64,000 nt of DNA. Source: Planctomicrobium piriforme. GTDB lineage: Bacteria > Planctomycetota > Planctomycetia > Planctomycetales > Planctomycetaceae. How positions within the stretch are numbered: the first letter of the stretch is position 1; every line of letters starts with the position of its first letter. This document shows positions 1-64,000 of this stretch, one piece after another. A model generated the notes under the pieces. That model saw only the letters and a program-made list of their open reading frames with translations. It was not told the origin of the DNA and did not search any database. The stretch is from assembly GCA_945860955.1 (NCBI GenBank), contig CAMATH010000032.1, positions 1-64,000 on the forward strand, read 5' to 3'. The translations under genes and the position numbers were made by a program.

Positions 1-141
1 TTCGAACCGGAACTGGGGCGCGTTGTGCGGTGGACTTCCGAGGCCACCCGCTTGCGAGCCGAAGCCGTTGAACTCGATGCCGAAGCGACAGCGACCGAGA
101 AGCAAGAGCGCGACGCGGCGGCGGCGCTGCTGGTTCCGTAG
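1..141 (+). CDS. C-terminal end of an unidentified protein (partial)
   Basis: The first frame is open from base 1 and ends at a TAG stop at 139-141, giving the last 46 residues of a protein that begins upstream of the window. The fragment is rich in Ala, Glu and Arg (for example RLRAEAVELDAEA and EKQERDAAAAL) and looks like an amphipathic helix or coiled coil. No family can be named from so short a tail. It lies in the stretch interpreted here as a mobile island, so it may belong to an accessory gene. Confidence 0.5.
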   Translation, partial: FEPELGRVVRWTSEATRLRAEAVELDAEATATEKQERDAAAALLVP

Positions 142-212
142 TCTCCCTCCCGCCCCCTGCCGGTGTGGTTTGTCCCTTTCCTTCACCGGTGGGCGAGCGG
201 GTCGCGAATTTC

Positions 213-326
213 GTTGTGGCAAATTTGCCACCACAAACCGACCTGCCCCCGCTGGCGATTCTGTTCCGCTGAATTCAACGGAACAAAACGACTGGTCAAT
301 TCTGTACGGGAAAACTTACCCGCACA
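213..326. promoter_or_regulatory. Three consecutive dyad-symmetric sites upstream of HTH gene
   Basis: The 330-base gap 142-471 holds no convincing gene but has three dyads in a row. The 16-base perfect palindrome GTGGCAAATTTGCCAC is at 216-231. A 24-base inverted repeat with arms TGTTCCG and CGGAACA and a TGAATTCA core is at 262-285, with one mismatched pair. A weaker 24-base dyad with TGTACGGG/CCCGCACA arms is at 303-326. Their centres lie about 50 and 41 bases apart. Such an array just upstream of a small HTH gene suggests operators, but this is inference from symmetry only. Confidence 0.35.
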
Positions 327-471
327 AAACCCGACCCGCCTTACGTTTTCGTGGCATTTCGCCCCGTCAGTCGGAAAAACGACGCACCAGGATGCCCGTA
401 GACGCGACGAACAGCCATTCCGAGACACAATCCCCGTCTGAATTTCCAGCCCCTCACAATCGATTCTGGGC

Positions 472-747
472 ATGACGCCACGGAAGAGAAAAGAACTCGA
501 CCCTGATTCCCGGGACGTTGGAATCCGGTTTGCGATTCACCTGCGGAAACTGATCGATGCCCGTGGAATGACCCCCGCAGACTTACATGCAAAGCTGGTG
601 GAGGGGGGAACCGAGGTCAGTATGGAACTGGTCAAAAAATGGTTGCGGGGCGATGGATTTCCGCGACCGAACGACCTGGAATCTCTGGGGAACGCTCTCG
701 ACATGAGAGACTACCGGTTTGTGCTTCCTGCGCCGGTCACCAAGTGA
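472..747 (+). CDS. Small helix-turn-helix (Xre-like) DNA-binding protein
   Basis: This 91-residue basic protein resembles a Cro/CI-type helix-turn-helix. After a charged N-terminus, residues about 18-80 read as a five-helix domain: FAIHLRKLIDARGMTPADLHAKL, then VSMELVKKWLRGDGFPRPNDLESLGNAL, where the segment MELVKKWLRG sits as the recognition helix and DLESLGNAL as helix 4. The length suits a stand-alone prophage or island regulator. It follows the dyad array at 213-326 and precedes other small genes of the putative island. No strong ribosome-binding site is seen, but the ATG is the only good start. The target and role are unknown. Confidence 0.6.
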   Translation: MTPRKRKELDPDSRDVGIRFAIHLRKLIDARGMTPADLHAKLVEGGTEVSMELVKKWLRGDGFPRPNDLESLGNALDMRDYRFVLPAPVTK

Positions 748-926
748 GTTGACTTTCCAAGCACGGAAACGTCCCTTTGTTTCGTCGTCGCGCTGGTCGG
801 TCGAGACTGAGCGACTCTCAACGAATCTGACCCCCGTTTTCTGACGTTGGCGTATTCTGCGCCCGGCGACTCGACCCGTCGTGTTGGAAAGCGGGGGTTT
901 TCGTTTCTCTGATGGGAGGTCGAGTT

Positions 927-1226
927 ATGACGAAGTGTATCGCGGCAATCGGAGTGGACAGCGACAACCGTCTTGAGCGGCGGGCGACGCTGGCGAGTGT
1001 GGTGACAGAAATCGAGGATGCGACGGGTGGCGTTCTGTTGATCGCGTTGCCGACTGTGGCACAGCTTGCGGCTGATCCCCGGGCGGTGATTCACGCGGCG
1101 GTGAACGATGACATTGGCACGCCGACAATCGATGACGATTTGCGGACATTCACATCCCAGGAACTGCGGGCGCTGGCGTCGCGGTTGCTGGAAGCGGCCG
1201 ACACGATCGACGGGATTCCTGCCTGA
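927..1226 (+). CDS. Hypothetical small protein
   Basis: A 99-residue protein of unknown function. The start at 927 is chosen because GGAGGT at 914-919 lies seven bases upstream; an in-frame ATG at 912 overlaps that site and is less likely. The N-terminal half looks like a beta-alpha-beta unit (CIAAIGVDSDN, then GGVLLIALPTVAQL) and the C-terminal half is predicted helical and acidic (FTSQELRALASRLLEAADTI). No catalytic motif or membrane segment is visible. It sits between two small DNA-binding-type genes in the putative island and may be part of the same module. Confidence 0.5.
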   Translation: MTKCIAAIGVDSDNRLERRATLASVVTEIEDATGGVLLIALPTVAQLAADPRAVIHAAVNDDIGTPTIDDDLRTFTSQELRALASRLLEAADTIDGIPA

Positions 1227-1301
1227 GTCACTGTCTCGTTCATTCCCCGGCGTTCGGCGTCGGGTTCAATTCATCCTGATTCAATTCTGAGAGGTTCAAC
1301 C

Positions 1302-1585
1302 ATGTCAGACAAATCGAACAAGGCGACCCCGCGACTCCCTGCCCAACGTGCGGAGCGCACAAGCCCCAGTCAATCGAAGGTGGCGCACCGTTGTATCTGG
1401 TGGAGACGGCGCGTGAGATTCTTGGCGTCAGTGAAACCCAGTGGAACAAATGGGTGTCGATGGAATTGAAAACGATTCCCGTTCCTGCATTGGGCAAGAC
1501 TTGGGTTCTTGGGAGCAACGTTTGCAGTTTCATGGAGAAGTTTGTCAAACGGCCTCTACCGGCTGGACAGTCGGAAGCCGCCTGA
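1302..1585 (+). pseudogene. Excisionase-like HTH protein, apparently frameshifted
   Basis: An ATG at 1302 with GAGAGG upstream opens a frame beginning MSDKSNKATP, but it turns into unlikely protein after about ten codons and stops at 1467-1469. The minus-one frame is open from 1280 to 1585 and carries the plausible remainder: CPTCGAHKPQSIEGG, then LYLVETAREILGVSETQWNKW and a short wing. That resembles the MerR/excisionase HTH family (the pattern of AAxxLGVSxxTVxxW). One extra C in the CCCC run at 1327-1330 would join both parts into a ~95-residue protein. Alternatively translation starts at TTG 1391, giving 64 residues. A sequencing error is as likely as a true mutation. Confidence 0.5.
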
Positions 1586-1604
1586 TCGGTCTGCGGTGGC
1601 GTCG

Positions 1605-1643
1605 CACCCGGGTGTATGGTGCAGCACATGCCCGGGTGTTTTC
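1605..1643 (+). terminator. Probable intrinsic terminator
   Basis: Arms CACCCGGG (1605-1612) and CCCGGGTG (1631-1638) form an 8-bp perfect stem with an 18-base loop, followed by TTTTCG. It lies 20 bases after the excisionase-like frame and would end plus-strand transcription of the small gene cluster. The long loop and short T-run lower confidence. Confidence 0.5.
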
Positions 1644-1755
1644 GCTTGTCTAATGACTCGCCTTATGACATTCCGACAATATTCCTAGGCGTTGCCACCT
1701 GACAGCGGTAGTGTAATGTGTAGCCTGACCAGGCTTTGCTGGCAATCACCATTTA

Positions 1756-2853
1756 TCAATCATCACTATCATCAATCTTCAACGCAAAACGATGTATCAT
1801 CTTATTGGTTCCTGCCGTCGTCAGCTTCCATGCGTCTATGACTTCGGGGACGCCATTAATTGTTCTTGGGTGTGTAATCTGAGTGCACTCAATCAGCCCG
1901 AGCGCAATAAACTGTATCCGAACATCTTGGGTCGTTTCCTCTGTTGGGCAGATGACATACGGACCGATGTCGTCGGCAGGGTCTTTGTAATCTCCGCTAT
2001 TCCTATGACTCTCGAACAATAATTTTGCAATATCGTACGCAATCAGCGATTCCGCACGTGGAAAAACGAGATCCTTTGCGATATTAAAGAACAGGTCATC
2101 GAGAGTAACGGTAGCCGCGACGATCCTGTCAGTGGGATCAGGGTCGATTTTGTCCAAGTCGATCGACGTCATCGCAGGGGCAGAAATTGAAAAGGTGAGT
2201 TCTACATATTCTTCTCCGTGAACATACTGCTCAGTCGGCTCTTTAGGGGAAGCATCGAGTTGTCTTTTCAATTCATCGCGTTCCGCTTCTAGGCGATCGT
2301 ACCGTTCCTGGAGAACAACCAAACGCTGCATCAACGCTTTGTTATCTATTCCGTCTGCGCGTACCCATCCGATCGCTGAAATATTGGGAATCTCCGTCGC
2401 CAAACTCGTGATTACCTTCACCTTGAGTTCTGCGGCGTTAGACCAATAATTGCAATGATGGTGTCGCTCGACCTTCTCGCGAAAGATGCTAAGCCGATCC
2501 CTGGCGGTCTTGTCTTTTTCAGATCGTCCAATTGGGATTGAATCTGGCGACTTATGCAAAAACGCGAATACCGGCTTGTTTTGAGCGATCGCGAAATCGT
2601 ATTCTCGCTCTGTGTAACTTACTCCGTCCTCAGCGGTTGACCCATATCGTCCGCCGATGATTAAAAGGTAGAAATCCGAGTCAATAATGACTCGTTCGAT
2701 GATATTCCAAGCGGCAAGGTGCGACGCGGGAAACATTTCCATTCCTGCCGGAAAATGCTTCATCGCCAAGATTGCGTCATGAACCTCGACTCGCTCGTCT
2801 TTCAAGTCGCTGTACGTTGAACTGATGAATACTTGATATCTGACTTCGGACAT
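1756..2853 (-). CDS. DUF4062 (TIR-like) domain protein
   Basis: This 365-residue protein starts with a DUF4062 domain at about residues 4-90: YQVFISSTYSDLKDERVEV, an ER-x-IIDSDFYLLIIGGRYGS strand, and SYTEREYDFA. As I recall, DUF4062 is a TIR/SEFIR-like fold that occurs N-terminally in signalling and defence proteins. A short coiled coil follows at about 185-210 (LQERYDRLEAERDELKRQL). The C-terminal ~150 residues look alpha/beta with a winged-helix-like end (WKLTTAGTNKM). The ATG at 2853 is preferred because the upstream in-frame extension to 3207 does not look like protein. The gene looks less GC-rich than its neighbours, which fits horizontal transfer. Function, and whether it is enzymatic, are unknown. 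Confidence 0.75.
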   Translation of the reverse strand: MSEVRYQVFISSTYSDLKDERVEVHDAILAMKHFPAGMEMFPASHLAAWNIIERVIIDSDFYLLIIGGRYGSTAEDGVSYTEREYDFAIAQNKPVFAFLHKSPDSIPIGRSEKDKTARDRLSIFREKVERHHHCNYWSNAAELKVKVITSLATEIPNISAIGWVRADGIDNKALMQRLVVLQERYDRLEAERDELKRQLDASPKEPTEQYVHGEEYVELTFSISAPAMTSIDLDKIDPDPTDRIVAATVTLDDLFFNIAKDLVFPRAESLIAYDIAKLLFESHRNSGDYKDPADDIGPYVICPTEETTQDVRIQFIALGLIECTQITHPRTINGVPEVIDAWKLTTAGTNKMIHRFALKIDDSDD

Positions 2854-3222
2854 CCTCTTGAGTCTCTTCGTTGGGTTCGGCGGCGACACTTCGGAACGAA
2901 TGGAGCTAATGGTATCATTTGGTCGAAATGGTTTCCAGTTTCGACCAATCTTTTCCCTCCAGCCCCGATCGTGATCACGACAACGGGAATTGTTGCATCC
3001 CACGAGCGTGCGGTTACTACCGCGAGCAGTGAATTCGCTAACGGCGTCGTAGACGCATCCCCTGAGCGGGCCACGCCGCCAAGATGGTCGTTGGCAACGG
3101 TAGATTGACTGACGATCCCCCCGATAGAATTCGCGGTTGCTGGTTGCGTTCCAAGTCAGCTCGGGAAGTGGCGGGAGATCGAGACAATTGCAAATCACTG
3201 GTTCCATTCGTCACAAGAGCGG
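2854..3222. other. Divergent intergenic region
   Basis: This 369-base stretch separates the minus-strand DUF4062 gene from the plus-strand HIRAN gene. It must hold both promoters. No convincing gene, tRNA or repeat was seen in it. Confidence 0.4.
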
Positions 3223-3744
3223 GTGCAACTGGCTGGCATGACTCACGATAACCCCGATGGCAGTTCACGACAGTCAATCTTGCGCCGGTTGATGCGGCAT
3301 CCCGAGGTCGAATTGGAACTGGTCCGCGACCCCCACAACCCGGTCGACCCGGACGCGATCGCGGTCTTTTGCCCATTCGGTCAGATCGGCTACCTTCCCG
3401 CAGACTGGGCGGCGGTCTGGTCGCCTGAGATCGACAGCGGCAGAATGCGGTACACCTGCGGTTATCGGTCGGTCGGATCATTCACTGCGGACGATGGCAG
3501 GGAGATAGTGACGGCACAAATCGACGTCGATCAATGGGAGTTGGATCCGAAGCCGCGCCGGTCGCAAACACAACCCCCGGAACATCGCCAGATACTCGCT
3601 ACCGCACCGACCGGACAATTCCGCGCGAGGCAGACCAGAAGCCGCCAGAGTAGCGGGAACAAGGTTATCCCGTTTGGAATTACGATTGTGTTGTTCGTGG
3701 CGGCGCTGCTCTTCAAAGACGCGATTCTCAAACTGTTCCGGTGA
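3223..3744 (+). CDS. HIRAN-domain protein with C-terminal membrane anchor
   Basis: Residues about 3-95 match the HIRAN domain: LAGMTHDNPDGSSRQSIL, then ELVRDPHNPVDPDAIAV and QIGYLPADWA, the usual spaced motifs. HIRAN domains bind DNA ends or modified and stalled-replication DNA and are found in SNF2 helicases and stand-alone bacterial proteins. A basic, proline-rich linker follows. The last ~25 residues are a hydrophobic helix (FGITIVLFVAALLF) ending in KLFR, so the protein is probably tail-anchored in the membrane, which is unusual for a DNA-binding domain. Total length is 173 residues from a GTG start; no in-frame ATG lies before the domain. It is divergent from the DUF4062 gene. Confidence 0.7.
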   Translation: MQLAGMTHDNPDGSSRQSILRRLMRHPEVELELVRDPHNPVDPDAIAVFCPFGQIGYLPADWAAVWSPEIDSGRMRYTCGYRSVGSFTADDGREIVTAQIDVDQWELDPKPRRSQTQPPEHRQILATAPTGQFRARQTRSRQSSGNKVIPFGITIVLFVAALLFKDAILKLFR

Positions 3745-3988
3745 AGCAGTCGCAAGCCGCAGATTGACGCCGACAGCCGACAGACCTGGACTCTGTACTG
3801 GCCACCTGGACGCCCACAATCTGGTGCGGTGGAATCCCCAAGAGACTCCCCGAGGATCGACTGGCGAACTGCCGGAAGTGTTCCGCGCTTCTTCGTTGCG
3901 TTCCGAGGATCGGACATCTAGTCTCTACGGAATGTCGCCGCGTTGACGGCGAACGACTTCTCACCTTTTGAATTGTGGAGTTTGCGGC

Positions 3989-4939
3989 ATGGCTGGAATT
4001 CATTCGTTGAGAGTCGCTGAAACACCGGTTGCGGTTATCGACTTTGAGACAACAGGACTTACCCCGGGATTTGACCGAGTCGTTGAAGTGTCGGTTGTTC
4101 GGATCGATCCCGGACAAAAACCACGGATTGTATTCGACACGCTCGTAAATCCGTCTCGTCGTATGGGGGCAACCGATATTCACGGAATCACGGATGCGGA
4201 CGTCGCCAACGCCCCCCGTTTTGAGGAGATCGCGGGCGAACTCCTGGACGCGACGAGAGGGTGCGTGATTTCGTCGTTCAATGTCTACTTCGACATCAAG
4301 TTTCTGAATTTCGAACTCGCTAATTCGGGCGTGAATCACTACCCACCGCACTTTTGCCTGATGTACCTGCGAACAATGCTGGGACTTGGACCGAGGTGCA
4401 GTCTCGAAAAGGCATGTCAAGCACGCGGAATCGACTTTTCCGCGTCACACGTCGCTGCAAACGACGCAATGGCGGCGGGGCAACTGTTCGTCGACTACCT
4501 TCCTGAGATCGCGAACCGTGGAGTTCGGACTTACGCCGATCTTGCGAATCTGAAGAGTTACAAATTCGTCGACAGCTTCTCATGTCTTCCGTTTCCCGGT
4601 CCGTCCGAGTTTGGACTGGAACGGTTCCGAAAATTCGTCTCTCGTCTCACATCATCGCCACCCGTCGACCCGATACGACATTCGATTTCCGCATACTGGG
4701 ACATCCTCAAAAGTGTACTGTCCGATTTGGAAATCACCGATGATGAACAAGCGGTTGCACTCGCTGAGCAGAAACGCGGCGGTCTGAATTCCGAACAGAT
4801 CCGCCTGCTCCACGTTCGAGCGTTTGCGAGTGTCATGTCGCAATTCTCAATCGACCAGAGGATTGACGACCGAGAAGCACGTAAGCTGCGGAAGCTGTAT
4901 CAGTGCCTGTCGAAATTGGGATGGGCCCCCGGCGAATAG
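3989..4939 (+). CDS. DEDDh 3'-5' exonuclease with TerB-like C-terminal domain
   Basis: This 316-residue protein has an N-terminal DnaQ/epsilon-type exonuclease domain (about 10-180). Exo I is VIDFETTG with D18 and E20; Exo II lies in SSFNVYFDIKFL; Exo III is HVAANDAMAAG with the H...D pair of the DEDDh class. The HGITDADV segment is also typical. The last ~90 residues (LEITDDEQAVALAEQ, LNSEQIRLLHVRAFASV, IDDREARKLRKLYQCLSKLG) read as a TerB-like all-helical domain. The ATG at 3989 is preferred over an in-frame TTG at 3968 because GGAG at 3977-3980 is well placed. It is the last gene before the tRNA-His fragment. It may process nucleic acid in repair or in a defence context. Confidence 0.8.
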   Translation: MAGIHSLRVAETPVAVIDFETTGLTPGFDRVVEVSVVRIDPGQKPRIVFDTLVNPSRRMGATDIHGITDADVANAPRFEEIAGELLDATRGCVISSFNVYFDIKFLNFELANSGVNHYPPHFCLMYLRTMLGLGPRCSLEKACQARGIDFSASHVAANDAMAAGQLFVDYLPEIANRGVRTYADLANLKSYKFVDSFSCLPFPGPSEFGLERFRKFVSRLTSSPPVDPIRHSISAYWDILKSVLSDLEITDDEQAVALAEQKRGGLNSEQIRLLHVRAFASVMSQFSIDQRIDDREARKLRKLYQCLSKLGWAPGE

Positions 4940-5103
4940 TTGCGTCGCCTTTTGTCGGGATCGACGTGCAGAACGCGCGGACAGAACTACCCCGAATTCT
5001 CCGGAAGCAATGCGAACTATTGCAGGGTAGTGGAAAGGGTAGTAGAATCCAGATGGAGAAATCCACTGGAAAATACGGTGTTTTCCAGCGATTGGGATCC
5101 TGT

Positions 5104-5145
5104 TTGTGGATCTGGGGGTCGCGGGTTCAAGTCCCGTCATCCACC
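5104..5145 (+). mobile_element. 3' half of tRNA-His: probable attachment-site remnant
   Basis: The bases from the anticodon loop to the discriminator of a tRNA are present without the 5' half. The loop TTGTGGA (5104-5110) has anticodon GTG (5106-5108). The variable loop is GGGTC, the T-arm is GCGGG-TTCAAGT-CCCGT (5121-5137), the acceptor strand is CATCCAC (5138-5144) and the discriminator is C (5145), a histidine-tRNA signature. The upstream ~35 bases contain no D-arm or matching 5' acceptor at the right distance. Tyrosine-recombinase elements often recombine in tRNA anticodon or T-loops and leave such copies, so this probably marks one boundary of an island. Confidence 0.65.
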
Positions 5146-5295
5146 CTTCGAAGTCGGCGCGTAACGTACACTCGCAGGCCCAACGGGGTGATTTCCGGGT
5201 GTTGTGGCAGGCATCTCCGCACTGGCGATTTGATCCCGGGGCAAATACGAGCTCGGGGCCACGAACGAGGCTGACTCCAGCCGACTTGTTGCGGG

Positions 5296-6186
5296 CTAAA
5301 CCACCCGGTTCTTCGCCACATTGATCAACGCCCGGGCCTGTTTGCCTGCCGCCACGACCATGTGGCCCATCTTGGGATGCTCTGGTTCGATATCGGGAGG
5401 GAGCCCCTCCGCGATCAGGGTTTCGGTCGCCGTCGGTCCGATGCTGACAACGACACAGCGCCGTGCGGCGGCGAGCCACGCTTCCCGTCCACCTTCCTCG
5501 CCCGCGATCTGGAGGACGTTCCGCAGTTGCTGGGCGCTGGTGAACATCAGGAGGTCAAAGTCACCGGCGATGGTGGATCGGACCGCATTTCGCAGCGGAG
5601 ATGTGTCGAGGGGCAATTCCCACCGATAGACCGGCACGGGGAGAACGGTTCCGCCGAGCGCGCGGAGTCCCGCATAGAGTTCTTCGTTCGGAATGCCATA
5701 TTCCTGGACGGCAATCTGCTTGCCGGCGAGGGGAATGGCCTGTTCCACCGCTCGCAACAGATCGCGCCAGGTGTTCGGTTCGGGAACCTGGATGTCGATG
5801 TTGACTTTCCACTCGCGCAGCACAACGGCCGGCTTGGGACCGCGGACGACGACCACCCGCTGATTGAGAGCGGAAATGACGTCCGAGAGTGCGTAGCGGG
5901 TCTGCAGGACGTCCGCGAGCGCCCTTGCCCCGACCCCAGTGAGAAAAACCACAATGTCGATGCCGCCGGACAGCAACCGCTCTCCAAACTCCAGCGCGAG
6001 GGGGTTGTCGGTGAGAGGAATCTCGCGCATGGACGGAGCGATCGTCGCGGTCCCGCCCATGCGTTCGATCAACGCCCGTAAATCGGCACCTTTCCGACTT
6101 TCGAAGGCGCAGACACGCAGGCCTGACAAGCCGTTTCCGGTTTCAGCAGGCGTCGGCGATGGGAGGGGGGGCGCTGGCTGGTTCAT
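5296..6186 (-). CDS. hemD: Uroporphyrinogen-III synthase
   Basis: The 296-residue protein matches the HemD fold: two alternating Rossmann-like lobes. Recognisable parts are LRVCAFESRKGADL near the N-terminus, IDIVVFLTGVGARAL, the central LPVPVYRWELP hinge segment, FDLLMFTSAQQLRNVL (the usual FTS motif) and VSIGPTATETLIAEGL near the end. It would cyclise hydroxymethylbilane to uroporphyrinogen III in haem and sirohaem synthesis in the cytoplasm. ATG 6186 is chosen over an upstream TTG because GAGG lies seven bases before it. A run of ten G/C pairs lies 17 bases upstream. No other haem gene is adjacent. Confidence 0.85.
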   Translation of the reverse strand: MNQPAPPLPSPTPAETGNGLSGLRVCAFESRKGADLRALIERMGGTATIAPSMREIPLTDNPLALEFGERLLSGGIDIVVFLTGVGARALADVLQTRYALSDVISALNQRVVVVRGPKPAVVLREWKVNIDIQVPEPNTWRDLLRAVEQAIPLAGKQIAVQEYGIPNEELYAGLRALGGTVLPVPVYRWELPLDTSPLRNAVRSTIAGDFDLLMFTSAQQLRNVLQIAGEEGGREAWLAAARRCVVVSIGPTATETLIAEGLPPDIEPEHPKMGHMVVAAGKQARALINVAKNRVV

Positions 6187-6202
6187 CAAACACCTCAACT
6201 TC

Positions 6203-6212
6203 GGGGGGGGGG
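6203..6212. repeat. Homopolymeric tract of ten G
   Basis: Ten consecutive G on the plus strand (C on the hemD coding strand), just upstream of the hemD ribosome-binding site. Such tracts are prone to slippage in replication and in sequencing. Confidence 0.8.
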
Positions 6213-6354
6213 CAGGAAATGGAAGCGACAGCCCGCTTAGAGGCTAAGTTGGGTGCAACGACCAGCGAGCGCAGCTTGTCGGACGTGTGGGCCTCTACGG
6301 TCACTGTGGTTGAGCGGCTCGGTGAGTGCGCACGACAGACGGACTGAATTTGAC

Positions 6355-6390
6355 AGGATGAAGAGGATGAATGGGATGAATGGGATGGAA
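6355..6390. repeat. Four tandem copies of a 9-base repeat
   Basis: The units AGGATGAAG, AGGATGAAT, GGGATGAAT and GGGATGGAA follow one another without spacing in the 440-base gap between hemD and the lipoprotein gene terminator. The gap otherwise holds no convincing gene. Confidence 0.75.
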
Positions 6391-6544
6391 TTGCTCGCTA
6401 TTCCGGCAGTCTGGGTTGAAGTATGTTGATGGAGGCGCTTTCTGACGGGCGCGGCTCCCCGAAATTGTTTTGATTCCGGCGGTGCGCGTATCAACGGGCA
6501 TTGCTATTGGAGTTCGGGGGATCCCAGCCCCGAAGCGCATCGTT

Positions 6545-6586
6545 GAAAAAAAACGACCCGAGTCCGTCTTGACGGCTCGGGTCGTT
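6545..6586 (-). terminator. Intrinsic terminator of the lipoprotein gene
   Basis: Arms AACGACCCGAG (6552-6562) and CTCGGGTCGTT (6576-6586) pair perfectly, with an inner CCGTC/GACGG stem and a two-base TT loop. The A-tract at 6546-6553 gives a U-run on the minus-strand transcript. It lies 41 bases after the stop of the minus-strand gene at 6628. Confidence 0.9.
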
Positions 6587-6627
6587 GAATTCTCACGCGA
6601 ATCTCGCGCTTCGAACGTCACTGGGCA

Positions 6628-7140
6628 CTAGTCAGCCAAGGGAAGGTCGAGCTTCTTGTTGTTTGGGTCACCCTTCTTGATGGTGAATTTGAACCCACTG
6701 GTGGCCACCTCGTTGTATTTCAACGGGATCAGTGTTTTGGGTTTCTCGGGTTGGGCATTCATTCCTTGATTTTTCGACCGCTCCGCCGCCTCCGCCATCA
6801 TCTTCATCATGTCGGGAGAGCTGGGATCGGTGCTCGTGGGCGCAGCCACGGTGTCCGCCCCTTCCAGTTTGGTCACTGTGACATCGTAGGTTCCTTCAGG
6901 AACTCCCTTGTCGCCACGGACTTTCAATTCAAAGTTCCCGTCCTTATCGGTCGTCCCCATTCCGAACGGCGAGTCCTTATTCGAACCATCGGCGGGAAGA
7001 AAACGAACGGTCGCGTTCGCGATGGGCGCGTTGTTGTAGGTGACTTTCCCCCCCGCTTCGACCAGAACGGGGCCGGATTCGCCACAACCAGTCAACGTCA
7101 AAGAGACCAACAATCCGAGAGCGCAGCAGATCCGACGCAT
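6628..7140 (-). CDS. Lipoprotein with carboxypeptidase-regulatory-like fold
   Basis: This 170-residue protein begins with a lipoprotein signal (MRRICCALGLLVSLTLTGC), with LTGC as lipobox. The rest resembles the short planctomycete family with a transthyretin/carboxypeptidase-regulatory-like beta-sandwich: GKVTYNNAPIANATVRFLPAD, TTDKDGNFELKV and VPEGTYDVTVTKLE. A Met/Gln/Lys-rich linker (MMKMMAEAAERSKNQG) precedes a final segment with LIPLKYNEVATSGFKFTI. AGGAA ten bases before ATG 7140 supports the start. It lies downstream of the DUF1559 gene, which is the usual neighbour of this family, but a strong terminator separates the two. Its role is unknown; probably extracytoplasmic. Confidence 0.8.
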   Translation of the reverse strand: MRRICCALGLLVSLTLTGCGESGPVLVEAGGKVTYNNAPIANATVRFLPADGSNKDSPFGMGTTDKDGNFELKVRGDKGVPEGTYDVTVTKLEGADTVAAPTSTDPSSPDMMKMMAEAAERSKNQGMNAQPEKPKTLIPLKYNEVATSGFKFTIKKGDPNNKKLDLPLAD

Positions 7141-7277
7141 GGTGAAAATTCCTGCAAGCACGAGAACTAAAAGTGAGTACAGCAACCCGCTCCCAAAAGA
7201 ACGGAGTCGTGTCCGACAACGGGTGAGTCCGGCTGAAGATATCTCAGGAACATGGTTCGAACAAGTATCCAAAGCCA

Positions 7278-7314
7278 TAAAAAGAACGAGGAGGTCGCAG
7301 TTACGACCTCCTCG
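7278..7314 (-). terminator. Intrinsic terminator of the DUF1559 gene
   Basis: A perfect 11-bp stem, CGAGGAGGTCG (7287-7297) with CGACCTCCTCG (7304-7314), has a six-base loop. On the minus strand it is followed by a T-rich tract (TTCTTTTTAT). It lies 49 bases after the DUF1559 stop. Confidence 0.95.
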
Positions 7315-7363
7315 TCAAACTCAGCAGAGCGTACGACACAATCCTGCGATGTCAGCCGACCGG

Positions 7364-8380
7364 TTAGTAATCAGCGACCGTCTGACCGTCAGCCCGACCG
7401 CCGAGCCGCTGGTAGGTGACGTGGTTGATATTCTCCGACAGGAAGCGAACTGTCGCGTCGGCAAACAGGAAGTGGGCACCGCCGGTGTGGTTCGACTTGA
7501 ACCCCCAACTGTAATTCCAGTTGTGCTTGGCCGTGCAGGCGGTGTTCGTGATCCTGCCGACCGAGACCTGATTACAGGTGGTCAGTTCATTGATCGGAGC
7601 GAGCGTCGACGAGTGCGCGTTCCCGAAGTTGTTGAAGTGCCACCAGCCACCACCCGTGTGGTCATGGCATTTTCCGAGCATTTCACCAACCATGATCACG
7701 TTCGACTGACCGTCCTGAATGTCGCTGATGTTGATCTCACAGGGAATTGCCCGCGAGAACAAACCCGAGGTGCTGTCCTTCGACCAACCACCGTGACCGG
7801 AGTTGCCGTGCGCCATGCCCTGTTGCATGAATTGCTGATACGGTTCACAGGCGGCACCACCGGCAGATGGTGTCGACTGAGATCCCATCGAGCCCGAGTA
7901 GCTCGATTGAGCGGCTTCGTTGTCCATCGCGAGCGAGTTGTCGCTGGGGCAGCGGGCGTACGGAACCTGGTGACGCCACCCGACGACGCCGTCAGCAAAG
8001 GGACGCTGATAGGCGTAGCCGTTGGTTCCATCGTACCACAGCCGCATGTTGAGCTGGTTGTACAGTGGGGTCTGATCGAGGAACGGCAGGACGCGCACCT
8101 GCCAACCGATCGCCGGGTGTACGTCCGTGACCCAGTTCCCAGTACCGCCGGGGCTGCGACTTCCGCCGTTGGGCAGATAGTTGTACACATCGTGGTAATT
8201 GTGGATCGCCAACCCGTACTGCTTCAGGTTGTTTTTGCACTGCGTACGGCGAGCGGCTTCGCGGGCCGACTGGACGGCCGGAAGCAACAGGGAGACAAGG
8301 ATTCCGATGATGGCAATGACGACGAGCAACTCAATCAACGTGAAGGCGCGACGCGACGTTCGCTTGGCAAGACACTTCAT
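7364..8380 (-). CDS. DUF1559 prepilin-like protein
   Basis: This 338-residue protein has the type IV prepilin/pseudopilin leader (RRAFTLIELLVVIAIIGIL, with cleavage expected before the Phe) followed by the SLLLPAVQSAREAARR helix and the DUF1559 domain. The C-terminus carries the family box HTGGAHFLFADATVRFL. DUF1559 proteins are a large planctomycete-specific group, exported and probably cell-surface, with no established biochemical function. An AAGGAG box eight bases before ATG 8380 fixes the start. A hairpin plus T-run lies in the leader (8421-8443) and a strong terminator follows the gene, so it is probably a single transcription unit. Confidence 0.92.
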   Translation of the reverse strand: MKCLAKRTSRRAFTLIELLVVIAIIGILVSLLLPAVQSAREAARRTQCKNNLKQYGLAIHNYHDVYNYLPNGGSRSPGGTGNWVTDVHPAIGWQVRVLPFLDQTPLYNQLNMRLWYDGTNGYAYQRPFADGVVGWRHQVPYARCPSDNSLAMDNEAAQSSYSGSMGSQSTPSAGGAACEPYQQFMQQGMAHGNSGHGGWSKDSTSGLFSRAIPCEINISDIQDGQSNVIMVGEMLGKCHDHTGGGWWHFNNFGNAHSSTLAPINELTTCNQVSVGRITNTACTAKHNWNYSWGFKSNHTGGAHFLFADATVRFLSENINHVTYQRLGGRADGQTVADY

Positions 8381-8420
8381 ACGCACACTCCTTTGGGAGA
8401 AACGAAGGAACAGGAAGTGA

Positions 8421-8443
8421 ACAAAAAACCACCGATTGGTGGT
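8421..8443 (-). promoter_or_regulatory. Terminator-like hairpin in the leader of the DUF1559 gene
   Basis: ACCACC (8428-8433) and GGTGGT (8438-8443) form a 6-bp stem with a GATT loop. On the minus strand it is followed by TTTTTTGT, and the gene's ATG is only about 40 bases further on. This is either an attenuator or the end of an upstream transcript. The rest of the 300-base divergent gap 8381-8681 shows no gene. Confidence 0.45.
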
Positions 8444-8681
8444 GACAAATTTCGCACCTGAATGGCGCAAATGCAGAGATTGAAATCCGACGTTGTTATT
8501 CCTATACGTTTTTATTACGCCAGTCAAATCACAATTCGCGGGAAATTCTAGAATTTTTTCATTTTCCTGCGTAATCACCGGCGGAAGCGACTTGATCGTA
8601 TTCAGCAATCTACAACAGAATACGTCATCCGCTTCGTTTTCTCCACACGAAATTCCTCGCAACCTCTCTCCAGGTCTCGGT

Positions 8682-10514
8682 TTGTCGCCCCCTCCCGTTC
8701 ACCGCCTGATGTTCATTCTCCTGCTCGCCCTCCCCGCGTGCAAGGATGGTCCGTCGAACGTGCCTGTCACCGAGTCTGGCAAAAAGTCTTCGGTTCAAAC
8801 TGGAGATTCGGGATCAGACGGAGGCAAATTGGCAACATCCAAAGATGCCCGTCGGACTCCGACGAAGGAGTTGATCACCCTGGCGCGCTTCCGTGAGTGC
8901 GCGGCGGACTCTGGCGTTGAGTTCGCCTATCACGATGGTCAGGAAGCAGAGCATTTTGCGATCCTGGAATCCTTGGGGGGTGGGGTCGCACTTTGCGATT
9001 TTGATCTCGATGGTCGAAATGACCTGTTCTTCCCCGGCGGAGGAGGCTACTCCAACGACTATGTCCCGCTCGGATTGCCTGGAGCCCTGTTCCGCAATGT
9101 TGATACCTGGAAGTTTGTTAATGTCTCCCCACTTGCCGGCCTCGACACCGCCGGCCACTATTCTCACGGGGCCGCTGCCGCCGACTTTGACTCGGATGGA
9201 TTTCCTGACCTCTTAATCACCGGGTATGGTGGACTGACGCTGTTCCACAACCAGGGGGATGGCACGTTCACGGAACAAACCGCCGCCGCTCGGTTGACCG
9301 ACACCCTGTGGAGCAGCAGCGCCGCCTGGGCCGACTTCGACGGCGATGGTGACCTCGACTTGTACATCGCCCATTATGTCGACTGGTCCCCCACCAACGA
9401 TCGGCACTGTACCAGTCCCTCGGAAAAGAATGAGCCGCGAGAGATCTGTTCTCCCCGCTGGTTCAAAGGATTGTCCGACACCTTATATTTCAGCAACGGG
9501 GACGGGACATTTCGTAACGGATCGGTCGAGGGAGGCCTGCGGCAGTCTGGCCCGGACGATGATGGGCAGGACAAGGGACTGGGGGTTGTCGCCGCCGATG
9601 TCGATCTCGATGGCGATATTGACGTCTATATTGGCAACGATACAGTCCCGAATTTCTTCTACATGAACGACGGGGGCCACCTGACCGAAATCGCACTGAA
9701 AAGTGGAACCGCGCTCTCGGACCGCGGGATTCCCGACGGCAGCATGGGTGTGGACATTGTCGACTTCAACCTCGACGGACGTCCAGATATCTGGGTGGCG
9801 AATTACGAACGGGAGAGCATCGCCCTCTATCGGCAGGAGAAGAACGGCAAGAATCCAGGGGATGTTTTTTTCACCCACGTCAGTCAGATGACCGGAATCA
9901 CCAACGTGGGGGGGATCTATGTCGGGTGGGGGACCGCGTTTTTCGACTTCGACCGCGACGGTGACGAAGACGCGCTGGTTTCCAATGGGCATGTGATCCG
10001 ATTTCCTGCCAACTCCGAGGTCGCGCAATTGCCGTTGTTGCTGGAGAACCTGGCCGGCAAACGCTTTCAAAACGTCGCCCCGATCGCCGGGGACTATCTC
10101 GCGTCCAAACATCGGGGACGCGGACTCGCGGTCGGTGATCTCGATGGCGATGGGCGGGTCGACGCCGTTCTCTCGAATATCAACGATCCGGTCGCGGTTC
10201 TTGCCAATGAAACCCCCGATGCGAATCACTGGATCGCCATTCACCTGATTGGTCGCGATAGCAACCGCGACGCGATTGGCGCGTTTGTCAAAGTGAAGAC
10301 GTCGTCGGGACAACAGCTACATCTCGTCAAGGGAGGGAGCAGCTACGCCTCGACCAGCGACCGCACGCTGCATTTTGGCCTCGGTGGGGCGACTCAGGTC
10401 GACGCCATCGAAATCCACTGGCCAAAGGGACAAGTGCAACTCCTCGAAAAGGTGGCGGGTGATCGCAAGATCTCAATCGTTGAGCCGATTCGTACGCAGA
10501 TGGCCGTCCCATGA
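8682..10514 (+). CDS. CRTAC1-type FG-GAP/VCBS repeat lipoprotein
   Basis: This ~610-residue exported protein contains repeated calcium-binding FG-GAP/VCBS motifs: CDFDLDGRNDLFF, AADFDSDGFPDLLI, ADFDGDGDLDLYI, DVDLDGDIDVYI, DFNLDGRPDIWV, DFDRDGDEDALV and GDLDGDGRVDAVL, as expected for a seven-bladed beta-propeller. The C-terminal ~100 residues match the ASPIC/UnbV module (NRDAIGAFVKVKT, LHFGLGGATQVDAIEIHWPKG). The N-terminus FILLLALPAC is a short lipoprotein-like signal. TTG 8682 is preferred because it adds basic residues before it; ATG 8709 is the alternative. It is divergent from the DUF1559 gene. Its ligand is unknown. Confidence 0.85.
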   Translation: MSPPPVHRLMFILLLALPACKDGPSNVPVTESGKKSSVQTGDSGSDGGKLATSKDARRTPTKELITLARFRECAADSGVEFAYHDGQEAEHFAILESLGGGVALCDFDLDGRNDLFFPGGGGYSNDYVPLGLPGALFRNVDTWKFVNVSPLAGLDTAGHYSHGAAAADFDSDGFPDLLITGYGGLTLFHNQGDGTFTEQTAAARLTDTLWSSSAAWADFDGDGDLDLYIAHYVDWSPTNDRHCTSPSEKNEPREICSPRWFKGLSDTLYFSNGDGTFRNGSVEGGLRQSGPDDDGQDKGLGVVAADVDLDGDIDVYIGNDTVPNFFYMNDGGHLTEIALKSGTALSDRGIPDGSMGVDIVDFNLDGRPDIWVANYERESIALYRQEKNGKNPGDVFFTHVSQMTGITNVGGIYVGWGTAFFDFDRDGDEDALVSNGHVIRFPANSEVAQLPLLLENLAGKRFQNVAPIAGDYLASKHRGRGLAVGDLDGDGRVDAVLSNINDPVAVLANETPDANHWIAIHLIGRDSNRDAIGAFVKVKTSSGQQLHLVKGGSSYASTSDRTLHFGLGGATQVDAIEIHWPKGQVQLLEKVAGDRKISIVEPIRTQMAVP

Positions 10515-10651
10515 ACAACTCCATCGATCGGGACGATCCGACTTCGAAGTGCTGGTGTCGCTCGCGGAATGCTGAGCCGAGTCCGGCGACACTCCGCGGT
10601 ATGATCCATTTCCGATCCGCTTGACGAGTGATTTCCCCCGCCGGCGACTTC

Positions 10652-11455
10652 ATGCCCGAGTTTCTGATTCATTCTTCTGACGATTCGCGACTTGATCCGT
10701 TTCGAGATCTGAAGGCTCAAGGGGCGGTGTCTGACTCGGTGTTTGTCGCCGAGGGGGAAAAGTTGGTTCGGCGGCTGCTCGCCAGTCGTTGCGAAACCGT
10801 GTCGATTGTGGGGACCGAGACCGTGCTGGAACGGGTGCGTCCGGTCATCCCGCCAACCGTTCCGGTGTTTGTGGTGACGACACCAATCATCTCCGAGTTG
10901 ATCGGCTATCAGTTTCATCGCGGGGTTCTGGCGTGCGGTCAAATTCCCCCGGCAGCGACGCTGGAAGAGTTGTGCGACGGGATTCCAGCGGGTGAAGCGG
11001 CACTCGTCGTGGCGTGTCCAGAATTGCGCGATCCCACCAATCTGGGGACGATCATCCGAACGGCGGCGGGGTTCGGAGCGCGGTTTCTGATCGCGGGCTT
11101 GACGGGAGTATCCCCCTGGTCTCGACGGGTCTTGAGGACTTCCATGGGAAGCGTCCTCACGCTGCCGATCGTGCAGACTGAAGATTGGATCCGGGTGCTG
11201 CGGACGTTGCATGATGCGGGGTTCGAGTCAGTCGCGACGGTGCTGGCGGAGGATGCTGAACCGTTGCGCAGGGCGCGGTTTCCATCGCGCAGGGCGATCT
11301 TTCTGGGAAATGAAGATGAGGGACTTTCGGCAGAGATTGCGGCGGCGTGCCGGCGGCGGGTCACGTTGCCGATGTCGGCGGGAGTGGATTCCTTAAACGT
11401 CGCCGTGGCTGCGGGGATCGCGATGTACCACATGGCCGATCTCGATCCACCGTGA
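10652..11455 (+). CDS. TrmH/SpoU-family RNA 2'-O-methyltransferase
   Basis: This 267-residue protein has an N-terminal substrate-binding lobe (FVAEGEKLVRRLL, as in the SpoU substrate-binding domain) and a C-terminal SPOUT trefoil-knot domain with the three family motifs: LRDPTNLGTIIRTAAGFG, RAIFLGNEDEGLS and LPMSAGVDSLNVAVAAGI. Members transfer a methyl group from S-adenosylmethionine to a ribose 2'-hydroxyl in rRNA or tRNA; the exact site cannot be told from the sequence. ATG 10652 is preferred over GTG 10628. It follows the CRTAC1 gene by 137 bases. Confidence 0.88.
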   Translation: MPEFLIHSSDDSRLDPFRDLKAQGAVSDSVFVAEGEKLVRRLLASRCETVSIVGTETVLERVRPVIPPTVPVFVVTTPIISELIGYQFHRGVLACGQIPPAATLEELCDGIPAGEAALVVACPELRDPTNLGTIIRTAAGFGARFLIAGLTGVSPWSRRVLRTSMGSVLTLPIVQTEDWIRVLRTLHDAGFESVATVLAEDAEPLRRARFPSRRAIFLGNEDEGLSAEIAAACRRRVTLPMSAGVDSLNVAVAAGIAMYHMADLDPP

Positions 11456-11519
11456 TACGATCGAGACCGCGTGAGCTTCCTTCGTTTCAGCGTTTGTTAA
11501 AGAGATGCGACCACCAGCC

Positions 11520-12716
11520 ATGAGCGATTCCGGCGCGCGACAATGTGTGGGAGTCCTGCGGGAAACCGCACCCGGCGAAACCCGGGTCGCGTTGACGCCG
11601 GCGGTGCTGCCCGACTTGGCCAAGTCGGGATTTTCGGTGGTTGTTCAGGAAGGGGCAGGGGAGGCGGCCGGTTACCCCGACGCGGCTTTCGTCGAACGGG
11701 GAGCGAAGATCGTCGCGACGCGGGGGGCGGTCCTTGAAAAGTCGCAGATTGTGGTGGCGGTGCGGGCGGCGGGGGCCAATCCCGCCTGGAGCGACGCGGA
11801 TGCGGCAGGTTTTACCTCGGGTCAGACGTTGATCGCACTGTGCGATCCGTTGTCTGGGGCGGCGGCGTCAGCAGCGCTCGCCCCGCGCGGCATTCAGTTG
11901 TTCGCCCTGGAAATGATTCCGCGCATTACACGGGCACAGGCGATGGACGTGTTGTCGTCGATGGCGCTGATCGCCGGTTACAAGGCGGTGTTGCTGGCGG
12001 CGAGTGGATTGCCTCGGATGTTTCCGATGTTCATGACCGCGGCGGGAACGGTTCAGCCCGCGCGGGTGTTTGTGGTGGGGGCGGGGGTCGCGGGATTGCA
12101 GGCGATCGCGACCGCCTGCCGACTGGGGGCAGTTGTCCACGCGTACGACGTTCGGCCCACGGTCAAAGACGAAGTGAAGAGCGTGGGGGGCAAATTCCTG
12201 GAACTGCCGCTCGACACTCAGGGAGCCGCCGGCGCCGGAGGATATGCATCGGCGATGGACGAGAGTTTTTATCGTCGGCAGCAGGAGTTGATGGCGCAGG
12301 CGGTCTCGGGGAGCGACGTGGTGATTACCACCGCGGTGATTCCGGGCAAGCCGGCTCCCCGCTTGATCACGCGCGCCATGGTCGAAGAGATGCAGCCCGG
12401 TTCGATTGTGATCGACCTGGCTGCGGAGCGCGGCGGTAACTGCGAAGCGACAGTGCCCGGCGAGAATACCCGGGTTGGCGGCGCGACGGTGATGGGGCCG
12501 ACCAACCTGCCAGCGATGGTGCCGTACCACGCCAGCCAGTTATTCTCAAAAAACGTCGCGGCGTTTGTGAAGCATATTTTTGCAAAAGGTCCGTCGGCGA
12601 TCAATTACTCGGACGAGATTGTGCGGGAGACATTGATCTGTCGCGGCGGCGAACTGGTACATCCGAAAGTCGGAGAGCGGTTGGGGGCGAAGGTGACGAT
12701 GACTCTGGATCTGTAA
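11520..12716 (+). CDS. pntAA: NAD(P) transhydrogenase alpha subunit, N-terminal part (PntAA-like)
   Basis: The 398-residue protein is of the alanine dehydrogenase/transhydrogenase family: an N-terminal AlaDH_PNT_N lobe (VGVLRETAPGETRVALTP, EGAGEAAGYPDAAF) and an NAD-binding Rossmann lobe (VFVVGAGVAGLQAIATACRLGAVVHAYD). RPTVKDEVKSVGGKF and GSIVIDLAAERGGNCE are typical of soluble PntA domain I rather than alanine dehydrogenase. It would bind NAD(H) in proton-translocating transhydrogenase. The membrane subunits (PntAB and PntB), which normally follow, are absent here. ATG 11505 is an alternative start with poorer spacing. Confidence 0.85.
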   Translation: MSDSGARQCVGVLRETAPGETRVALTPAVLPDLAKSGFSVVVQEGAGEAAGYPDAAFVERGAKIVATRGAVLEKSQIVVAVRAAGANPAWSDADAAGFTSGQTLIALCDPLSGAAASAALAPRGIQLFALEMIPRITRAQAMDVLSSMALIAGYKAVLLAASGLPRMFPMFMTAAGTVQPARVFVVGAGVAGLQAIATACRLGAVVHAYDVRPTVKDEVKSVGGKFLELPLDTQGAAGAGGYASAMDESFYRRQQELMAQAVSGSDVVITTAVIPGKPAPRLITRAMVEEMQPGSIVIDLAAERGGNCEATVPGENTRVGGATVMGPTNLPAMVPYHASQLFSKNVAAFVKHIFAKGPSAINYSDEIVRETLICRGGELVHPKVGERLGAKVTMTLDL

Positions 12717-13061
12717 CGATTCTTGACCGAGTTCTTCAAAAGTCGGTTTTCCCCCGCTGAAGTGGAAGACTGAGATATCGCCCGTCATGGCTGTGTTCCT
12801 TGGGTAAAGACTCGAGAATTGAGCCAAAGATCGAGGACAGCTCCAATCGAAACGTGCTGACTCTGAGGCGCCGGTCGATTCCATCGGCTGTCACTCCATC
12901 GTACAATTCCTATGCGAGTCACGTTCGGCTGAATACAACGACCGACATTGCTGGGGGCGACTCCAAATTCGGACTTCGCCGTCGGTCGCATCGCAGGCTG
13001 TGCCGCTACCGAGGAACAAACTTTCGTGACCCCGTTTCGACACGCCTTCTAAATCCCATTG
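12717..13061. other. Intergenic, nothing recognised
   Basis: This 345-base gap lies where pntAB would be expected after pntAA. No open frame in it resembles a membrane protein, and no hairpin terminator or repeat was seen. Confidence 0.4.
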
Positions 13062-13559
13062 ATGTCGACCCTGCCTGAGCCATTGCTGCACGTCGTACTC
13101 CACCAGCCGGACATTCCCCAGAACACCGGGAATATCGGACGAACCTGTGTCGCGGTGGGTGCGAAGCTGTGGCTGGTGCGACCGTTGGGGTTTCATCTGG
13201 ATGAGAAGCACCTGCGGCGTGCCGGCATGGATTACTGGCAGCATCTGGATTGGGAGGCGGTGGAAAACTGGCGGGAATTGACCGAGCGGCTGGCCGGGCG
13301 GACCTTTTGGTATTTGACGAAAACCGCCAGTCGCCTGGTTTGGGAGGCGTCGTTCACGCCGGGCGATGTACTGGTGTTTGGATCGGAATCCCGTGGACTG
13401 CCGGCGACGATACTCGCGGCGGAGCCATCGCAGAATCTGAAGTTACCGATGCATGGGGTGGTTCGCAGCCTGAACCTCGCCAGCACGGCGAACACGGTGG
13501 TCTACGAGGCGGTCCGCCAGTTCGGGGGATTACCGGGGGGCGCGGTCGACGCCGGCTAA
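13062..13559 (+). CDS. trmL: tRNA (cytidine/uridine-34 2'-O)-methyltransferase TrmL
   Basis: The 165-residue single-domain SPOUT enzyme starts [22 protein letters not shown], the TrmL signature. It continues with [22 protein letters not shown], the FGSESRGLP motif and [23 protein letters not shown], the knot region that binds S-adenosylmethionine. TrmL methylates the wobble ribose of some tRNA-Leu species. Length equals that of the Escherichia coli enzyme class. ATG 13062 directly follows a TTG at 13059 that could also be used. It stands alone on the plus strand. Confidence 0.9.
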
Positions 13560-13733
13560 AGTCTTACGCCGGCAAATGATCGCGCCGCGCACGCCTTTTT
13601 TCTTACCGCAAGTCCGTGGCAATCGGTCCGCCGGGGTGCTCCGATTCGGTCTTGGGAGAGAACCCGAATTGTCGATACAATCTGACAGCAACCGCGATTC
13701 GGTGAGTTCGCATGCGGGCGGTTCGCATCACAG

Positions 13734-13738
13734 GGAGG
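13734..13738 (+). promoter_or_regulatory. Ribosome-binding site that favours a GTG start
   Basis: GGAGG lies seven bases before GTG 13746 but sixteen before the in-frame ATG 13755, so the GTG is the better start for the glycine-zipper lipoprotein. Confidence 0.7.
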
Positions 13739-13745
13739 TGATACC

Positions 13746-14375
13746 GTGACCAGAATGAACACAATGACACTGGTGGGACTGCTGAGTCTGTTCCTGTGCG
13801 GTTGCCGTAATATGAACAACACACAGACCGGATCCCTCGCCGGCGGGGGGTTGGGCGCATTGACGGGAGCGATTGTCGGCCAGGCTGCGGGGGGGCATGC
13901 GGGGGCAGGTGCGTTGATTGGTGCCGCCACCGGGGCCGTCGCAGGGGGGTTGGTGGGGAACGCCGAAGACGCCCGCGAGGAACGCGACGCGGCAGTCGCG
14001 CAGGCGGCGTATTCCGAAGCGCGGTCGCAGGCGATTTCGCAGGCGATCACCGAAGAAGACGTCGTGACGATGACGCGCAACGGTGTGGGGAACAGTGTGA
14101 TCATCAATGCGATCCGAACACGGGGATGCCGATGGGAGGGAACTCCCGACGACATCATTCGGATGAAGAATCAAGGGGTCAGCGACGAAGTCATCGCCAC
14201 GATGCAAAAGAACGGATTAAAGACACCGATCGTTGTCGGTTCCTCGGGAACCAAAGTCATTTACGCGGCCCCTCCCCCCGTCAGCGGCGTGGTCGTCGTC
14301 GGGCCGGGCGTTTACGGCCCCCGATATTGGGGCGGACGTCGCTATTACGGCCACCGGCACTATGGTCACTGGTAA
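13746..14375 (+). CDS. Glycine-zipper outer-membrane-type lipoprotein
   Basis: The 209-residue protein has a lipoprotein signal ending FLCGC and then a glycine-zipper region at about 30-75 (GGGLGALTGAIVGQAAGG, GALIGAATGAVAGGLVG) like those of SlyB/OmpA-linked lipoproteins. Two copies of a short helical motif follow: ITEEDVVTMTRNGVGNSVIINAI and PDDIIRMKNQGVSDEVIATM. The C-terminus is rich in Gly, Tyr and His (YWGGRRYYGHRHYGHW). Such proteins insert in or line membranes and are often stress-linked in other bacteria. The two copies suggest an internal duplication. It is flanked by unrelated genes. Confidence 0.8.
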   Translation: MTRMNTMTLVGLLSLFLCGCRNMNNTQTGSLAGGGLGALTGAIVGQAAGGHAGAGALIGAATGAVAGGLVGNAEDAREERDAAVAQAAYSEARSQAISQAITEEDVVTMTRNGVGNSVIINAIRTRGCRWEGTPDDIIRMKNQGVSDEVIATMQKNGLKTPIVVGSSGTKVIYAAPPPVSGVVVVGPGVYGPRYWGGRRYYGHRHYGHW

Positions 14376-14754
14376 GATCATTCACGGACGGTCCACAGCC
14401 CGCGGAAGAAGATGAGGTATTGACGCGGCGCTGGCGTGCTGTCTCATTCTTCACCCTGCCGGGTAGGGATTCGTCTTTATGTTCGTCGGCAGTGGATGAA
14501 CATGGAATCCTTCAAAGAGCGTATCGAGCAGGGTCGGTTGGGGTGACAACGAGTCTGGCGTCTTGGAGTCAGCGGGCAACTCGGTCGGAATCTGGCAATT
14601 GGGTTACACCGCAGGGTGGGACTTCGTACGTCACTAACGGGCCTCCGTCGTCTTGAAGTAGTCGCGGTGGAATGGACACTTCGCCACTCCCGCCACTATC
14701 CTGCCAACGCAGTGTTGACGCTTGCGATCCCTCCCTCTCTCAGCGATCCCCACC
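14376..14754. other. Intergenic, nothing recognised
   Basis: This 379-base gap precedes the MFS gene. Open frames in it do not look like protein, and no hairpin, tRNA or repeat was found. Confidence 0.4.
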
Positions 14755-16116
14755 ATGGCTGACCTCGGCGCGCCGCGAAACCACAGCAAAGACTATTCCG
14801 GCGGCCAGAGACCGACCTATGTTCGCTGGCTGATTTTGGGTTTGCTGATGTCCTACGCGGGGATGGTGCATTTCAATCGGATCAGCATCTCGATCGCCGG
14901 CACGGAACACATCATTCCGGATTACAAGATCAGCCCCACCGAAATGGGAGCGGTCTATACAACCTACCTCGTGGTCTACACCCTGTTCATGATGCCGGGG
15001 GGTTGGTTCATCGATCGATTCGGCCCCAAGAAGGCGCTGCTGCTGCTGGGATTCGGATCGGCGATCTTCGTCCCGGCGACCGCTTTGGCAGGGTACGTGG
15101 GGGTCGCCTGGATGCTGGGGTTACTGTTCGTGGTTCGCGGGGCGCTCGGACTGGTCAGCGCTCCCATCCATCCGGCGGCGGCGCGGGCCGCTTCGTTCTG
15201 GCTTCCCTACTCGGGGCGGGGCAAGGCGAACGGCTTGATCACGGGAGCCGCGCTGCTGGGGATTGCGGCGACCCCCTACGGGTTCGGACTCCTTTCCGAC
15301 CGGATCACCTGGCCCGTCGCGTTTCTCGTCGCGGGCGTGTTGACTTTGCTGCTCACCATTGTGTGGGCGTATCTTGCGACCGATCATCCTTGGCAGCACC
15401 GCTGGGCCAACGCGGCCGAGGCCGCGCTGATTACCGCCGAGGATCCTGTTCCACAAACCGAACAGCCGGTGGCAAACGACGCACAGGAAGGTACATCTCC
15501 CAATTCCCCCGTTGGGCCGTTTACCTGGGTCCAGCGCAATCTCAGCATGCTCACGCTGACTCTCAGTTACGCCTGCTACAGCTATTTCCAGTATCTGTTT
15601 TTCTATTGGATGGGGTATTACTTCGACACGGAACTGAAATTGGGCACGAGTACGGGGAGAGCCTACACCACAATCACTCTGCTCGCGATGGCCGGTGGAA
15701 TGTTTACAGGCGGCGTGCTGCTGGACTCGCTGCAATCGTGGAAGCGCTGCTGGTTCAGCCGGGCGATCACACCCATGTTCGGCATGGTCGCCAGCGGATT
15801 TTTTGTGCTGCTGGGAACGTCCACATCGAACCCCGTCGCGGTTGTCACGTGGTTCGCGCTGTCGATGGGGGCGCTGGGGATGTGCGAGGCCCCGTTCTGG
15901 GTGACCGCGGTTGAACTGGGAAGGAAAAAAGGCGGGGCGTCGGGAGCGTTTCTCAACACGATCGGAAACTTGGGAGGGATTCTCGCGCCACTCGTCACCC
16001 CCTTGTTCAGCTCCTATTTCGGTTGGAAGGCGGGGCTGCTGCTGGCCGCCGGTATTGTCGCCGTGGGAGCGGTGTTTTGGGTTTGGGTCAACCCCCCTGT
16101 CGAATCATCGGCGTGA
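14755..16116 (+). CDS. MFS transporter, anion:cation symporter-like
   Basis: The 453-residue protein has about 12 hydrophobic segments and a long hydrophilic central loop (about 220-250). The A-motif is DRFGPKKALLLLG in the loop after helix 2. The segment GMCEAPFWVTAVELG in the C-terminal half is typical of the ACS family (sugar-acid and organic-anion symporters such as the ExuT/GudP group). The N-terminal VHFNRISISIA box also fits that family. The substrate cannot be told; the lack of neighbouring catabolic genes gives no help. ATG 14755 is preferred over TTG 14722. Confidence 0.85.
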   Translation: MADLGAPRNHSKDYSGGQRPTYVRWLILGLLMSYAGMVHFNRISISIAGTEHIIPDYKISPTEMGAVYTTYLVVYTLFMMPGGWFIDRFGPKKALLLLGFGSAIFVPATALAGYVGVAWMLGLLFVVRGALGLVSAPIHPAAARAASFWLPYSGRGKANGLITGAALLGIAATPYGFGLLSDRITWPVAFLVAGVLTLLLTIVWAYLATDHPWQHRWANAAEAALITAEDPVPQTEQPVANDAQEGTSPNSPVGPFTWVQRNLSMLTLTLSYACYSYFQYLFFYWMGYYFDTELKLGTSTGRAYTTITLLAMAGGMFTGGVLLDSLQSWKRCWFSRAITPMFGMVASGFFVLLGTSTSNPVAVVTWFALSMGALGMCEAPFWVTAVELGRKKGGASGAFLNTIGNLGGILAPLVTPLFSSYFGWKAGLLLAAGIVAVGAVFWVWVNPPVESSA

Positions 16117-16298
16117 CGACACCCTTGCCGATTCGTCCGTGTCCTTAACGATTATTCCGACGACAACCGGTAGATCCGGAAATACTCGAAGGCCGTGATT
16201 TGACGGTCGATCCGTTTATTCCACGGATGTCGAGCGGGTCGGCCTCAAGACGTGGACGGCCGAGTACCTAATTGTCGTTGGCGAGCGGTTGAGATTCC

Positions 16299-16737
16299 AT
16301 GAAGTTCGGTCGCACAATTCTGTCGCCGGGATTTTGGCTGACTTTGGCGATTGTGCTGATTGGGGGCGGCGGTAAGATTCTGGAAAGAGAATACGCCCCT
16401 GGAAATCGGTGTGCGAATCAAAACCGGGCTGTATGACAACCTGGGGAAAGCCGAGTCGTCCATCCAGAAGACATCCGCCACGGGGAATCCAACGTGGACA
16501 GGGAGTCACACAGGAAACCGAATCGCGTTCGTTGGTGATTTCGAATTCGAACTGATCTACCGGTTGACAGACCGCTGGTCGACCCAGTTTGGTTACCAGT
16601 TGCTTTGGTTGGAAGGATTGACGCTGGCCGATCGGCAGACTCAATTTGGAACCATTCTGGCCGGCAACCCGACATTCGACACCGGCGGCGGTGCCTGGTT
16701 CAACGGGATTACGGCGGGAATTCGATTTCATTGGTAA
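16299..16737 (+). pseudogene. Broken outer-membrane beta-barrel-type gene
   Basis: ATG 16299 opens a frame with a signal-peptide-like start (MKFGRTILSPGFWLTLAIVL) that runs into a stop within about 45 codons. A second frame, from 16360, has no start codon beyond a TTG beside a stop but encodes a convincing protein end: LEIGVRIKTGLYDNLG, FVGDFEFELIYRLTDRWSTQFGYQLLWLEGLTLADRQ, and GGGAWFNGITAGIRFHW. The alternating pattern and terminal aromatic residue resemble the C-terminal strands of planctomycete barrel proteins (BBP7-like). Most of the barrel is missing between signal and tail. It is therefore probably a deletion remnant. Confidence 0.55.
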
Positions 16738-17115
16738 TCCGGGGCGTTCTCGCAGGCTGCCTTCGCGCAAATGCCTCCGAGACCACAACTTCTCGCTGCT
16801 TTGGATGTCCCGATTTATCCGCCCGAGGATTCTCGGGGTGCCATTGGAACGGCGGGAATTCCAACGGTACCGGGTGGTGTGGCATCGATCCCTTCCGTCC
16901 GTCATAATGGCGGACGTGAATGCGTCGACCAGTTTCTGAGGCGCGGTTCACCGTGCCACCCCACGTTAAACCGGCCGACACCTCCCCGGAGAGTGTCGGA
17001 GCTGTCGGTTCGATTGCGTGGTGTCGCCCCCACCCCATGATTCCCACCACTCGCCTCGTTTCCGGAGGATTCCGTCGTGATCGCCACGCGGCTTCATTTC
17101 CCGAGAGGTCTTTCC
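16738..17115. other. Intergenic, nothing recognised
   Basis: This 378-base gap lies between the broken barrel gene and the DUF1549/DUF1553 gene. No convincing gene or hairpin was seen; it presumably holds the promoter of the downstream gene. Confidence 0.4.
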
Positions 17116-19581
17116 ATGCGTTCCTGGTCCACTCTGTCGGTCGTGGCGTGTGTGCTGTGCGCCACCGTCCGTGCCGCACAAGCCGGTGATTTTCAAGTCA
17201 CACCGGCACAGGTCAAGTTCGACCGCAACTTCGAGCGGGCGCAATTGCTGGTGACCGAAACCGCCGGCGACGGAAGCGTCTCGCTCCGCTCCGGCGACCT
17301 GACGCCCGTGGCTCTGTTCGCGTCGAGCAATCCGACGGCCGTCACCGTCTCGCCCCAGGGAAACCTGCAGGCGGTCGCCAACGGTCAATCGACAATCACC
17401 GTCACGGTGGAGGGGGTTTCCCACACGGTGGAAGTGCAGGTCGAGGGAGTTAGGCCGCAGCCTGCCGTCAGCTTTACCGAACACATTCTTCCAATCCTTT
17501 ACAAGTCGGGATGTAACGGCGGGGCCTGCCACGCGAGCCAGCATGGCAAAGGGGGGTTTACTCTGTCGGTGATGGGCTTCGACCCGGAAGCTGACCGCAA
17601 CATGATCGTCCGCGATCGGATGCAGCGTCGCGTCAATCTGTTGAATCCTGACGAAAGCCTGTTCCTCAAGAAGCCGCTGCTGGAAGTTCCGCATGGCGGT
17701 GGCCGGCGACTGACGAAAGCGTCGAATGACTACCAGATTCTCGCCGCCTGGATCGCGGCTGGTGCCCCCGCGCCAAGACCCGACGCCCCCAAAGTCGACA
17801 AGCTGATCGTGACGCCCAACCAGCGGATTGGCGGCCCCGGATTCAAGCAGCAGCTTCGCGTTCAGGCGGTTTACAGCGACGGAGCGGCCCGCGATGTGAC
17901 GGCGTGGGCACGGTTCGACAGCATGGACGACGCGGTCGTGGCGATCAGTCCGTCGGGATTGATCACCGCGGTGGGGCGCGGTCAGGCTCCCGTCATGGTG
18001 CGATTCGAGGGGCAGGCCGAGATCGCGATCATGGTTGTCCCGTTTTCTGACTCAGTGGATCTGGCGGGCTGGCAGAATCAGAACTTCATAGACGAACTTG
18101 CGTCGGCGAAGTTCCGCGAGCTGGGGATCGCCCCGGTCGGATTGTGTGACGACGCGACCTTCGTACGCCGGGCGTTTCTCGACGCGATCGGTTCGCTCCC
18201 CTCCCGTGAAGAGTTGATCGCGTTCATCGACTCCCCTGATCCCGACAAGCGTCGCAAGCTCGTTGACCGTCTGCTGGGATTTGACCCCGATCCGAATCAG
18301 AACACTTTCAACGACCAGTACGCCGCCTTTTGGGCGCTCAAGTGGGCCGACCTGATCCGGAACACCAGCACCCGTCTGGGAGATCAGGGCATGTGGGCCC
18401 TGCACAATTGGCTCCGGGAATCGTTCCGGACGAATAAGCCGTTTGATCAATTCGTGCGTGAACTGGTGACGGCGAAGGGGTCAATCTTTTCGAACGGGCC
18501 GGCGAACTACTACCGCATCGCCGACAACGCTCCCGACTTGGCCGAGACGACCTCGCAGCTCTTCCTGGGAACTCGGTTGATGTGCGCGAAATGCCATCAC
18601 CATCCGTTCGAGAAATACAGCCAGGCCGACTACTACGGGTTTGCCGCCTTTTTCTCACGCGTGGCGGTCAAAGGAAGTGCCGAATTCGGCAACTTTGGTG
18701 GCGAGTCGGTGGTTTGGGTCCGATCGGGGGGCGAAGTGACGCATCCCCGAACCGGTCAGGTGATGAAGCCGACGCCGCTTGATGGCGAACCGGTCGACGA
18801 CCCGCTCGATCGGCGGATCGCGCTGGCGAAGTGGCTCACGGCGTCGGACAACACCCAGTTCAGCCGGGCTGTGGTGAATCGTATGATGGCGACGCTGTTG
18901 GGGCGCGGTTTGGTCGACCCGGTCGACGACATGCGGGCGACGAACCCCCCCAGTAACCCGGCGTTGATGCAGGCGCTGGTCGATGATTTTCGGGGGAACG
19001 GGTTCAATTTGAAGCACCTGATGCGACGGATCATGCAGTCGCGGCTGTATCAGCTCGACTCGCAGCCGACGTCGCAAAACCTCGCCGACACGCGGTTCTA
19101 CAGCCATTACCGCGTGAAACGCCTCGCCGCCGAGCCACTCCTTGACGCGGTCGATTATGCGACCGGTTCCCCCACCAAATTCCCCAATCTGCCGGTGGGA
19201 ACCCGGGCGATCGAGCTTCCCGATTCGAACTACACGAATCCGTTTCTGGTGACGTTTGGCAAGCCAAAACGGGCAAGCGTGTGTGAATGTGAACGGACTC
19301 CCGACGAGAACCTGGCGCAGGCACTGCACACGTTGAATGGCGATGTGATCGCCACGAAGATCGCAGATGGGAATGGGCGGGTCGCGAAACTGCTCGCAGA
19401 CAAGAAGAGCCACGACGAGATCGTTCAGGATCTCTACCTGGTCACACTGTCGCGACGGCCTACTGACGCCGAGAAGACATTCGCGCAAACCTACCTCGCC
19501 GGCAGCCCTTCACCCCAGGAGGGGTATCAGGATCTCTTGTGGGGATTGATGAATACGAAGCAGTTTTTGTTTGTTCATTGA
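17116..19581 (+). CDS. Planctomycete DUF1549/DUF1553 protein with Ig-like domains
   Basis: The 821-residue exported protein has a signal peptide (about 1-25, ending VRAAQAG). A BIG2-type Ig-like domain comes first (SSNPTAVTVSPQGNLQAV). A cytochrome-like segment follows (CNGGACHASQHGKGGF), then a second BIG2 domain (FDSMDDAVVAISPSGLITAV). DUF1549 comes next (FVRRAFLDAIGSLPS, with CAKCHHHPFEKYSQADYYG as a possible haem or metal site) and DUF1553 last (FSRAVVNRMMATLLGRGLVDPVDD). These families abound in planctomycetes and have no settled function. GAGAGG seven bases before ATG 17116 supports the start. The usual DUF1501 partner is not downstream; the gene ends three bases from thrC on the other strand. 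Confidence 0.9.
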   Translation: MRSWSTLSVVACVLCATVRAAQAGDFQVTPAQVKFDRNFERAQLLVTETAGDGSVSLRSGDLTPVALFASSNPTAVTVSPQGNLQAVANGQSTITVTVEGVSHTVEVQVEGVRPQPAVSFTEHILPILYKSGCNGGACHASQHGKGGFTLSVMGFDPEADRNMIVRDRMQRRVNLLNPDESLFLKKPLLEVPHGGGRRLTKASNDYQILAAWIAAGAPAPRPDAPKVDKLIVTPNQRIGGPGFKQQLRVQAVYSDGAARDVTAWARFDSMDDAVVAISPSGLITAVGRGQAPVMVRFEGQAEIAIMVVPFSDSVDLAGWQNQNFIDELASAKFRELGIAPVGLCDDATFVRRAFLDAIGSLPSREELIAFIDSPDPDKRRKLVDRLLGFDPDPNQNTFNDQYAAFWALKWADLIRNTSTRLGDQGMWALHNWLRESFRTNKPFDQFVRELVTAKGSIFSNGPANYYRIADNAPDLAETTSQLFLGTRLMCAKCHHHPFEKYSQADYYGFAAFFSRVAVKGSAEFGNFGGESVVWVRSGGEVTHPRTGQVMKPTPLDGEPVDDPLDRRIALAKWLTASDNTQFSRAVVNRMMATLLGRGLVDPVDDMRATNPPSNPALMQALVDDFRGNGFNLKHLMRRIMQSRLYQLDSQPTSQNLADTRFYSHYRVKRLAAEPLLDAVDYATGSPTKFPNLPVGTRAIELPDSNYTNPFLVTFGKPKRASVCECERTPDENLAQALHTLNGDVIATKIADGNGRVAKLLADKKSHDEIVQDLYLVTLSRRPTDAEKTFAQTYLAGSPSPQEGYQDLLWGLMNTKQFLFVH

Positions 19582-19584
19582 TCG

Positions 19585-20664
19585 CTACAAAGCCCGTTCG
19601 AATTCCTCAAAATCCACCACGGGAATCGGCAACGAACCGGTCATCCGTTCGACTGACGGCGCGTCCTTGAAACCCGAACCGGTGATCAGTGCGACGATCA
19701 TCGCGTCGGGGCGCAAACGACCCTCCGCGACCGCGTTGAGTACCGCGGTGGTCGCAGCCGCCCCCGCTGGCTCACAGAAGACGCCCTCTTCCCGAGCCAA
19801 ACGGGACTGCGTGGTCCAGACGTCGGCATCGTCGACGACGTGTCCGGTCCCTCCGGTCGCGCCGCACTCGGCGATCGCCAGATTCCCGTCGATCAGATTG
19901 GGAACCTGCAGTCCACTGATTTTCGTTTCGCACGCCACTTCACACCCTTCGGAAAGTCCGGTTCGCAGTGCGGTGGCAATCGTATCGTTCCCCCGGGGCT
20001 GGACAATTTCCACGCGGGGCGAACGGCCCAGCGCACCCCGTTCGACGAGCTGACGGAATCCCCGCGCGACCGCAACGGCGGCACCGCAACCCCCCGCCGG
20101 GCAGAAGATGTGGTCGACCCGGGAATCAAGCTGTTCGTGCAGTTCAAAGCTGAGCGTCTGGACGCCGGTCATGCCGATGGGACTGTATTTGAACGCGCTG
20201 ATCTGCATCGCCGCGTCGGCCGCCGCGCCGTGCTGTTGCAGGGCGGAGAAGACCTGCCTGGTCACTTCGGGCCGAAATCCGAAACCGCGAATGCGGTGTA
20301 ACCGGGCACCATACGCCAGAAGTTGCCTGCATTTTTCGAGGGGAGCTGTCTCGACGAGCGCGACATGGCAGGCGATTCCCGCCGCCGCGGTGTAGGCAGC
20401 CAAAGCGGCCCCGGTGTTGCCGCTGGAGGTCGCCAGACAGCGTTTCTTGCCCCGAGCGACCATATCGGAGACGGCGACCGCCGCGAAGCGGTCTTTGTAG
20501 GATCCGGTCGGACAGAGGTTTTCGAGCTTGAAAAACAGGTTGTTCAACCCGGCCCGGGGACCGATCGATCGCGACCGAATCAATGGCGTTCCGCCTTCCC
20601 CCAGAGTCACACGAGCCGACTCGGGAATCGGAGGAAGCGCGTCAACCCATTTCCAAAGACTCAT
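19585..20664 (-). CDS. thrC: Threonine synthase
   Basis: The 359-residue protein is a fold-type II PLP enzyme. The lysine motif is CPTGSYKDRF (Lys57). The asparagine loop is ATSSGNTGAALAAYTAAAG, and the phosphate-binding glycine loop is CPAGGCGAAVAVARGF. EGVFCEPAGAAATTAVL and LITGSGFKD are characteristic of ThrC, which converts O-phosphohomoserine to threonine. Length fits the short class lacking the N-terminal extension. ATG 20664 has GAGG nine bases upstream. It stands alone; the next minus-strand gene ends beyond a 139-base gap, so it probably has its own promoter. Confidence 0.87.
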   Translation of the reverse strand: MSLWKWVDALPPIPESARVTLGEGGTPLIRSRSIGPRAGLNNLFFKLENLCPTGSYKDRFAAVAVSDMVARGKKRCLATSSGNTGAALAAYTAAAGIACHVALVETAPLEKCRQLLAYGARLHRIRGFGFRPEVTRQVFSALQQHGAAADAAMQISAFKYSPIGMTGVQTLSFELHEQLDSRVDHIFCPAGGCGAAVAVARGFRQLVERGALGRSPRVEIVQPRGNDTIATALRTGLSEGCEVACETKISGLQVPNLIDGNLAIAECGATGGTGHVVDDADVWTTQSRLAREEGVFCEPAGAAATTAVLNAVAEGRLRPDAMIVALITGSGFKDAPSVERMTGSLPIPVVDFEEFERAL

Positions 20665-20803
20665 CGAAAGCACCTCGACAGACCAACAGTTGCGGGACGG
20701 TTCTCGTTCACACGGGGAACGACTTGGCAAACGTCATGCCGATGACCCAAGAGATTTCATTGCGGAACCCAGAATCCCGACGACGCTCGCGTCCCGAGAA
20801 CGC

Positions 20804-21718
20804 CTACTTCGCCTTGGGCACGAACTTCTGCACGCGCTTGCTTTCGATTTCCGTCACATACAGCGCCTTGTCCGCTCCCTGCACCAGCATATGCGGGACG
20901 TTGAAATCGCCCGGCTTGTCCCCCTTCACGCCAAACCGATCCAGGATCTCTCCTTCCAGATCCAGCACCAGGACTTCATGCGCGACTCCGTCGGCGACAT
21001 ACAGTCGGTCGTCGGTGCCCAACGCCAGTCCATACGGTGCGAACCCCTTCCACATCGCGAGCAGCTTTTCCTCGGCGTCGAAAACCTGAATGCGCGAATT
21101 GTCCCGATCCCCCACCAGGATCCGCCCCTTCCGGTCAATGCAAATCGCGTGAGGGACATTGAACTCCCCAGGTCCATCACCCGGCTTTCCCCATTGCCGG
21201 AGGTATTTGCCGTTTTTGTCGAACACGATCACCCGGGTGTTGCCGTATCCGTCGGCGACGTACACATTGTCGGCGGTATCAAACGCGATGTCCGCCGGGC
21301 GATCGAAGTGGTCGATCGAGGTGCCCGGTTTGTCGATCGTCCCCAAAGACAGCAGCAGCTTGCCCGCCAGCGTGTATTTCTGCACGACATGCCGCACGAT
21401 GTCGGTGATCCAGACATTTCCCTGGCGGTCAATCCGCAAGCCATGTGGCTTGCCGAACAACCCTTCGCCCCAGGACCGGACAAACTGGTGTTGCTTGTCG
21501 AAATACAAAACGGGAGTCTTGCCCCGATGCAGCACATAAAGCCCCCCCGACGTGTCGATGTCGACCGCCGAACAGGGAGCGAGTTCGAGGCCTTTCGGTA
21601 GTTGCAGAAAGTCGGGAACCGGTGCGAATTCGCCGGCCGATGCGAATGCGGTACCACAAATCGCGAAGACGATGGCGAGGTGGAACAGCCGGGCCGCGAG
21701 TATGTGAACGAGACGCAT
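20804..21718 (-). CDS. Exported NHL-repeat beta-propeller protein
   Basis: The 304-residue protein has a signal peptide ending CGTAFASAG and then six or so NHL-like repeats: LFGKPHGLRIDRQGNVWITD, FDRPADIAFDTADNVYVADG, GEFNVPHAICIDRKGRILVGD, APYGLALGTDDRLYVADG and DFNVPHMLVQGADKALYVTE. NHL propellers bind proteins or peptides and some are lyases; no catalytic site can be assigned. GGGAG precedes ATG 21718. It lies 16 bases after the DUF1592-type gene on the same strand, so the two are probably co-transcribed and may act together outside the cytoplasm. Confidence 0.85.
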   Translation of the reverse strand: MRLVHILAARLFHLAIVFAICGTAFASAGEFAPVPDFLQLPKGLELAPCSAVDIDTSGGLYVLHRGKTPVLYFDKQHQFVRSWGEGLFGKPHGLRIDRQGNVWITDIVRHVVQKYTLAGKLLLSLGTIDKPGTSIDHFDRPADIAFDTADNVYVADGYGNTRVIVFDKNGKYLRQWGKPGDGPGEFNVPHAICIDRKGRILVGDRDNSRIQVFDAEEKLLAMWKGFAPYGLALGTDDRLYVADGVAHEVLVLDLEGEILDRFGVKGDKPGDFNVPHMLVQGADKALYVTEIESKRVQKFVPKAK

Positions 21719-21734
21719 GGAAACTCCCTCGAAT

Positions 21735-24206
21735 TCACTTGTTCAGAAAAAGTCGACTTTGCACGACGGCGTGGACGAGCGTGCGGAATCCGTAGTTCCG
21801 ATCACGACAGCGGGCCACGATCCGCTCGATCTCGGCCCGATCAGACCGGGTGGACGGTCCCCCCGTCGCATAGGTGACCAGTTTCTCCGTGAGAGACCGG
21901 GTGATCAGGTCGGGATCGCGGAGCAACAGGCGTTTGAATTCGTCAATGTTCGCGAACCGCGAACCGTCGGCGAGTTCCGCGGAGGGATCGACTTTCGGTC
22001 CCTTCAGATAGTGCATCCGACGACCGTCGATCTCGACCGGTTGACCCAGCCCGGTCGTGCGGTAATGGTCGCGCCAACCGCCGATGACGTCGAAACTCTC
22101 CAGCGCGAAACCCGGGGGATCGATCGTGATATGACACGCCGCGCATTGCGGAACATTCCGATGCTTCTGTAACTGCTCGCGAATCGTCGTTGAGCCGCGG
22201 GTGTCGGGTTCGATCGCGGTGATGTCGGCCGGGGGCTTGGGGGGGGGCGATCCCAAAATCTTGTCCAGCACCCAGGCACCACGCACGACGGGAGACGTCG
22301 TGGTGCCGTTCGCTGTCACTTTGAGGACGCTGGCCATCGTCAACACTCCCCCGCGATGGCTCTCCGAGGGCAGTTCCACCTTGCGAAATCCCATCCCAAC
22401 GACCCCCGGAATCTGGTAATGCTTCGCCAGCCGTTCGTTCAGCATCGAAAAGTCCGACGCGACGAAGTTCAACACGCTGGCGTCCTCCTTCAGCAGCTCG
22501 GCGAAGAACAGCTCGGTCTCGCGAACCATCGAGACCTTCAGCAGTTCATCGAACTCGGGATACAGGATATGGGTCGGATCGGTCACTTCGATATTGCGCA
22601 GCCCCAGCCACTGCCCGACGAAATTCTCGGCGAATCGGGCCGCATGGGGATGGTTGAGCATCCGTTCGACCTGCTGGCGCAGCGCCTCGGGGGTGTCGAG
22701 TCCTCCCTGTTCCGCCAGCGACAGAAGCTCGGCGTCGGGCATCGTACTCCACAGGAAGTACGACAGCCGACTGGCGAGCGCGAATGGATCGAGTCGGCCG
22801 GGACGTTCCCGCAGAAACAGAAAATCGGGGGAGACCAGAATGGCCGCCAGGCCGGCCCGCAGCGCAGGCTCAAAGCGCTGTTCCTTTTCGATTTGCGTTA
22901 ATACCAGCGCGACATACGGTTCGATCTCCGCAACGTCGACCTGGCGACGGAAGGCCCGCCTCGCGAAAGCGGTCAGAATCCGGCGTGTGTCGGTCGCTGG
23001 GTCGGTCGAAGACACTTCGAACCGGTCCCCCCGTTGGGGATCGGGAATGCGGATCTGCGGCAGGTCTCCCAACAACGCGCGGTGGCTGTCAGGGGGCCAC
23101 TCATTGTGTATCGGCCCGTCCACTTCGACCCAATGGATCGCCACACCGGGACCGCTCCACTCTTTGGCCCCGACCTGTTTCACCACGTTTGAGGAGGCGA
23201 GTCCGTACGGAAGGATGTTGATGGTGCTGCGGGCTTCGAGATCGACCGAGAACTCCTCAACGCGCGGCTCCCCCGCTGACGCGTCGAGATAGCCGACCAG
23301 ATGATTCCGTGTCCCCATCAGCAGTGGTCCCGCCAGCACGCGATACGAGAGCGGCTTCTTCTCCGACTGCACGCTGCTGGCTGAGATGCGGAACTGATAT
23401 CGGCCCCGATCGGGCGGGTAGAACTCCGACAACGTCATCGCCTGCCAGGGAGACGACGTGAAAAAGACCGTCGACTCGTCCTCCTGTCGAAAGACATCTT
23501 CGGAAGGGTTCTTCACCAGATGCTGATTACGACACAGGTAGCGCTGCGTGACGCGTTTGGGCTGCGGGCGGTTCGCGATTGCCAGATCGAGACCACGTTC
23601 GGCCGCCTCGAGATAGCACTCCATCAGGAAGGACGAGACATGCTGCCCGTCGGCGACATTGTCAAAACCGGCGGCTTCCGAATCGGGAGGGAGCAGATCC
23701 TTGTAATCGACAAAGATCCCCAGCAGATCGCGAATCGTGTTTTCGTACTCAACGCGGTTCAAACGTCGTCTGGGAACCCGCCCTTCCTGTGCCTGACGTT
23801 GCTGATCGATGCGATCGGATTGACTGCGGATCCAGTCGGTGAGCGCTCGCGATTCGTCCGGGGTGGGACGCGGTTTGTCGCGGGGGGGCATTTCCCCAGC
23901 GAGCAGCCGGGTTTCAATCAATTCCCAGCTTCGCTGGGTCTTCGCGTTTCCAAACTCTGGCGGCAGATCCGCAAGGGAGAAATTCCCCTCGGGCTTTTCT
24001 CCGGAATGGCAGTCGTGGCAGAATGTGACCAGCAGCGGCTCAATGCGTTTCGCAAAGTCGACAGTCGAATCGTCGGCCGGATTGGTTTGTGGTGGAGTCT
24101 CGTCGGCCGCCAGTCCGCCAACGGTCAATAAGCTCGCGAGGACGAGGGACCAACACGCCCGAAATGAGTCTTTGCGTGGGTGACTGGTCCGCGGGGTTGT
24201 TGACAT
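21735..24206 (-). CDS. Planctomycete cytochrome-type protein (DUF1587/1592/1588/1585)
   Basis: The 823-residue exported protein starts with a signal peptide (SLVLASLLTVGGLAAD). A planctomycete cytochrome C segment follows (CHDCHSGEKPEGNFSL). Then come DUF1587 (RRRLNRVEYENTIRDLLG), DUF1595, DUF1592 (FALASRLSYFLWSTMPDAEL, RFAENFVGQWLGLRNIE), DUF1588 (HYQIPGVVGMGFRKVEL, SHRGGVLTMASVL, CAACHITIDPPGFALESFD) and DUF1585 at the end. Two CxxCH motifs are present and suggest c-type haem. ATG 24293 has a better ribosome-binding site but would put 60 residues before the signal peptide, so 24206 is preferred. It probably forms an operon with the NHL gene. Confidence 0.88.
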   Translation of the reverse strand: MSTTPRTSHPRKDSFRACWSLVLASLLTVGGLAADETPPQTNPADDSTVDFAKRIEPLLVTFCHDCHSGEKPEGNFSLADLPPEFGNAKTQRSWELIETRLLAGEMPPRDKPRPTPDESRALTDWIRSQSDRIDQQRQAQEGRVPRRRLNRVEYENTIRDLLGIFVDYKDLLPPDSEAAGFDNVADGQHVSSFLMECYLEAAERGLDLAIANRPQPKRVTQRYLCRNQHLVKNPSEDVFRQEDESTVFFTSSPWQAMTLSEFYPPDRGRYQFRISASSVQSEKKPLSYRVLAGPLLMGTRNHLVGYLDASAGEPRVEEFSVDLEARSTINILPYGLASSNVVKQVGAKEWSGPGVAIHWVEVDGPIHNEWPPDSHRALLGDLPQIRIPDPQRGDRFEVSSTDPATDTRRILTAFARRAFRRQVDVAEIEPYVALVLTQIEKEQRFEPALRAGLAAILVSPDFLFLRERPGRLDPFALASRLSYFLWSTMPDAELLSLAEQGGLDTPEALRQQVERMLNHPHAARFAENFVGQWLGLRNIEVTDPTHILYPEFDELLKVSMVRETELFFAELLKEDASVLNFVASDFSMLNERLAKHYQIPGVVGMGFRKVELPSESHRGGVLTMASVLKVTANGTTTSPVVRGAWVLDKILGSPPPKPPADITAIEPDTRGSTTIREQLQKHRNVPQCAACHITIDPPGFALESFDVIGGWRDHYRTTGLGQPVEIDGRRMHYLKGPKVDPSAELADGSRFANIDEFKRLLLRDPDLITRSLTEKLVTYATGGPSTRSDRAEIERIVARCRDRNYGFRTLVHAVVQSRLFLNK

Positions 24207-24550
24207 TCGACGATCCAGCGAGGCATGAACAAGACGTTTCGAATTCGGCCGGCGCGGTGCTGCCAGGAGGGTGATCCTGGGACGGGTTGGCATTCAGCCT
24301 CTCTTGGTCAACCGGCTGGAGTATATACTCATCGCGACTGAAAACCAGCGGATTGTACAGATCCGTGTCCGTTAGGAAGCGGAACACGACAACCGCTTCT
24401 CGGATACGGCGTGGCATTTCTCGCCCTGCTGGGAATAACGGGCGGGAAGCGAGTCGGTAGACTGGCCATCGTGGATTTCGTTCACTACAGTCGCCCGTTC
24501 TGATTTTCCCGTCCGTCCGATTCCTTCTGTTTTGTCGTTGGAAGCCGATC
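24207..24550. other. Divergent intergenic region
   Basis: This 344-base gap lies between the minus-strand cytochrome-type gene and leuB. It should hold both promoters and part of an alternative N-terminal extension of the former gene (to 24293). No other gene or structure was seen. Confidence 0.4.
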
Positions 24551-25624
24551 TTGAACGTCCAAATCGCCGTGTTGCCAGGTGATGGCATTGGCCCGGAAGT
24601 GACCACCGAAGCGCTGCGCGTACTCGCGGCCATCGCCAGGAAGTTCGGGCACACGTTCGATTGTGTTTCGCTTCCCATGGGGGGCAATGCCATCGACAGC
24701 CATGGCACCCCGCTCCCCGACGAGACGCTCGCCGTCTGCCGAAAAAGCGCGGCGATTCTGCTGGGCGCGGTCGGGGGGCCGAAATGGGACGATCCGAACG
24801 CGAAGACCCGACCCGAGGCGGGGTTGCTCAAGATTCGAAAAGAACTGGGGTTGTTCGCCAATCTCCGACCAATCGCTCCTTCGCCCCACCTGATCGGCGC
24901 GTCGCCCCTCAAGCCAGAAATCGTCTCCGGGACCGACATTCTGTTCGTCCGGGAATTGACCGGGGGACTGTACTTCGGCGAATCGGGGCGTCGACCGCAC
25001 CCCTCGGGAGAAGAGGCGTACAGCACCATGACATACAACACCCACGAGGTGGAACGTGTGGTGAGAATCGCCGCCGAGGCGGCACGGAAACGTCGCAAGA
25101 AGCTGACCATGGTCGACAAGGCGAACGTGCTGGAGGCGTCGCGGTTGTGGCGCTCGGTGTCGGCGAACCTCGTCAAGAAAGAGTTTCCTGATCTGCAGTA
25201 TGATGTGGTGCTGGTCGACTCGATGGCGATGCACCTGATCTCGCGGCCGCGCGATTTCGACGTGGTGGTGACCGAAAACATGTTCGGTGACATTCTGACC
25301 GATGAGGGGTCGATGATCACCGGATCGATGGGATTGTTGCCGTCGGCGTCGTTGGGAACCCCGGGTCCGGGACTCTATGAGCCGATTCACGGATCGGCCC
25401 CCGACATCGCCGGCAAGGGGATCGCGAATCCGCTGGCGACGATTCTCGCGCTCGCGATGCTACTGCGACACTCACTGGAACTCGAAACCGAAGCGGCGCT
25501 CATCGAGAAAGCGGTTGACAAGGTTCTGGCCGACGGCTGGCGCACAAAAGACATCGCGGCGGGTGGCCCCAGCATTGGCACGGTCGAGATGGGACAAAAG
25601 GTACTTGACGCCCTGGCGACTTAG
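24551..25624 (+). CDS. leuB: 3-isopropylmalate dehydrogenase
   Basis: The 357-residue protein has the full decarboxylating-dehydrogenase pattern: [11 protein letters not shown] at the start, [15 protein letters not shown]-like [15 protein letters not shown], a substrate loop with [14 protein letters not shown], the catalytic Tyr in [51 protein letters not shown] and the NAD loop [19 protein letters not shown]. It oxidises and decarboxylates 3-isopropylmalate in leucine synthesis. The start is a TTG with GGAAG six bases upstream; no ATG fits. The cyclotransferase gene follows by 20 bases. Confidence 0.95.
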
Positions 25625-25644
25625 AACCTGTCGGCCCCCATTCC

Positions 25645-26010
25645 ATGACGACCACAGAAAAATTGCCCCTGTTCGTCTACGGCACACTTCGCCGGGGGGG
25701 CCGCTACCACGAGGAATATCTGGCGGGGCGATTCGATGACGCCCGCCCCGCCAAGTTGCCACACTTCAAAAAAGTGGTCGGCAGCCATGGGTTCGACGTC
25801 GCGGTTCCGGCCGCTGGTGATTCCCTGGAAGGGGAGTTGTTCGATTTGAGCGCGGCTCGTTACGACGAGACTCTATCCCGTTGCGACGAACTGGAGGAAC
25901 TCTGGCCGGGTGAGTTACGTGGCGCGTGGTATCAGCGCGTCGCGCGAGAAGTGACCTGTGGCGGGACGACCGTTCGCGCGTGGGTCTACATCGGCGTGGT
26001 CGATGGATGA
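25645..26010 (+). CDS. Gamma-glutamylcyclotransferase-like (AIG2) protein
   Basis: The 121-residue protein has the GGCT fold: PLFVYGTLRRGGRYHEEYL at the start, a central LEGELFDL strand that precedes the acidic YDETLSRCDELEE helix with the expected catalytic Glu, and a final WYQRVAREV...VRAWVYI strand. Family members release 5-oxoproline from gamma-glutamyl compounds. It starts 20 bases after leuB and is probably co-transcribed with it. Its 3' end overlaps that of the convergent gene by 25 bases. Confidence 0.85.
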   Translation: MTTTEKLPLFVYGTLRRGGRYHEEYLAGRFDDARPAKLPHFKKVVGSHGFDVAVPAAGDSLEGELFDLSAARYDETLSRCDELEELWPGELRGAWYQRVAREVTCGGTTVRAWVYIGVVDG

Positions 26011-27806
26011 CGTTCGAGAGCGTTGTTCCTCAGCAGTCGGCGCAGTTCCTGGTGATTGCTTTTTGTCTGGCGAATCAGCAGCAGGCCGGGGACCGCGCGG
26101 AGTTCGGCTTCCGCGTTATCCGAGAGACGCTGGGAGTTCTGTTTCCAACTGCGGGGGGCGACGATTTCGGGGAGAGTTTTGGCCAGCGCCTCGGTCGATT
26201 CCGGGGGGACTGGGTAATTCTCCCAGGTGAATGACAACGGCCGCGTCTCGCCGGCGGCGTCCGATTCTTCCACGATCTGATCGAGTTCCGCGAGGATCTG
26301 GGCCAGTTCCCAGTGCCCCCGGTGGCTCAGCCGCACGACGAGGGCATCCTCCGCGATCTCGATTGATCCGTCACGTAACCCGAGTCCGAAGATTCCCCAG
26401 TAATACGCCATCACATCTCGAATCGCGTCAACAAGTTCCAGCGGGTCATGGCCACAGTCCAGCAGATTGGAGACATCGTACGTTTTCGATCGATCCACCA
26501 TAGAGGCGAAATTCGAGTGAACGATCTGCACGGTTTCGTGCCGGATGATCCACGCCAAACCGCGCGGCTCCAGCAGGGTTCCCAGAATCGATTCCAAACG
26601 CGCATTCTTCAACGTGACCCGGGGCTGTTCCTCGAGAGCGCCGGCAAGAACGGTCCCAATTCGGTTCGGATCCACCAAGATCGGAATCTCGGACATCTTC
26701 CCCAGCGCCACGAGACACTCGGCCAGCGTCTGATCGTGGAATTCGACGTCGTGCCGCTCGTCGAGAGCTTCGAGGATCTGGACATCCCGGGGGACTTTCG
26801 GCTTTTCGTCCGCGACACGGACAAGCTTCACCGGCTGCACGGTGAAGGGCTTGCGCGGCATTCCCGCCTGTGGTGCCGTCCGATGTTTGTCCCCGACTTC
26901 TGCCCCCTCGGCGATCTCGTCCAGTTCCGACAGAATTTTCGCGATGATTCGCTGTTGAGGCTGATTGCGGCACGCGATGATCACACCACCTGTGAATGCG
27001 ATTCCCCGAGGTCCCTTTCCGGACGAACCTGTCGCACCAATCAACGCTTTCACCAATTCGTTCGGTTTGTGACCCGCCGCGATCAGCGTGGCGACATCGT
27101 ACGTTCTCGATTCCACAAGAAAGTCCACCTGGGATTCCTCTCGAATCCACAGCGCGTCATGTCGAATCGCCCATGCCAGACCAACCGGTTCTAACAGGCG
27201 CTCGAGCAACGTTTCGAACCGGATCTCGGTTTCGTGAATTGTCACAGGGCCGTCGAGCGCCGACATCGGCGGTTTGGCAGCATGGTCAGCCTCCGCACTC
27301 TGTTCCTCCGTTGTGTTCGGGGGGAATTCCTCCAGAGACAAATTGATCCCGGCGGTCTTGGCGAGTTCCGTCAGGATTTCGCGAAGGGGCTTGGCTTCAA
27401 AGTTGACGGCAAGTTCCCGATCGAGTGTTTCGAGGATCAGATCCTCGGGCGTCGAATCGTCATCCTCGGCATGGCCGCGGAGGACCAGATCACGCGTGGG
27501 GAGATCCGACTCGGGACGCTCGCGAGGCACCCGCCGACGTTGGCGTCCAGGGGACCGAGGGGTTTCAGGTTGCGCATCGGGCTCATTCGCGCCGGCCTCA
27601 GGTCCGTCCGGTTCTGTCTCGGCCTGTTCGTCGGGTTCAGGTCGGGCCGCCCAGGGCCAACAGGTGGCGATTCCGCCTCCCATGATCAGCGCAACGGCAA
27701 TCCAGCGAATCACAGGTGATCTCCACACACGCGCATCCCGAATTGGGAACACCAGGGAAGTTGACGGTGCGCCGACAGAGGGACGCGACGCGCCGTATGG
27801 GATCAT
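25986..27806 (-). CDS. Membrane-anchored protein with repeated secretin-N/STN-like domains
   Basis: The 606-residue protein has a transmembrane segment at about 30-50 (VIRWIAVALIMGGGIATCW), then an acidic, Pro-rich linker with an RRRVPRERP patch. Two similar modules follow, each with a helix-strand unit (LREILTELAKTAGINLSLEEF; LAECLVALGKMSEIPILVDPN), a strand pair ending LEPVGLAWAIRHDALWI or LEPRGLAWIIRHETVQI, and a YDVATLIAAGH or YDVSNLLDCGH box. These resemble the N-domains of secretins and the STN domain. No secretin barrel follows. It may bind peptidoglycan-spanning or regulatory partners. ATG 27806 is chosen because the upstream extension adds only unlikely sequence. Confidence 0.7.
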   Translation of the reverse strand: MIPYGASRPSVGAPSTSLVFPIRDARVWRSPVIRWIAVALIMGGGIATCWPWAARPEPDEQAETEPDGPEAGANEPDAQPETPRSPGRQRRRVPRERPESDLPTRDLVLRGHAEDDDSTPEDLILETLDRELAVNFEAKPLREILTELAKTAGINLSLEEFPPNTTEEQSAEADHAAKPPMSALDGPVTIHETEIRFETLLERLLEPVGLAWAIRHDALWIREESQVDFLVESRTYDVATLIAAGHKPNELVKALIGATGSSGKGPRGIAFTGGVIIACRNQPQQRIIAKILSELDEIAEGAEVGDKHRTAPQAGMPRKPFTVQPVKLVRVADEKPKVPRDVQILEALDERHDVEFHDQTLAECLVALGKMSEIPILVDPNRIGTVLAGALEEQPRVTLKNARLESILGTLLEPRGLAWIIRHETVQIVHSNFASMVDRSKTYDVSNLLDCGHDPLELVDAIRDVMAYYWGIFGLGLRDGSIEIAEDALVVRLSHRGHWELAQILAELDQIVEESDAAGETRPLSFTWENYPVPPESTEALAKTLPEIVAPRSWKQNSQRLSDNAEAELRAVPGLLLIRQTKSNHQELRRLLRNNALERHPSTTPM

Positions 27807-27901
27807 GTTACCCTGTTGGTCCGCCAGGAGGGAATCGAGATTCTTCGGGTGTCGAACGGTCTCGGCACGCAACTTCCCTCACACGCCCGATCGTCCAGCT
27901 C

Positions 27902-29146
27902 GTGAACTCCGAACTTCCCGCAATTCTGGGTGGCTCTCCTGTTCGCCCCTCCGGTCCACCGACCTGGCCCCCCACCGATCCGGCGCTCACGTCGATTTTG
28001 CGGGAAACGCTGCGCGATGGTTCCTGGGGGCGGTATCACGGGGAACAGTGCCAGCGACTTCAATCGCTGCTGGCCGCGTCGCACCAGGTGGAACATGTCG
28101 TGCTGACCTGTAGCGGAACGGCGGCGGTGGAACTTGCGCTGCGGGGGCTGGGGGTCGCCGCCGGTGACGAGGTGATTCTGTCGGCCTACGACTTCAAGGG
28201 CAATTTCCAGGACGTGCTGGCATTGGGGGCGATTCCGGTTCTGGTCGATATTCGTCCCGACGATTGGAGTCTGGATGTTTCACAAGTGGCCGCTGCTCTT
28301 GGACCGAAAGTCAAGGCGATCATCGCGTCGCATTTGCACGGAGCGATCGTGGAGATGCCGACCTTGCGGGCGATCGCGGACGGGGCCGGTGTGCCGATCC
28401 TGGAAGACGCGTGTCAGGCACCGCTGGCCCGGGTTCACGGTCGGACAGCGGGAACCTGGGGGGACGTGGGAGTTCTCAGTTTTGGTGGCAGCAAACTCGT
28501 GACGGCCGGTCGCGGAGGGGCGGTCTTCACCCGGAGGGCGGATGTCGCACAGAGAATCCGCCTGCACGTCTTGCGGGGGAACGACGTCTACCCTATGTCG
28601 GAATTGCAGGGGGCGGCGTTGATACCGCAATGGGAATTCCTTCCCGAGTGGAATCAACGTCGATTGGTCGCGGTCGAATGGTTGCGGCCGGAGTTCGCGA
28701 AAGCGACCGCGCCGCTCCGTGCGGAAGCCCGACACGCGATCGAAGTCACCAAGGAATTGAACCCGTTTCCGCTGGCGTCGGGAGATTCTCGATCTGTGTT
28801 CTACAAATGGGGAATGCGCTACGAGTCGCAGGATGCCGATGGACTGACACGAAACCAATTCGCGATCGCCGTGCGCGCGGAAGGGATCGCGCTCGATCCG
28901 GGATTGCGTGCCCTACACAAGATTCACTCCGCGCGGCGGTTTCGCGCCGTAGGAAACTTGAGCGAAGCGACCCGAGCCGACACGGGAATCCTCACGTTGC
29001 ATCATCCGGTTTTGCTGGGAGATGAAAGTGATCTGGCGCAGATACCGGTTGCGATCAAGAAGATTCTAATGCACGCGGAGGTGATTCGAGATAGGTTTTT
29101 GAAGGAAGGCCGGTCGGTGGAAGCGGGCGATGAGGGGGTGGTTTGA
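27902..29146 (+). CDS. DegT/DnrJ/EryC1/StrS-family aminotransferase
   Basis: From GTG 27902 the protein has 414 residues and the fold-type I sugar-aminotransferase pattern. LTCSGTAAVELALRGLGVAAGDEVIL is the N-terminal PLP-phosphate region. VPILEDACQAPLA carries the PLP-ring Asp. SFGGSKLVTAGRGG contains the Schiff-base lysine (about K198). The RGNDVYPMSELQGAAL stretch also fits. Family members transaminate nucleotide-linked keto sugars or AHBA-type precursors. The usual EGG after the lysine is RGG here, as in more distant members. A longer frame to 27716 exists but adds unlikely sequence. No sugar-biosynthesis genes are adjacent. Confidence 0.85.
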   Translation: MNSELPAILGGSPVRPSGPPTWPPTDPALTSILRETLRDGSWGRYHGEQCQRLQSLLAASHQVEHVVLTCSGTAAVELALRGLGVAAGDEVILSAYDFKGNFQDVLALGAIPVLVDIRPDDWSLDVSQVAAALGPKVKAIIASHLHGAIVEMPTLRAIADGAGVPILEDACQAPLARVHGRTAGTWGDVGVLSFGGSKLVTAGRGGAVFTRRADVAQRIRLHVLRGNDVYPMSELQGAALIPQWEFLPEWNQRRLVAVEWLRPEFAKATAPLRAEARHAIEVTKELNPFPLASGDSRSVFYKWGMRYESQDADGLTRNQFAIAVRAEGIALDPGLRALHKIHSARRFRAVGNLSEATRADTGILTLHHPVLLGDESDLAQIPVAIKKILMHAEVIRDRFLKEGRSVEAGDEGVV

Positions 29147-29187
29147 TTTAAGATTGGTGGGGCGCGCAGGGGACGCGGAGAACGCAG

Positions 29188-29211
29188 GGGGCTGACGCCA
29201 CCCCGCTCGCC
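29188..29211. repeat. Dispersed intergenic repeat, copy 1
   Basis: GGGGCTGACGCCACCCCGC and the following TCGCC recur, inverted and slightly changed, at 48182-48204 and 55056-55077. All three copies are intergenic. Confidence 0.6.
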
Positions 29212-29284
29212 AGTGTTGGTCAATTCACCACTGGGGACTACACTTCAATCAGTGACAACGGACAACTGCCCACGGACCCATTCG

Positions 29285-29848
29285 ATGCTCAACTACGGCG
29301 AAAAATTCGACACCGGTCTCACTTACCACGACTTTCTGCACAAGTTCGGCACCGACGAGCAACGGCGGCGCTGGCAGGGTGTGCATGAGCGCATTCTGTT
29401 GACCGACGCGCAGAAAACGCTGTTGTCGAGCTTTCAACGCGAAGTCAAAGTTCTCTGTCTGGCCGGCGCGTGGTGTGGTGACTGCGTCAATCAGTGTCCG
29501 ATCTTCGATCATTTTGAAATCGCGAATCCCAAGATTCGCATCCGCTATTTCGATCGGGACGCCAATCCCGATCTGGGAGCCGCTCTTTCGGTCTGTGGCG
29601 GAGCGCGCGTCCCGGTGTTGCTGTTTCTGTCGGAAGACGATTTTCAGGTCGGATTCTACGGTGACCGGACGATTTCCAAGTACCGCGCGATGGCGCAGGC
29701 ACAACTGGGACCGGCCTGTCCGACCGGACTGATCGCCGAGCCAGAGGAACTGCTCTCCGCCGTCGTCCAGGATTGGCTCAACGAGTTTGAACGGGTGCAG
29801 TGGATCGTGAGACTGTCGGCGCGGCTGCGTCAAAAGCACGGTGACTGA
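29285..29848 (+). CDS. Thioredoxin-fold protein
   Basis: The 187-residue cytoplasmic protein has a thioredoxin-like domain at about 55-140 with the active-site-like motif AGAWCGDCVNQC (two cysteines spaced CGDC, plus a third nearby) and the cis-proline segment GARVPVLLFLSED. No signal peptide is seen. The N-terminal ~50 residues are helical (YHDFLHKFGTDEQRRRWQGV) and the C-terminal part carries an Arg/Gln-rich helix. Similar stand-alone proteins are annotated as thioredoxin family. It probably reduces disulfides or binds a partner. ATG 29285 is preferred over the longer frame from 29213. Confidence 0.8.
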   Translation: MLNYGEKFDTGLTYHDFLHKFGTDEQRRRWQGVHERILLTDAQKTLLSSFQREVKVLCLAGAWCGDCVNQCPIFDHFEIANPKIRIRYFDRDANPDLGAALSVCGGARVPVLLFLSEDDFQVGFYGDRTISKYRAMAQAQLGPACPTGLIAEPEELLSAVVQDWLNEFERVQWIVRLSARLRQKHGD

Positions 29849-29876
29849 GACAGCCCGGCAGGATGCCGACCCCGTA

Positions 29877-29896
29877 GTGTGGGTTTATACCCACAC
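29877..29896. repeat. Palindromic intergenic repeat, copy A
   Basis: GTGTGGGT, TTAT, ACCCACAC: a perfect 8-bp hairpin, preceded by GTA and followed by GAAGTCGCGG. A related copy is at 29941-29960. Confidence 0.6.
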
Positions 29897-29940
29897 GAAG
29901 TCGCGGCAATCGGAGTCTGCGGTGGCGGCGTAGCGTTGGC

Positions 29941-29960
29941 GCGTGGGTTAAAACTCACGC
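29941..29960. repeat. Palindromic intergenic repeat, copy B
   Basis: GCGTGGGT, TAAA, ACTCACGC with one G-T pair, followed by TAAGTTGCGG. It resembles copy A and touches the end of the symporter gene, so it may also act in termination. Confidence 0.55.
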
Positions 29961-31417
29961 TAAGTTGCGGTCGACTCTTTCGCCCGCTCGTTTCCCGCCA
30001 CGCACGTCGCGACGACCAGATCCCCGGTCACGTTCAACACCGTTCGGCACATGTCGAGAATCCGATCGACGCCGAAAATGATGCCGATCCCCTCACCCGG
30101 AACTCCGACCGATCGCATCAGCACGACAATCAGCGGCAACGAACCACCAGGGACTCCTGCGGTGCCGATCCCCGCGAGGATCGACATCAGCACAACCTGC
30201 AGTTGCTGACCCGTCGTGAGTTCCACACCAAAAACCTGGGCCAGAAACAGTACGACGACCCCTTCGTAAAGAGCCGTGCCGTTCTGATTGCCCGTTGCGC
30301 CAACGGTGAGAACGAAGCGTGAGGTCTCCCGGGGGAGCTTCAAGTTGTCTTCCGCCACACGCAGCGCGGTGGGGAGCGTCGCGTTCGACGAAGAGGTGCC
30401 GAACGCAACTTCCATCGCCTCGGCGACCCCACGAAAGAACGCCAGGGGAGAAAACCGGCTGAAGAGCGCGATGACGATCGGGTAAACCACCACCAGTTGC
30501 AATAACAACCCGGTCAGCACGGTCAGCGCGAACCAGAAGAGTGTGATCAGCACATCGAAACCGAGTCGGGCGACGATTGAAAAGACTAGGAAGCCCGCCC
30601 CGAGTGGAGCCAGCACCATCGCCCAGCCAATGATGACCATGGCGACCGCGTTGAGTCCTTCGAGCCAGCCGATGAGTACGCCACATTTTTCCGGATTGGC
30701 GGCGATCGCCGCCCCGAGGAACAGAGCGAAGAACATGACGGCGAGCATGCCGTTCCCCTTCGAGCTGCCATCAACCGCGCCGACCATTTCCTGTAGCGGA
30801 TTCTCGGGAATCATGTCGACGATGATATCGCGACCGCTCTTGGAGCGTTCGGCTTGTTTGACCACGTCTGTTGAACTGCTGGCGTTACGTTCGACCAGTT
30901 CCGTTCGCTTCGATTCCGACAGGGATTCGCCGGGGCGGATGATGTTGACCAGCGACAGACCAAGGAGTACCGCACACGCGGAGAGCAATCCCGAAAACGC
31001 CAGAGTGCGTACACCAATCCGTCCCAGCTTCCGCAAATCGCCAATCTCAACGACTGCGAGCGCGAGTGCCGAAACGACCAGTGGCAGCACCACCATGAAC
31101 ATCAGCCGCAGGAACAGTTTCCCCACAACTTCAGCGACATTTACGCGGAACCAGTCGAGACGGTCGTCGATTCCGTTGAGGTCGATATCGAGCGGACTGT
31201 CGGCACCGGCGACAACCGGTGTGCGAAACAGGTAGTTCGCCACAAGCCCCAGGCCGGCTCCCAGCGCCAGCCCGATCAGAATCTTTTTGGGAGAGGCATG
31301 CCCTGCTTTGGCGGGAGGACTGTTCGAACCCCCCGAAGTCGAATTCACCCCGGTCTGGGCATCAGGCCGATCGACAGAGTTCCGCCGGGCATCCGCCGAG
31401 TTGTCAGTCACTCTCAA
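29960..31417 (-). CDS. Dicarboxylate/amino acid:cation symporter (DAACS)
   Basis: The 485-residue protein belongs to the sodium:dicarboxylate (SDF) family, with about eight membrane spans and two re-entrant loops. Marks are LFLRLMFMVVLPLVVSALALAV in the N-terminal half, the Ser-rich re-entrant loop FGTSSSNATLPTALR, the binding-site segment TVGATGNQNGTALYEG, and GIGTAGVPGGSLPLIVV. FGVDRILDMCRTVLNVTGD is the conserved C-terminal helix. Members take up glutamate, aspartate or C4-dicarboxylates with protons or sodium. NQNG replaces the usual NMDG, losing an acidic residue. The hydrophilic N-terminus (about 40 residues) is longer than usual. The start (TTG 31417 or GTG 31411) is uncertain. Confidence 0.9.
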   Translation of the reverse strand: MRVTDNSADARRNSVDRPDAQTGVNSTSGGSNSPPAKAGHASPKKILIGLALGAGLGLVANYLFRTPVVAGADSPLDIDLNGIDDRLDWFRVNVAEVVGKLFLRLMFMVVLPLVVSALALAVVEIGDLRKLGRIGVRTLAFSGLLSACAVLLGLSLVNIIRPGESLSESKRTELVERNASSSTDVVKQAERSKSGRDIIVDMIPENPLQEMVGAVDGSSKGNGMLAVMFFALFLGAAIAANPEKCGVLIGWLEGLNAVAMVIIGWAMVLAPLGAGFLVFSIVARLGFDVLITLFWFALTVLTGLLLQLVVVYPIVIALFSRFSPLAFFRGVAEAMEVAFGTSSSNATLPTALRVAEDNLKLPRETSRFVLTVGATGNQNGTALYEGVVVLFLAQVFGVELTTGQQLQVVLMSILAGIGTAGVPGGSLPLIVVLMRSVGVPGEGIGIIFGVDRILDMCRTVLNVTGDLVVATCVAGNERAKESTAT

Positions 31418-31600
31418 GATCTCGTGGTTGAGGGGATGTGCAGGGATGGAGGTACTCTGATTCGTGAAACCGTCGAATGCAAGGGAAATGTCGAATATTG
31501 GTCACCGATCTGGCACGAGGATGAGTCAAACTCGTGCTGGTTACTTGACCGGTCGCCCCGCGGTTTGTACGTTAGTATCGCGTTGCGAACAGGCTCGTAC

Positions 31601-31672
31601 GCGGGTGTAACTCAGTGGTAGAGTGCTGGCTTCCCAAGCCTGCTGTCGTGGGTTCGATCCCCATCACCCGCT
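31601..31672 (+). tRNA. tRNA-Gly (anticodon CCC)
   Basis: Acceptor strands GCGGGTG (31601-31607) and CACCCGC (31665-31671) pair perfectly, with discriminator T at 31672. The D-arm contains CTCAGTGGTAGAG. The anticodon loop TTCCCAA gives CCC, and the stem around it has one T-T mismatch. The T-arm has GTGGG-TTCGATC-CCCAT. CCA is not encoded. A terminator follows 15 bases later. Confidence 0.95.
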
Positions 31673-31687
31673 CTTGTTTTTTCAACT

Positions 31688-31719
31688 CCCCGCCTGGGCG
31701 GCACAATGGGCGGGGTTTT
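31688..31719 (+). terminator. Intrinsic terminator after tRNA-Gly
   Basis: CCCCGCC (31688-31694) pairs with GGCGGGG (31709-31715), followed by TTTTC. It is placed 15 bases after the tRNA end. Confidence 0.75.
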
Positions 31720-31800
31720 CGGCACGCCGGGGTCGTTGGCCGGGAAACTCGTTTGCGGTTGAGTGATACCTCGCACGGCCGGAACCAAGACAATTTCGGA

Positions 31801-31856
31801 GAGCCGCGCCCGTCGGGAAGCGGTATCAAACTCCCGCTTCCTGACGGTCGCGGCTC
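31801..31856. repeat. REP-like long palindrome
   Basis: Left arm GAGCCGCGCCCGTCGGGAAG with following CGG and right arm CCGCTTCCTGACGGTCGCGG with following CTC are near-perfect inverted copies around a nine-base loop. Antisense reading gives the peptide PSGSG...LPDGRGS, often seen as spurious translation in planctomycete genomes. The 327-base gap 31673-31999 holds no gene. Confidence 0.7.
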
Positions 31857-31999
31857 CAGCAAAATGTCTCAACGCGGACCGCGCGGAGTAGAAAGGGGTG
31901 TCGAGCTTCGAAGGGCAGCGCCGGTGGTGCTGGGCATGGCCCTGGTGCCCTGGAGTCGCATTGTTGATCCAGCGGGGCCGGCTCGCCGCGGCGAACCGC

Positions 32000-32773
32000 C
32001 TATGTTGATTCTGTTTTCAAAACAACGGTTCCCGGCCATCCGGTGCTGTAGAGGGCGACGTCGGCGGCTGTCAGTCGTCCGTCGTGCAGGGCGGATGCGA
32101 CGAGAACTCCCGCGACCCCCGAAGCCGCTTCCTGGGCCAAATCCAAGCGGTGTCGCACTCCTCCCCCGGTGATCAGGCGGGTGTCGGGGAATTCCTTGAG
32201 AATCGACTGACACACTGTGGCGGTCTGAATCCCCTCACCAACCCCCACGCCGGCGAGGTCCAAAACGATCAGGCCGTCGACACCCGCCTTCAACGCGACC
32301 CGCGCGATCGACAGCGGCTCCCAGCCGATCCAGCATCCCGGGGCAACCAATGGGCGGCCCCATTTCAAGTCCAGACTGAAGACCACCCGTCCGGGCGGGA
32401 TCTCAGCCACGATCTTCTCCAGCGTCTCGGGACTGACACACGACTCCAGCCCCACGACCACGTATTTCGCGCCGGAATCCAGGATCCTGCGTGCGACTTC
32501 GGGGCTGTTCACACCCGCGTCAATCAGCAGTTCAAACCCCGCGCGGGCAAGCTGCCGGTACGTCTCCCAGCCGGGATCTCCCCGAACGATCGCGTCGAGG
32601 TCGGCGACATACAGCGTGGTGAGGCCCAACTGGTCGCGAAACGCGCTGGCAATCGACAGCGGGTCGCTCCCCGGCACCAGCCGGCTTTCGACGGGACGAT
32701 ACGACTCCCGTCGGCCGGCGATTCCCCGGACGACGACGCCATTCAAAAGATCCAGGACGGGAACGACACGCAC
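32000..32773 (-). CDS. HisA/HisF-like TIM-barrel protein (methanopterin-type relative)
   Basis: The 257-residue protein is a (beta/alpha)8 barrel related to HisA: VVPVLDLLNGVVVRGIAG at the start, LYVADLDAIVRGDPGW on strand 2, LLIDAGVNSPEVA, KYVVVGLESCVS, RVVFSLDLKWGRPL, GLIVLDLAGVGVGEG and RLITGGGVRH. It lacks the full HisA signature and has no his genes nearby. It fits the hisAF_rel family (as I recall TIGR00734) of methanogens, methylotrophs and planctomycetes, which accompanies tetrahydromethanopterin or methanofuran synthesis. It starts nine bases after the ResB-CcsA gene and is probably co-transcribed with it. True HisA activity cannot be excluded. Confidence 0.75.
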   Translation of the reverse strand: MRVVPVLDLLNGVVVRGIAGRRESYRPVESRLVPGSDPLSIASAFRDQLGLTTLYVADLDAIVRGDPGWETYRQLARAGFELLIDAGVNSPEVARRILDSGAKYVVVGLESCVSPETLEKIVAEIPPGRVVFSLDLKWGRPLVAPGCWIGWEPLSIARVALKAGVDGLIVLDLAGVGVGEGIQTATVCQSILKEFPDTRLITGGGVRHRLDLAQEAASGVAGVLVASALHDGRLTAADVALYSTGWPGTVVLKTEST

Positions 32774-32782
32774 AGGCGTTAC

Positions 32783-35700
32783 CTAGGCTTTCGCGCCGGC
32801 GGGTGTCCTGCTCAGCGAACCGAGCGGTCGGATGCCCGCCGTGTAGCTCCACCACCACGCCGTCGGCAGTGAGGCCAAGCCAATGAAGATCACATTGATC
32901 AGGGCGTACAGTCCCAGCCACATGACCGTTCCCTCGCGGAATCCATAGGCGTGCAGTCCGACCCCGAGTTCGTTCACGCCGAACCAGCTCCAGGCGGTCA
33001 TGATGTTGCCACCAATGGCCAAGGCGGCCAGTCCCCGGTCCTTGACCATTCCGCCCCAACGGGCGTGTAGCACCAGCGAGTTCCACAACACGATCATCAG
33101 CGCGCCATTTTCTTTCGGATCCCAGCCCCAGAACCGACCCCACGAATCGTCGGCCCAGAGACCCCCCAACACCGTTCCGACGAAACTCAGAATGATCGCG
33201 CAGCACAATGTGCCGTACGTCATGGAAGTCAGCGTCGCGCGGGTCTTGGGGGTCGAGAAGGGAGTCAGCACTCCATGGAAGACGTAAAGCGTTCCCAATG
33301 TTCCCGCGACGAATGTCGCAGTGTAACCGAGCGCGATCGTGACCACGTGCGTTGCCAGCCAGAATTGCGTGTCCAGCACCGCCTGCATGACCGTGAACGT
33401 GTCTCCGTCTCCCGCCAGGGTGAACGAGATGTACAGCGTGATGAAGCCAGCGACCGATGCCACCGCGTTCCCGATCCCCATCCGGAAGATCCATTCCAGC
33501 ACCAGACCGGCCACGACCGCTCCCCAACCAATGAAGACTGCGGAAGAGTACAGATTGGTGACCGGCGGACGCCCGGAAATGTACATTCGCCCCATGAGGG
33601 CCGCGGTGTGCAGAACGAAAATCACCAGGAGACCGATGAACGTGGCCCATTGCACCGGCCGACCCACGCCAGCCACCGCCAACAACCACCCGATCAGCGT
33701 CGCGATCCCCGCCAGCAGGTACAGCGTCCACGCGATCTTGAACGGGGCCACACTGTTGTAAGACGCCTCGAACCCGGTCTTCGCCGGCTGGTACTCCGCG
33801 GGCGGAGTGTCAGCGATCAGGTCGAGATACGATCGCACCGCCCGGTTGAATTCCAGCGGCTTTTCTTCCGCGTAGCTCGTCAGAATTTCATTCCACAGCG
33901 CGACCGCGCGGGACGGATCCTGCTGCTTCAAGATCTTCGCGAGGATGTAATCCCGCTCGGTCGCGGTGACGAGCGGTTTCCATTCCACACCGTCTTGCTT
34001 CCCGTCCGAAACCACCATCGGCACCGCCAGGGGGGGCATCCCTTTCATCAGCTTCTGTTCGTTCGATTCGACCATCGCCCGTACCCGGGGGGCCTGCGCG
34101 CGAAACGCCTCAATCAGCTCGGTGTCGGGATCGGAGGGGAATTGCTTGACCGCCATCGAGGCTTCCACAGCGGTATAGGCCCGGATGCGCCGGTCCAGAT
34201 CGAGCATCTTTCGCTCGAAGGCGTCGAAGTTCTGTTGAGCGGCCGCGTATTCCCGCTCGATCGCGCTCGCCACCGCGCTGGCTCCCGCCTTGGCGATCGC
34301 CCTCTGATTGACCCGGTTGATTTCCTGAGCGATCACTTTCGCGTCCGCTTTCACGTCGGTCCGCACGATCACTCGCGCGATCAGTTTCGCGAGCAGCCGC
34401 GCGTCGACGTTTTCATTCGCGTTCTCAATTTCCGAGGCGATCTCGGCAGCGATCTCAGTCGAATTTCCCGCGACTTTTGCCTCCGGTATGTCGCCGACCG
34501 CGTCTTTGGTCACTTCACTCGCGATCGCTTTCGCCACCTCATTTCGCAGCGCGATCTCCTTTTCATTCCCCCGTTTCTCGCGCAGCCGATCGACCTCGGC
34601 GTGGAATTTGTCCGCCTGTTTGGCAATCTCCCGTCGGGAATACAGATGGCTCTTGCGCCATTCCAACTTGAAGAACTCCGCCATTTCGGGATTGTCGATC
34701 CGGAACACCTTGTGGAATTCCGAGCGCGGGGGGCCGTCCTTCTGGTCCGAAGCCCCCGACATCACGTCAAAGAGCCAGCGGATCGCGGTCAGCTTCGTGC
34801 TGCCCGTGTCGGGCACATTGTCGTGATTCGAAATCACCTGCAATGTGTTGCGGGCGAGTGAATCGATCGGCTTGATTCGCCCCTCGTACACCACGGGGAT
34901 CTTCGCCGCCTGGTTGAGGTCGAAATCTCCAAAGCTGTTCTTCTTGCCGAACCCTTCTCCAATCATCAGCGCTACGCACGCCGCCACAGCCAGCCCCGCG
35001 AGAATCCAATCGGCTTTCCCGGGACGTGTCGGCAACAGGACGGGTTCGGCGGTTCGCCCGTCGCGATTCCCGAAGTCTGTGTCCGTGAGTGACTCAACGT
35101 TTCGACCACGAGCCGACCGGCCGAGGAATCGAAACAGGGTCAACCCGAATTGAAACACCATGCCAACCGCGACGATCATGCACGAGACATACGGAATCAT
35201 CCACCCGGTGTTCGTCACCACCTGCAGACCGGTCGCTTCCTGTCCCGTCAGAGGGTCCTGCATGTAGTTCGACTGGTAGAACGTCTCCCCACCGTACCGC
35301 AACGGGTTGTTCATCCAGATGTGCCGCTCGACCGACATGCCGCCATCGGTCAGCACCACGTCCGACGAGTAATTCTTCGCCGTGTTGGTGCCGATGTACT
35401 TGTCAAACCGCACATCGGTCAGTTGCACCGAGAACGGTTTGTAAACGCGTTTGAATCGCAGCGCGACGTCGTATTTCTTGCCGTCCAATTCCAGCAGTTG
35501 CGGCTTGGAAAGCTCGTACAAAAAGGGCGGAGTATTCGCCCGGATCTCAGCATCGGTCCAGCCTGAACGGGCCCGCGAATCCTGAAATCGCGTCGCCAGC
35601 ATGTTGAACAGGTAAACCCCCAGGCTCTCGCTGGTCCCTTTCTTACGGAACTCGACATAGACCGAAGTGTCGTCCACCGCTTCCGACTTCACCCCGGTCC

Positions 35701-36940
35701 CGGCGGGGATGCGTGTCGCCTGCGTGGTGAGGCCCAGCCCTTTGGTCGCCGGGTTTTCGATTTTGCCGTCCGTTCCGCCAACCGGTCCCATCCGCGAATT
35801 TTGCAAGTAGTCGACGACCACCACATCAAACGGCAGATCGTCACTGGTGATCAGGGCATCTCCCTTTTTGCACTGGAAGATTGACCGCAGACTCTCGGGC
35901 ATCTTGCGGCAAAACGACCGCGAGAAAAACGGGTGAATGGTGTCTTCGAACGGCTCCATCAGGCGCGACTGAGGAATCGCGGTCGTGGTGTCCTTGTCGG
36001 AAGCCGACTGGTCAACGACCGCCAGTTCCACCTCGCGAATGTCCTGCAGGTAATTGACCGTTTCCCCTTCTTTGATGTGCATCTGAGCTTCGTCGGCCGA
36101 GATCCCGACCAGGATCTCACTGAACATCAACAGGCCGATACCACCGTGCAGCAGAACCACTCCTCCCCGCTTGCCGAAAATCAGCCAGCAGCCGACCGCC
36201 AGCACGACGCCCGACATTGCCCCTTGAACAAGCTGCCACAGGATCCGCATGGAGGAATCCCCCAGCGACACGCGGTCGCCCAGCACGAACAGGGTGAGTG
36301 CGATCAGCTCGACAATGCCGCCACCAATCACGCACAGCTTGCGCATGTCGGAACTCAGGGTGTTCTGCATGACTCCCGCGCCGACCAGGCCAATGCCGGC
36401 GGCTGCCAGAATCAGCTTGCACAAGGTCCACGTTTGGGTCCAACTGACAGTCGGCTCGGCCTGCAGGCCCGAACCCGAGCCGCCGAGAATCACCATCGTT
36501 GTGACCAGAATCCCCACCGCCAGGACGGCCAGCCCGCCCAACAGCCGCTTCCCCTTGGCCTGTGCCTTGAATCGCACCGTGTGGGCGGCCACCAGATTCA
36601 CCGCCATGACGGTCCCAATCAGCCAGCCCCCGGGAAACGGAAAAGATCCCTTCAGATCGGGCCACCCAGGGATGAACGGTTTTGGAAAGTTCAAATACTG
36701 GAGCGGCACCCAGGCGATCGCCGTGCGGAAGTAGTCGCGGACAGCGACCCACACATCGACCTTGGTCTGGGCGAGTGTCCCCGCGAACACAATGAAAATC
36801 GCCATCCCCAGCAGGGCCACGGTCAGGCGCAGGGAGGAGAGGGGGAGCAGGATCTTGCGGATCACATGCCAGAAGCCCCCGGTTGTGGCGGCACGAGCCG
36901 GGGCGGGAATCTGCGGGTTCGACTCGATCGTGGCACTCAT
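32783..36940 (-). CDS. ccsBA: Fused ResB-CcsA cytochrome c biogenesis protein
   Basis: This 1385-residue membrane protein joins both halves of System II cytochrome c assembly. The N-terminal part (about 25-480) is ResB/CcsB-like: LRLTVALLGMAIFIVFAGTLAQTKV is the first span and FRKKGTSESLGVYLFN lies in the periplasmic part. The C-terminal ~300 residues are CcsA-like with the tryptophan-rich haem motif WADDSWGRFWGWDPKENGAL and the ensuing WNSLVLHARWGG. It exports and presents haem for attachment to CxxCH proteins. Between the halves, at about 760-1060, sits a long hydrophilic, Ala/Glu-rich region (AAEIASEIENANENVDARLL, KAGASAVASAIEREY). AGGA eight bases before ATG 36940 supports the start. It serves the many haem-type proteins nearby. 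Confidence 0.9.
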   Translation of the reverse strand: MSATIESNPQIPAPARAATTGGFWHVIRKILLPLSSLRLTVALLGMAIFIVFAGTLAQTKVDVWVAVRDYFRTAIAWVPLQYLNFPKPFIPGWPDLKGSFPFPGGWLIGTVMAVNLVAAHTVRFKAQAKGKRLLGGLAVLAVGILVTTMVILGGSGSGLQAEPTVSWTQTWTLCKLILAAAGIGLVGAGVMQNTLSSDMRKLCVIGGGIVELIALTLFVLGDRVSLGDSSMRILWQLVQGAMSGVVLAVGCWLIFGKRGGVVLLHGGIGLLMFSEILVGISADEAQMHIKEGETVNYLQDIREVELAVVDQSASDKDTTTAIPQSRLMEPFEDTIHPFFSRSFCRKMPESLRSIFQCKKGDALITSDDLPFDVVVVDYLQNSRMGPVGGTDGKIENPATKGLGLTTQATRIPAGTGVKSEAVDDTSVYVEFRKKGTSESLGVYLFNMLATRFQDSRARSGWTDAEIRANTPPFLYELSKPQLLELDGKKYDVALRFKRVYKPFSVQLTDVRFDKYIGTNTAKNYSSDVVLTDGGMSVERHIWMNNPLRYGGETFYQSNYMQDPLTGQEATGLQVVTNTGWMIPYVSCMIVAVGMVFQFGLTLFRFLGRSARGRNVESLTDTDFGNRDGRTAEPVLLPTRPGKADWILAGLAVAACVALMIGEGFGKKNSFGDFDLNQAAKIPVVYEGRIKPIDSLARNTLQVISNHDNVPDTGSTKLTAIRWLFDVMSGASDQKDGPPRSEFHKVFRIDNPEMAEFFKLEWRKSHLYSRREIAKQADKFHAEVDRLREKRGNEKEIALRNEVAKAIASEVTKDAVGDIPEAKVAGNSTEIAAEIASEIENANENVDARLLAKLIARVIVRTDVKADAKVIAQEINRVNQRAIAKAGASAVASAIEREYAAAQQNFDAFERKMLDLDRRIRAYTAVEASMAVKQFPSDPDTELIEAFRAQAPRVRAMVESNEQKLMKGMPPLAVPMVVSDGKQDGVEWKPLVTATERDYILAKILKQQDPSRAVALWNEILTSYAEEKPLEFNRAVRSYLDLIADTPPAEYQPAKTGFEASYNSVAPFKIAWTLYLLAGIATLIGWLLAVAGVGRPVQWATFIGLLVIFVLHTAALMGRMYISGRPPVTNLYSSAVFIGWGAVVAGLVLEWIFRMGIGNAVASVAGFITLYISFTLAGDGDTFTVMQAVLDTQFWLATHVVTIALGYTATFVAGTLGTLYVFHGVLTPFSTPKTRATLTSMTYGTLCCAIILSFVGTVLGGLWADDSWGRFWGWDPKENGALMIVLWNSLVLHARWGGMVKDRGLAALAIGGNIMTAWSWFGVNELGVGLHAYGFREGTVMWLGLYALINVIFIGLASLPTAWWWSYTAGIRPLGSLSRTPAGAKA

Positions 36941-36959
36941 CGGTGAAATCCTGATTCGC

Positions 36960-38150
36960 TTACGGAAACTGAACGGATTGAACGAACGCTTCGAAGTTCT
37001 GCCGTTCGCGCGCCGCCAGGGGACTGTTCCCCTGCATTTTGAGGAAGTACTGTCGATCCGGGGTGGGGACAACCACCCCCAAAATCGTTTCGGGATTCTC
37101 GGTCCCTTCGGGAGCGGCGAGGACCACGTAGGAACCGGTCGCTGAGCCCATCTTGATCTCTTGAATCGTCTTCCGCAGTTCGGCGGCATCCAACGGCGGA
37201 AGTTTGACCTGCCCCCGCCAACGATTGACGTTGTCGACCAGGTTTCCTCCCGCGACTGTGACCGTGATCGTCACGAGCTGGTCGCCATCCTTCACCTTCC
37301 AGGCGGCGATTCGAAACTGGTTCAACTCCGCCGGTGCCCAGGTGTCAGTCACCTTGTACTGAAACGGCAGCTTCGGAGATCCCTGAGCCGGTCGCTCCTG
37401 ACCCGCCGACGCCATCGGGGGCCGTGTCAGTGGCCCCTCACTTTCCTGGGTCCAGCCCACCAGATTCACGACCCACGCCGTCAGATCATCTTCCAGTTTG
37501 ATCGTCTCGGAGTTCTTGAAGAACCCCTCGGCTCCGAACCGGGGCAGCTTCAATTGCCCGCGCCAGCGGTTGACATTCATCAACAGATAGGCCGCCGGGT
37601 CGGTCGATGGTGTCACGAGCGCAGACACGGTCATTTCCAGCGGCTTCCCGTCGGCGGGAATCGACACAGTGGCGAATCGTCCTTTTCCTTCGGGATTCTG
37701 CGCCGGTTCCCAGCCCGGAGGGAGATCCCAGTTCGGCTGGTCATTTTCAAACCGGACCGTGCGAACCAACTCGCCAAACGGTTTGACCACACTCTCGGTC
37801 GCCGCGATCGGCCCCTGCACTTTGAAAAACCAAGTCCGCTCCCCCTGACTCACAATCGCCCCGAGAATACGGTCGGTCGGCGGATCGGTTCGTTCGGCGG
37901 GACGTGCCGGCTGCGATTGCATTCCTCCCATCCCATGCATCGGCTCTGGCTCCGGGAGTGGGGCACGCACCGGTGCGGGGGGTTTGTCGACTGAGTAGTG
38001 CCGAATTGGCTCTTGTTCATCGCAACCGCAGATTCCGGCCAGCAGCACCAGGAACGCCATAAAGGCCGGCAGCCGGACGATGCTCGCGCCTGTCCACCGG
38101 CGGTCGGGGGGCGCATCGACCGCAGTTCGCATTTGAGGTTCTGACACCAT
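36960..38150 (-). CDS. Lipoprotein with two similar domains, upstream of ResB-CcsA gene
   Basis: The 396-residue protein has a lipoprotein signal (FMAFLVLLAGICGC). A Met/Pro-rich linker (PEPMHGMGGMQ) follows. The rest contains two copies of one module. NVNRWRGQLKLPRFGAE and NVNRWRGQVKLPPLDAA mark the shared NVNRWRGQ-x-KLP box, each followed by a helix and a beta strand. SQGERTWFFKVQGP and PTPDRQYFLKMQGN form another matching pair. No family with known function was recognised. It ends 19 bases before ATG of the ResB-CcsA gene on the same strand and is probably co-transcribed with it, so a periplasmic role in cytochrome assembly or maturation is possible. ATG 38150 has a GGAAAAG box. Confidence 0.75.
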   Translation of the reverse strand: MVSEPQMRTAVDAPPDRRWTGASIVRLPAFMAFLVLLAGICGCDEQEPIRHYSVDKPPAPVRAPLPEPEPMHGMGGMQSQPARPAERTDPPTDRILGAIVSQGERTWFFKVQGPIAATESVVKPFGELVRTVRFENDQPNWDLPPGWEPAQNPEGKGRFATVSIPADGKPLEMTVSALVTPSTDPAAYLLMNVNRWRGQLKLPRFGAEGFFKNSETIKLEDDLTAWVVNLVGWTQESEGPLTRPPMASAGQERPAQGSPKLPFQYKVTDTWAPAELNQFRIAAWKVKDGDQLVTITVTVAGGNLVDNVNRWRGQVKLPPLDAAELRKTIQEIKMGSATGSYVVLAAPEGTENPETILGVVVPTPDRQYFLKMQGNSPLAARERQNFEAFVQSVQFP

Positions 38151-38494
38151 GGAGTCTTTTCCAAACCCGACGGGGTGCTGTCGGGCGGTTGCCGGCGAAT
38201 CGGGCTGGCGGTTGCGGGGAGGGAACACAGACCCCGGGTCACTGCGAGGTCAATGCCGCCAGCAGTCGATCGCGGGGGGGAGGTTGGTCAATCAACCGGA
38301 ATTATAGTTCCCCCGACTCCAGAAAGTACACGTCTGGGCACGCAAACTGCGTACTGGGGAATCGGACTTGGCGAAATCCGCCTAGACCGCTACAAACCGG
38401 CAATCCTGGCAATGTCCGCAGGATGCGGTGTTGTAATCGTTACGCAACGGCGTGGCGAAACCTACAAAACTACAGGCAGGGAGGCCTGACAAGG
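38151..38494. other. Divergent intergenic region
   Basis: This 344-base gap lies between the lipoprotein and the thioredoxin-protease gene, which point away from each other. It should hold both promoters. No gene or clear hairpin was seen. Confidence 0.4.
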
Positions 38495-40261
38495 ATGCTC
38501 ACGCTCCCCGTTCTGCTCGTTGCGAGTGTCCTGGGCGGTTCCGCCGCCCCGGACCTCGACAACGGCGTACTCGACTTCACGGCCAAATGGTGTGGTCCGT
38601 GCCAGGAGATGAGTCCCATCGTCTCCCGGCTGGAGCGCGCCGGGCTCCCGATCTATAAGGTCGATTTCGACCAGAATCAGAAGCTGGCTAAGAAATACGG
38701 GGTCACGCGAATTCCCACGTTCATCCTCGTGGTGAATGGCAAGGTGGTGAAACAACTGACCGGGCCGCAGTCGGAAATGACGCTGCGGCAGATGTGTCAA
38801 CAGGTTCCCGCCCCCGACACTCGTGACGTCAGCACCCGCGACGCCGAAATGGCGGCGGTGCCGCGGAAGACCGTCCCGCGACCCAACGAAGAAGCCAAGC
38901 CGGGGGCCGTCGCAGCTCCCCGGGGTCAATCGCCGGAAAAGCCAAAATCGGTCGGACCACTGGTCACCAACCAGCCCTTTCCCGCGACAGTGCGAATTCG
39001 TGTGAAAGACGCATCGGGCGACGACGTGGGAACCGGGACCGTCATTTACAACGGCGACGAACAGGCACTGATACTCACGTGTGGACATCTCTTCAAACAC
39101 TGGGACGACAAAACCAGTCGGTTGATGGTTGAGGTCTTTGAAAAGGGATCGGGGCGGGTTGTCGCGGCGAAAAAGATTGCGGCGGACCTGGATGGCGACG
39201 TGGCATTGATCTCGATTCCGACGGATAAGCCGTTGCCATGTTGCCCGCTCGCCGCTCGGGGAACAAAGCCACCCAAGAGTTCCCCACTGGTCAGTGTGGG
39301 CTGCAACGGCGGTCAACCTCCGACCCTCGAACAGCACAAGGTGCTCGCTCTCAACCGCTACAAGGGACCAGACAACCTGGAATGCACAGGGATTCCCGTC
39401 CGGGGTCGGTCGGGTGGGGGATTGTTCAATCAGGCGGGGGAAGTGGTGGGGGTCTGTATGGCGGAAGATCCCAATTACAAAGACGGGATGTACGCAGGAC
39501 TGGAGCCGGTATATCGATTGTTGGCACGGGCTCAATTGGGACACCTGTTTGAAGGGGCCACCGCTGGCGCTGAGTCGGGTGAGATCGCCGACTTGGGAAG
39601 TTCCGCCGACGGTGCGGAAGAGGAGTCCCTCGACGGCGGCCCGGCTGGACAACGGAACGAAGACGACTCGCCGCTGGCAATCGACGAAGAAGAGGATGAA
39701 GACGATCCTGCGGCTGAGCCTGTTTCAAAACGGCGAGAGCCCAAAGGGGGAAGCCGGGGAAAAGGTGTCGTGACCGCGAATATCGATCGTGGTTCGGGCG
39801 AGAGCGCCCCAGGGAGCGCAACGACCCACACGATGCTGCGGAAGGCGCTGGCACAGGCACGCAAAGGGGACATTGTCTGTCTGATTCCTGAGGAAGATGG
39901 CGAAGCCGCCGTTGGAACCGTGCTGGTGATTCATGAACCGGGGGAAGATCTCCGCCGAACGCTGGCTGGCGGACCCGACGGCGGGGCGATTCGATCGGCC
40001 AGTTTCCGCGGCCTGCCCCCCGCCGACGTGCGGGCGCAGATGAAACGTCCGTCGAAATCCAGCACCCGATCTCGGGAACATGAGCCGGAGGTTGAAATGG
40101 CCTCCCCTCCATCGGAATGGGAGGACTCAGAAACAGAAACAGTGGCACCACCACGCGGTGGCGCGCGTCGGTCACTCGGACGGGCGGAAGAACTCGAAGC
40201 ATCCGACCGCTCGAGCGGCGGCTTCCGCCGAGGCCGACCGATGTCGCTCCGCGGCAATTGA
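38495..40261 (+). CDS. Exported thioredoxin-trypsin-like protease fusion
   Basis: The 588-residue protein has a signal peptide (LTLPVLLVASVLGGSAAP), then a thioredoxin domain (about 20-110) with TAKWCGPCQEMSP and the cis-Pro segment GVTRIPTFILVV. A Pro/Arg linker precedes a chymotrypsin-like serine protease domain (about 155-345): CGHLFKH has the His, DGDVALISIP the Asp and GRSGGGLFNQAGEVVGV the Ser. The last ~240 residues are acidic then basic and low in complexity (DEEEDEDDPAAEP, RGGARRSLGRAEELEASDR). This order of a redox and a protease domain is unusual and suggests envelope protein quality control. GGGAGG lies 12 bases before ATG 38495. Confidence 0.85.
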   Translation: MLTLPVLLVASVLGGSAAPDLDNGVLDFTAKWCGPCQEMSPIVSRLERAGLPIYKVDFDQNQKLAKKYGVTRIPTFILVVNGKVVKQLTGPQSEMTLRQMCQQVPAPDTRDVSTRDAEMAAVPRKTVPRPNEEAKPGAVAAPRGQSPEKPKSVGPLVTNQPFPATVRIRVKDASGDDVGTGTVIYNGDEQALILTCGHLFKHWDDKTSRLMVEVFEKGSGRVVAAKKIAADLDGDVALISIPTDKPLPCCPLAARGTKPPKSSPLVSVGCNGGQPPTLEQHKVLALNRYKGPDNLECTGIPVRGRSGGGLFNQAGEVVGVCMAEDPNYKDGMYAGLEPVYRLLARAQLGHLFEGATAGAESGEIADLGSSADGAEEESLDGGPAGQRNEDDSPLAIDEEEDEDDPAAEPVSKRREPKGGSRGKGVVTANIDRGSGESAPGSATTHTMLRKALAQARKGDIVCLIPEEDGEAAVGTVLVIHEPGEDLRRTLAGGPDGGAIRSASFRGLPPADVRAQMKRPSKSSTRSREHEPEVEMASPPSEWEDSETETVAPPRGGARRSLGRAEELEASDRSSGGFRRGRPMSLRGN

Positions 40262-41078
40262 GACTCGCTCCGTAGCTTGGATTTTGATCCACGCGAGCCA
40301 AACCAAACGGATACGGTTTGGAATACCCGTGTGCGGCTGCGCCGCGGTTCGTTTCCGATACGAAGGCTCAACGACCTGTCTCCTCCGCTGGCTGTCCCCC
40401 ACAAAACCCGGCGGCGCCATTTGGGCGAACGACCGGTCGGAATCGGCGAGCGGATTGGTTCGGACTGGATGGCCCGCTCCAGGGTGACCAGGGAGTCCTG
40501 GCACGCCAGCATCGCCTTCCGTTTTTCGTTCAGCGCGATCGCCACGGCTCGCACGTCGGTATTCTCTCGGGAGAGCCTCGCGGACCTTGCGATCCTCTTC
40601 CAGAATTTTCGCCTCAAATTCGTCTAATTTCTGATCGCGTTCCGATCGCGACTTGCGACATGCGCCCGCGGCGTCGTAGGAACGCCGTCCGCCACATTGT
40701 CGCGACGACGCTCCTGCGGCGTCGCGCCCGTCGGCGCAGCCGGCGGTTAGGTCGGTAAACGTGACCCGGTGTGTTTCTCAAGCGTCGCTAAAGATCGAAC
40801 CATTAGGCAGATGCTTGAAGGGCCAGGTTTCCACCCGCATTGTTCCGAACGCGGCGTACTGATCATCATGCGCCTCGGTTGTCGCCGAACGCGGGTAAAC
40901 TGCGGTTTTGAAGCAACCAGAACTGACAGACACGGAGGTTGAATGGCAAACGTGGCGATGTCCCTTGATTTGTCGTTTCCATAATGAGGGGGGATTGCAT
41001 TGACAATCGCACATCTGTATTCTTCCCGTTATCAGGAAAGAAGTTTTCGCTTCTTTTTCGAATTTGAGGATCGACCCG
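40262..41078. other. Long intergenic region with a possible gene remnant
   Basis: This 817-base gap has no intact gene. On the minus strand at about 40450-40660, two overlapping frames give pieces that together look like one decayed helical protein: LDEFEAKILEEDRKVREAL in one, then TDVRAVAIALNEKRKAML and LACQDSLVTLERAI in the other. A short T-rich run precedes the next gene. Near 40262 the bases GTAGCTTGGATTTTGATCC resemble the palindromic repeat seen at 29941. Confidence 0.35.
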
Positions 41079-43220
41079 ATGACGCGTGCGCTGTGTACTG
41101 CTGGTGTCCTCTGTTTTCTCGGTGCGTTCGCCGCCACGACAGGAGCGGGCGAACACGACTTGGACCGTCTCATTGCCGAGGCACATCAACCCGGTGCCGA
41201 CGGGGCGCTCCAGCCGATGCCGGTCGTTGGCGACGCGGTGTTTCTGCGACGGGTCTACGTCGATCTCATCGGGCGGATTCCCACCGCGGACGAAGTTCGG
41301 GAATTCGGCACATGGCCTGCGGGCGATCGGCGGGCGAAGCTGATCGATCAGTTGTTGCAGGACGAGCGGTTCGCCGACCGCTGGACGATTTTCTATTCCG
41401 ATATGCTGCGGTTACGATCGCAGGCGGCAGGAGGCGCGGCCTTGATCGCCTACGTGCACGAGGCGCTGAAAAATGGCCTGCCGTATGACGAGATGTGTCG
41501 CCGTCTGATCTATTCCAACGGCAAAGCGGGCAAAGTTCCCGAAGCGGGGTTCATTCTCGGAGATGACGCTGACCCGCTGGCGATGGCCAGTATCACATCG
41601 CAGGTATTTCTCGGTGTGCGGATCGGCTGTGCCCAGTGTCACGACCATCCGTTCGACGTCTGGACCCGTCGTGATTTCTACGACTTGGCGGCGTTTTTTG
41701 GCAAAACCCGCCGCTTCGAGAGTCAGTTGACCCGCGTGATTTATGCGACCGAGACCAGTCAGACCAGCATCCTCTGGCCACCCGAAGGAGCCCCCGGTTC
41801 CGATGCGCGCAAGCCGCTGGAACCACGGTTTCCGTTTCCGGGCACGACGGGTGACGCCGATCCCGAATTCGTGAAGCGGCGTGAAGCTTTGCGTGCCGAG
41901 CGGCAGACGGCTTTGGCGGCCGCCGACACCGGCCCCACGCTCGACGACCTGCTCGATTCGAGTTCGGAAAAAGTGGCGAAGGCGACCACCGGGGAATTGA
42001 TCAAGGAGCAGGCGACCGCCGAAGCGAAAAGCGAAATCCGCAAGATCGACGTGCAAAAGGGGCTATACCAGCCGAGTGAATTGCGGGAACAGCTCGCCGT
42101 CGCCGTGACCGACCCGCGGAACCTGTATTTTTCGCGCGCACTTGTGAACCGCGTTTGGAAAACGCTGGTGGGGCGCGGCTTTGTGGAACCGGTGGACGAT
42201 TTTCGCCAGGACAACGCGGCGGCGCTGCCAGCGGCGCTCGATTATCTGGCGGGGGAGTTCGTCGCCTGTGATTACGATCTGCGGAGTCTGGTCCGATTGA
42301 TTGTGAACAGCGAAGCGTATCAGCGGGGACATGCGCCGGCCGATTCCAGTGAGGCGGTTCGCGTCGAGATGGAGACGAATCTGCTGGCGACGCCGGTTCG
42401 CCGGATGCAGTCGGAAGCGTTGTACGACAGCATTGTCACCGCAGGACATTTGTTTGAGCCGAAACATAGCCCTGGACGCAATGTGAAGACCATTCGCACG
42501 ACCATGCTGGTTCCGGTGAAGGGGGGAGGCGAGGGGACCGCGATCCGGCCCAACGATCTGGCGAAAGGGAAGGGAGCGGCGATGCCTGCGATGGCTCTCG
42601 GGGCTGGCGGAGATCCTGCCGAGGGGGCGGGTTACGCCCTGGAAGCCGCGATCGAACTTGACTTCACCGCGCTGCTCAAAGACCAGGGGGACGACGAAGT
42701 CGAAATCGACGAGATGCGAGCGATGTCGCAAGAGGAGCTGGAAGCGCAGCGGATGATGCAGATGCGCATGGCCCGCAGCTCGCTCAATTACGAAGAACAG
42801 GTACTCGAGCGGCAGGTCGATGACAATCCGGTGTTCAGCACGGCGATGCGGATGCAGTCCCCCGCTCCTGAAGGGCATTTTCTGCGGGTGTTCGGTCAGC
42901 CGAACCGTTCGGACCTGGGGGATCTCCGCGACGACGCCGCTTCGATGCGGCAGGCCTTGATGATGTTGAACGGTCGCGTCACGCACGAAGCCTCGCGCGT
43001 CGGCGATCTGGAGCCGGTCCATGCGCTGTTGGTGGGTCGGTCGGCCAATCTCGACGAGGCGATCCAACTCGTCTATCTGGAAATCCTCACGCGAGCCCCT
43101 TCAAAAGAAGAACTCACGGATGCCAAAGAAATCCTGAACTCCAGCCCCAACCCAACCGACGGCATGGCCGACTTGCGCTGGATCCTGCTCAACTGCAACG
43201 AATTCCGCTTCCTCCCGTAA
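41079..43220 (+). CDS. Planctomycete DUF1549/DUF1553 protein
   Basis: The 713-residue exported protein has a signal peptide (about 1-22, ending ATTGAGE). DUF1549 (about 40-220) shows FLRRVYVDLIGRIPTADEV, DERFADRWTIFYSDMLR and the CAQCHDHPFDVWTRRDFYD motif. An Ala/Glu-rich linker follows, then DUF1553 (about 340-700): NLYFSRALVNRVWKTLVGRGFVEPVDDF and SEALYDSIVTAG. The insertion at about 510-590 is Met/Glu-rich (MSQEELEAQRMMQMRMAR). The GAGGAT box eight bases before ATG 41079 supports the start. It precedes a DUF1501 gene by 41 bases, the standard planctomycete pair. Function is unknown. Confidence 0.9.
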   Translation: MTRALCTAGVLCFLGAFAATTGAGEHDLDRLIAEAHQPGADGALQPMPVVGDAVFLRRVYVDLIGRIPTADEVREFGTWPAGDRRAKLIDQLLQDERFADRWTIFYSDMLRLRSQAAGGAALIAYVHEALKNGLPYDEMCRRLIYSNGKAGKVPEAGFILGDDADPLAMASITSQVFLGVRIGCAQCHDHPFDVWTRRDFYDLAAFFGKTRRFESQLTRVIYATETSQTSILWPPEGAPGSDARKPLEPRFPFPGTTGDADPEFVKRREALRAERQTALAAADTGPTLDDLLDSSSEKVAKATTGELIKEQATAEAKSEIRKIDVQKGLYQPSELREQLAVAVTDPRNLYFSRALVNRVWKTLVGRGFVEPVDDFRQDNAAALPAALDYLAGEFVACDYDLRSLVRLIVNSEAYQRGHAPADSSEAVRVEMETNLLATPVRRMQSEALYDSIVTAGHLFEPKHSPGRNVKTIRTTMLVPVKGGGEGTAIRPNDLAKGKGAAMPAMALGAGGDPAEGAGYALEAAIELDFTALLKDQGDDEVEIDEMRAMSQEELEAQRMMQMRMARSSLNYEEQVLERQVDDNPVFSTAMRMQSPAPEGHFLRVFGQPNRSDLGDLRDDAASMRQALMMLNGRVTHEASRVGDLEPVHALLVGRSANLDEAIQLVYLEILTRAPSKEELTDAKEILNSSPNPTDGMADLRWILLNCNEFRFLP

Positions 43221-43261
43221 CCCCGTCGTCCCGCAGACCAAATTTCATCCTTCATCCTTCC

Positions 43262-44521
43262 ATGCCAAACACACTCGTTGACGGTCGTTTGAATCGCCGC
43301 TCGCTGCTCGCCGGTGGGGGCGCGACGTTTTTGGGGATGAGTGTTCGCGGCTTGCTCGCGGGACAGGGGAAAGATCACGCGGCACAGGCCGAGCATGTGA
43401 TTCTGTTCTGGAATGGCGGTGGCATGTCGCACATCGACACTTGGGATCCCAAACCCGGGCGACCCACGGGGGGCGAATTCGACGCGATTTCCACCAATGC
43501 CGACGGCGTGCGGATTTCGGAGATCTTTCCGCAACTCGCGACTCAGATGAAGCATTGTGCGCTCGTTCGTTCGATCGCCGGCACGCAGGGGGATCACGGT
43601 CGGGCGACGCATCAGTTGCAGACCAGTTACCTACCGTTCCCGAACCTGGTCTACCCGGGGATTGGCTCGGTGGTCGCGCACGAGTTGCCCAATTTGGGGG
43701 ATCTTCCCGCGTACATCAGCATCAGCGGTCAGGCACCGCGGGCCGGCTATCTGGGGCAGAAGTGCGAGGCGTATTTCGTGCCTGGTCCGGGGGATAAGGA
43801 TCCCTACCTCGCGTTTCCCGAGGGGATCGCCGAATTCCGTGGCAACAAGCGGCTCGAAGTCCTGGCGAAATTCAACAAGCGGTTCAACGGCAACAGCACC
43901 GACGAGCGGTTGAAGGCGACGCAAACCTCCATCGATGAGGCGGTGGATTTGATGCGCAGCCCCGCGCTCGAGGCGTTCGAATTCAAGAACGTCAAACCCG
44001 AGACGCTGGCGCGCTACGGCAATAATCCGTTCGGCCGGGGAGCCCTGCTGGCGAAACGGCTGGTTGAAAAGGGGGTTCGATTCGTGCAGATCAACCGGGG
44101 AGGTTACGACACGCATCAGCAGAACTTCCCGGCGATGCGCGATCATGGCGAGATCATGGATCCGGCGCTGGCGTCGCTGGTTTCGGATCTCGCCGAGTCG
44201 GGCCTGCTCAAGAAGACGCTGGTCATCATGCTGAGTGAGTTTGGACGGACGCCAAAGATCAACAAGGATTCCGGCAGAGATCACTGGGCGTCGGTTTTCA
44301 GTTGCTTCCTGGCGGGTGGGGGGATTCGAGGCGGCACGGTGATCGGGTCATCTGATGAGGATGGCGCGATGCCCGCCGACCGCCCGGTGCAGGTTCCCGA
44401 AATTCACGCCTCGATCTGCCACGCTTTGGGGATCAATCCGAATAAAGAAGTGATGACCCCGTTGTCGCGCCCGATGAAGCTCGTCGACAACGGCGCTCCG
44501 GTGATGGAGTTGTTCGCGTAA
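43262..44521 (+). CDS. DUF1501 protein
   Basis: The 419-residue protein belongs to the DUF1501 family, which has an alkaline-phosphatase/sulfatase-like fold. It starts with a Tat-like N-terminus (NRRSLLAGGGATFLGM), then VILFWNGGGMSHIDTWDPKPG with the metal-site-like residues, GDHGRATHQLQTSYL, GGYDTHQQNFPAM, and VIMLSEFGRTPKINKDSGRDHW in the C-terminal half. These match the family's conserved Asp and His positions. It follows the DUF1549/DUF1553 gene by 41 bases and is probably co-transcribed with it. A strong terminator ends the unit at 44597-44632. Enzymatic activity has not been shown for the family as far as I know. Confidence 0.92.
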   Translation: MPNTLVDGRLNRRSLLAGGGATFLGMSVRGLLAGQGKDHAAQAEHVILFWNGGGMSHIDTWDPKPGRPTGGEFDAISTNADGVRISEIFPQLATQMKHCALVRSIAGTQGDHGRATHQLQTSYLPFPNLVYPGIGSVVAHELPNLGDLPAYISISGQAPRAGYLGQKCEAYFVPGPGDKDPYLAFPEGIAEFRGNKRLEVLAKFNKRFNGNSTDERLKATQTSIDEAVDLMRSPALEAFEFKNVKPETLARYGNNPFGRGALLAKRLVEKGVRFVQINRGGYDTHQQNFPAMRDHGEIMDPALASLVSDLAESGLLKKTLVIMLSEFGRTPKINKDSGRDHWASVFSCFLAGGGIRGGTVIGSSDEDGAMPADRPVQVPEIHASICHALGINPNKEVMTPLSRPMKLVDNGAPVMELFA

Positions 44522-44596
44522 TTTGTCAGCGGAGAGATCTTGCCGACAGGAATTCGCACTGTATTCCGGTTGCAATGGTGTGTCTGCCAATAGAAC

Positions 44597-44632
44597 CGGT
44601 CGTGTGGATTGAGTTCCACACGACCGTTTTTT
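44597..44632 (+). terminator. Intrinsic terminator of the DUF1549/DUF1501 pair
   Basis: CGGTCGTGTGGA (44597-44608) pairs with TCCACACGACCG (44615-44626) around a six-base loop and is followed by six T. The rest of the gap 44522-44885 shows no gene. Confidence 0.95.
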
Positions 44633-44885
44633 GACTATCAGCCAGCGGCCAAAGGGTGAGCGACGCGATTCGACGGCAGCTCGCGACGACGCCACTTTCA
44701 GGCGGCCAGCTTCCGATGCCGACGTCGTGCGGCGAAACCGATCGGCAGGTGTTCGGCTTCCGTGTGAAAGTTAGTGTGTCGCAGACGCACAATCATGCTC
44801 AATTCCACAGGGTTGGGTTGGAACGAAAATGACGACCTTGACGCGAATTACGCACCCTGAGGAGCCAATGCAATCATGCGGAGGG

Positions 44886-45782
44886 TCAAATTCGCCCCTT
44901 CATCCGACAGTCAATCCAATCGGATTCGACGAATTTCTGCAGCAGCCAGCGAACGTGTGTCTCGGCGGCCGCGAGGTCGACGGCCGATGGTGGGTAAGAA
45001 TTCCAGTTTCGCCCCGCAGAGTCTTCGAAACCGTTAGATCCGATACGAACGTTCCATCTTTCCTGTTGCGCCTGTTCGTTGAATCGCTCTTGAACCCGCC
45101 GACTCCAAACGACGCCGAACAGGTCGCGGAAATCGCTCCAGACGCGTTCTAGCGGGATCTCCGTCCCGGATTGCGGTAGAACCTTCCAAACGCTCCAGTC
45201 GATACTCCAGCCCGCCAAGGTGATCAGCAGCGTCCCGAGCTGGCGTCCCATCCTGGCATCAGGCACGAATCGGGCGAAAGCGGGGCAGAGGGCCGGGACG
45301 ATCAGCAACCACGCGGCCCCCCACACGAACGCGGGAAGGGTCCATCGCGACCCGACGTAGTTGCCCGTCCCCATCACCAGCACCAGCAGGTAGCCCAGAA
45401 CCATCGGTTCCTCAAGAACCCAGTGTTCCCACCGCGATCCTCGCAGAACTCCGACCGCGACCGGCCACAGAAAAACCGCAAGCAGAGGCAGAACCACAAA
45501 GGTATTCCAGACCCGGGCGGTTGGCCAACGGGCTCCCAGCACGGCGATTGCCGGGGACAGCGACAGCGTGGCGGCGATGTACCAGGCGAGCGACTGCGTC
45601 CCGGTACTGGCCGCGTCCCCCACGGTCACCACCCGGACGATCACGAGCGTCAGCCAGGCGAGAGCGAACCAGAGGGACGCCCCCGCGAGTGCGGTCTGGC
45701 GAAAGGCCCGTCGCATTTTCCAGAGCAGCGGCGCGAGGGACAACAGGCCCAGTGCCGTCAAGGTTTCTGTAAGCGTTTCCAC
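44886..45782 (-). CDS. Multi-span membrane protein of unknown function
   Basis: The 298-residue protein has about seven hydrophobic segments in the first 220 residues (ALGLLSLAPLLW, LWFALAWLTLVIVRVV, YIAATLSLSPAIAVLGA, TFVVLPLLAVFLWPVAV, PMVLGYLLVLVMG, FVWGAAWLLIVPALC, LLITLAGWSIDWSVW). The C-terminal ~75 residues are hydrophilic and Arg/Trp-rich (SDFRDLFGVVWSRRVQERF). The start is GTG 45782, fixed by GGAGGGG seven bases upstream; upstream in-frame codons do not look like protein. It is convergent with the DUF1501 gene. No known family is recognised. Confidence 0.7.
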   Translation of the reverse strand: METLTETLTALGLLSLAPLLWKMRRAFRQTALAGASLWFALAWLTLVIVRVVTVGDAASTGTQSLAWYIAATLSLSPAIAVLGARWPTARVWNTFVVLPLLAVFLWPVAVGVLRGSRWEHWVLEEPMVLGYLLVLVMGTGNYVGSRWTLPAFVWGAAWLLIVPALCPAFARFVPDARMGRQLGTLLITLAGWSIDWSVWKVLPQSGTEIPLERVWSDFRDLFGVVWSRRVQERFNEQAQQERWNVRIGSNGFEDSAGRNWNSYPPSAVDLAAAETHVRWLLQKFVESDWIDCRMKGRI

Positions 45783-46125
45783 CGGTGTTCCCCTCCAGGT
45801 CGCGTGACGCAAGTCGGGACGCCGCGAGACCCTTGGATGTTTCCTTCTGGTGAAGAGTTGCAGGTTCTTCGTGTCGCCCAGCCCCCTCGGGCATGGCGCT
45901 CTCGACACAACCGCACCTCGGTCGAACGGAAGGTCAAATGACAGCCCTTTCGCATGATGGGGCGAAGTGATTTCGGACGAAAATCTTGGTGTGAAATTCA
46001 AGCAACGCAGTTGGTGACAAGCCATCCGCCCTGCACCAGGCAAGTGACCTTCTCGACTGCTTGTGATTTCTCGGGTTCGCCACAGTCTCCGTTCCAGATG
46101 TACCTTTCCAGGAGTAGTACCAGAC
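45783..46125. other. Divergent intergenic region
   Basis: This 343-base gap contains the ribosome-binding site GGAGGGG (minus strand, 45790-45796) of the membrane-protein gene and, further on, AGGAG before the cysteine-rich gene. No other gene was seen. Confidence 0.45.
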
Positions 46126-46716
46126 ATGAAGTGGACAACGTTTTCGGTCGCCGTTCTGTTCGTTTGTGCCGGCGTGTCGGATGCCTTCGCGACCCATGGT
46201 TGCGCGGCTCCTTCCGCCCCGAGCTGCTGTGCCCCAGCGCCATCGTGCTGCGCTTCGGCCCCGAGCTGCTGTCACAAGGTGAAGTGCAAGAAGGTTCGCA
46301 CGAAGTGCTGCAAGCAGCGTTGCCATCGCGACCGCTGCCACAAGGGTTGCGGAATTAGCTGGAACCTGTGCAAGAAGCCCTGCAACCACGGTTGCGGATC
46401 GTCTTGTGCCCCGGCTGCCGCGACCTGCTGTGCTCCCGCCGCTCCCGTGAGCTGCGCCCCCGTCGCTGACCCGAACTGCGCCGCTCCCGCTGGCTGCGGT
46501 CCCGCCGCTGCCGCTGGCTGTGGCCCCGCCGCCGCGACCTGTGCCGCTCCCTCGGCCGTCGGCTGCTCGCCGGCCGCGGTTGCCTGTGCCCCCGCCGCTT
46601 GTGCGGCTGGCTGTGGCAACAACGGCAACGGCTGTGCCCCCCACGCTGGCCCGCACTGTGCGGCCCCCAGCGACCCGAGCTGCTGTGCCCCCCGTGGCGC
46701 GTCGGCTTGCAACTAA
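46126..46716 (+). CDS. Exported cysteine-rich protein
   Basis: This 196-residue protein has a signal peptide (KWTTFSVAVLFVCAGVSDAFA). The remaining ~175 residues contain about 33 cysteines. The first block repeats SCCAPAPSCCASAPSCC. A basic block follows (KVKCKKVRTKCCKQRCHRDRCHKGC). Then come Ala/Pro-rich repeats with single cysteines (GCGPAAAAGCGPAAATCAAP). Such composition suggests a disulfide-linked envelope or wall protein; planctomycete walls are known to include cysteine-rich proteins. AGGAG lies ten bases before ATG 46126, and a terminator follows, so it is monocistronic. No catalytic domain is seen; metal binding is an alternative. Confidence 0.8.
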   Translation: MKWTTFSVAVLFVCAGVSDAFATHGCAAPSAPSCCAPAPSCCASAPSCCHKVKCKKVRTKCCKQRCHRDRCHKGCGISWNLCKKPCNHGCGSSCAPAAATCCAPAAPVSCAPVADPNCAAPAGCGPAAAAGCGPAAATCAAPSAVGCSPAAVACAPAACAAGCGNNGNGCAPHAGPHCAAPSDPSCCAPRGASACN

Positions 46717-46763
46717 GCACGCCGACCGCAACGTGCGGTCGACTGTGACAAGTTGAGTAATCT

Positions 46764-46810
46764 CCAACCCCCGGCTGTTCGCAAGAGCAGACCGGGGGTT
46801 GGCTTTTTCT
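46764..46810 (+). terminator. Intrinsic terminator of the cysteine-rich gene
   Basis: CCAACCCCCGG (46764-46774) pairs perfectly with CCGGGGGTTGG (46792-46802) and is followed by CTTTTTCT. Confidence 0.95.
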
Positions 46811-46979
46811 TTGGATCGCGTCACGCGGATGGCAACTTCAGGGGGAATTCGCTTCGGGGATGTCGCTGAACAATAACAGGTGCCGACACTCCGCCCCATC
46901 GAGTCGGCGCGACACGGAACTTCCGTCACGAATTGGGTGGGCTTGCCCACGGCGATCGAATCGGGCACAGTGTCAAACT

Positions 46980-48176
46980 ATGAACCGCGAGCCCTCTTCC
47001 GCACCATTCGCCAGACGATCGCGGTGGATCGTCCGAGTGCTGGTCGCGCTGCTGGATTTCGCGTGGGTGCTCGGACCGATAGTGGCCGCAGAACCTCCCG
47101 GCTCTCGTCCCCTCGAGCGGGTCATGTTCCGCGATGGGAAAGGAACCAGCCGCGATCTATTGGGGACCGTCCTCACCCAGGCGGCCGATGGTGGCCTGCT
47201 GCTGATCGGACAGGATGGTCGACTCTGGACGATCGAACCGCCGCAACTCGACAGTCGCGCAGACCAGCAGTCCGAATTTGAACCGTTGCGCCTCGATCAA
47301 CAGGGACTCGCCCTCAAAGCGGAACTGGGCGAGCGGTTTGAAATCGTCACGACGAAACACTACGTCGTCGCCACCAGTGCCGGGAAACCGTATGCGGCCT
47401 GGTGCGCCAGTCTGTTTGAACGCCTGTACTCGGCTTTCCAGAATTACTGGAAACAGCGTGGAATGGATCTGGACGAACCGGAATTTCCGCTGATCGCCAT
47501 CGTGCTCAAAAACGAGCGCGAATTCGCGACGTTCGCCACCCGGGATGCCGGTGCCGACGCGGCCACGGCCAAGGGGTATTACTCCGTCGAACACAACCGG
47601 ATTGTGCTGTACGACCTGACCGCCACAGGAAACGGGCCGGCAACCACCGCGACGGAGATTTCCCGTCGTCTGGGGGCCAACCCGTTCAACATCGCCACGG
47701 TCGTCCACGAGGCGACGCATCAAATCGCGTTCAACAGCGGCTTACACACGCGGCTCGCCGACAATCCCCTGTGGGTGACCGAGGGGATGGCCATGTTTTT
47801 TGAAACCCCCGATCTCACCAGCCGCACCGGCTGGCGGACGGTCGGGCAGATCAACGATCTGCGACAAAAGCAGTTTCAGGAGTATCTTGCGAAACGCCGC
47901 AAACCCGATTCGCTGTCCACACTGATCGCCAGCGACGCCCGCTTCACCGACGCGGAACTCGCGGGGGACGCCTACGCCGAAGCGTGGGCGCTCACGTACT
48001 ACCTGGCGAAATCAAAGAAAGAAGCGTACGCCGGCTACCTGAGGGAATTGAGTCAAAAGCCACGCTTGGTGTGGGACAAACCCAGCGACCGGGTCAGCCA
48101 GTTTCAGCAGGCGCTGGGGAATGATCTGCGAACCATCGACGCTGACTTCGTGCGTTACATGCGAAAGCTGAAATAA
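46980..48176 (+). CDS. DUF1570 metalloprotease-like protein
   Basis: The 398-residue exported protein has a signal-like segment (WIVRVLVALLDFAWVLGPIVAAE). A short beta domain (RVMFRDGKGTSRDLLGTVL) precedes the DUF1570 domain (about 130-390). The zinc-binding motif is VVHEATHQ (HExxH), followed by NPLWVTEGMAMFFETPD with the third ligand Glu as in gluzincins. The C-terminal helix carries YAEAWALTYYLAKSKKEAYAGYL. The family is planctomycete-rich and predicted to be peptidase-like. ATG 46980 has no clear ribosome-binding site. A paralogue lies tail-to-tail at 48291-49994. Confidence 0.85.
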   Translation: MNREPSSAPFARRSRWIVRVLVALLDFAWVLGPIVAAEPPGSRPLERVMFRDGKGTSRDLLGTVLTQAADGGLLLIGQDGRLWTIEPPQLDSRADQQSEFEPLRLDQQGLALKAELGERFEIVTTKHYVVATSAGKPYAAWCASLFERLYSAFQNYWKQRGMDLDEPEFPLIAIVLKNEREFATFATRDAGADAATAKGYYSVEHNRIVLYDLTATGNGPATTATEISRRLGANPFNIATVVHEATHQIAFNSGLHTRLADNPLWVTEGMAMFFETPDLTSRTGWRTVGQINDLRQKQFQEYLAKRRKPDSLSTLIASDARFTDAELAGDAYAEAWALTYYLAKSKKEAYAGYLRELSQKPRLVWDKPSDRVSQFQQALGNDLRTIDADFVRYMRKLK

Positions 48177-48181
48177 CCTCA

Positions 48182-48204
48182 GGCGAGCGGGGCGGCGTCA
48201 GCCC
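48182..48204. repeat. Dispersed intergenic repeat, copy 2 (inverted)
   Basis: GGCGAGCGGGGCGGCGTCAG and the following CCC are the inverse of the sequence at 29188-29211, with one difference. It lies between two convergent DUF1570 genes. Confidence 0.6.
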
Positions 48205-48290
48205 AATATGTCGGTCACCTGCGTCAGTCCGACCACGGCTGACACCTCACCCCACAGAACGTCTGTGGAAATCGGGCAATCACCGCAGTT

Positions 48291-49994
48291 CTATCGCCGC
48301 CGGGGACCGCGCGACGGTTCGAGATCTTTGTCCTCCAGGATTTCGGGCGCTTGCCGCTGCATGTCGGTCTGAAGGGCTCGCATATACGCCCGCCAATCCT
48401 GATCGAGCGTCTTCTGGTCGTCGCCGAAAACGCTGCTGAAGATCTCGTACAGCAGATCAGGGTTCAAAGGGGTCGAGGCGGGCATGTCTCCCAGTGTCCG
48501 GTAATACGCGACGAACTTGTCAATTCGCGTTTCCATCAGAAAATGGGTGAGCGCCCAAGCCTGGCCATAACCATGCACAATCCCCCCGTGACTCCTTGCG
48601 AAATCGAAGACCTGGTTCGTGGCGATGAATTTCACGTTGGAGTGAACCCGGTCGTCTTCGAGCGCTTTGTACCAGGTGAGACGCAGGTCATTCACCGCGC
48701 CGATTCCCGACCACGTCGCGTCGCCTGGCGCTTCGAAATAGGTCGCCAGCCCCTCATGAACCCAGGTCGGAATTTCCACATGGCGGGGGAGCAGCCCGGT
48801 GTTCCCGGCCAATTGATGAACGCATTCGTGGCTCACGGTTGTGATGTCGGCGTTCTCCTTTTCCACGTTGACCAACAGCTCGAGTGTCTTGGCGAGCCGA
48901 ATGTAGTCAGCCGCCTGCGTCGCTCCCCCACCCATTCCAGGGCCTCCAGGCTGACCCCCACCTCCGCCGCCGGCACCGTTTCGGCGGGCGTCTTTTTTGA
49001 CTTCCTCGGCCCGCTTCTTCGTCGCCTTCAGCGCTTCATTGAGTTCTTCGAACTCTTCGCTGGTTCCGCGATCATAAAAAACCGCCACGTTGTTGAGTCG
49101 CGACCAGAATCCCAAAGCGCTTTTTAGAGAAGGGTTCACGCTGGTGGCGTAGTCCAGAAAGTCCTTTTCCGAATGGAACAAGACGACCATCATCCGTTCT
49201 TCGGGGATGTTGAGTTCGATGTCCTGCGAGAAAAAGAACTGCAGGAACGACTCGTAGACTTTTTCCAGCAGTTCCAGCCGTTCGTCGGCGCGGTTCTTGG
49301 TGTGTCCTTTTTCCGGCTTGTCAGGTGTGTCGTGGAGCAGGATGTAGTGTTTGCTCTTTTTGATCTCCATCCCGGATCGCTTGACCACCGAACGCAGCCG
49401 TTTTTCGGTTTCGGGATTGTCCGGAAGATTCTCGTCGATTCGCTTCCGCAGTTCCTTCACCCGTTTGGCCGCCTCGTGATCGGGATTGACTTTCAGAACT
49501 TTGTCGACAGTTTCGTAAAAGTCTTTCAGCATCCCCTTCTTCAGCGCGAAGACCGCCGCCTGCATCATCTGGTCGGGATCTTTCGCCGCCTTGTTGAGTT
49601 TTGCCTTGTACTCATCCTTGAGGGTCTTCGCCTTGTAGATCGTGACGTCATCCGTCGAGAAGTAGAGCTTTTCTTTGAATGTAGGATGCTCGTACGACAC
49701 GGTCTGGGCCGACTCGACCGCGCACTTTCCCTGCAGAATGATTCGCTTGTCGGGCGCGCCACTCGCGCCCGGGTTCGGGGCACCGGGCATCCCTCCCATC
49801 CCGGGAGGCCCGCCAGCCGGCGCGCCGGGCATGCCGGACGCCATCCCCATTCCGCCGGGAGGGCCACCGCTACGACGGCGTCCGCCCCCTCCCGATTTGC
49901 CTCCGAGATGGTACACCAAAAAGTCGGCTGACGCGGTGGCGCTCATCAGCAACACCGCGACCACCATCCACATTCCGCATCGTGTCAACCGCAT
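48291..49994 (-). CDS. DUF1570 protein with Gly/Pro/Met-rich N-terminal region
   Basis: The 567-residue exported protein has a signal peptide (GMWMVVAVLLMSATASA). A low-complexity Gly/Met/Pro region (about 32-82, with GGMGMASGMPGAPAGG) follows. A helical, Lys-rich region comes next (KLNKAAKDPDQMMQAAVFALKKG), then the DUF1570 domain (about 215-540). The zinc motif is VSHECVHQ (HExxH), followed by IPTWVHEGLATYFEAPG. A second Gly/Gln-rich insert lies at about 345-365. It is a paralogue of the gene at 46980 with a longer N-terminal half. Catalysis is inferred from the motif only. A 127-base gap separates it from the DUF1559 lipoprotein gene on the same strand. Confidence 0.85.
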   Translation of the reverse strand: MRLTRCGMWMVVAVLLMSATASADFLVYHLGGKSGGGGRRRSGGPPGGMGMASGMPGAPAGGPPGMGGMPGAPNPGASGAPDKRIILQGKCAVESAQTVSYEHPTFKEKLYFSTDDVTIYKAKTLKDEYKAKLNKAAKDPDQMMQAAVFALKKGMLKDFYETVDKVLKVNPDHEAAKRVKELRKRIDENLPDNPETEKRLRSVVKRSGMEIKKSKHYILLHDTPDKPEKGHTKNRADERLELLEKVYESFLQFFFSQDIELNIPEERMMVVLFHSEKDFLDYATSVNPSLKSALGFWSRLNNVAVFYDRGTSEEFEELNEALKATKKRAEEVKKDARRNGAGGGGGGQPGGPGMGGGATQAADYIRLAKTLELLVNVEKENADITTVSHECVHQLAGNTGLLPRHVEIPTWVHEGLATYFEAPGDATWSGIGAVNDLRLTWYKALEDDRVHSNVKFIATNQVFDFARSHGGIVHGYGQAWALTHFLMETRIDKFVAYYRTLGDMPASTPLNPDLLYEIFSSVFGDDQKTLDQDWRAYMRALQTDMQRQAPEILEDKDLEPSRGPRRR

Positions 49995-50121
49995 GTTCTG
50001 TTCCCTGGTCTCGTGGTCGGGGTGAATCCGATCGATGGTTCAATTTCCCGCCGGGTTGTTCGAAACGAAACGCAATCCACTCCCAATCGCCGCGTCAATC
50101 CGCGATGCCATCACGCAGGTG

Positions 50122-52434
50122 TCATTGGGCCGCCGGCAGGATCTTCTGAAGATCGACTTGCTCGCCACCCTGAATGGTACAGAGCGACTTGAAGACTTCG
50201 GGGTCGATGCTGGCATTGATGACCCGGGTGGAGCCATCGGCCATCATCACATACACCCCCTGGCCCGGAATCCCGTACGAACCGAATCCGTGGAACTTGT
50301 CGAAATAAGGAGCCCGCGCGCCGCGGACGGTGCCGCCCCCCCCTTGAATCCAGGGGGCGGACGACTTTCCGGTACCAATCAACATGATGGTATCGCTCGT
50401 GCCGTCCTTGATGTCGGCCAGCTTCACCACCTGGTCGTAGCCAAAAATCCCTGCTCGCGGATCGGTCCGGGGCAGTTCCGCCGCCACCACCGTCCGCTTG
50501 TCTTCAATCCCCGCCATCCCCGCGAAGTGCGTCAGTCCGACGCCGTCAAACGGATGACCGTTCCATTGAACGTTCGGGTCCGCCGGGTTGACGAACTGCG
50601 GGATGACGACATACGCATGCACGCGGTTGAGCGGCATCATCCAGGTCTTGGTGGTGTCGAATTGCAAATACAGATCCTTATAACCGATGTGCGGCAGCAG
50701 CTCGGTCATCCAACTGTATCCCTCCTCCAGTGCCCGGTCTTCACCCATCCCCCGGACCCCCTTCAAATGCCCCGCCTTTTCCGCCACGAGTCCGTCGTAG
50801 CCCGCCCGCATCGCGGCCAACGACCCATCAAACAGTCCGTCCGCCAACGCCACCGCGCCCATTGCCTGAATCGCGTCGTTGTACGCCTTTTCCACAAACA
50901 CGACCCCCAGGTCGGGGCGATTGGGAATCGACATCGCCAGGCGGATATTCGCGGTCGCCCGCCCCACGTTGACGGAGATCAATTTCTCTTGATCCTGATT
51001 CCCCGCAGTTCCACCCGGCATTCCCGGCATCCCGGGCATTCCACCGGGCATCCCGGGAGGCATCCCCGGCATTCCTCCCGGAGGTCCCGAAGGGGCACCA
51101 ATCGGGGGCGCTCCCGCAGGCTGCTGGGCATACATGTCTCGGTCTTCAGAAACCCGGAATCTCTCGGGGAACAACAGCGATTGAAAGCGAAAGTCTCCAT
51201 TCGCCCCCCCCGGCATCCCGGGCATGCCCGGCATTCCCCCCTGACGCGGCGAGTACTTTCGCATTAACTCACCCAGTCGGGTCTCGGCGGCGACCGCCAA
51301 CCCTTCGGATTGAAACACCATGCCGAAAACCGCACTGATCCGTTTGCCACGTCCCTCTTGACCGCCAGCCGCCCCTGGCATGCCAGATGGGGCTCCCGGC
51401 GACATCCCTTGTGGCATCCCAGGAGCCATCCCCTGCGGCATGCCCGGAGCCATTCCGCCGGGCATCCCGGGAGCCATTCCGTTCGGTGGCCCCCCCGCCG
51501 ATCCACCGGGCGCGCTGGACGATCCTCCGACCCCCATCGCGTAGCCTACCATGCGCGCCCCCTCGGCAGCGTAGTCTTCCAACAGAGGGAAATCACTGCC
51601 TGCCATCCGTTTGGTCGCGGCGGCGGAGTCACCGGCGATCCAATAGAACGCGCCGGGTTGGGCCATCGCGTCGATGCCACCCCGAATTCCACCGGTAGCC
51701 GGGGACGAAACCGCATCTCTGAGCGTGGTCGCACGTCCCAGCAAAAGGATCTTACCCTCAGGTGTGCAGGCGGCATTCTGTCGTGGACCGGTCGACAGCA
51801 GATTAATGGTCGACTTACCGACCTTTTCTTTCGTCCCTTCCCCCAGTCTCTTGAGGAACGGATCAATCGCGGCGCTGGTCTTCACACAAATGAGCAAGTC
51901 ACCGCTGTCGCGATTGCAACCCGCGAGAATGTACTCGACTTTGTCGGGAGTGATTCCCCCTTTGGCAAGAATCGAGAAGATCGCTTCGAATTCGTGCAGC
52001 AGTTTCACTCCTGCCAGATTCGCCTTGTCGCCCAAAACCGCCTTCACATCCAACCCGGCCGCCTGTGTGAGCGACGGCGGAATGTATTTCAACAGCCCGG
52101 GAAGAGCCGAATCGGCAGCGGCAGGTGCCTGAGCCCCGCCCCCACCGGTGGGACTCGGGCCGGGCCCCATCATGCCTCCCATATTCATTCCGGGAGGCAT
52201 TCCGCCCCCCATGCCCGGAGCCATACCACCCGGACCGCCCATCGCCGGACCGCCCATCGGTGGCGCTCCCCCGGGCGCCCCGCCTGGGCCTCCTCCTCCC
52301 GCCGCGGCCGCAGGGGGGGGCGGTGGGTTGTTGTTATTGCCCCCCGCCTTTTTGCCCCCGTCATCCCCGCCGCCGCAACCGCCGAGCGCCGCTACAAACG
52401 CTCCCAGAACAAGAACCGTTGACAGGCGCCGCAT
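50122..52434 (-). CDS. DUF1559-type lipoprotein with GMPG repeats
   Basis: The 770-residue protein starts with a lipoprotein signal (VLVLGAFVAALGGC) and an Asn/Pro/Gly-rich tail. The next ~450 residues resemble a beta-rich domain (GKSTINLLSTGPRQNAAC, AAIDPFLKRLGEG) interrupted by three low-complexity GMPG/GMAP stretches (about 55-95, 315-360 and 400-490). The C-terminus is a DUF1559-like domain: GYKDLYLQFDTTKTW, FVNPADPNVQWNG, GTSDTIMLIGTGKSSAPW and GVYVMMADGSTRVINASID. The prepilin leader of normal DUF1559 proteins is absent. The signal suggests an outer- or inner-membrane lipoprotein. GGGGAATTCCC precedes ATG 52434. Function is unknown. Confidence 0.82.
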   Translation of the reverse strand: MRRLSTVLVLGAFVAALGGCGGGDDGGKKAGGNNNNPPPPPAAAAGGGGPGGAPGGAPPMGGPAMGGPGGMAPGMGGGMPPGMNMGGMMGPGPSPTGGGGAQAPAAADSALPGLLKYIPPSLTQAAGLDVKAVLGDKANLAGVKLLHEFEAIFSILAKGGITPDKVEYILAGCNRDSGDLLICVKTSAAIDPFLKRLGEGTKEKVGKSTINLLSTGPRQNAACTPEGKILLLGRATTLRDAVSSPATGGIRGGIDAMAQPGAFYWIAGDSAAATKRMAGSDFPLLEDYAAEGARMVGYAMGVGGSSSAPGGSAGGPPNGMAPGMPGGMAPGMPQGMAPGMPQGMSPGAPSGMPGAAGGQEGRGKRISAVFGMVFQSEGLAVAAETRLGELMRKYSPRQGGMPGMPGMPGGANGDFRFQSLLFPERFRVSEDRDMYAQQPAGAPPIGAPSGPPGGMPGMPPGMPGGMPGMPGMPGGTAGNQDQEKLISVNVGRATANIRLAMSIPNRPDLGVVFVEKAYNDAIQAMGAVALADGLFDGSLAAMRAGYDGLVAEKAGHLKGVRGMGEDRALEEGYSWMTELLPHIGYKDLYLQFDTTKTWMMPLNRVHAYVVIPQFVNPADPNVQWNGHPFDGVGLTHFAGMAGIEDKRTVVAAELPRTDPRAGIFGYDQVVKLADIKDGTSDTIMLIGTGKSSAPWIQGGGGTVRGARAPYFDKFHGFGSYGIPGQGVYVMMADGSTRVINASIDPEVFKSLCTIQGGEQVDLQKILPAAQ

Positions 52435-52760
52435 GGGAATTCCCCTACCGGGATGGTGGAAGAGAGTGACAAGTCGGGTTGAGTTTGGCAGAGTGCGGGT
52501 GGCAAGTCAATCAAATCCCTATCGTGGCGCGGCGAACATCGGCACGATTCTAGGGGCGTTTCTCGTGTGCGAAATGGGTTCGGTAGACCGCAGTCGCGGC
52601 TCGATCCGGTCTAGAGGATGCCATCGGGAGCCCGGGAAATCCTCGGAGTCCAGGCCCGTCGTGTTTTTGCCAATCCCACGCAGTTCTTGTTTCAACCATG
52701 TATGGACGATAACTTATCGGTGGGAGTCTCTGTGCCTTCTCCCCAGAAAGATCCGCTCCA
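52435..52760. other. Divergent intergenic region
   Basis: This 326-base gap lies between the DUF1559 lipoprotein and the plus-strand DUF1501 gene. It should hold both promoters; no gene or hairpin was recognised. Confidence 0.4.
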
Positions 52761-54149
52761 ATGTCTGGTTCCATTCACCCACAACAACTGACTCCACACG
52801 CACGACAACGCCGCAGTTTCTTGCGGGTGGGGGGTGTCACCCTGGCCGCGTCGGCGGCGCAGTTGCTGCATGGACGTGTCACGACCGCCGCCCCCTCGGC
52901 CGATCGGATCGCCTCGGCCGATCAGGTGGTTTGTCTGTGGCTCCCGGGGGGCGTCACACACCACGAGTCGTTCGATCCCAAACCGCAGGCCCCCGAAGAG
53001 GTTCGCGGCCCCATTCGGCCGATCGATACCTGCGTTCCGGGGATCCAGTTCGCCGAGACGCTGCCGCATCTCGCCCGGCAGGCCGACAAGATGGCGGTCG
53101 TTCGCAGTTTCGCCGCTGGCACGAATGACCATTTCGACGGTCAGGCGTACGCGCTCTCGGGGCGGAACATCCTGCCAAACGGCATTCTCAGCGAGCCGAA
53201 CTTCGGCTGCGTCATCCATCACCAGTTGGGTGCGACGGCTGGCCTGCCCGGCTACATCGCGGTTCCCGGTTCCACGCGACCCGGGCCGCCGAATACCGAT
53301 ATGTTCGTTCCCGCGTGGCTTGGGCAGGAGTATGCGCCGTTTTGCACGATGGGTGAGCCGCGCGACGCTGACTTTCGGGTGCGGGATCTGGGACTGCTGG
53401 AAGGGATTTCGAACAACCGCTTCGCGCGCCGGCAGTCGCTGAGGAACGAAGTCGAGTCGCGACTGTCTGCGGTGGAACGGCCGGGGGCGTTCGAGGGGAT
53501 GCAGCAATTGTATGGTCGGGCTCTCGACCTGATGACCTCTCCCAAAGTGCGCGAAGCGTTCGATCTGGCGCAGGAAGCGGAACCTGCGAAGGAGAAGTAT
53601 GGCCGCACGAAGGTAGGGCAGCGCTGCCTGCTGGTTCGTCGATTGATCGACGCGGGTGCCCGGTTCGTGATGATGGACTACGGTTACGACTGGGGCGACT
53701 ACAACAACCTGTGGGACAACCACTGCGCCCCGGGTCAAAATCAGCCGCACATGTGGAAGATGTGCAAGGTTCCGTACCACCTGCCGGCGGTCGATCAGGC
53801 ATTCGCCGCCCTGATCGACGACCTGGCGATTTCGGGCCGACTGGAGCGGACGCTGGTGGTCTTCTTCACCGAGTTCGGGCGGACCCCGCAAATCAACAGC
53901 AACGGGGGACGGGACCACTGGGGCTATTCCGGGTCGATCTTCTACGCGGGGGGCGGGGTTCAAGGGGGCCAGGTCATCGGCACGACCGATTCCATCGGAG
54001 GATACTGCAAGACCCGCACGTATTCCCCCGCCGACGCGGTCGCGACGGTTTACAAGGCGGTGGGGATCGATCCGCACCAGACGCTGCTCGATCGGCAGAA
54101 TCGTCCGGTTCCGATTCAATCGACGGGAGAGGCGATTCCGGTCTTTTAG
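52761..54149 (+). CDS. DUF1501 protein with Tat signal
   Basis: The 462-residue protein has a twin-arginine signal ([20 protein letters not shown]). The DUF1501 domain then shows [59 protein letters not shown] and [24 protein letters not shown]. The family has a sulfatase/phosphatase-like fold. Unlike the gene at 43262, no DUF1549/DUF1553 partner is adjacent. The RNase Z-like gene follows 40 bases later on the same strand, so they may be co-transcribed. No strong ribosome-binding site is seen before ATG 52761. Confidence 0.9.
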
Positions 54150-54189
54150 TCGCTGGCGGATTCGGGGTTTTTCGTCTAAAAATGGATGG

Positions 54190-55029
54190 ATGATTAAGAA
54201 CCTGCCAGTCAGGTCCCTGACGCACAAGGGGCTTACCATCGAGGGCTATTCCCGGGCCGCCGTCCAGTCGTACTGGCGGATCCCGGAACTCAAGCTCGGT
54301 TTTGACATGGGGGGCAGCCCCTGGACGTTTCTGGGAACGCGGCACTGGTTCATCACCCATGCCCACCTCGACCACTTGGCGGCGATTCCCGTCTTTGTGG
54401 CGCGGCGGCGCATGATGAAGATGGAACCCCCCATCATTTACTTGCCAGCCGAAGTGGTGGAGGGGGTCCAGCGACTGCTCATGGCGTGGCAGCGGCTCGA
54501 TCGGGGACGGATGGTCTGCGAACTGATCGGCGTCAAGCCGGGCGACGAGATCGAACTGTCGCGCGAACACATCGTCACCGCGTTTCAGACGAAACACACG
54601 GTCCCCTCGGTGGGGTATCTCGTCTGGGACCGGCGGAAGAAATTGCGGACCGATCTGCAGGGACTGCCGCAGAATGAAATCCGCGACCGCCGGCTGGCAG
54701 GCGAAGAGGTGACTCAGGAGGTGCGGATCCCGCTCGTGTGCTATACCGGCGACACGGCACCGACCGGTCTCGACAGCGACCCCGCGATTTACAACGCGCA
54801 GGTGCTGATCACCGAAATGACGTTCTACCGACCCGAACATCGCAAGGAAAAAATCCACAAGTTCGGGCACACGCACCTCGACGATATTCTTGAGCGGACC
54901 GACAAGTTTCAGAATGAACTGATCATTCTGACGCACTTCAGCACGCGGTATCACGAAAAACAGATCCGCGCCGCCGTCGAGCAGAAACTGCCGGCGGTGT
55001 TGAAGGACCGAGTCCATCTCTGGGTGTAG
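54190..55029 (+). CDS. RNase Z-like metallo-beta-lactamase-fold hydrolase
   Basis: The 279-residue protein has the MBL-fold zinc motif [13 protein letters not shown] (HxHxDH, residues 57-62). Further metal-site residues are in [15 protein letters not shown], the aspartate strand [10 protein letters not shown] and [10 protein letters not shown]. It ends with [21 protein letters not shown], the end motif of RNase Z-like proteins. RNase Z cuts the 3' end of tRNA precursors. The [19 protein letters not shown] stretch also fits plant and cyanobacterial RNase Z-like proteins. It may process tRNA, or hydrolyse another substrate. It lies 428 bases upstream of the RADAR-like operon and is not clearly part of it. 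Confidence 0.8.
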
Positions 55030-55457
55030 ACTCGCCCGAACGCATCGGCTGGTTTGGCGAGCCGGCCGGCGTCAGCCGCCGGGTTTTCGTTCATCTGTTC
55101 CCATTCGACTGGCTGGAATCGCTGAGGCGGCCTATGCGCTGCCCGGGACTTCGTTTGTTCAAGCGGTAAGAACGCTCGACTCCCTATTTGTCACGCCGGC
55201 ATTGCTCAGGGGATTCCCTGCCAAGGAAGCGAATTCTCCCGTCGTCCACAGCGCGGCGAGCCAATCGAGGTCCGGTCCTTACGGTTGCGACGATTGCGCG
55301 GCAATTCAACCGGCCATCCGTTAGCCGACAGGGAATCCGCAATTGCACGCCCCTGGTCGCTGCCGTTACGGTGGCTGTTTGACAGATTCCGGACAGGCCG
55401 CCCCATTTCGCGACGCGGCCCCTTTCAGACGTGTTAGACGATCGACCGAGGTGGCGT
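55030..55457. other. Upstream region of the RADAR-like operon
   Basis: This 428-base stretch carries a copy of the dispersed repeat (55056-55077) and a GC-rich symmetrical part around 55060-55085. No gene was recognised. The promoter of the ATPase gene should lie here, since the gap is far longer than the spacings within the operon. Confidence 0.45.
55056..55077. repeat. Dispersed intergenic repeat, copy 3
   Basis: GGCGAGCCGGCCGGCGTCAG and following CC resemble the copy at 48182-48204 and the inverse at 29188-29211. Confidence 0.5.
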
Positions 55458-58400
55458 GTGGCTTCCGACGAATCAGAACTGCTGTACCTGCGCCCCGAAG
55501 CCCAACCGATCGAGCAGTGGGATCGGTTGACCGAGTATCAAAAGAAGGGGCTGGAGCACCTGCTGAACATGCTGCGAGAAGCGGTCGGCAAAAACGCTGG
55601 CGACGACAACCAACCCCGTCAGAAACGCCTACCCTGGTTGTTCGCCGAAACGAAAACCCGACTCGCGTTCATCAACGGCTTCCGCGGGACCGGCAAGACG
55701 ACATTGATGACCACCTTGGTCGGCGCGATCGACGAACCCGAGGCGCTCAAAGAAGGCCAGCCGGGCGATGACATCGAGCAAGGGCGATTCAAAGCCGTCA
55801 AACAACTGGCGGCCGACCTTCACAATCAAGTCATTCCCGTCCAGCCACTCGACATGGAAGGGCTGCCCCCCAACACTCCGTTGCTGGCGGCGATCTTGGC
55901 GCGCGTCTATCGGGCCGCTCAGGACTATACGCAGGACTTTGACGCTCCTCGCGGCCTGCTCGCCGACGACCCGGCCGACAATCGAGAAGCCCGGCGGCTG
56001 AAGATGTTTCAGCAGCGGGTCGCGAAGGCGCTCGACAGCAACCTTCGGGTTCGAATGGGGAATCTCGACCCCGATCAATTCGCCGAGGCGGTGATGGCCG
56101 AGGAAGACAACCGCCTGGGAATGGTGCGCGATCTGGAGCAGGTACTTTCCGACCTCTCAAAAACCTTGCGCGAAAAACTGAAGCGCTCATCGCGGGTCAA
56201 AGCGCCCGACGGTCAGTTGTTGTTTATTGTGCCGATCGACGATGTCGATCTGAATCCGCACCGCTGCCTGGAACTCTTGCGTTTGCTGAGAACATTCTCG
56301 CCGCCGCGGGAGTTGTTCTTTCTGTTGATGGGACAGTACGACCTGGTCGAGTCAATCTTTAAACTGCAGATCGCGGCCGATTACGGACAAATACGCAAGG
56401 ATGGCGCGGCGATGTCGCCTGAATTCTTTAAACCGCTCCAGAACAGGTTGGCGGAAGTCTCGGCAGCAATTGTCAGCAAGATGATTCCACCTCGGGCGCA
56501 CATCCGACTGCCTGGAATGTCGACCGCAGACGTCCTCGCGTTCTATCCCTTGGGAAGAAGCAACACGAAAACGAATGGCCTGCAGACGCTGTTCCAGTCA
56601 ATTCCCATCGTGACACGGGACGGCAAGCGCGCCCGATTCCCCACACTCGCGGCACTCCTTACGGGCGGTCGAAGCGAACCCGGAGAATTCAGCACCCCCG
56701 CTGACCTGGCGTGTGGAATCGACGCCGGCTGGGACAAATATTGCGCTCTCGGAAGCTACCAGATCTCGGCCCGCCGATTGGCCGATGTCTGGATCGAGTT
56801 ACGGCAATTGTCGTCCGAGTCAGGGAATCCAACGTCCGCGACGAGCGCGACCACGAATGTTCTCCGGATGAGCGAAATCGTGCAGGATCATTGGAAGCGC
56901 GCGGTCGACGCCGACATTCATCTCGATGCGACTCTTCGAGACAAGCTCGTCAGGCACGGACCGCGTGCCTGTTTTACGGTACCCAACACCGAGCCGCTCT
57001 ACGAACTCGACTTGGACATCAGTGATGCGGCCGTCGATGTTCAGACGGGCGAACCCACCCCGATTCACAAGGCGTATCGCCCGCGACTTCGTCTGGCTTC
57101 CTTACGTCCGGGAACGGGCGTGCCTCAATTCGTGTTCGGCGGGGTCAGACGGGACACGAATGACGATATGTCAAATCCATTGGATGGCGTGGCAATCGAG
57201 CATGAGCAGACGCGTTGCGCGGTCGTTCTCTACAACGATATTCAGGAATTGATGTCGGGAGATATCCAATCCTCGGGAAAATGGCCCGACTTAACGTCGG
57301 TTCTTCCCGTGGTGATGACGTGGATTGGTCCGGGTGGAGAAGTGGCGTCCTACCCCTGGCCGTTGCCACCGTTGCCCACTTATGTCGAAACGACACGATT
57401 CCTGGCGAATTGGCGCGCTGCCTGTAAGTCGATCCTTGATTCGGCTCCGCAGTCCGAGGGGGCCGCGTCTTCGAAATCGACGCCTGCCCCAACTCCACTT
57501 GCGCCGACGATGGCGTCGGTGGAGACGGTCGCACGACTGGCCGAACGATGGACGGCCCTGGGGTTGACTGCGATTGAAGAGAGCCTCCATGGCACACTCG
57601 ACGAAGCACATTGCCCTTCCCCGCTTGATGACGCCGCGACCAATTGGAACGCGATCGCAGAGCGATTGTACGTCCTGCGGGAAGCGGCAAAAACCTCAAA
57701 CCATCTGCGAGGGTGGGAGCAACTCGACAAGTGGCTGCGCCGAATCTCCCAGCTCGTGCAACCCGAGGTCTGTTCGCCAGCGGTTTCTTCGCAACTCCTT
57801 CAAGCGATCCATGGGGTCTCGCGGCAGAAGCACCTGGAGGCGCTGGTTGAACATACGCGCGGAATCCTGGAGTATCAGCGGCGACTTCGCATCGATCCGC
57901 TCTGGGAACAACATAAGGAGTTCTGGCGAAAGCTTAACCGTGAGGAGGTTGCCAAACTGCTTCCCGCAGATACGCCGCCCTGGTTGTTACTCGCGATTTC
58001 CGAACCGGCGACCGGTAACGTGGCGATGGAAGATATCCAATTGGAGATTCGTTCGATCGAATCGAGACTCTCGCTGCAGATCCGGCAACTTGATTACAAA
58101 CGGCAAGTGGAGTCAATCGACCAACAATTGGAATCAGATGTTGAATCGGCTGAACGTCGACTGAACGCGTTGCAAAACGACCTTGGATTGGAAAAGAGAC
58201 TCAATTCTGGTGTCGGGTGGATTTCGCAGATGCTGGTGGATGTCTCATTGAAGCACGCGCGTGCCCTTGAATCGTTGAGTCGCACTGATGATGCGATGGC
58301 TGCCTTCAAAGCTGCGGCAAATTTCGCGGAAGACTTATTTACAGCCGAATACCCAATGGGAAGGAGTCCACACGACTATTGGGAAGTGATAAAGACAGTC

Positions 58401-58724
58401 GCTAAAAAGTGTAGCGCGAATTCCGAATCCGTCGGATTCTATCGCAAATGGCTGGATGTCACCGCGGATTACTACCTTGACGAGGGATTCATCGGGACGA
58501 GCGTTCAGTCCACGATCGATCGCGGTGAGGCTCGATGGTTGTGTTCCGAAAAACTTCCGAAGAGCAGCGACCAAAAGAAGTTGCTGCGCGCTCAGGTGAA
58601 GGAGACGATAACTGAACTTGTCGCAAACGGAGCGCCCCTTTCACCAGTGTTGAAGTCGGCGAAGAGCAAACTCAGAATTCCGAACAAGAAGTCAAAGAGT
58701 AGCACTCGCGCTTCCAAAGTCTGA
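55458..58724 (+). CDS. rdrA: RdrA-like P-loop ATPase of a RADAR-type defence system
   Basis: This ~1088-residue cytoplasmic protein has a Walker A motif NGFRGTGKTT at about 73-82 and a Walker B-like strand LLFIVPIDDVDLNP at about 254-267, where two Asp close the hydrophobic strand. ELFFLLMGQYDLVESIF follows, as the sensor region of a STAND/AAA-like ATPase. The C-terminal ~600 residues are mostly helical with TPR-like segments (VSLKHARALESLSRTDDAMAAFKAAANFAEDLF). Size, order and the adenosine deaminase gene 22 bases downstream match RdrA of RADAR. RdrA is the ATPase partner of the deaminase RdrB. GTG 55458 is preferred because GAGG lies upstream; GTG 55431 is possible. The assignment rests on architecture, not on a homology search. 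Confidence 0.72.
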   Translation: MASDESELLYLRPEAQPIEQWDRLTEYQKKGLEHLLNMLREAVGKNAGDDNQPRQKRLPWLFAETKTRLAFINGFRGTGKTTLMTTLVGAIDEPEALKEGQPGDDIEQGRFKAVKQLAADLHNQVIPVQPLDMEGLPPNTPLLAAILARVYRAAQDYTQDFDAPRGLLADDPADNREARRLKMFQQRVAKALDSNLRVRMGNLDPDQFAEAVMAEEDNRLGMVRDLEQVLSDLSKTLREKLKRSSRVKAPDGQLLFIVPIDDVDLNPHRCLELLRLLRTFSPPRELFFLLMGQYDLVESIFKLQIAADYGQIRKDGAAMSPEFFKPLQNRLAEVSAAIVSKMIPPRAHIRLPGMSTADVLAFYPLGRSNTKTNGLQTLFQSIPIVTRDGKRARFPTLAALLTGGRSEPGEFSTPADLACGIDAGWDKYCALGSYQISARRLADVWIELRQLSSESGNPTSATSATTNVLRMSEIVQDHWKRAVDADIHLDATLRDKLVRHGPRACFTVPNTEPLYELDLDISDAAVDVQTGEPTPIHKAYRPRLRLASLRPGTGVPQFVFGGVRRDTNDDMSNPLDGVAIEHEQTRCAVVLYNDIQELMSGDIQSSGKWPDLTSVLPVVMTWIGPGGEVASYPWPLPPLPTYVETTRFLANWRAACKSILDSAPQSEGAASSKSTPAPTPLAPTMASVETVARLAERWTALGLTAIEESLHGTLDEAHCPSPLDDAATNWNAIAERLYVLREAAKTSNHLRGWEQLDKWLRRISQLVQPEVCSPAVSSQLLQAIHGVSRQKHLEALVEHTRGILEYQRRLRIDPLWEQHKEFWRKLNREEVAKLLPADTPPWLLLAISEPATGNVAMEDIQLEIRSIESRLSLQIRQLDYKRQVESIDQQLESDVESAERRLNALQNDLGLEKRLNSGVGWISQMLVDVSLKHARALESLSRTDDAMAAFKAAANFAEDLFTAEYPMGRSPHDYWEVIKTVAKKCSANSESVGFYRKWLDVTADYYLDEGFIGTSVQSTIDRGEARWLCSEKLPKSSDQKKLLRAQVKETITELVANGAPLSPVLKSAKSKLRIPNKKSKSSTRASKV

Positions 58725-58746
58725 ATCTCCAATCCTGTGATTGTCG

Positions 58747-61491
58747 ATGCCAAATAACCGCACCATCCAGATTTCTCTCGATCACATGGTCGCGGAGATG
58801 GTCGCGTTTCCGTTGGCGTCCGCATCGGCGCAGCGGCAACGGGTTTACGAGCTGGATCCCCGTGTTCGCGCTCCTGCGACTCAGCGGCTGTGGCGCGACG
58901 CCGAAGTCGAATTCACCAGCCATTTCCCTCACACCTGTATCGACGAATTGGTTTCGTTGCGGAATCTGCTCTGGTTTGGCCAGGCGGCCAAACGAGCCGA
59001 CGAACCGATTTCTATCGCCGACTACCTTAGGCGAATCGCCGACGAGTTCCTCGCCGCGCGGGGAACGTCTGCGATCCCCGAACTTCCCCAGGCGCTGCAC
59101 GACCGGGGGGGAATCGCTTCGGGCGACGCCCCGGATCCCACGGCCCGCCGCGCCTGGCGCTGGTTGACGTTCGCACTCCCCCCCGACCTGCTGCTCGCCG
59201 GGCTGACCGACGGAATCCGGGGTCCGGTGCGGGTCGATATCGTCTCGCCCGCCGTGGCGGCTTTGCTTCGGAACGGGTACTGCGAACCCCATCTGCATGT
59301 CGGCGTCGGATTTGATTTTTCCTTGGGCTGGGCGGCGACGGTCAATTTCGTCGGACGCCAACCCGGTTCGACCCAGGGGATGAATTGGGACGCGTTCCGC
59401 AGCCCCGGAGCCCCCGACAGCGAAGGAATTCACCTCGCAGGTTGGTTGCTGCGCAGCGCCATCGTTCGTTATCTGCTGGCGGCGTATCTGCATTGGGGAA
59501 CCTCCCAATCTCCTTCGATTCGGGAATTTCTCGACAAACACCTTCCTGACGACCTGCGACAATTCGAATTCCGTGAATCCGAAATGGGACTCATTCGCCA
59601 GGCGCTCCATGAGCTGAAGACCGGGATTGCCCGGTCCGAACCCGATTTGGACCTGACCCCGCAATCGCAATTCAGCTCTTGGCAGCGGATCTACAACAAA
59701 CTGGCACGGGTCTCTTTGCGCGAGTATCCCAAATCGTTGGATGCGGTGCAGTCGCTGGATCCGCTGTGCGATTTTTTTTCCGTTGAACCCAGGTCCGGCG
59801 CTTCCGTCCAGTTACAATTTCTCTGGGCCGGCCTGCGGTACCTCGACAAGCACCCGGAAGACAAACTCTTCTCCCAGCTCTTCTGGCAGGTCGAACGGAT
59901 CCGCTGCCAGGTTTACCGCCACTGCATTCAGCGCCCGCTCACGCCCGGTCTCACGAACTTCATCCGATTCTACGAACGCAAGGGGGCGATTTTTCAACCG
60001 CTGCAGGGTGTGATTCTCGAGTCGGCGGGAGTTTTGGGAGGCGTAGGTCGGGGACTGAAGTCGCTGGAAATCCGTACCAGTCCCGAAAGAGATCGCGATC
60101 TCCAACGGGCCGAGATTCGCAGACTCCGCGAAATCTCGAACGCCCTGCGGCACCCGCCGGCTGCTTCCGACGATGCCGCTGATGCGCCCCCTCGAGACCC
60201 AGAGCCGACGGGCAGTTTGGATTCCAAACCCCATCGACTCGCACAATCCCACTCCCCTTGGCGCGATACCGAATGTGGTCTGGTTCTCCATTTTCTCCGC
60301 ATTCGCGGCAAGGAAGCCGACAAAGGACACCCCGCCGCCGAAGATGCCGGCAATTTCTCTGACCCCGGCTGTTCCCGGAACACGCGGGGTTATCGCTGGG
60401 AGCAGTATTTCATCGACCGCCGGCGCGAGGCCAGTCTGATCGCCAATGCGCTGGCCATCGAACCACCGCTGCTCGACATGTTGTGCGGTATCGACGTTTG
60501 CCGTGACGAACATGGTGTCCCGACCTGGGTCATCGCACCGTTGTTCGCCGAGGTGCGGAGGCGGGTGGACGAGATTCGCGCCGATTACCAGAGGCGTGGG
60601 GGAGTCGAATTACCGACGCTCCGCACGACGGCTCACGTCGGTGAAGACTTCGTACATCTCGCCACCGGGATCCGGTACATGGACGAGGCGCTCAAATTCC
60701 TGCCGTTGTCGGCGGGGGACCGCGTGGGACACGGCCTGGCGCTCGGTTTTGACGCCGCCGAGTGGTCACGTCGCTCGACTCGGCTGGCGATGCCGCGCGA
60801 AGACCGTTGGTTCGACCTGGTGTGGGAGCGGGCTTGGCACGCCGCACCGGACGCCCGATTTACCAGTGCCCGACGGGCGTACGTTGAGGACGAGATTGTG
60901 CGACTGGCTCACGACATCTTCGGCCCCCCCGTCGACAAGCCGGCCTGGAGCGCGCTGCAGGCGATGGAATTCGTGCGCGGGCTGTACGATTTCAAGCGGC
61001 TGACGCGACTGGGCTTTCCCGATCTGGGTGTGCAGCGCGAGCCGCCCACGGGAACCGACTTCTTCCTCGAGCAGTATCTCACCAACCGGCGCATTTACCG
61101 CAACAGCCGCACCGTCGAATGGGTCGAATCGGGGCGCGACGGTGAGGCGACGGCGGAGTTGCAACGGCTGGTCCGTCGGCGGTACTCTGATTTGGGGATT
61201 ACGATTGAAGTCAATCCGATCTCCAACCTCTTGGTGGGGGACTTGAGTGACCTGCAAAGTCATCCCCTCTGGCGGCTGGCCCCGGGTCTGGGGAACGACG
61301 ACGGTGCGACGCTGCGGATGTGCATCGGGTCCGACGACCCGTTTCCGTTCGCGACGTCGCTGCCCGAGGAGTATCAGTTTTTGTTCGACTCGCTGGTGCT
61401 GGCGGGGAAATCGCAAGCCGAGGCGCGGGAGTGGCTGGACAAAGTCCGGCAAATGGGAATGGAGTCGCGGTTTACACGAGAAGTCGTCTAA
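58747..61491 (+). CDS. rdrB: RdrB-like adenosine deaminase of a RADAR-type defence system
   Basis: This 914-residue protein carries the zinc-site motifs of the adenosine/AMP deaminase fold in order: CEPHLHVGVGFDF (HxH at 182-184), TAHVGEDFVHLATG (His630, then Gly-Glu), DRVGHGLALG (His662) and CIGSDDPFPF (Asp863-Asp864). EVNPISNLLVGD before the last motif also fits deaminases. Normal adenosine deaminases have about 350 residues; here ~450 residues separate the first two motifs, as in the large RdrB proteins. RdrB deaminates adenosine in RNA and, in later reports, ATP to ITP. It starts 22 bases after the ATPase gene and ends 14 bases before the phosphoesterase gene. An acidic, Pro-rich linker lies at about 475-500. 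Confidence 0.8.
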   Translation: MPNNRTIQISLDHMVAEMVAFPLASASAQRQRVYELDPRVRAPATQRLWRDAEVEFTSHFPHTCIDELVSLRNLLWFGQAAKRADEPISIADYLRRIADEFLAARGTSAIPELPQALHDRGGIASGDAPDPTARRAWRWLTFALPPDLLLAGLTDGIRGPVRVDIVSPAVAALLRNGYCEPHLHVGVGFDFSLGWAATVNFVGRQPGSTQGMNWDAFRSPGAPDSEGIHLAGWLLRSAIVRYLLAAYLHWGTSQSPSIREFLDKHLPDDLRQFEFRESEMGLIRQALHELKTGIARSEPDLDLTPQSQFSSWQRIYNKLARVSLREYPKSLDAVQSLDPLCDFFSVEPRSGASVQLQFLWAGLRYLDKHPEDKLFSQLFWQVERIRCQVYRHCIQRPLTPGLTNFIRFYERKGAIFQPLQGVILESAGVLGGVGRGLKSLEIRTSPERDRDLQRAEIRRLREISNALRHPPAASDDAADAPPRDPEPTGSLDSKPHRLAQSHSPWRDTECGLVLHFLRIRGKEADKGHPAAEDAGNFSDPGCSRNTRGYRWEQYFIDRRREASLIANALAIEPPLLDMLCGIDVCRDEHGVPTWVIAPLFAEVRRRVDEIRADYQRRGGVELPTLRTTAHVGEDFVHLATGIRYMDEALKFLPLSAGDRVGHGLALGFDAAEWSRRSTRLAMPREDRWFDLVWERAWHAAPDARFTSARRAYVEDEIVRLAHDIFGPPVDKPAWSALQAMEFVRGLYDFKRLTRLGFPDLGVQREPPTGTDFFLEQYLTNRRIYRNSRTVEWVESGRDGEATAELQRLVRRRYSDLGITIEVNPISNLLVGDLSDLQSHPLWRLAPGLGNDDGATLRMCIGSDDPFPFATSLPEEYQFLFDSLVLAGKSQAEAREWLDKVRQMGMESRFTREVV

Positions 61492-61505
61492 GCGAGAACC
61501 CTGCC

Positions 61506-63008
61506 ATGGCCCCGCCGACCGTTCACACCGCCAGCGATCCCGAGTTCGACGAACTCTATGTGATCTCCGACCTCCACATGGGAGGCAAACCCGGTTTCCA
61601 GCTCTTCAACCAGGGAAGCTTGCTGTCCCGCTGGATCGATTCGCTGACCGCCGCCCCGGCCGCCAAGCGTGTGGCGCTGGTGATCAACGGCGACATGGTC
61701 GATTTTCTCGCCGAACCTGACGCGACCTACTTCGACCCGCGGGGCGCGGTGAACAAACTCAACCGAATCGCCGGCGACCCGGCGTTCAAGCCGGTCTTCG
61801 ACAGTCTCGCGAAGTTCACGGGAGTCAAGAATCGACAACTGGTGGTGACGCTGGGAAACCACGACCTCGAGTTGACGCTGCCCAACGTCCAAAGGCAATT
61901 CCTGTCGCTGCTGACCGGCGGCGACGTGCGGAACCGCCCGCGGGTCACCCTGGCGCTGGATCGCAATGGGTATCGGTGCCGCGTGGCCGGTGAGTTGATC
62001 TTTTGCATCCACGGCAATGAAGTCGACACCTGGAACGTGGCCGACTACCCTCGGATCCAACAAATCAGCGCGGCGCTCCAGGCGGGGGGTGAGGTGGAAC
62101 CGTGGATTCCGAACGCGGGGACGCAGTTGGTGATTGACGTGATGAACGATGTAAAAAAAGAATATCCGTTCGTCGACGTTCTGAAACCCGAAGCCGAAGG
62201 CGTGGTGCCGGTTTTGCTGGCCCTCAAGCCCGACTTGTACAAAAAACTCGCCAAGATCGCTCTGGTCACCGCGCGTCTCGCTAAGGACTCGGTCCGGCGC
62301 AGATTTGGCTTTTTGGCGAACGACGGAGGACGGCGCAAACGGAAGAAGATCAGTCGGAGTCGACGCGCCGACCGGGCGATCCGGCGATTGCTCGAACGAC
62401 GACTCGGCGCCGACGGCGCGACCGTCGACCGGCCCCAGGTCGACCAGTTGCTGAAGACGGCCCACGCGTGCGCGTTGCAGCCCGTGTCGACCCACGGCGC
62501 CGACGATGCCGTAGACGCGGCGATGCTCGGTTTGCCCGGGGCGGTTCGCAATTGGGTGATGGGCCGCTCCAAGTCGGAAGTGCTGCGCGAGGCTCTCAGC
62601 AGCCTGGCCGAATACGAAGGTTTCAGTACCAGCTTTGAAGACGAGACGTTTGGCGGGATCGACAAACGGGTTCCGCCCGAGGTCGGATTCGTCGTCACCG
62701 GCCATACGCACCAGGCCCGCTCGTTGAATCGCTACAACGGCAAAGGGCACTATTACAACTCGGGAACCTGGGTGCGTCTCATGCGGTTGGAGAAGGATGT
62801 GCTGAACGACGCCGCCAAATTCGAAACGGTCTTCAATCTGTTGGGGAGCGGCTCACTGACCCCTCTTGAAACGGCCGCCCCCCCGTACGTGAAGCCGCGG
62901 CCGTCGGTGGTGTGGTTCAAAATACGCGACAACCAGACTGTCAAACACGGCCTGGATGAAATCCTCGACGTTAACGGGACGTCTTGGAAATCGACGCAAT
63001 TCGTTTGA
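61506..63008 (+). CDS. Calcineurin-like metallophosphoesterase in the RADAR-like operon
   Basis: The 500-residue protein has the complete metallophosphoesterase motif set: ISDLHMGG (21-24, DxH), INGDMVDF (62-63), LGNHDLEL (117-120), CIHGNEVDTWN (169-174) and VTGHTHQARS (about 399-402). So two metals should be bound and a phosphoester cut. A long insertion (about 230-390) separates the last two motifs. It contains a very basic patch (RRKRKKISRSRRADRAIRRL) that could bind nucleic acid. No signal peptide is seen. It starts 14 bases after the deaminase stop, so it is almost surely in the same operon. Substrate is unknown: a nucleotide, a cyclic nucleotide or RNA ends are all possible. Confidence 0.85.
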   Translation: MAPPTVHTASDPEFDELYVISDLHMGGKPGFQLFNQGSLLSRWIDSLTAAPAAKRVALVINGDMVDFLAEPDATYFDPRGAVNKLNRIAGDPAFKPVFDSLAKFTGVKNRQLVVTLGNHDLELTLPNVQRQFLSLLTGGDVRNRPRVTLALDRNGYRCRVAGELIFCIHGNEVDTWNVADYPRIQQISAALQAGGEVEPWIPNAGTQLVIDVMNDVKKEYPFVDVLKPEAEGVVPVLLALKPDLYKKLAKIALVTARLAKDSVRRRFGFLANDGGRRKRKKISRSRRADRAIRRLLERRLGADGATVDRPQVDQLLKTAHACALQPVSTHGADDAVDAAMLGLPGAVRNWVMGRSKSEVLREALSSLAEYEGFSTSFEDETFGGIDKRVPPEVGFVVTGHTHQARSLNRYNGKGHYYNSGTWVRLMRLEKDVLNDAAKFETVFNLLGSGSLTPLETAAPPYVKPRPSVVWFKIRDNQTVKHGLDEILDVNGTSWKSTQFV

Positions 63009-63061
63009 GTCGGCCCAACTCCGTCGCAGATCCCCTGCTCCTCGCTCGAAAGTTTCGCATC

Positions 63062-64000
63062 ATGTCGCCGTCAATTCGCAGGGTCGCGTTGGAAATCCTC
63101 AGACACGGCCCGGCGCACAACCAGTTGTTGTCGCCGCTAACCCAATATCTGGCGCTGTGCGGCAATTTCGGTGCCGTCTCGGTCCAGGTGCCGTTTGAAC
63201 ATGCGCAGTTTCGAGCACGGTTGCGTCCACTGATGTACCAGGAGTCGGAACGCCTGCGGCAGTTGCAGGTGCGCGAGACGGGTTGCGATCTGCGAGACAT
63301 TCTGGCAAAGGTTCCCGGTCTGATCGCCGCCCTGGCTGAGGCGCGCGGTGCCGGCCAGAGCGGTGATCCTACCTCGGACGACGTCAATGTTCGAACCACG
63401 GAGGCAGCCAGAATCCGTGGAGAAGACCCGCAGTCGATGACGCATCTGGAGTTGATTCTCTCGGCGTCGGAGCTGGCCCTGCTGCCGTTTGAGCTGGCAG
63501 AGGCCCCGGCGGGATTTCCGGGAGCCGGAAAGCCGTTGGTCCTCCAGTCGCAGACTCCGATCTGCCTGACTCGTCGCGTCCGTTCGAACGACCGCCCCAC
63601 GGCCCCCTGGGACAGAACCCCGCGCATTCTGTTTGCCGCGGCGAATCCCGGATCGACGATTCCGCTGCAACAGCACGTGAACGCGCTGGTGAGATCATTG
63701 CAGCCGTGGATTGACCGATCGTTGGTGAGCGAGCGCGGGGAGACCGACGTTTACAAAGACCAACTGACCATTTTGCCGCAGGCGACCTGGGAGTCGATTG
63801 ACCAGACCATCGGCGACGCGATCGACAAGCCCCCCCACCGTCCCTTCACCCATGTGCATATCCTCGCGCATGGTGGCGGATATACCGAGGGTGGGGATCC
63901 GCGGTTCGGGATCGTTCTGCATGACCCGGCGAATCCGGAGAAAGCGGACATCGTCTCGGGGCAGCGGCTCGCGCTGGCGTTGCGGGCGCAGGGGAAGGGG
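63062..64000 (+). CDS. CHAT-domain protease, N-terminal part (cut by window end)
   Basis: From ATG 63062 the frame stays open to the end of the window (313 codons). The first ~100 residues are helical (VALEILRHGPAHNQLLSPL, then FEHAQFRARLRPLMYQES). From about 125 the CHAT fold is recognisable: MTHLELILSASELALLPFELAE, ICLTRRVRS, RILFAAANPGSTIPL, and FTHVHILAHGGGYTEGG, with His270 as the expected catalytic His. FGIVLHDPANPE and VSGQRLALAL also fit. The catalytic Cys would lie beyond the window. CHAT proteases are caspase-like effectors in bacterial defence, for example with type III-E CRISPR and gasdermins. It starts 53 bases after the phosphoesterase gene. Confidence 0.8.
   Translation, partial: MSPSIRRVALEILRHGPAHNQLLSPLTQYLALCGNFGAVSVQVPFEHAQFRARLRPLMYQESERLRQLQVRETGCDLRDILAKVPGLIAALAEARGAGQSGDPTSDDVNVRTTEAARIRGEDPQSMTHLELILSASELALLPFELAEAPAGFPGAGKPLVLQSQTPICLTRRVRSNDRPTAPWDRTPRILFAAANPGSTIPLQQHVNALVRSLQPWIDRSLVSERGETDVYKDQLTILPQATWESIDQTIGDAIDKPPHRPFTHVHILAHGGGYTEGGDPRFGIVLHDPANPEKADIVSGQRLALALRAQGKG

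Follow-up and report, generated by a model that had tools for sequence, protein, structure and literature searches.

Positions 1-5150 of the DNA analyzed here are very probably the attR-proximal end of an integrative element that a tyrosine recombinase put into a tRNA-His gene. The window, meaning the whole stretch of 64,000 nucleotides, takes up the start of a 67,218-bp contig (G000:C32:1-64000) in an assembly of 8.4 Mb and 282 contigs. As it begins at base 1 of the contig, nothing upstream is linked to it, and a search of its own genome found no contig overlapping the window start. The preliminary description had reported a 42-base 3' half of tRNA-His at positions 5104-5145, starting in the anticodon loop and lacking a 5' half, and both the coordinates and the description hold: the segment reads from the anticodon loop (TTGTGG...) to the 3' end. 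Neither ARAGORN nor Rfam calls a tRNA at 5104-5145, and it is therefore a fragment only. When the genome was searched with window positions 5060-5170, one other strong match was found genome-wide, at C53:1079-1125, where window positions 5104-5150 align to C53:1125-1079 at 47/47 bases (E 1e-17). This exact 47-bp repeat begins at tRNA position 33 and runs past the tRNA, taking in the 3' part at 5104-5145 and then the first bases behind the gene; together with the tRNA call on C53, it marks 5104-5150 (plus strand) as the putative attR core. Because the match lies at this E value inside an intact tRNA-His(GTG), the 3' part in the window is, judged from the alignment, not due to chance.

The two partners to be expected of such an element, an intact tRNA-His and an integrase gene, had been named in the preliminary description as things to look for, and both are present on contig C53. 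ARAGORN calls the intact tRNA-His(GTG) at C53:1083-1157 on the minus strand, and a tyrosine-recombinase gene follows 208 bp behind it in the same direction. Its open reading frame covers at least 291 amino acids and runs off the contig end, such that the first 291 amino acids are in hand and the C-terminal catalytic part lies beyond the contig. The partial protein matches a PHROG integrase (E 1e-20). Its truncation makes for only a weak match to Pfam Phage_integrase (E 1e-4), a family that the full-length homologue at locus L126 matches at E 2e-18. A search of the window's own genome, run without a positive control, found neither the C-terminal part of the integrase nor the middle of the element. 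The location of attL and attR on different contigs, with a gap between C53:1 and C32:1, speaks against a one-element reading.

Paired arm-like sites tie the two contig ends together without the missing middle. The pattern of paired 8-bp sites, ACTACCCT-N4-ACTACCCT, has exactly two exact matches in the 8.4-Mb assembly, and the reversed control pattern has none in the whole genome. One pair lies inside each element end, inverted about the core: ACTACCCTTTCCACTACCCT at window positions 5024-5043 (minus strand), 60 bp before the core, and its partner at C53:981-1000, 78 bp behind the core. This layout is that expected of paired integrase arm sites, and arm binding by the integrase is probable from the pattern. 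The 47-bp repeat, the integrase beside the intact tRNA-His, and the arm pairs found only at these two places therefore place attR in the window and attL on C53, as the two ends of one element whose middle is missing. In this way both partners and the arm-like sites lend support to the earlier proposal of a tyrosine-recombinase element using tRNA-His. The same observations bear on a copy of the tRNA end made by chance or gene conversion, with no element involved. Ends of tRNA genes do recur in genomes, but the match at E 1e-17 extends past the tRNA and base counting predicts the arm pattern well under 0.01 times in 8.4 Mb, making such an origin exceedingly improbable.

Overlapping the arm sites at 5020-5048 (plus strand) is a sigma70-like promoter, TTGCAG-17-TAGAAT, which faces the core (P 0.013 by shuffling). 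Mapped relatives carry promoter-like sites 48 to 64 bp before the core, several of them weak and that of L166 no better than in shuffled sequence; no comparable excess was found in the opposite direction in the window and the mapped relatives. A stricter consensus scan called no promoter at 5020-5048, and for this reason a promoter switch, in which this site would drive the integrase after circularization, is only a proposal, for and against which we see about equal grounds. Between the promoter and the core, an 8-bp inverted repeat (CTGGAAAA..TTTTCCAG) can be read at 5066-5088 (plus strand), and a similar stretch lies upstream of the tRNA half at locus L158 in genome G047.

When 398 genomes of the class were searched, 209 proved to hold homologues of the integrase (E ≤ 1e-30). 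The integrase usually starts 109 to 182 bp behind a tRNA gene or tRNA 3' half in the sampled loci, and the isotypes used include Ile, Pro, Asn, Val, Arg, Lys, Ala, Phe, and Met, among others. In an independent set of 27 named loci, all from Planctomycetota, the integrase lies behind an intact tRNA in 24 cases and behind a tRNA half in 2. Seven relatives could be delimited by repeats of 39 to 47 bp starting at tRNA positions 30 to 34, with elements of 10.3 to 17.7 kb, and the repeat in the window, with its start at position 33, has the same geometry. Related elements have in common the integrase and a small DUF1580-type protein, and individual ones also encode a D5-type primase-helicase, a DnaB-like helicase, a family A polymerase, or a type IIG restriction-methylation protein. 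DUF1580 (PF07618) proteins lie behind the integrase at L180:3526-3789, L166:4261-4683, and L162:16203-16586 (the last just below the cutoff) and are possibly the excisionase or AlpA-like partner of these elements. Rfam finds the int-alpA RNA at L162:17156-17224 (minus strand), directly behind the integrase and followed by the DUF1580-like gene, and at L166:14523-14594 (plus strand), outside the mapped element and near a second copy of the leader described below; it has no match in the window or in the start of C53. The window genome also holds a decayed integrase N-terminal domain behind a tRNA-Gln(CTG) (L097:18521-18787, equivalent to G000:C132:22203-22367), the remnant of a second element. 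Another planctomycete, genome G019, has at locus L175 an intact tRNA-His together with a tRNA-His 3' part displaced by 2.8 kb (about 4582-4657 and 7359-7409), and no copy of the window-type integrase was found in this locus. A literature search of limited extent turned up no paper on these planctomycete elements.

Most relatives carry a sequence of approximately 56 nucleotides between the tRNA end and the integrase gene that is predicted to fold into a three-way junction. Examples are L177:1363-1418, L154:1374-1429, L173:18580-18635, and L188:18584-18639 (the latter two on the minus strand), together with others. RNAalifold returned only one helix in each of two runs, in the first because MAFFT had misaligned the outer stems, and the structure was derived instead by way of a named structure and a covariance model. 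This model, built from 11 loci, has 48 matches in 930 kb; besides the one second copy in L166 (position 12691), they fall between the integrase and the tRNA or tRNA half in front of it. Among named loci kept out of model building, 17 show the motif immediately in front of the integrase (E < 0.05). All 14 base pairs show changes on both sides (37 distinct rows), and the covariation score is 0.553 versus 0.157 ± 0.016 for shuffled alignments and at most 0.098 when the structure is slid; these values are somewhat inflated because the alignment was fitted to the structure, and a seed alignment made with MAFFT only gives the same picture. The motif is unmatched in Rfam, which found only tRNA and int-alpA in the loci that carry it. 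Within the window genome, the gap between tRNA and integrase on C53 has no match to the model, and a weak, degenerate copy lies behind the tRNA-Gln (10.3 bits). We lean toward the view that, throughout the Planctomycetota, a conserved three-way junction stands in front of integrases of this family; it may be an undescribed RNA leader attenuating read-through from the tRNA or a DNA fold of attP. What was unexpected in the result is how widely this integrase family is spread among planctomycetes, together with its conserved leader.

On the chromosomal side, the preliminary description had core genes beginning right after the tRNA half. The hemD gene does follow the att core (5296-6198, minus strand, E 1.8e-34), but that wording hides a rearrangement: in no relative examined does hemD stand beside tRNA-His. 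Therefore, either the right flank was rearranged or attR is where two tandem copies once met. With flanking genes named from reading their translations, the order PfkB-tRNA-His is kept in genomes G002 and G003, and hemD neighbors ferredoxin-Mrp in G002 and yraN-rplS-trmD in G003; in the window genome, ferredoxin-Mrp is on C84, beside kdsB-pyrG-truB. An attempt to demonstrate an empty site from hemD synteny did not succeed, since relatives differ in their gene order around hemD and tRNA-His. No clean empty site was seen among the relatives compared, and this, like the position of hemD, counts against the element reading. In G002, the initial ~18 bp behind tRNA-His are identical to those on the element side of attL (CTTCGCTGTAA.CACTTC), and as a result the site looks like an old element end and not a clean empty site. 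The observation that the preliminary description had set against the tRNA-His element, an intact tRNA-His with no integrase nearby and the same gene order in all relatives, was not made. Near hemD, at 6306-6404, the window also contains short repeats that recur at dozens of places on many contigs of the genome.

A tandem array would explain why hemD adjacency is not common to relatives: 5104-5150 would be its inner junction, and 5151-5295 would be what is left of another element's decayed integrase-proximal end, which a deletion joined to hemD. Tandem copies are known from relatives, such as L166 with its second leader copy, and the window genome has the decayed integrase start behind tRNA-Gln on C132. 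Against this, the leader model has no match at 5151-5295 (the best score in 5080-5320 is 2.4 bits) and no integrase remnant is seen there, and we consider a tandem origin unlikely. The rearranged right flank, like an integrase end that is not readable in the assembly, would also suit an old, immobile remnant, with the tRNA half as a fossil and the neighboring genes as ordinary chromosome. The 47-bp identity, the identical arm sites, and an integrase frame open for 291 amino acids point instead to a recent insertion, and a fossil is very doubtful. The single element with its attR in the window and its attL on C53 remains our preferred reading.

The sequence leading up to attR would then be cargo of the element. 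It opens with the C-terminal 46 amino acids of a gene that is truncated where the contig begins (1-141, plus strand; no family match), a small Cro/C1-like HTH protein (472-747, plus strand), and an open reading frame to which the Pfam search assigned no family (924-1226, plus strand). Next are a small frame that looks HTH-like by eye (1391-1585, plus strand), a 365-amino-acid DUF4062 protein (1756-2853, minus strand; DUF4062 E 1.6e-26, PHROG 15411 E 1.9e-75), a HIRAN-domain protein with a C-terminal hydrophobic segment (3223-3744, plus strand; E 4.8e-10), and, as the last gene before attR, a DEDDh (DnaQ-like) exonuclease (3989-4939, plus strand; RNase_T E 7e-23). Profiles thus confirmed the earlier calls of DUF4062, HIRAN, exonuclease, and hemD genes, and that of the HTH gene at 472-747 is weak and below the cutoff (HTH_31 E 8e-4). 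The frame at 1391-1585 had been called excisionase-like, a label that we reject: it has no normal start codon, matches no family in Pfam, PADLOC, or PHROGs, and does not resemble the DUF1580 gene of the relatives. The exonuclease matches the candidate defense family PDC-S48 over nearly the whole protein (E 2.6e-59), and phage records yielded only part-length homologues, both for this exonuclease and for the DUF4062 protein. No prophage structural or lysis genes were found among the ~6.2 kb available. An anti-phage role is a plausible candidate function for this cargo. PADLOC, applied to ten large cargo proteins of relatives, matched two, both from L167 (the type IIG restriction-methylation protein and, partially, the family A polymerase), and with matches in only two of ten proteins we make no general claim of a defense island.

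Insertion would have proceeded by recombinase strand exchange within the tRNA-His 3' part, from the anticodon loop onward. The element's own copy of the tRNA 3' part would have restored the gene on C53 (attL) and displaced the original 3' part to window positions 5104-5150 (attR), with the inverted arm pairs, 60 bp (attR) and 78 bp (attL) from the core, bound by the N-terminal domain of the integrase. Both att copies, the start of the integrase, the unique arm-like sites, and the association of the family with tRNA genes are directly observed; from them we infer that the element is, or was, active in recombination. While the element is inserted, transcription of the integrase gene, which lies codirectionally 208 bp behind tRNA-His, probably starts at the tRNA promoter, and after excision the promoter at 5020-5048 would be joined to the integrase and could drive reintegration. 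A half tRNA at a contig edge has in this way become a mapped element end, linked to a family of integrases that roughly half of the class genomes sampled carry. Should the leader prove functional, it would provide a control device for island excision that can be put to the test, in a phylum for which genetic models are scarce.

The island in the window belongs to a well-known kind, the tRNA-targeted islands, in which a regenerated tRNA gene and a displaced 3' fragment mark the ends and the integrase lies beside the regenerated tRNA, as described for Islander (PMC4383910). An intact tRNA gene and a displaced 3' fragment are present in the same genome here, with a tyrosine integrase beside one end, and the element is like Islander islands in all three respects; it differs in that its two ends are on two contigs. 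As in int-alpA elements (RF02996), the related L162 element has the int-alpA RNA directly behind its integrase, whereas the leader described here stands in front of the integrase and is a different motif. The closest parallel in regulation may be ICEKp1, in which the inserted integrase gene is read from the tRNA promoter and attenuated by stem-loops in its 5' untranslated region, and control passes after excision to a promoter at the far end (PMC13023037). Like ICEKp1, these elements have a codirectional integrase about 160 to 200 bp behind the tRNA, a predicted structured integrase 5' untranslated region, and a candidate promoter at the far end that faces the att junction. Unlike ICEKp1, the window element has a planctomycete host and shows no conjugation genes in the available sequence, and the leader of its planctomycete relatives is a conserved three-way junction.
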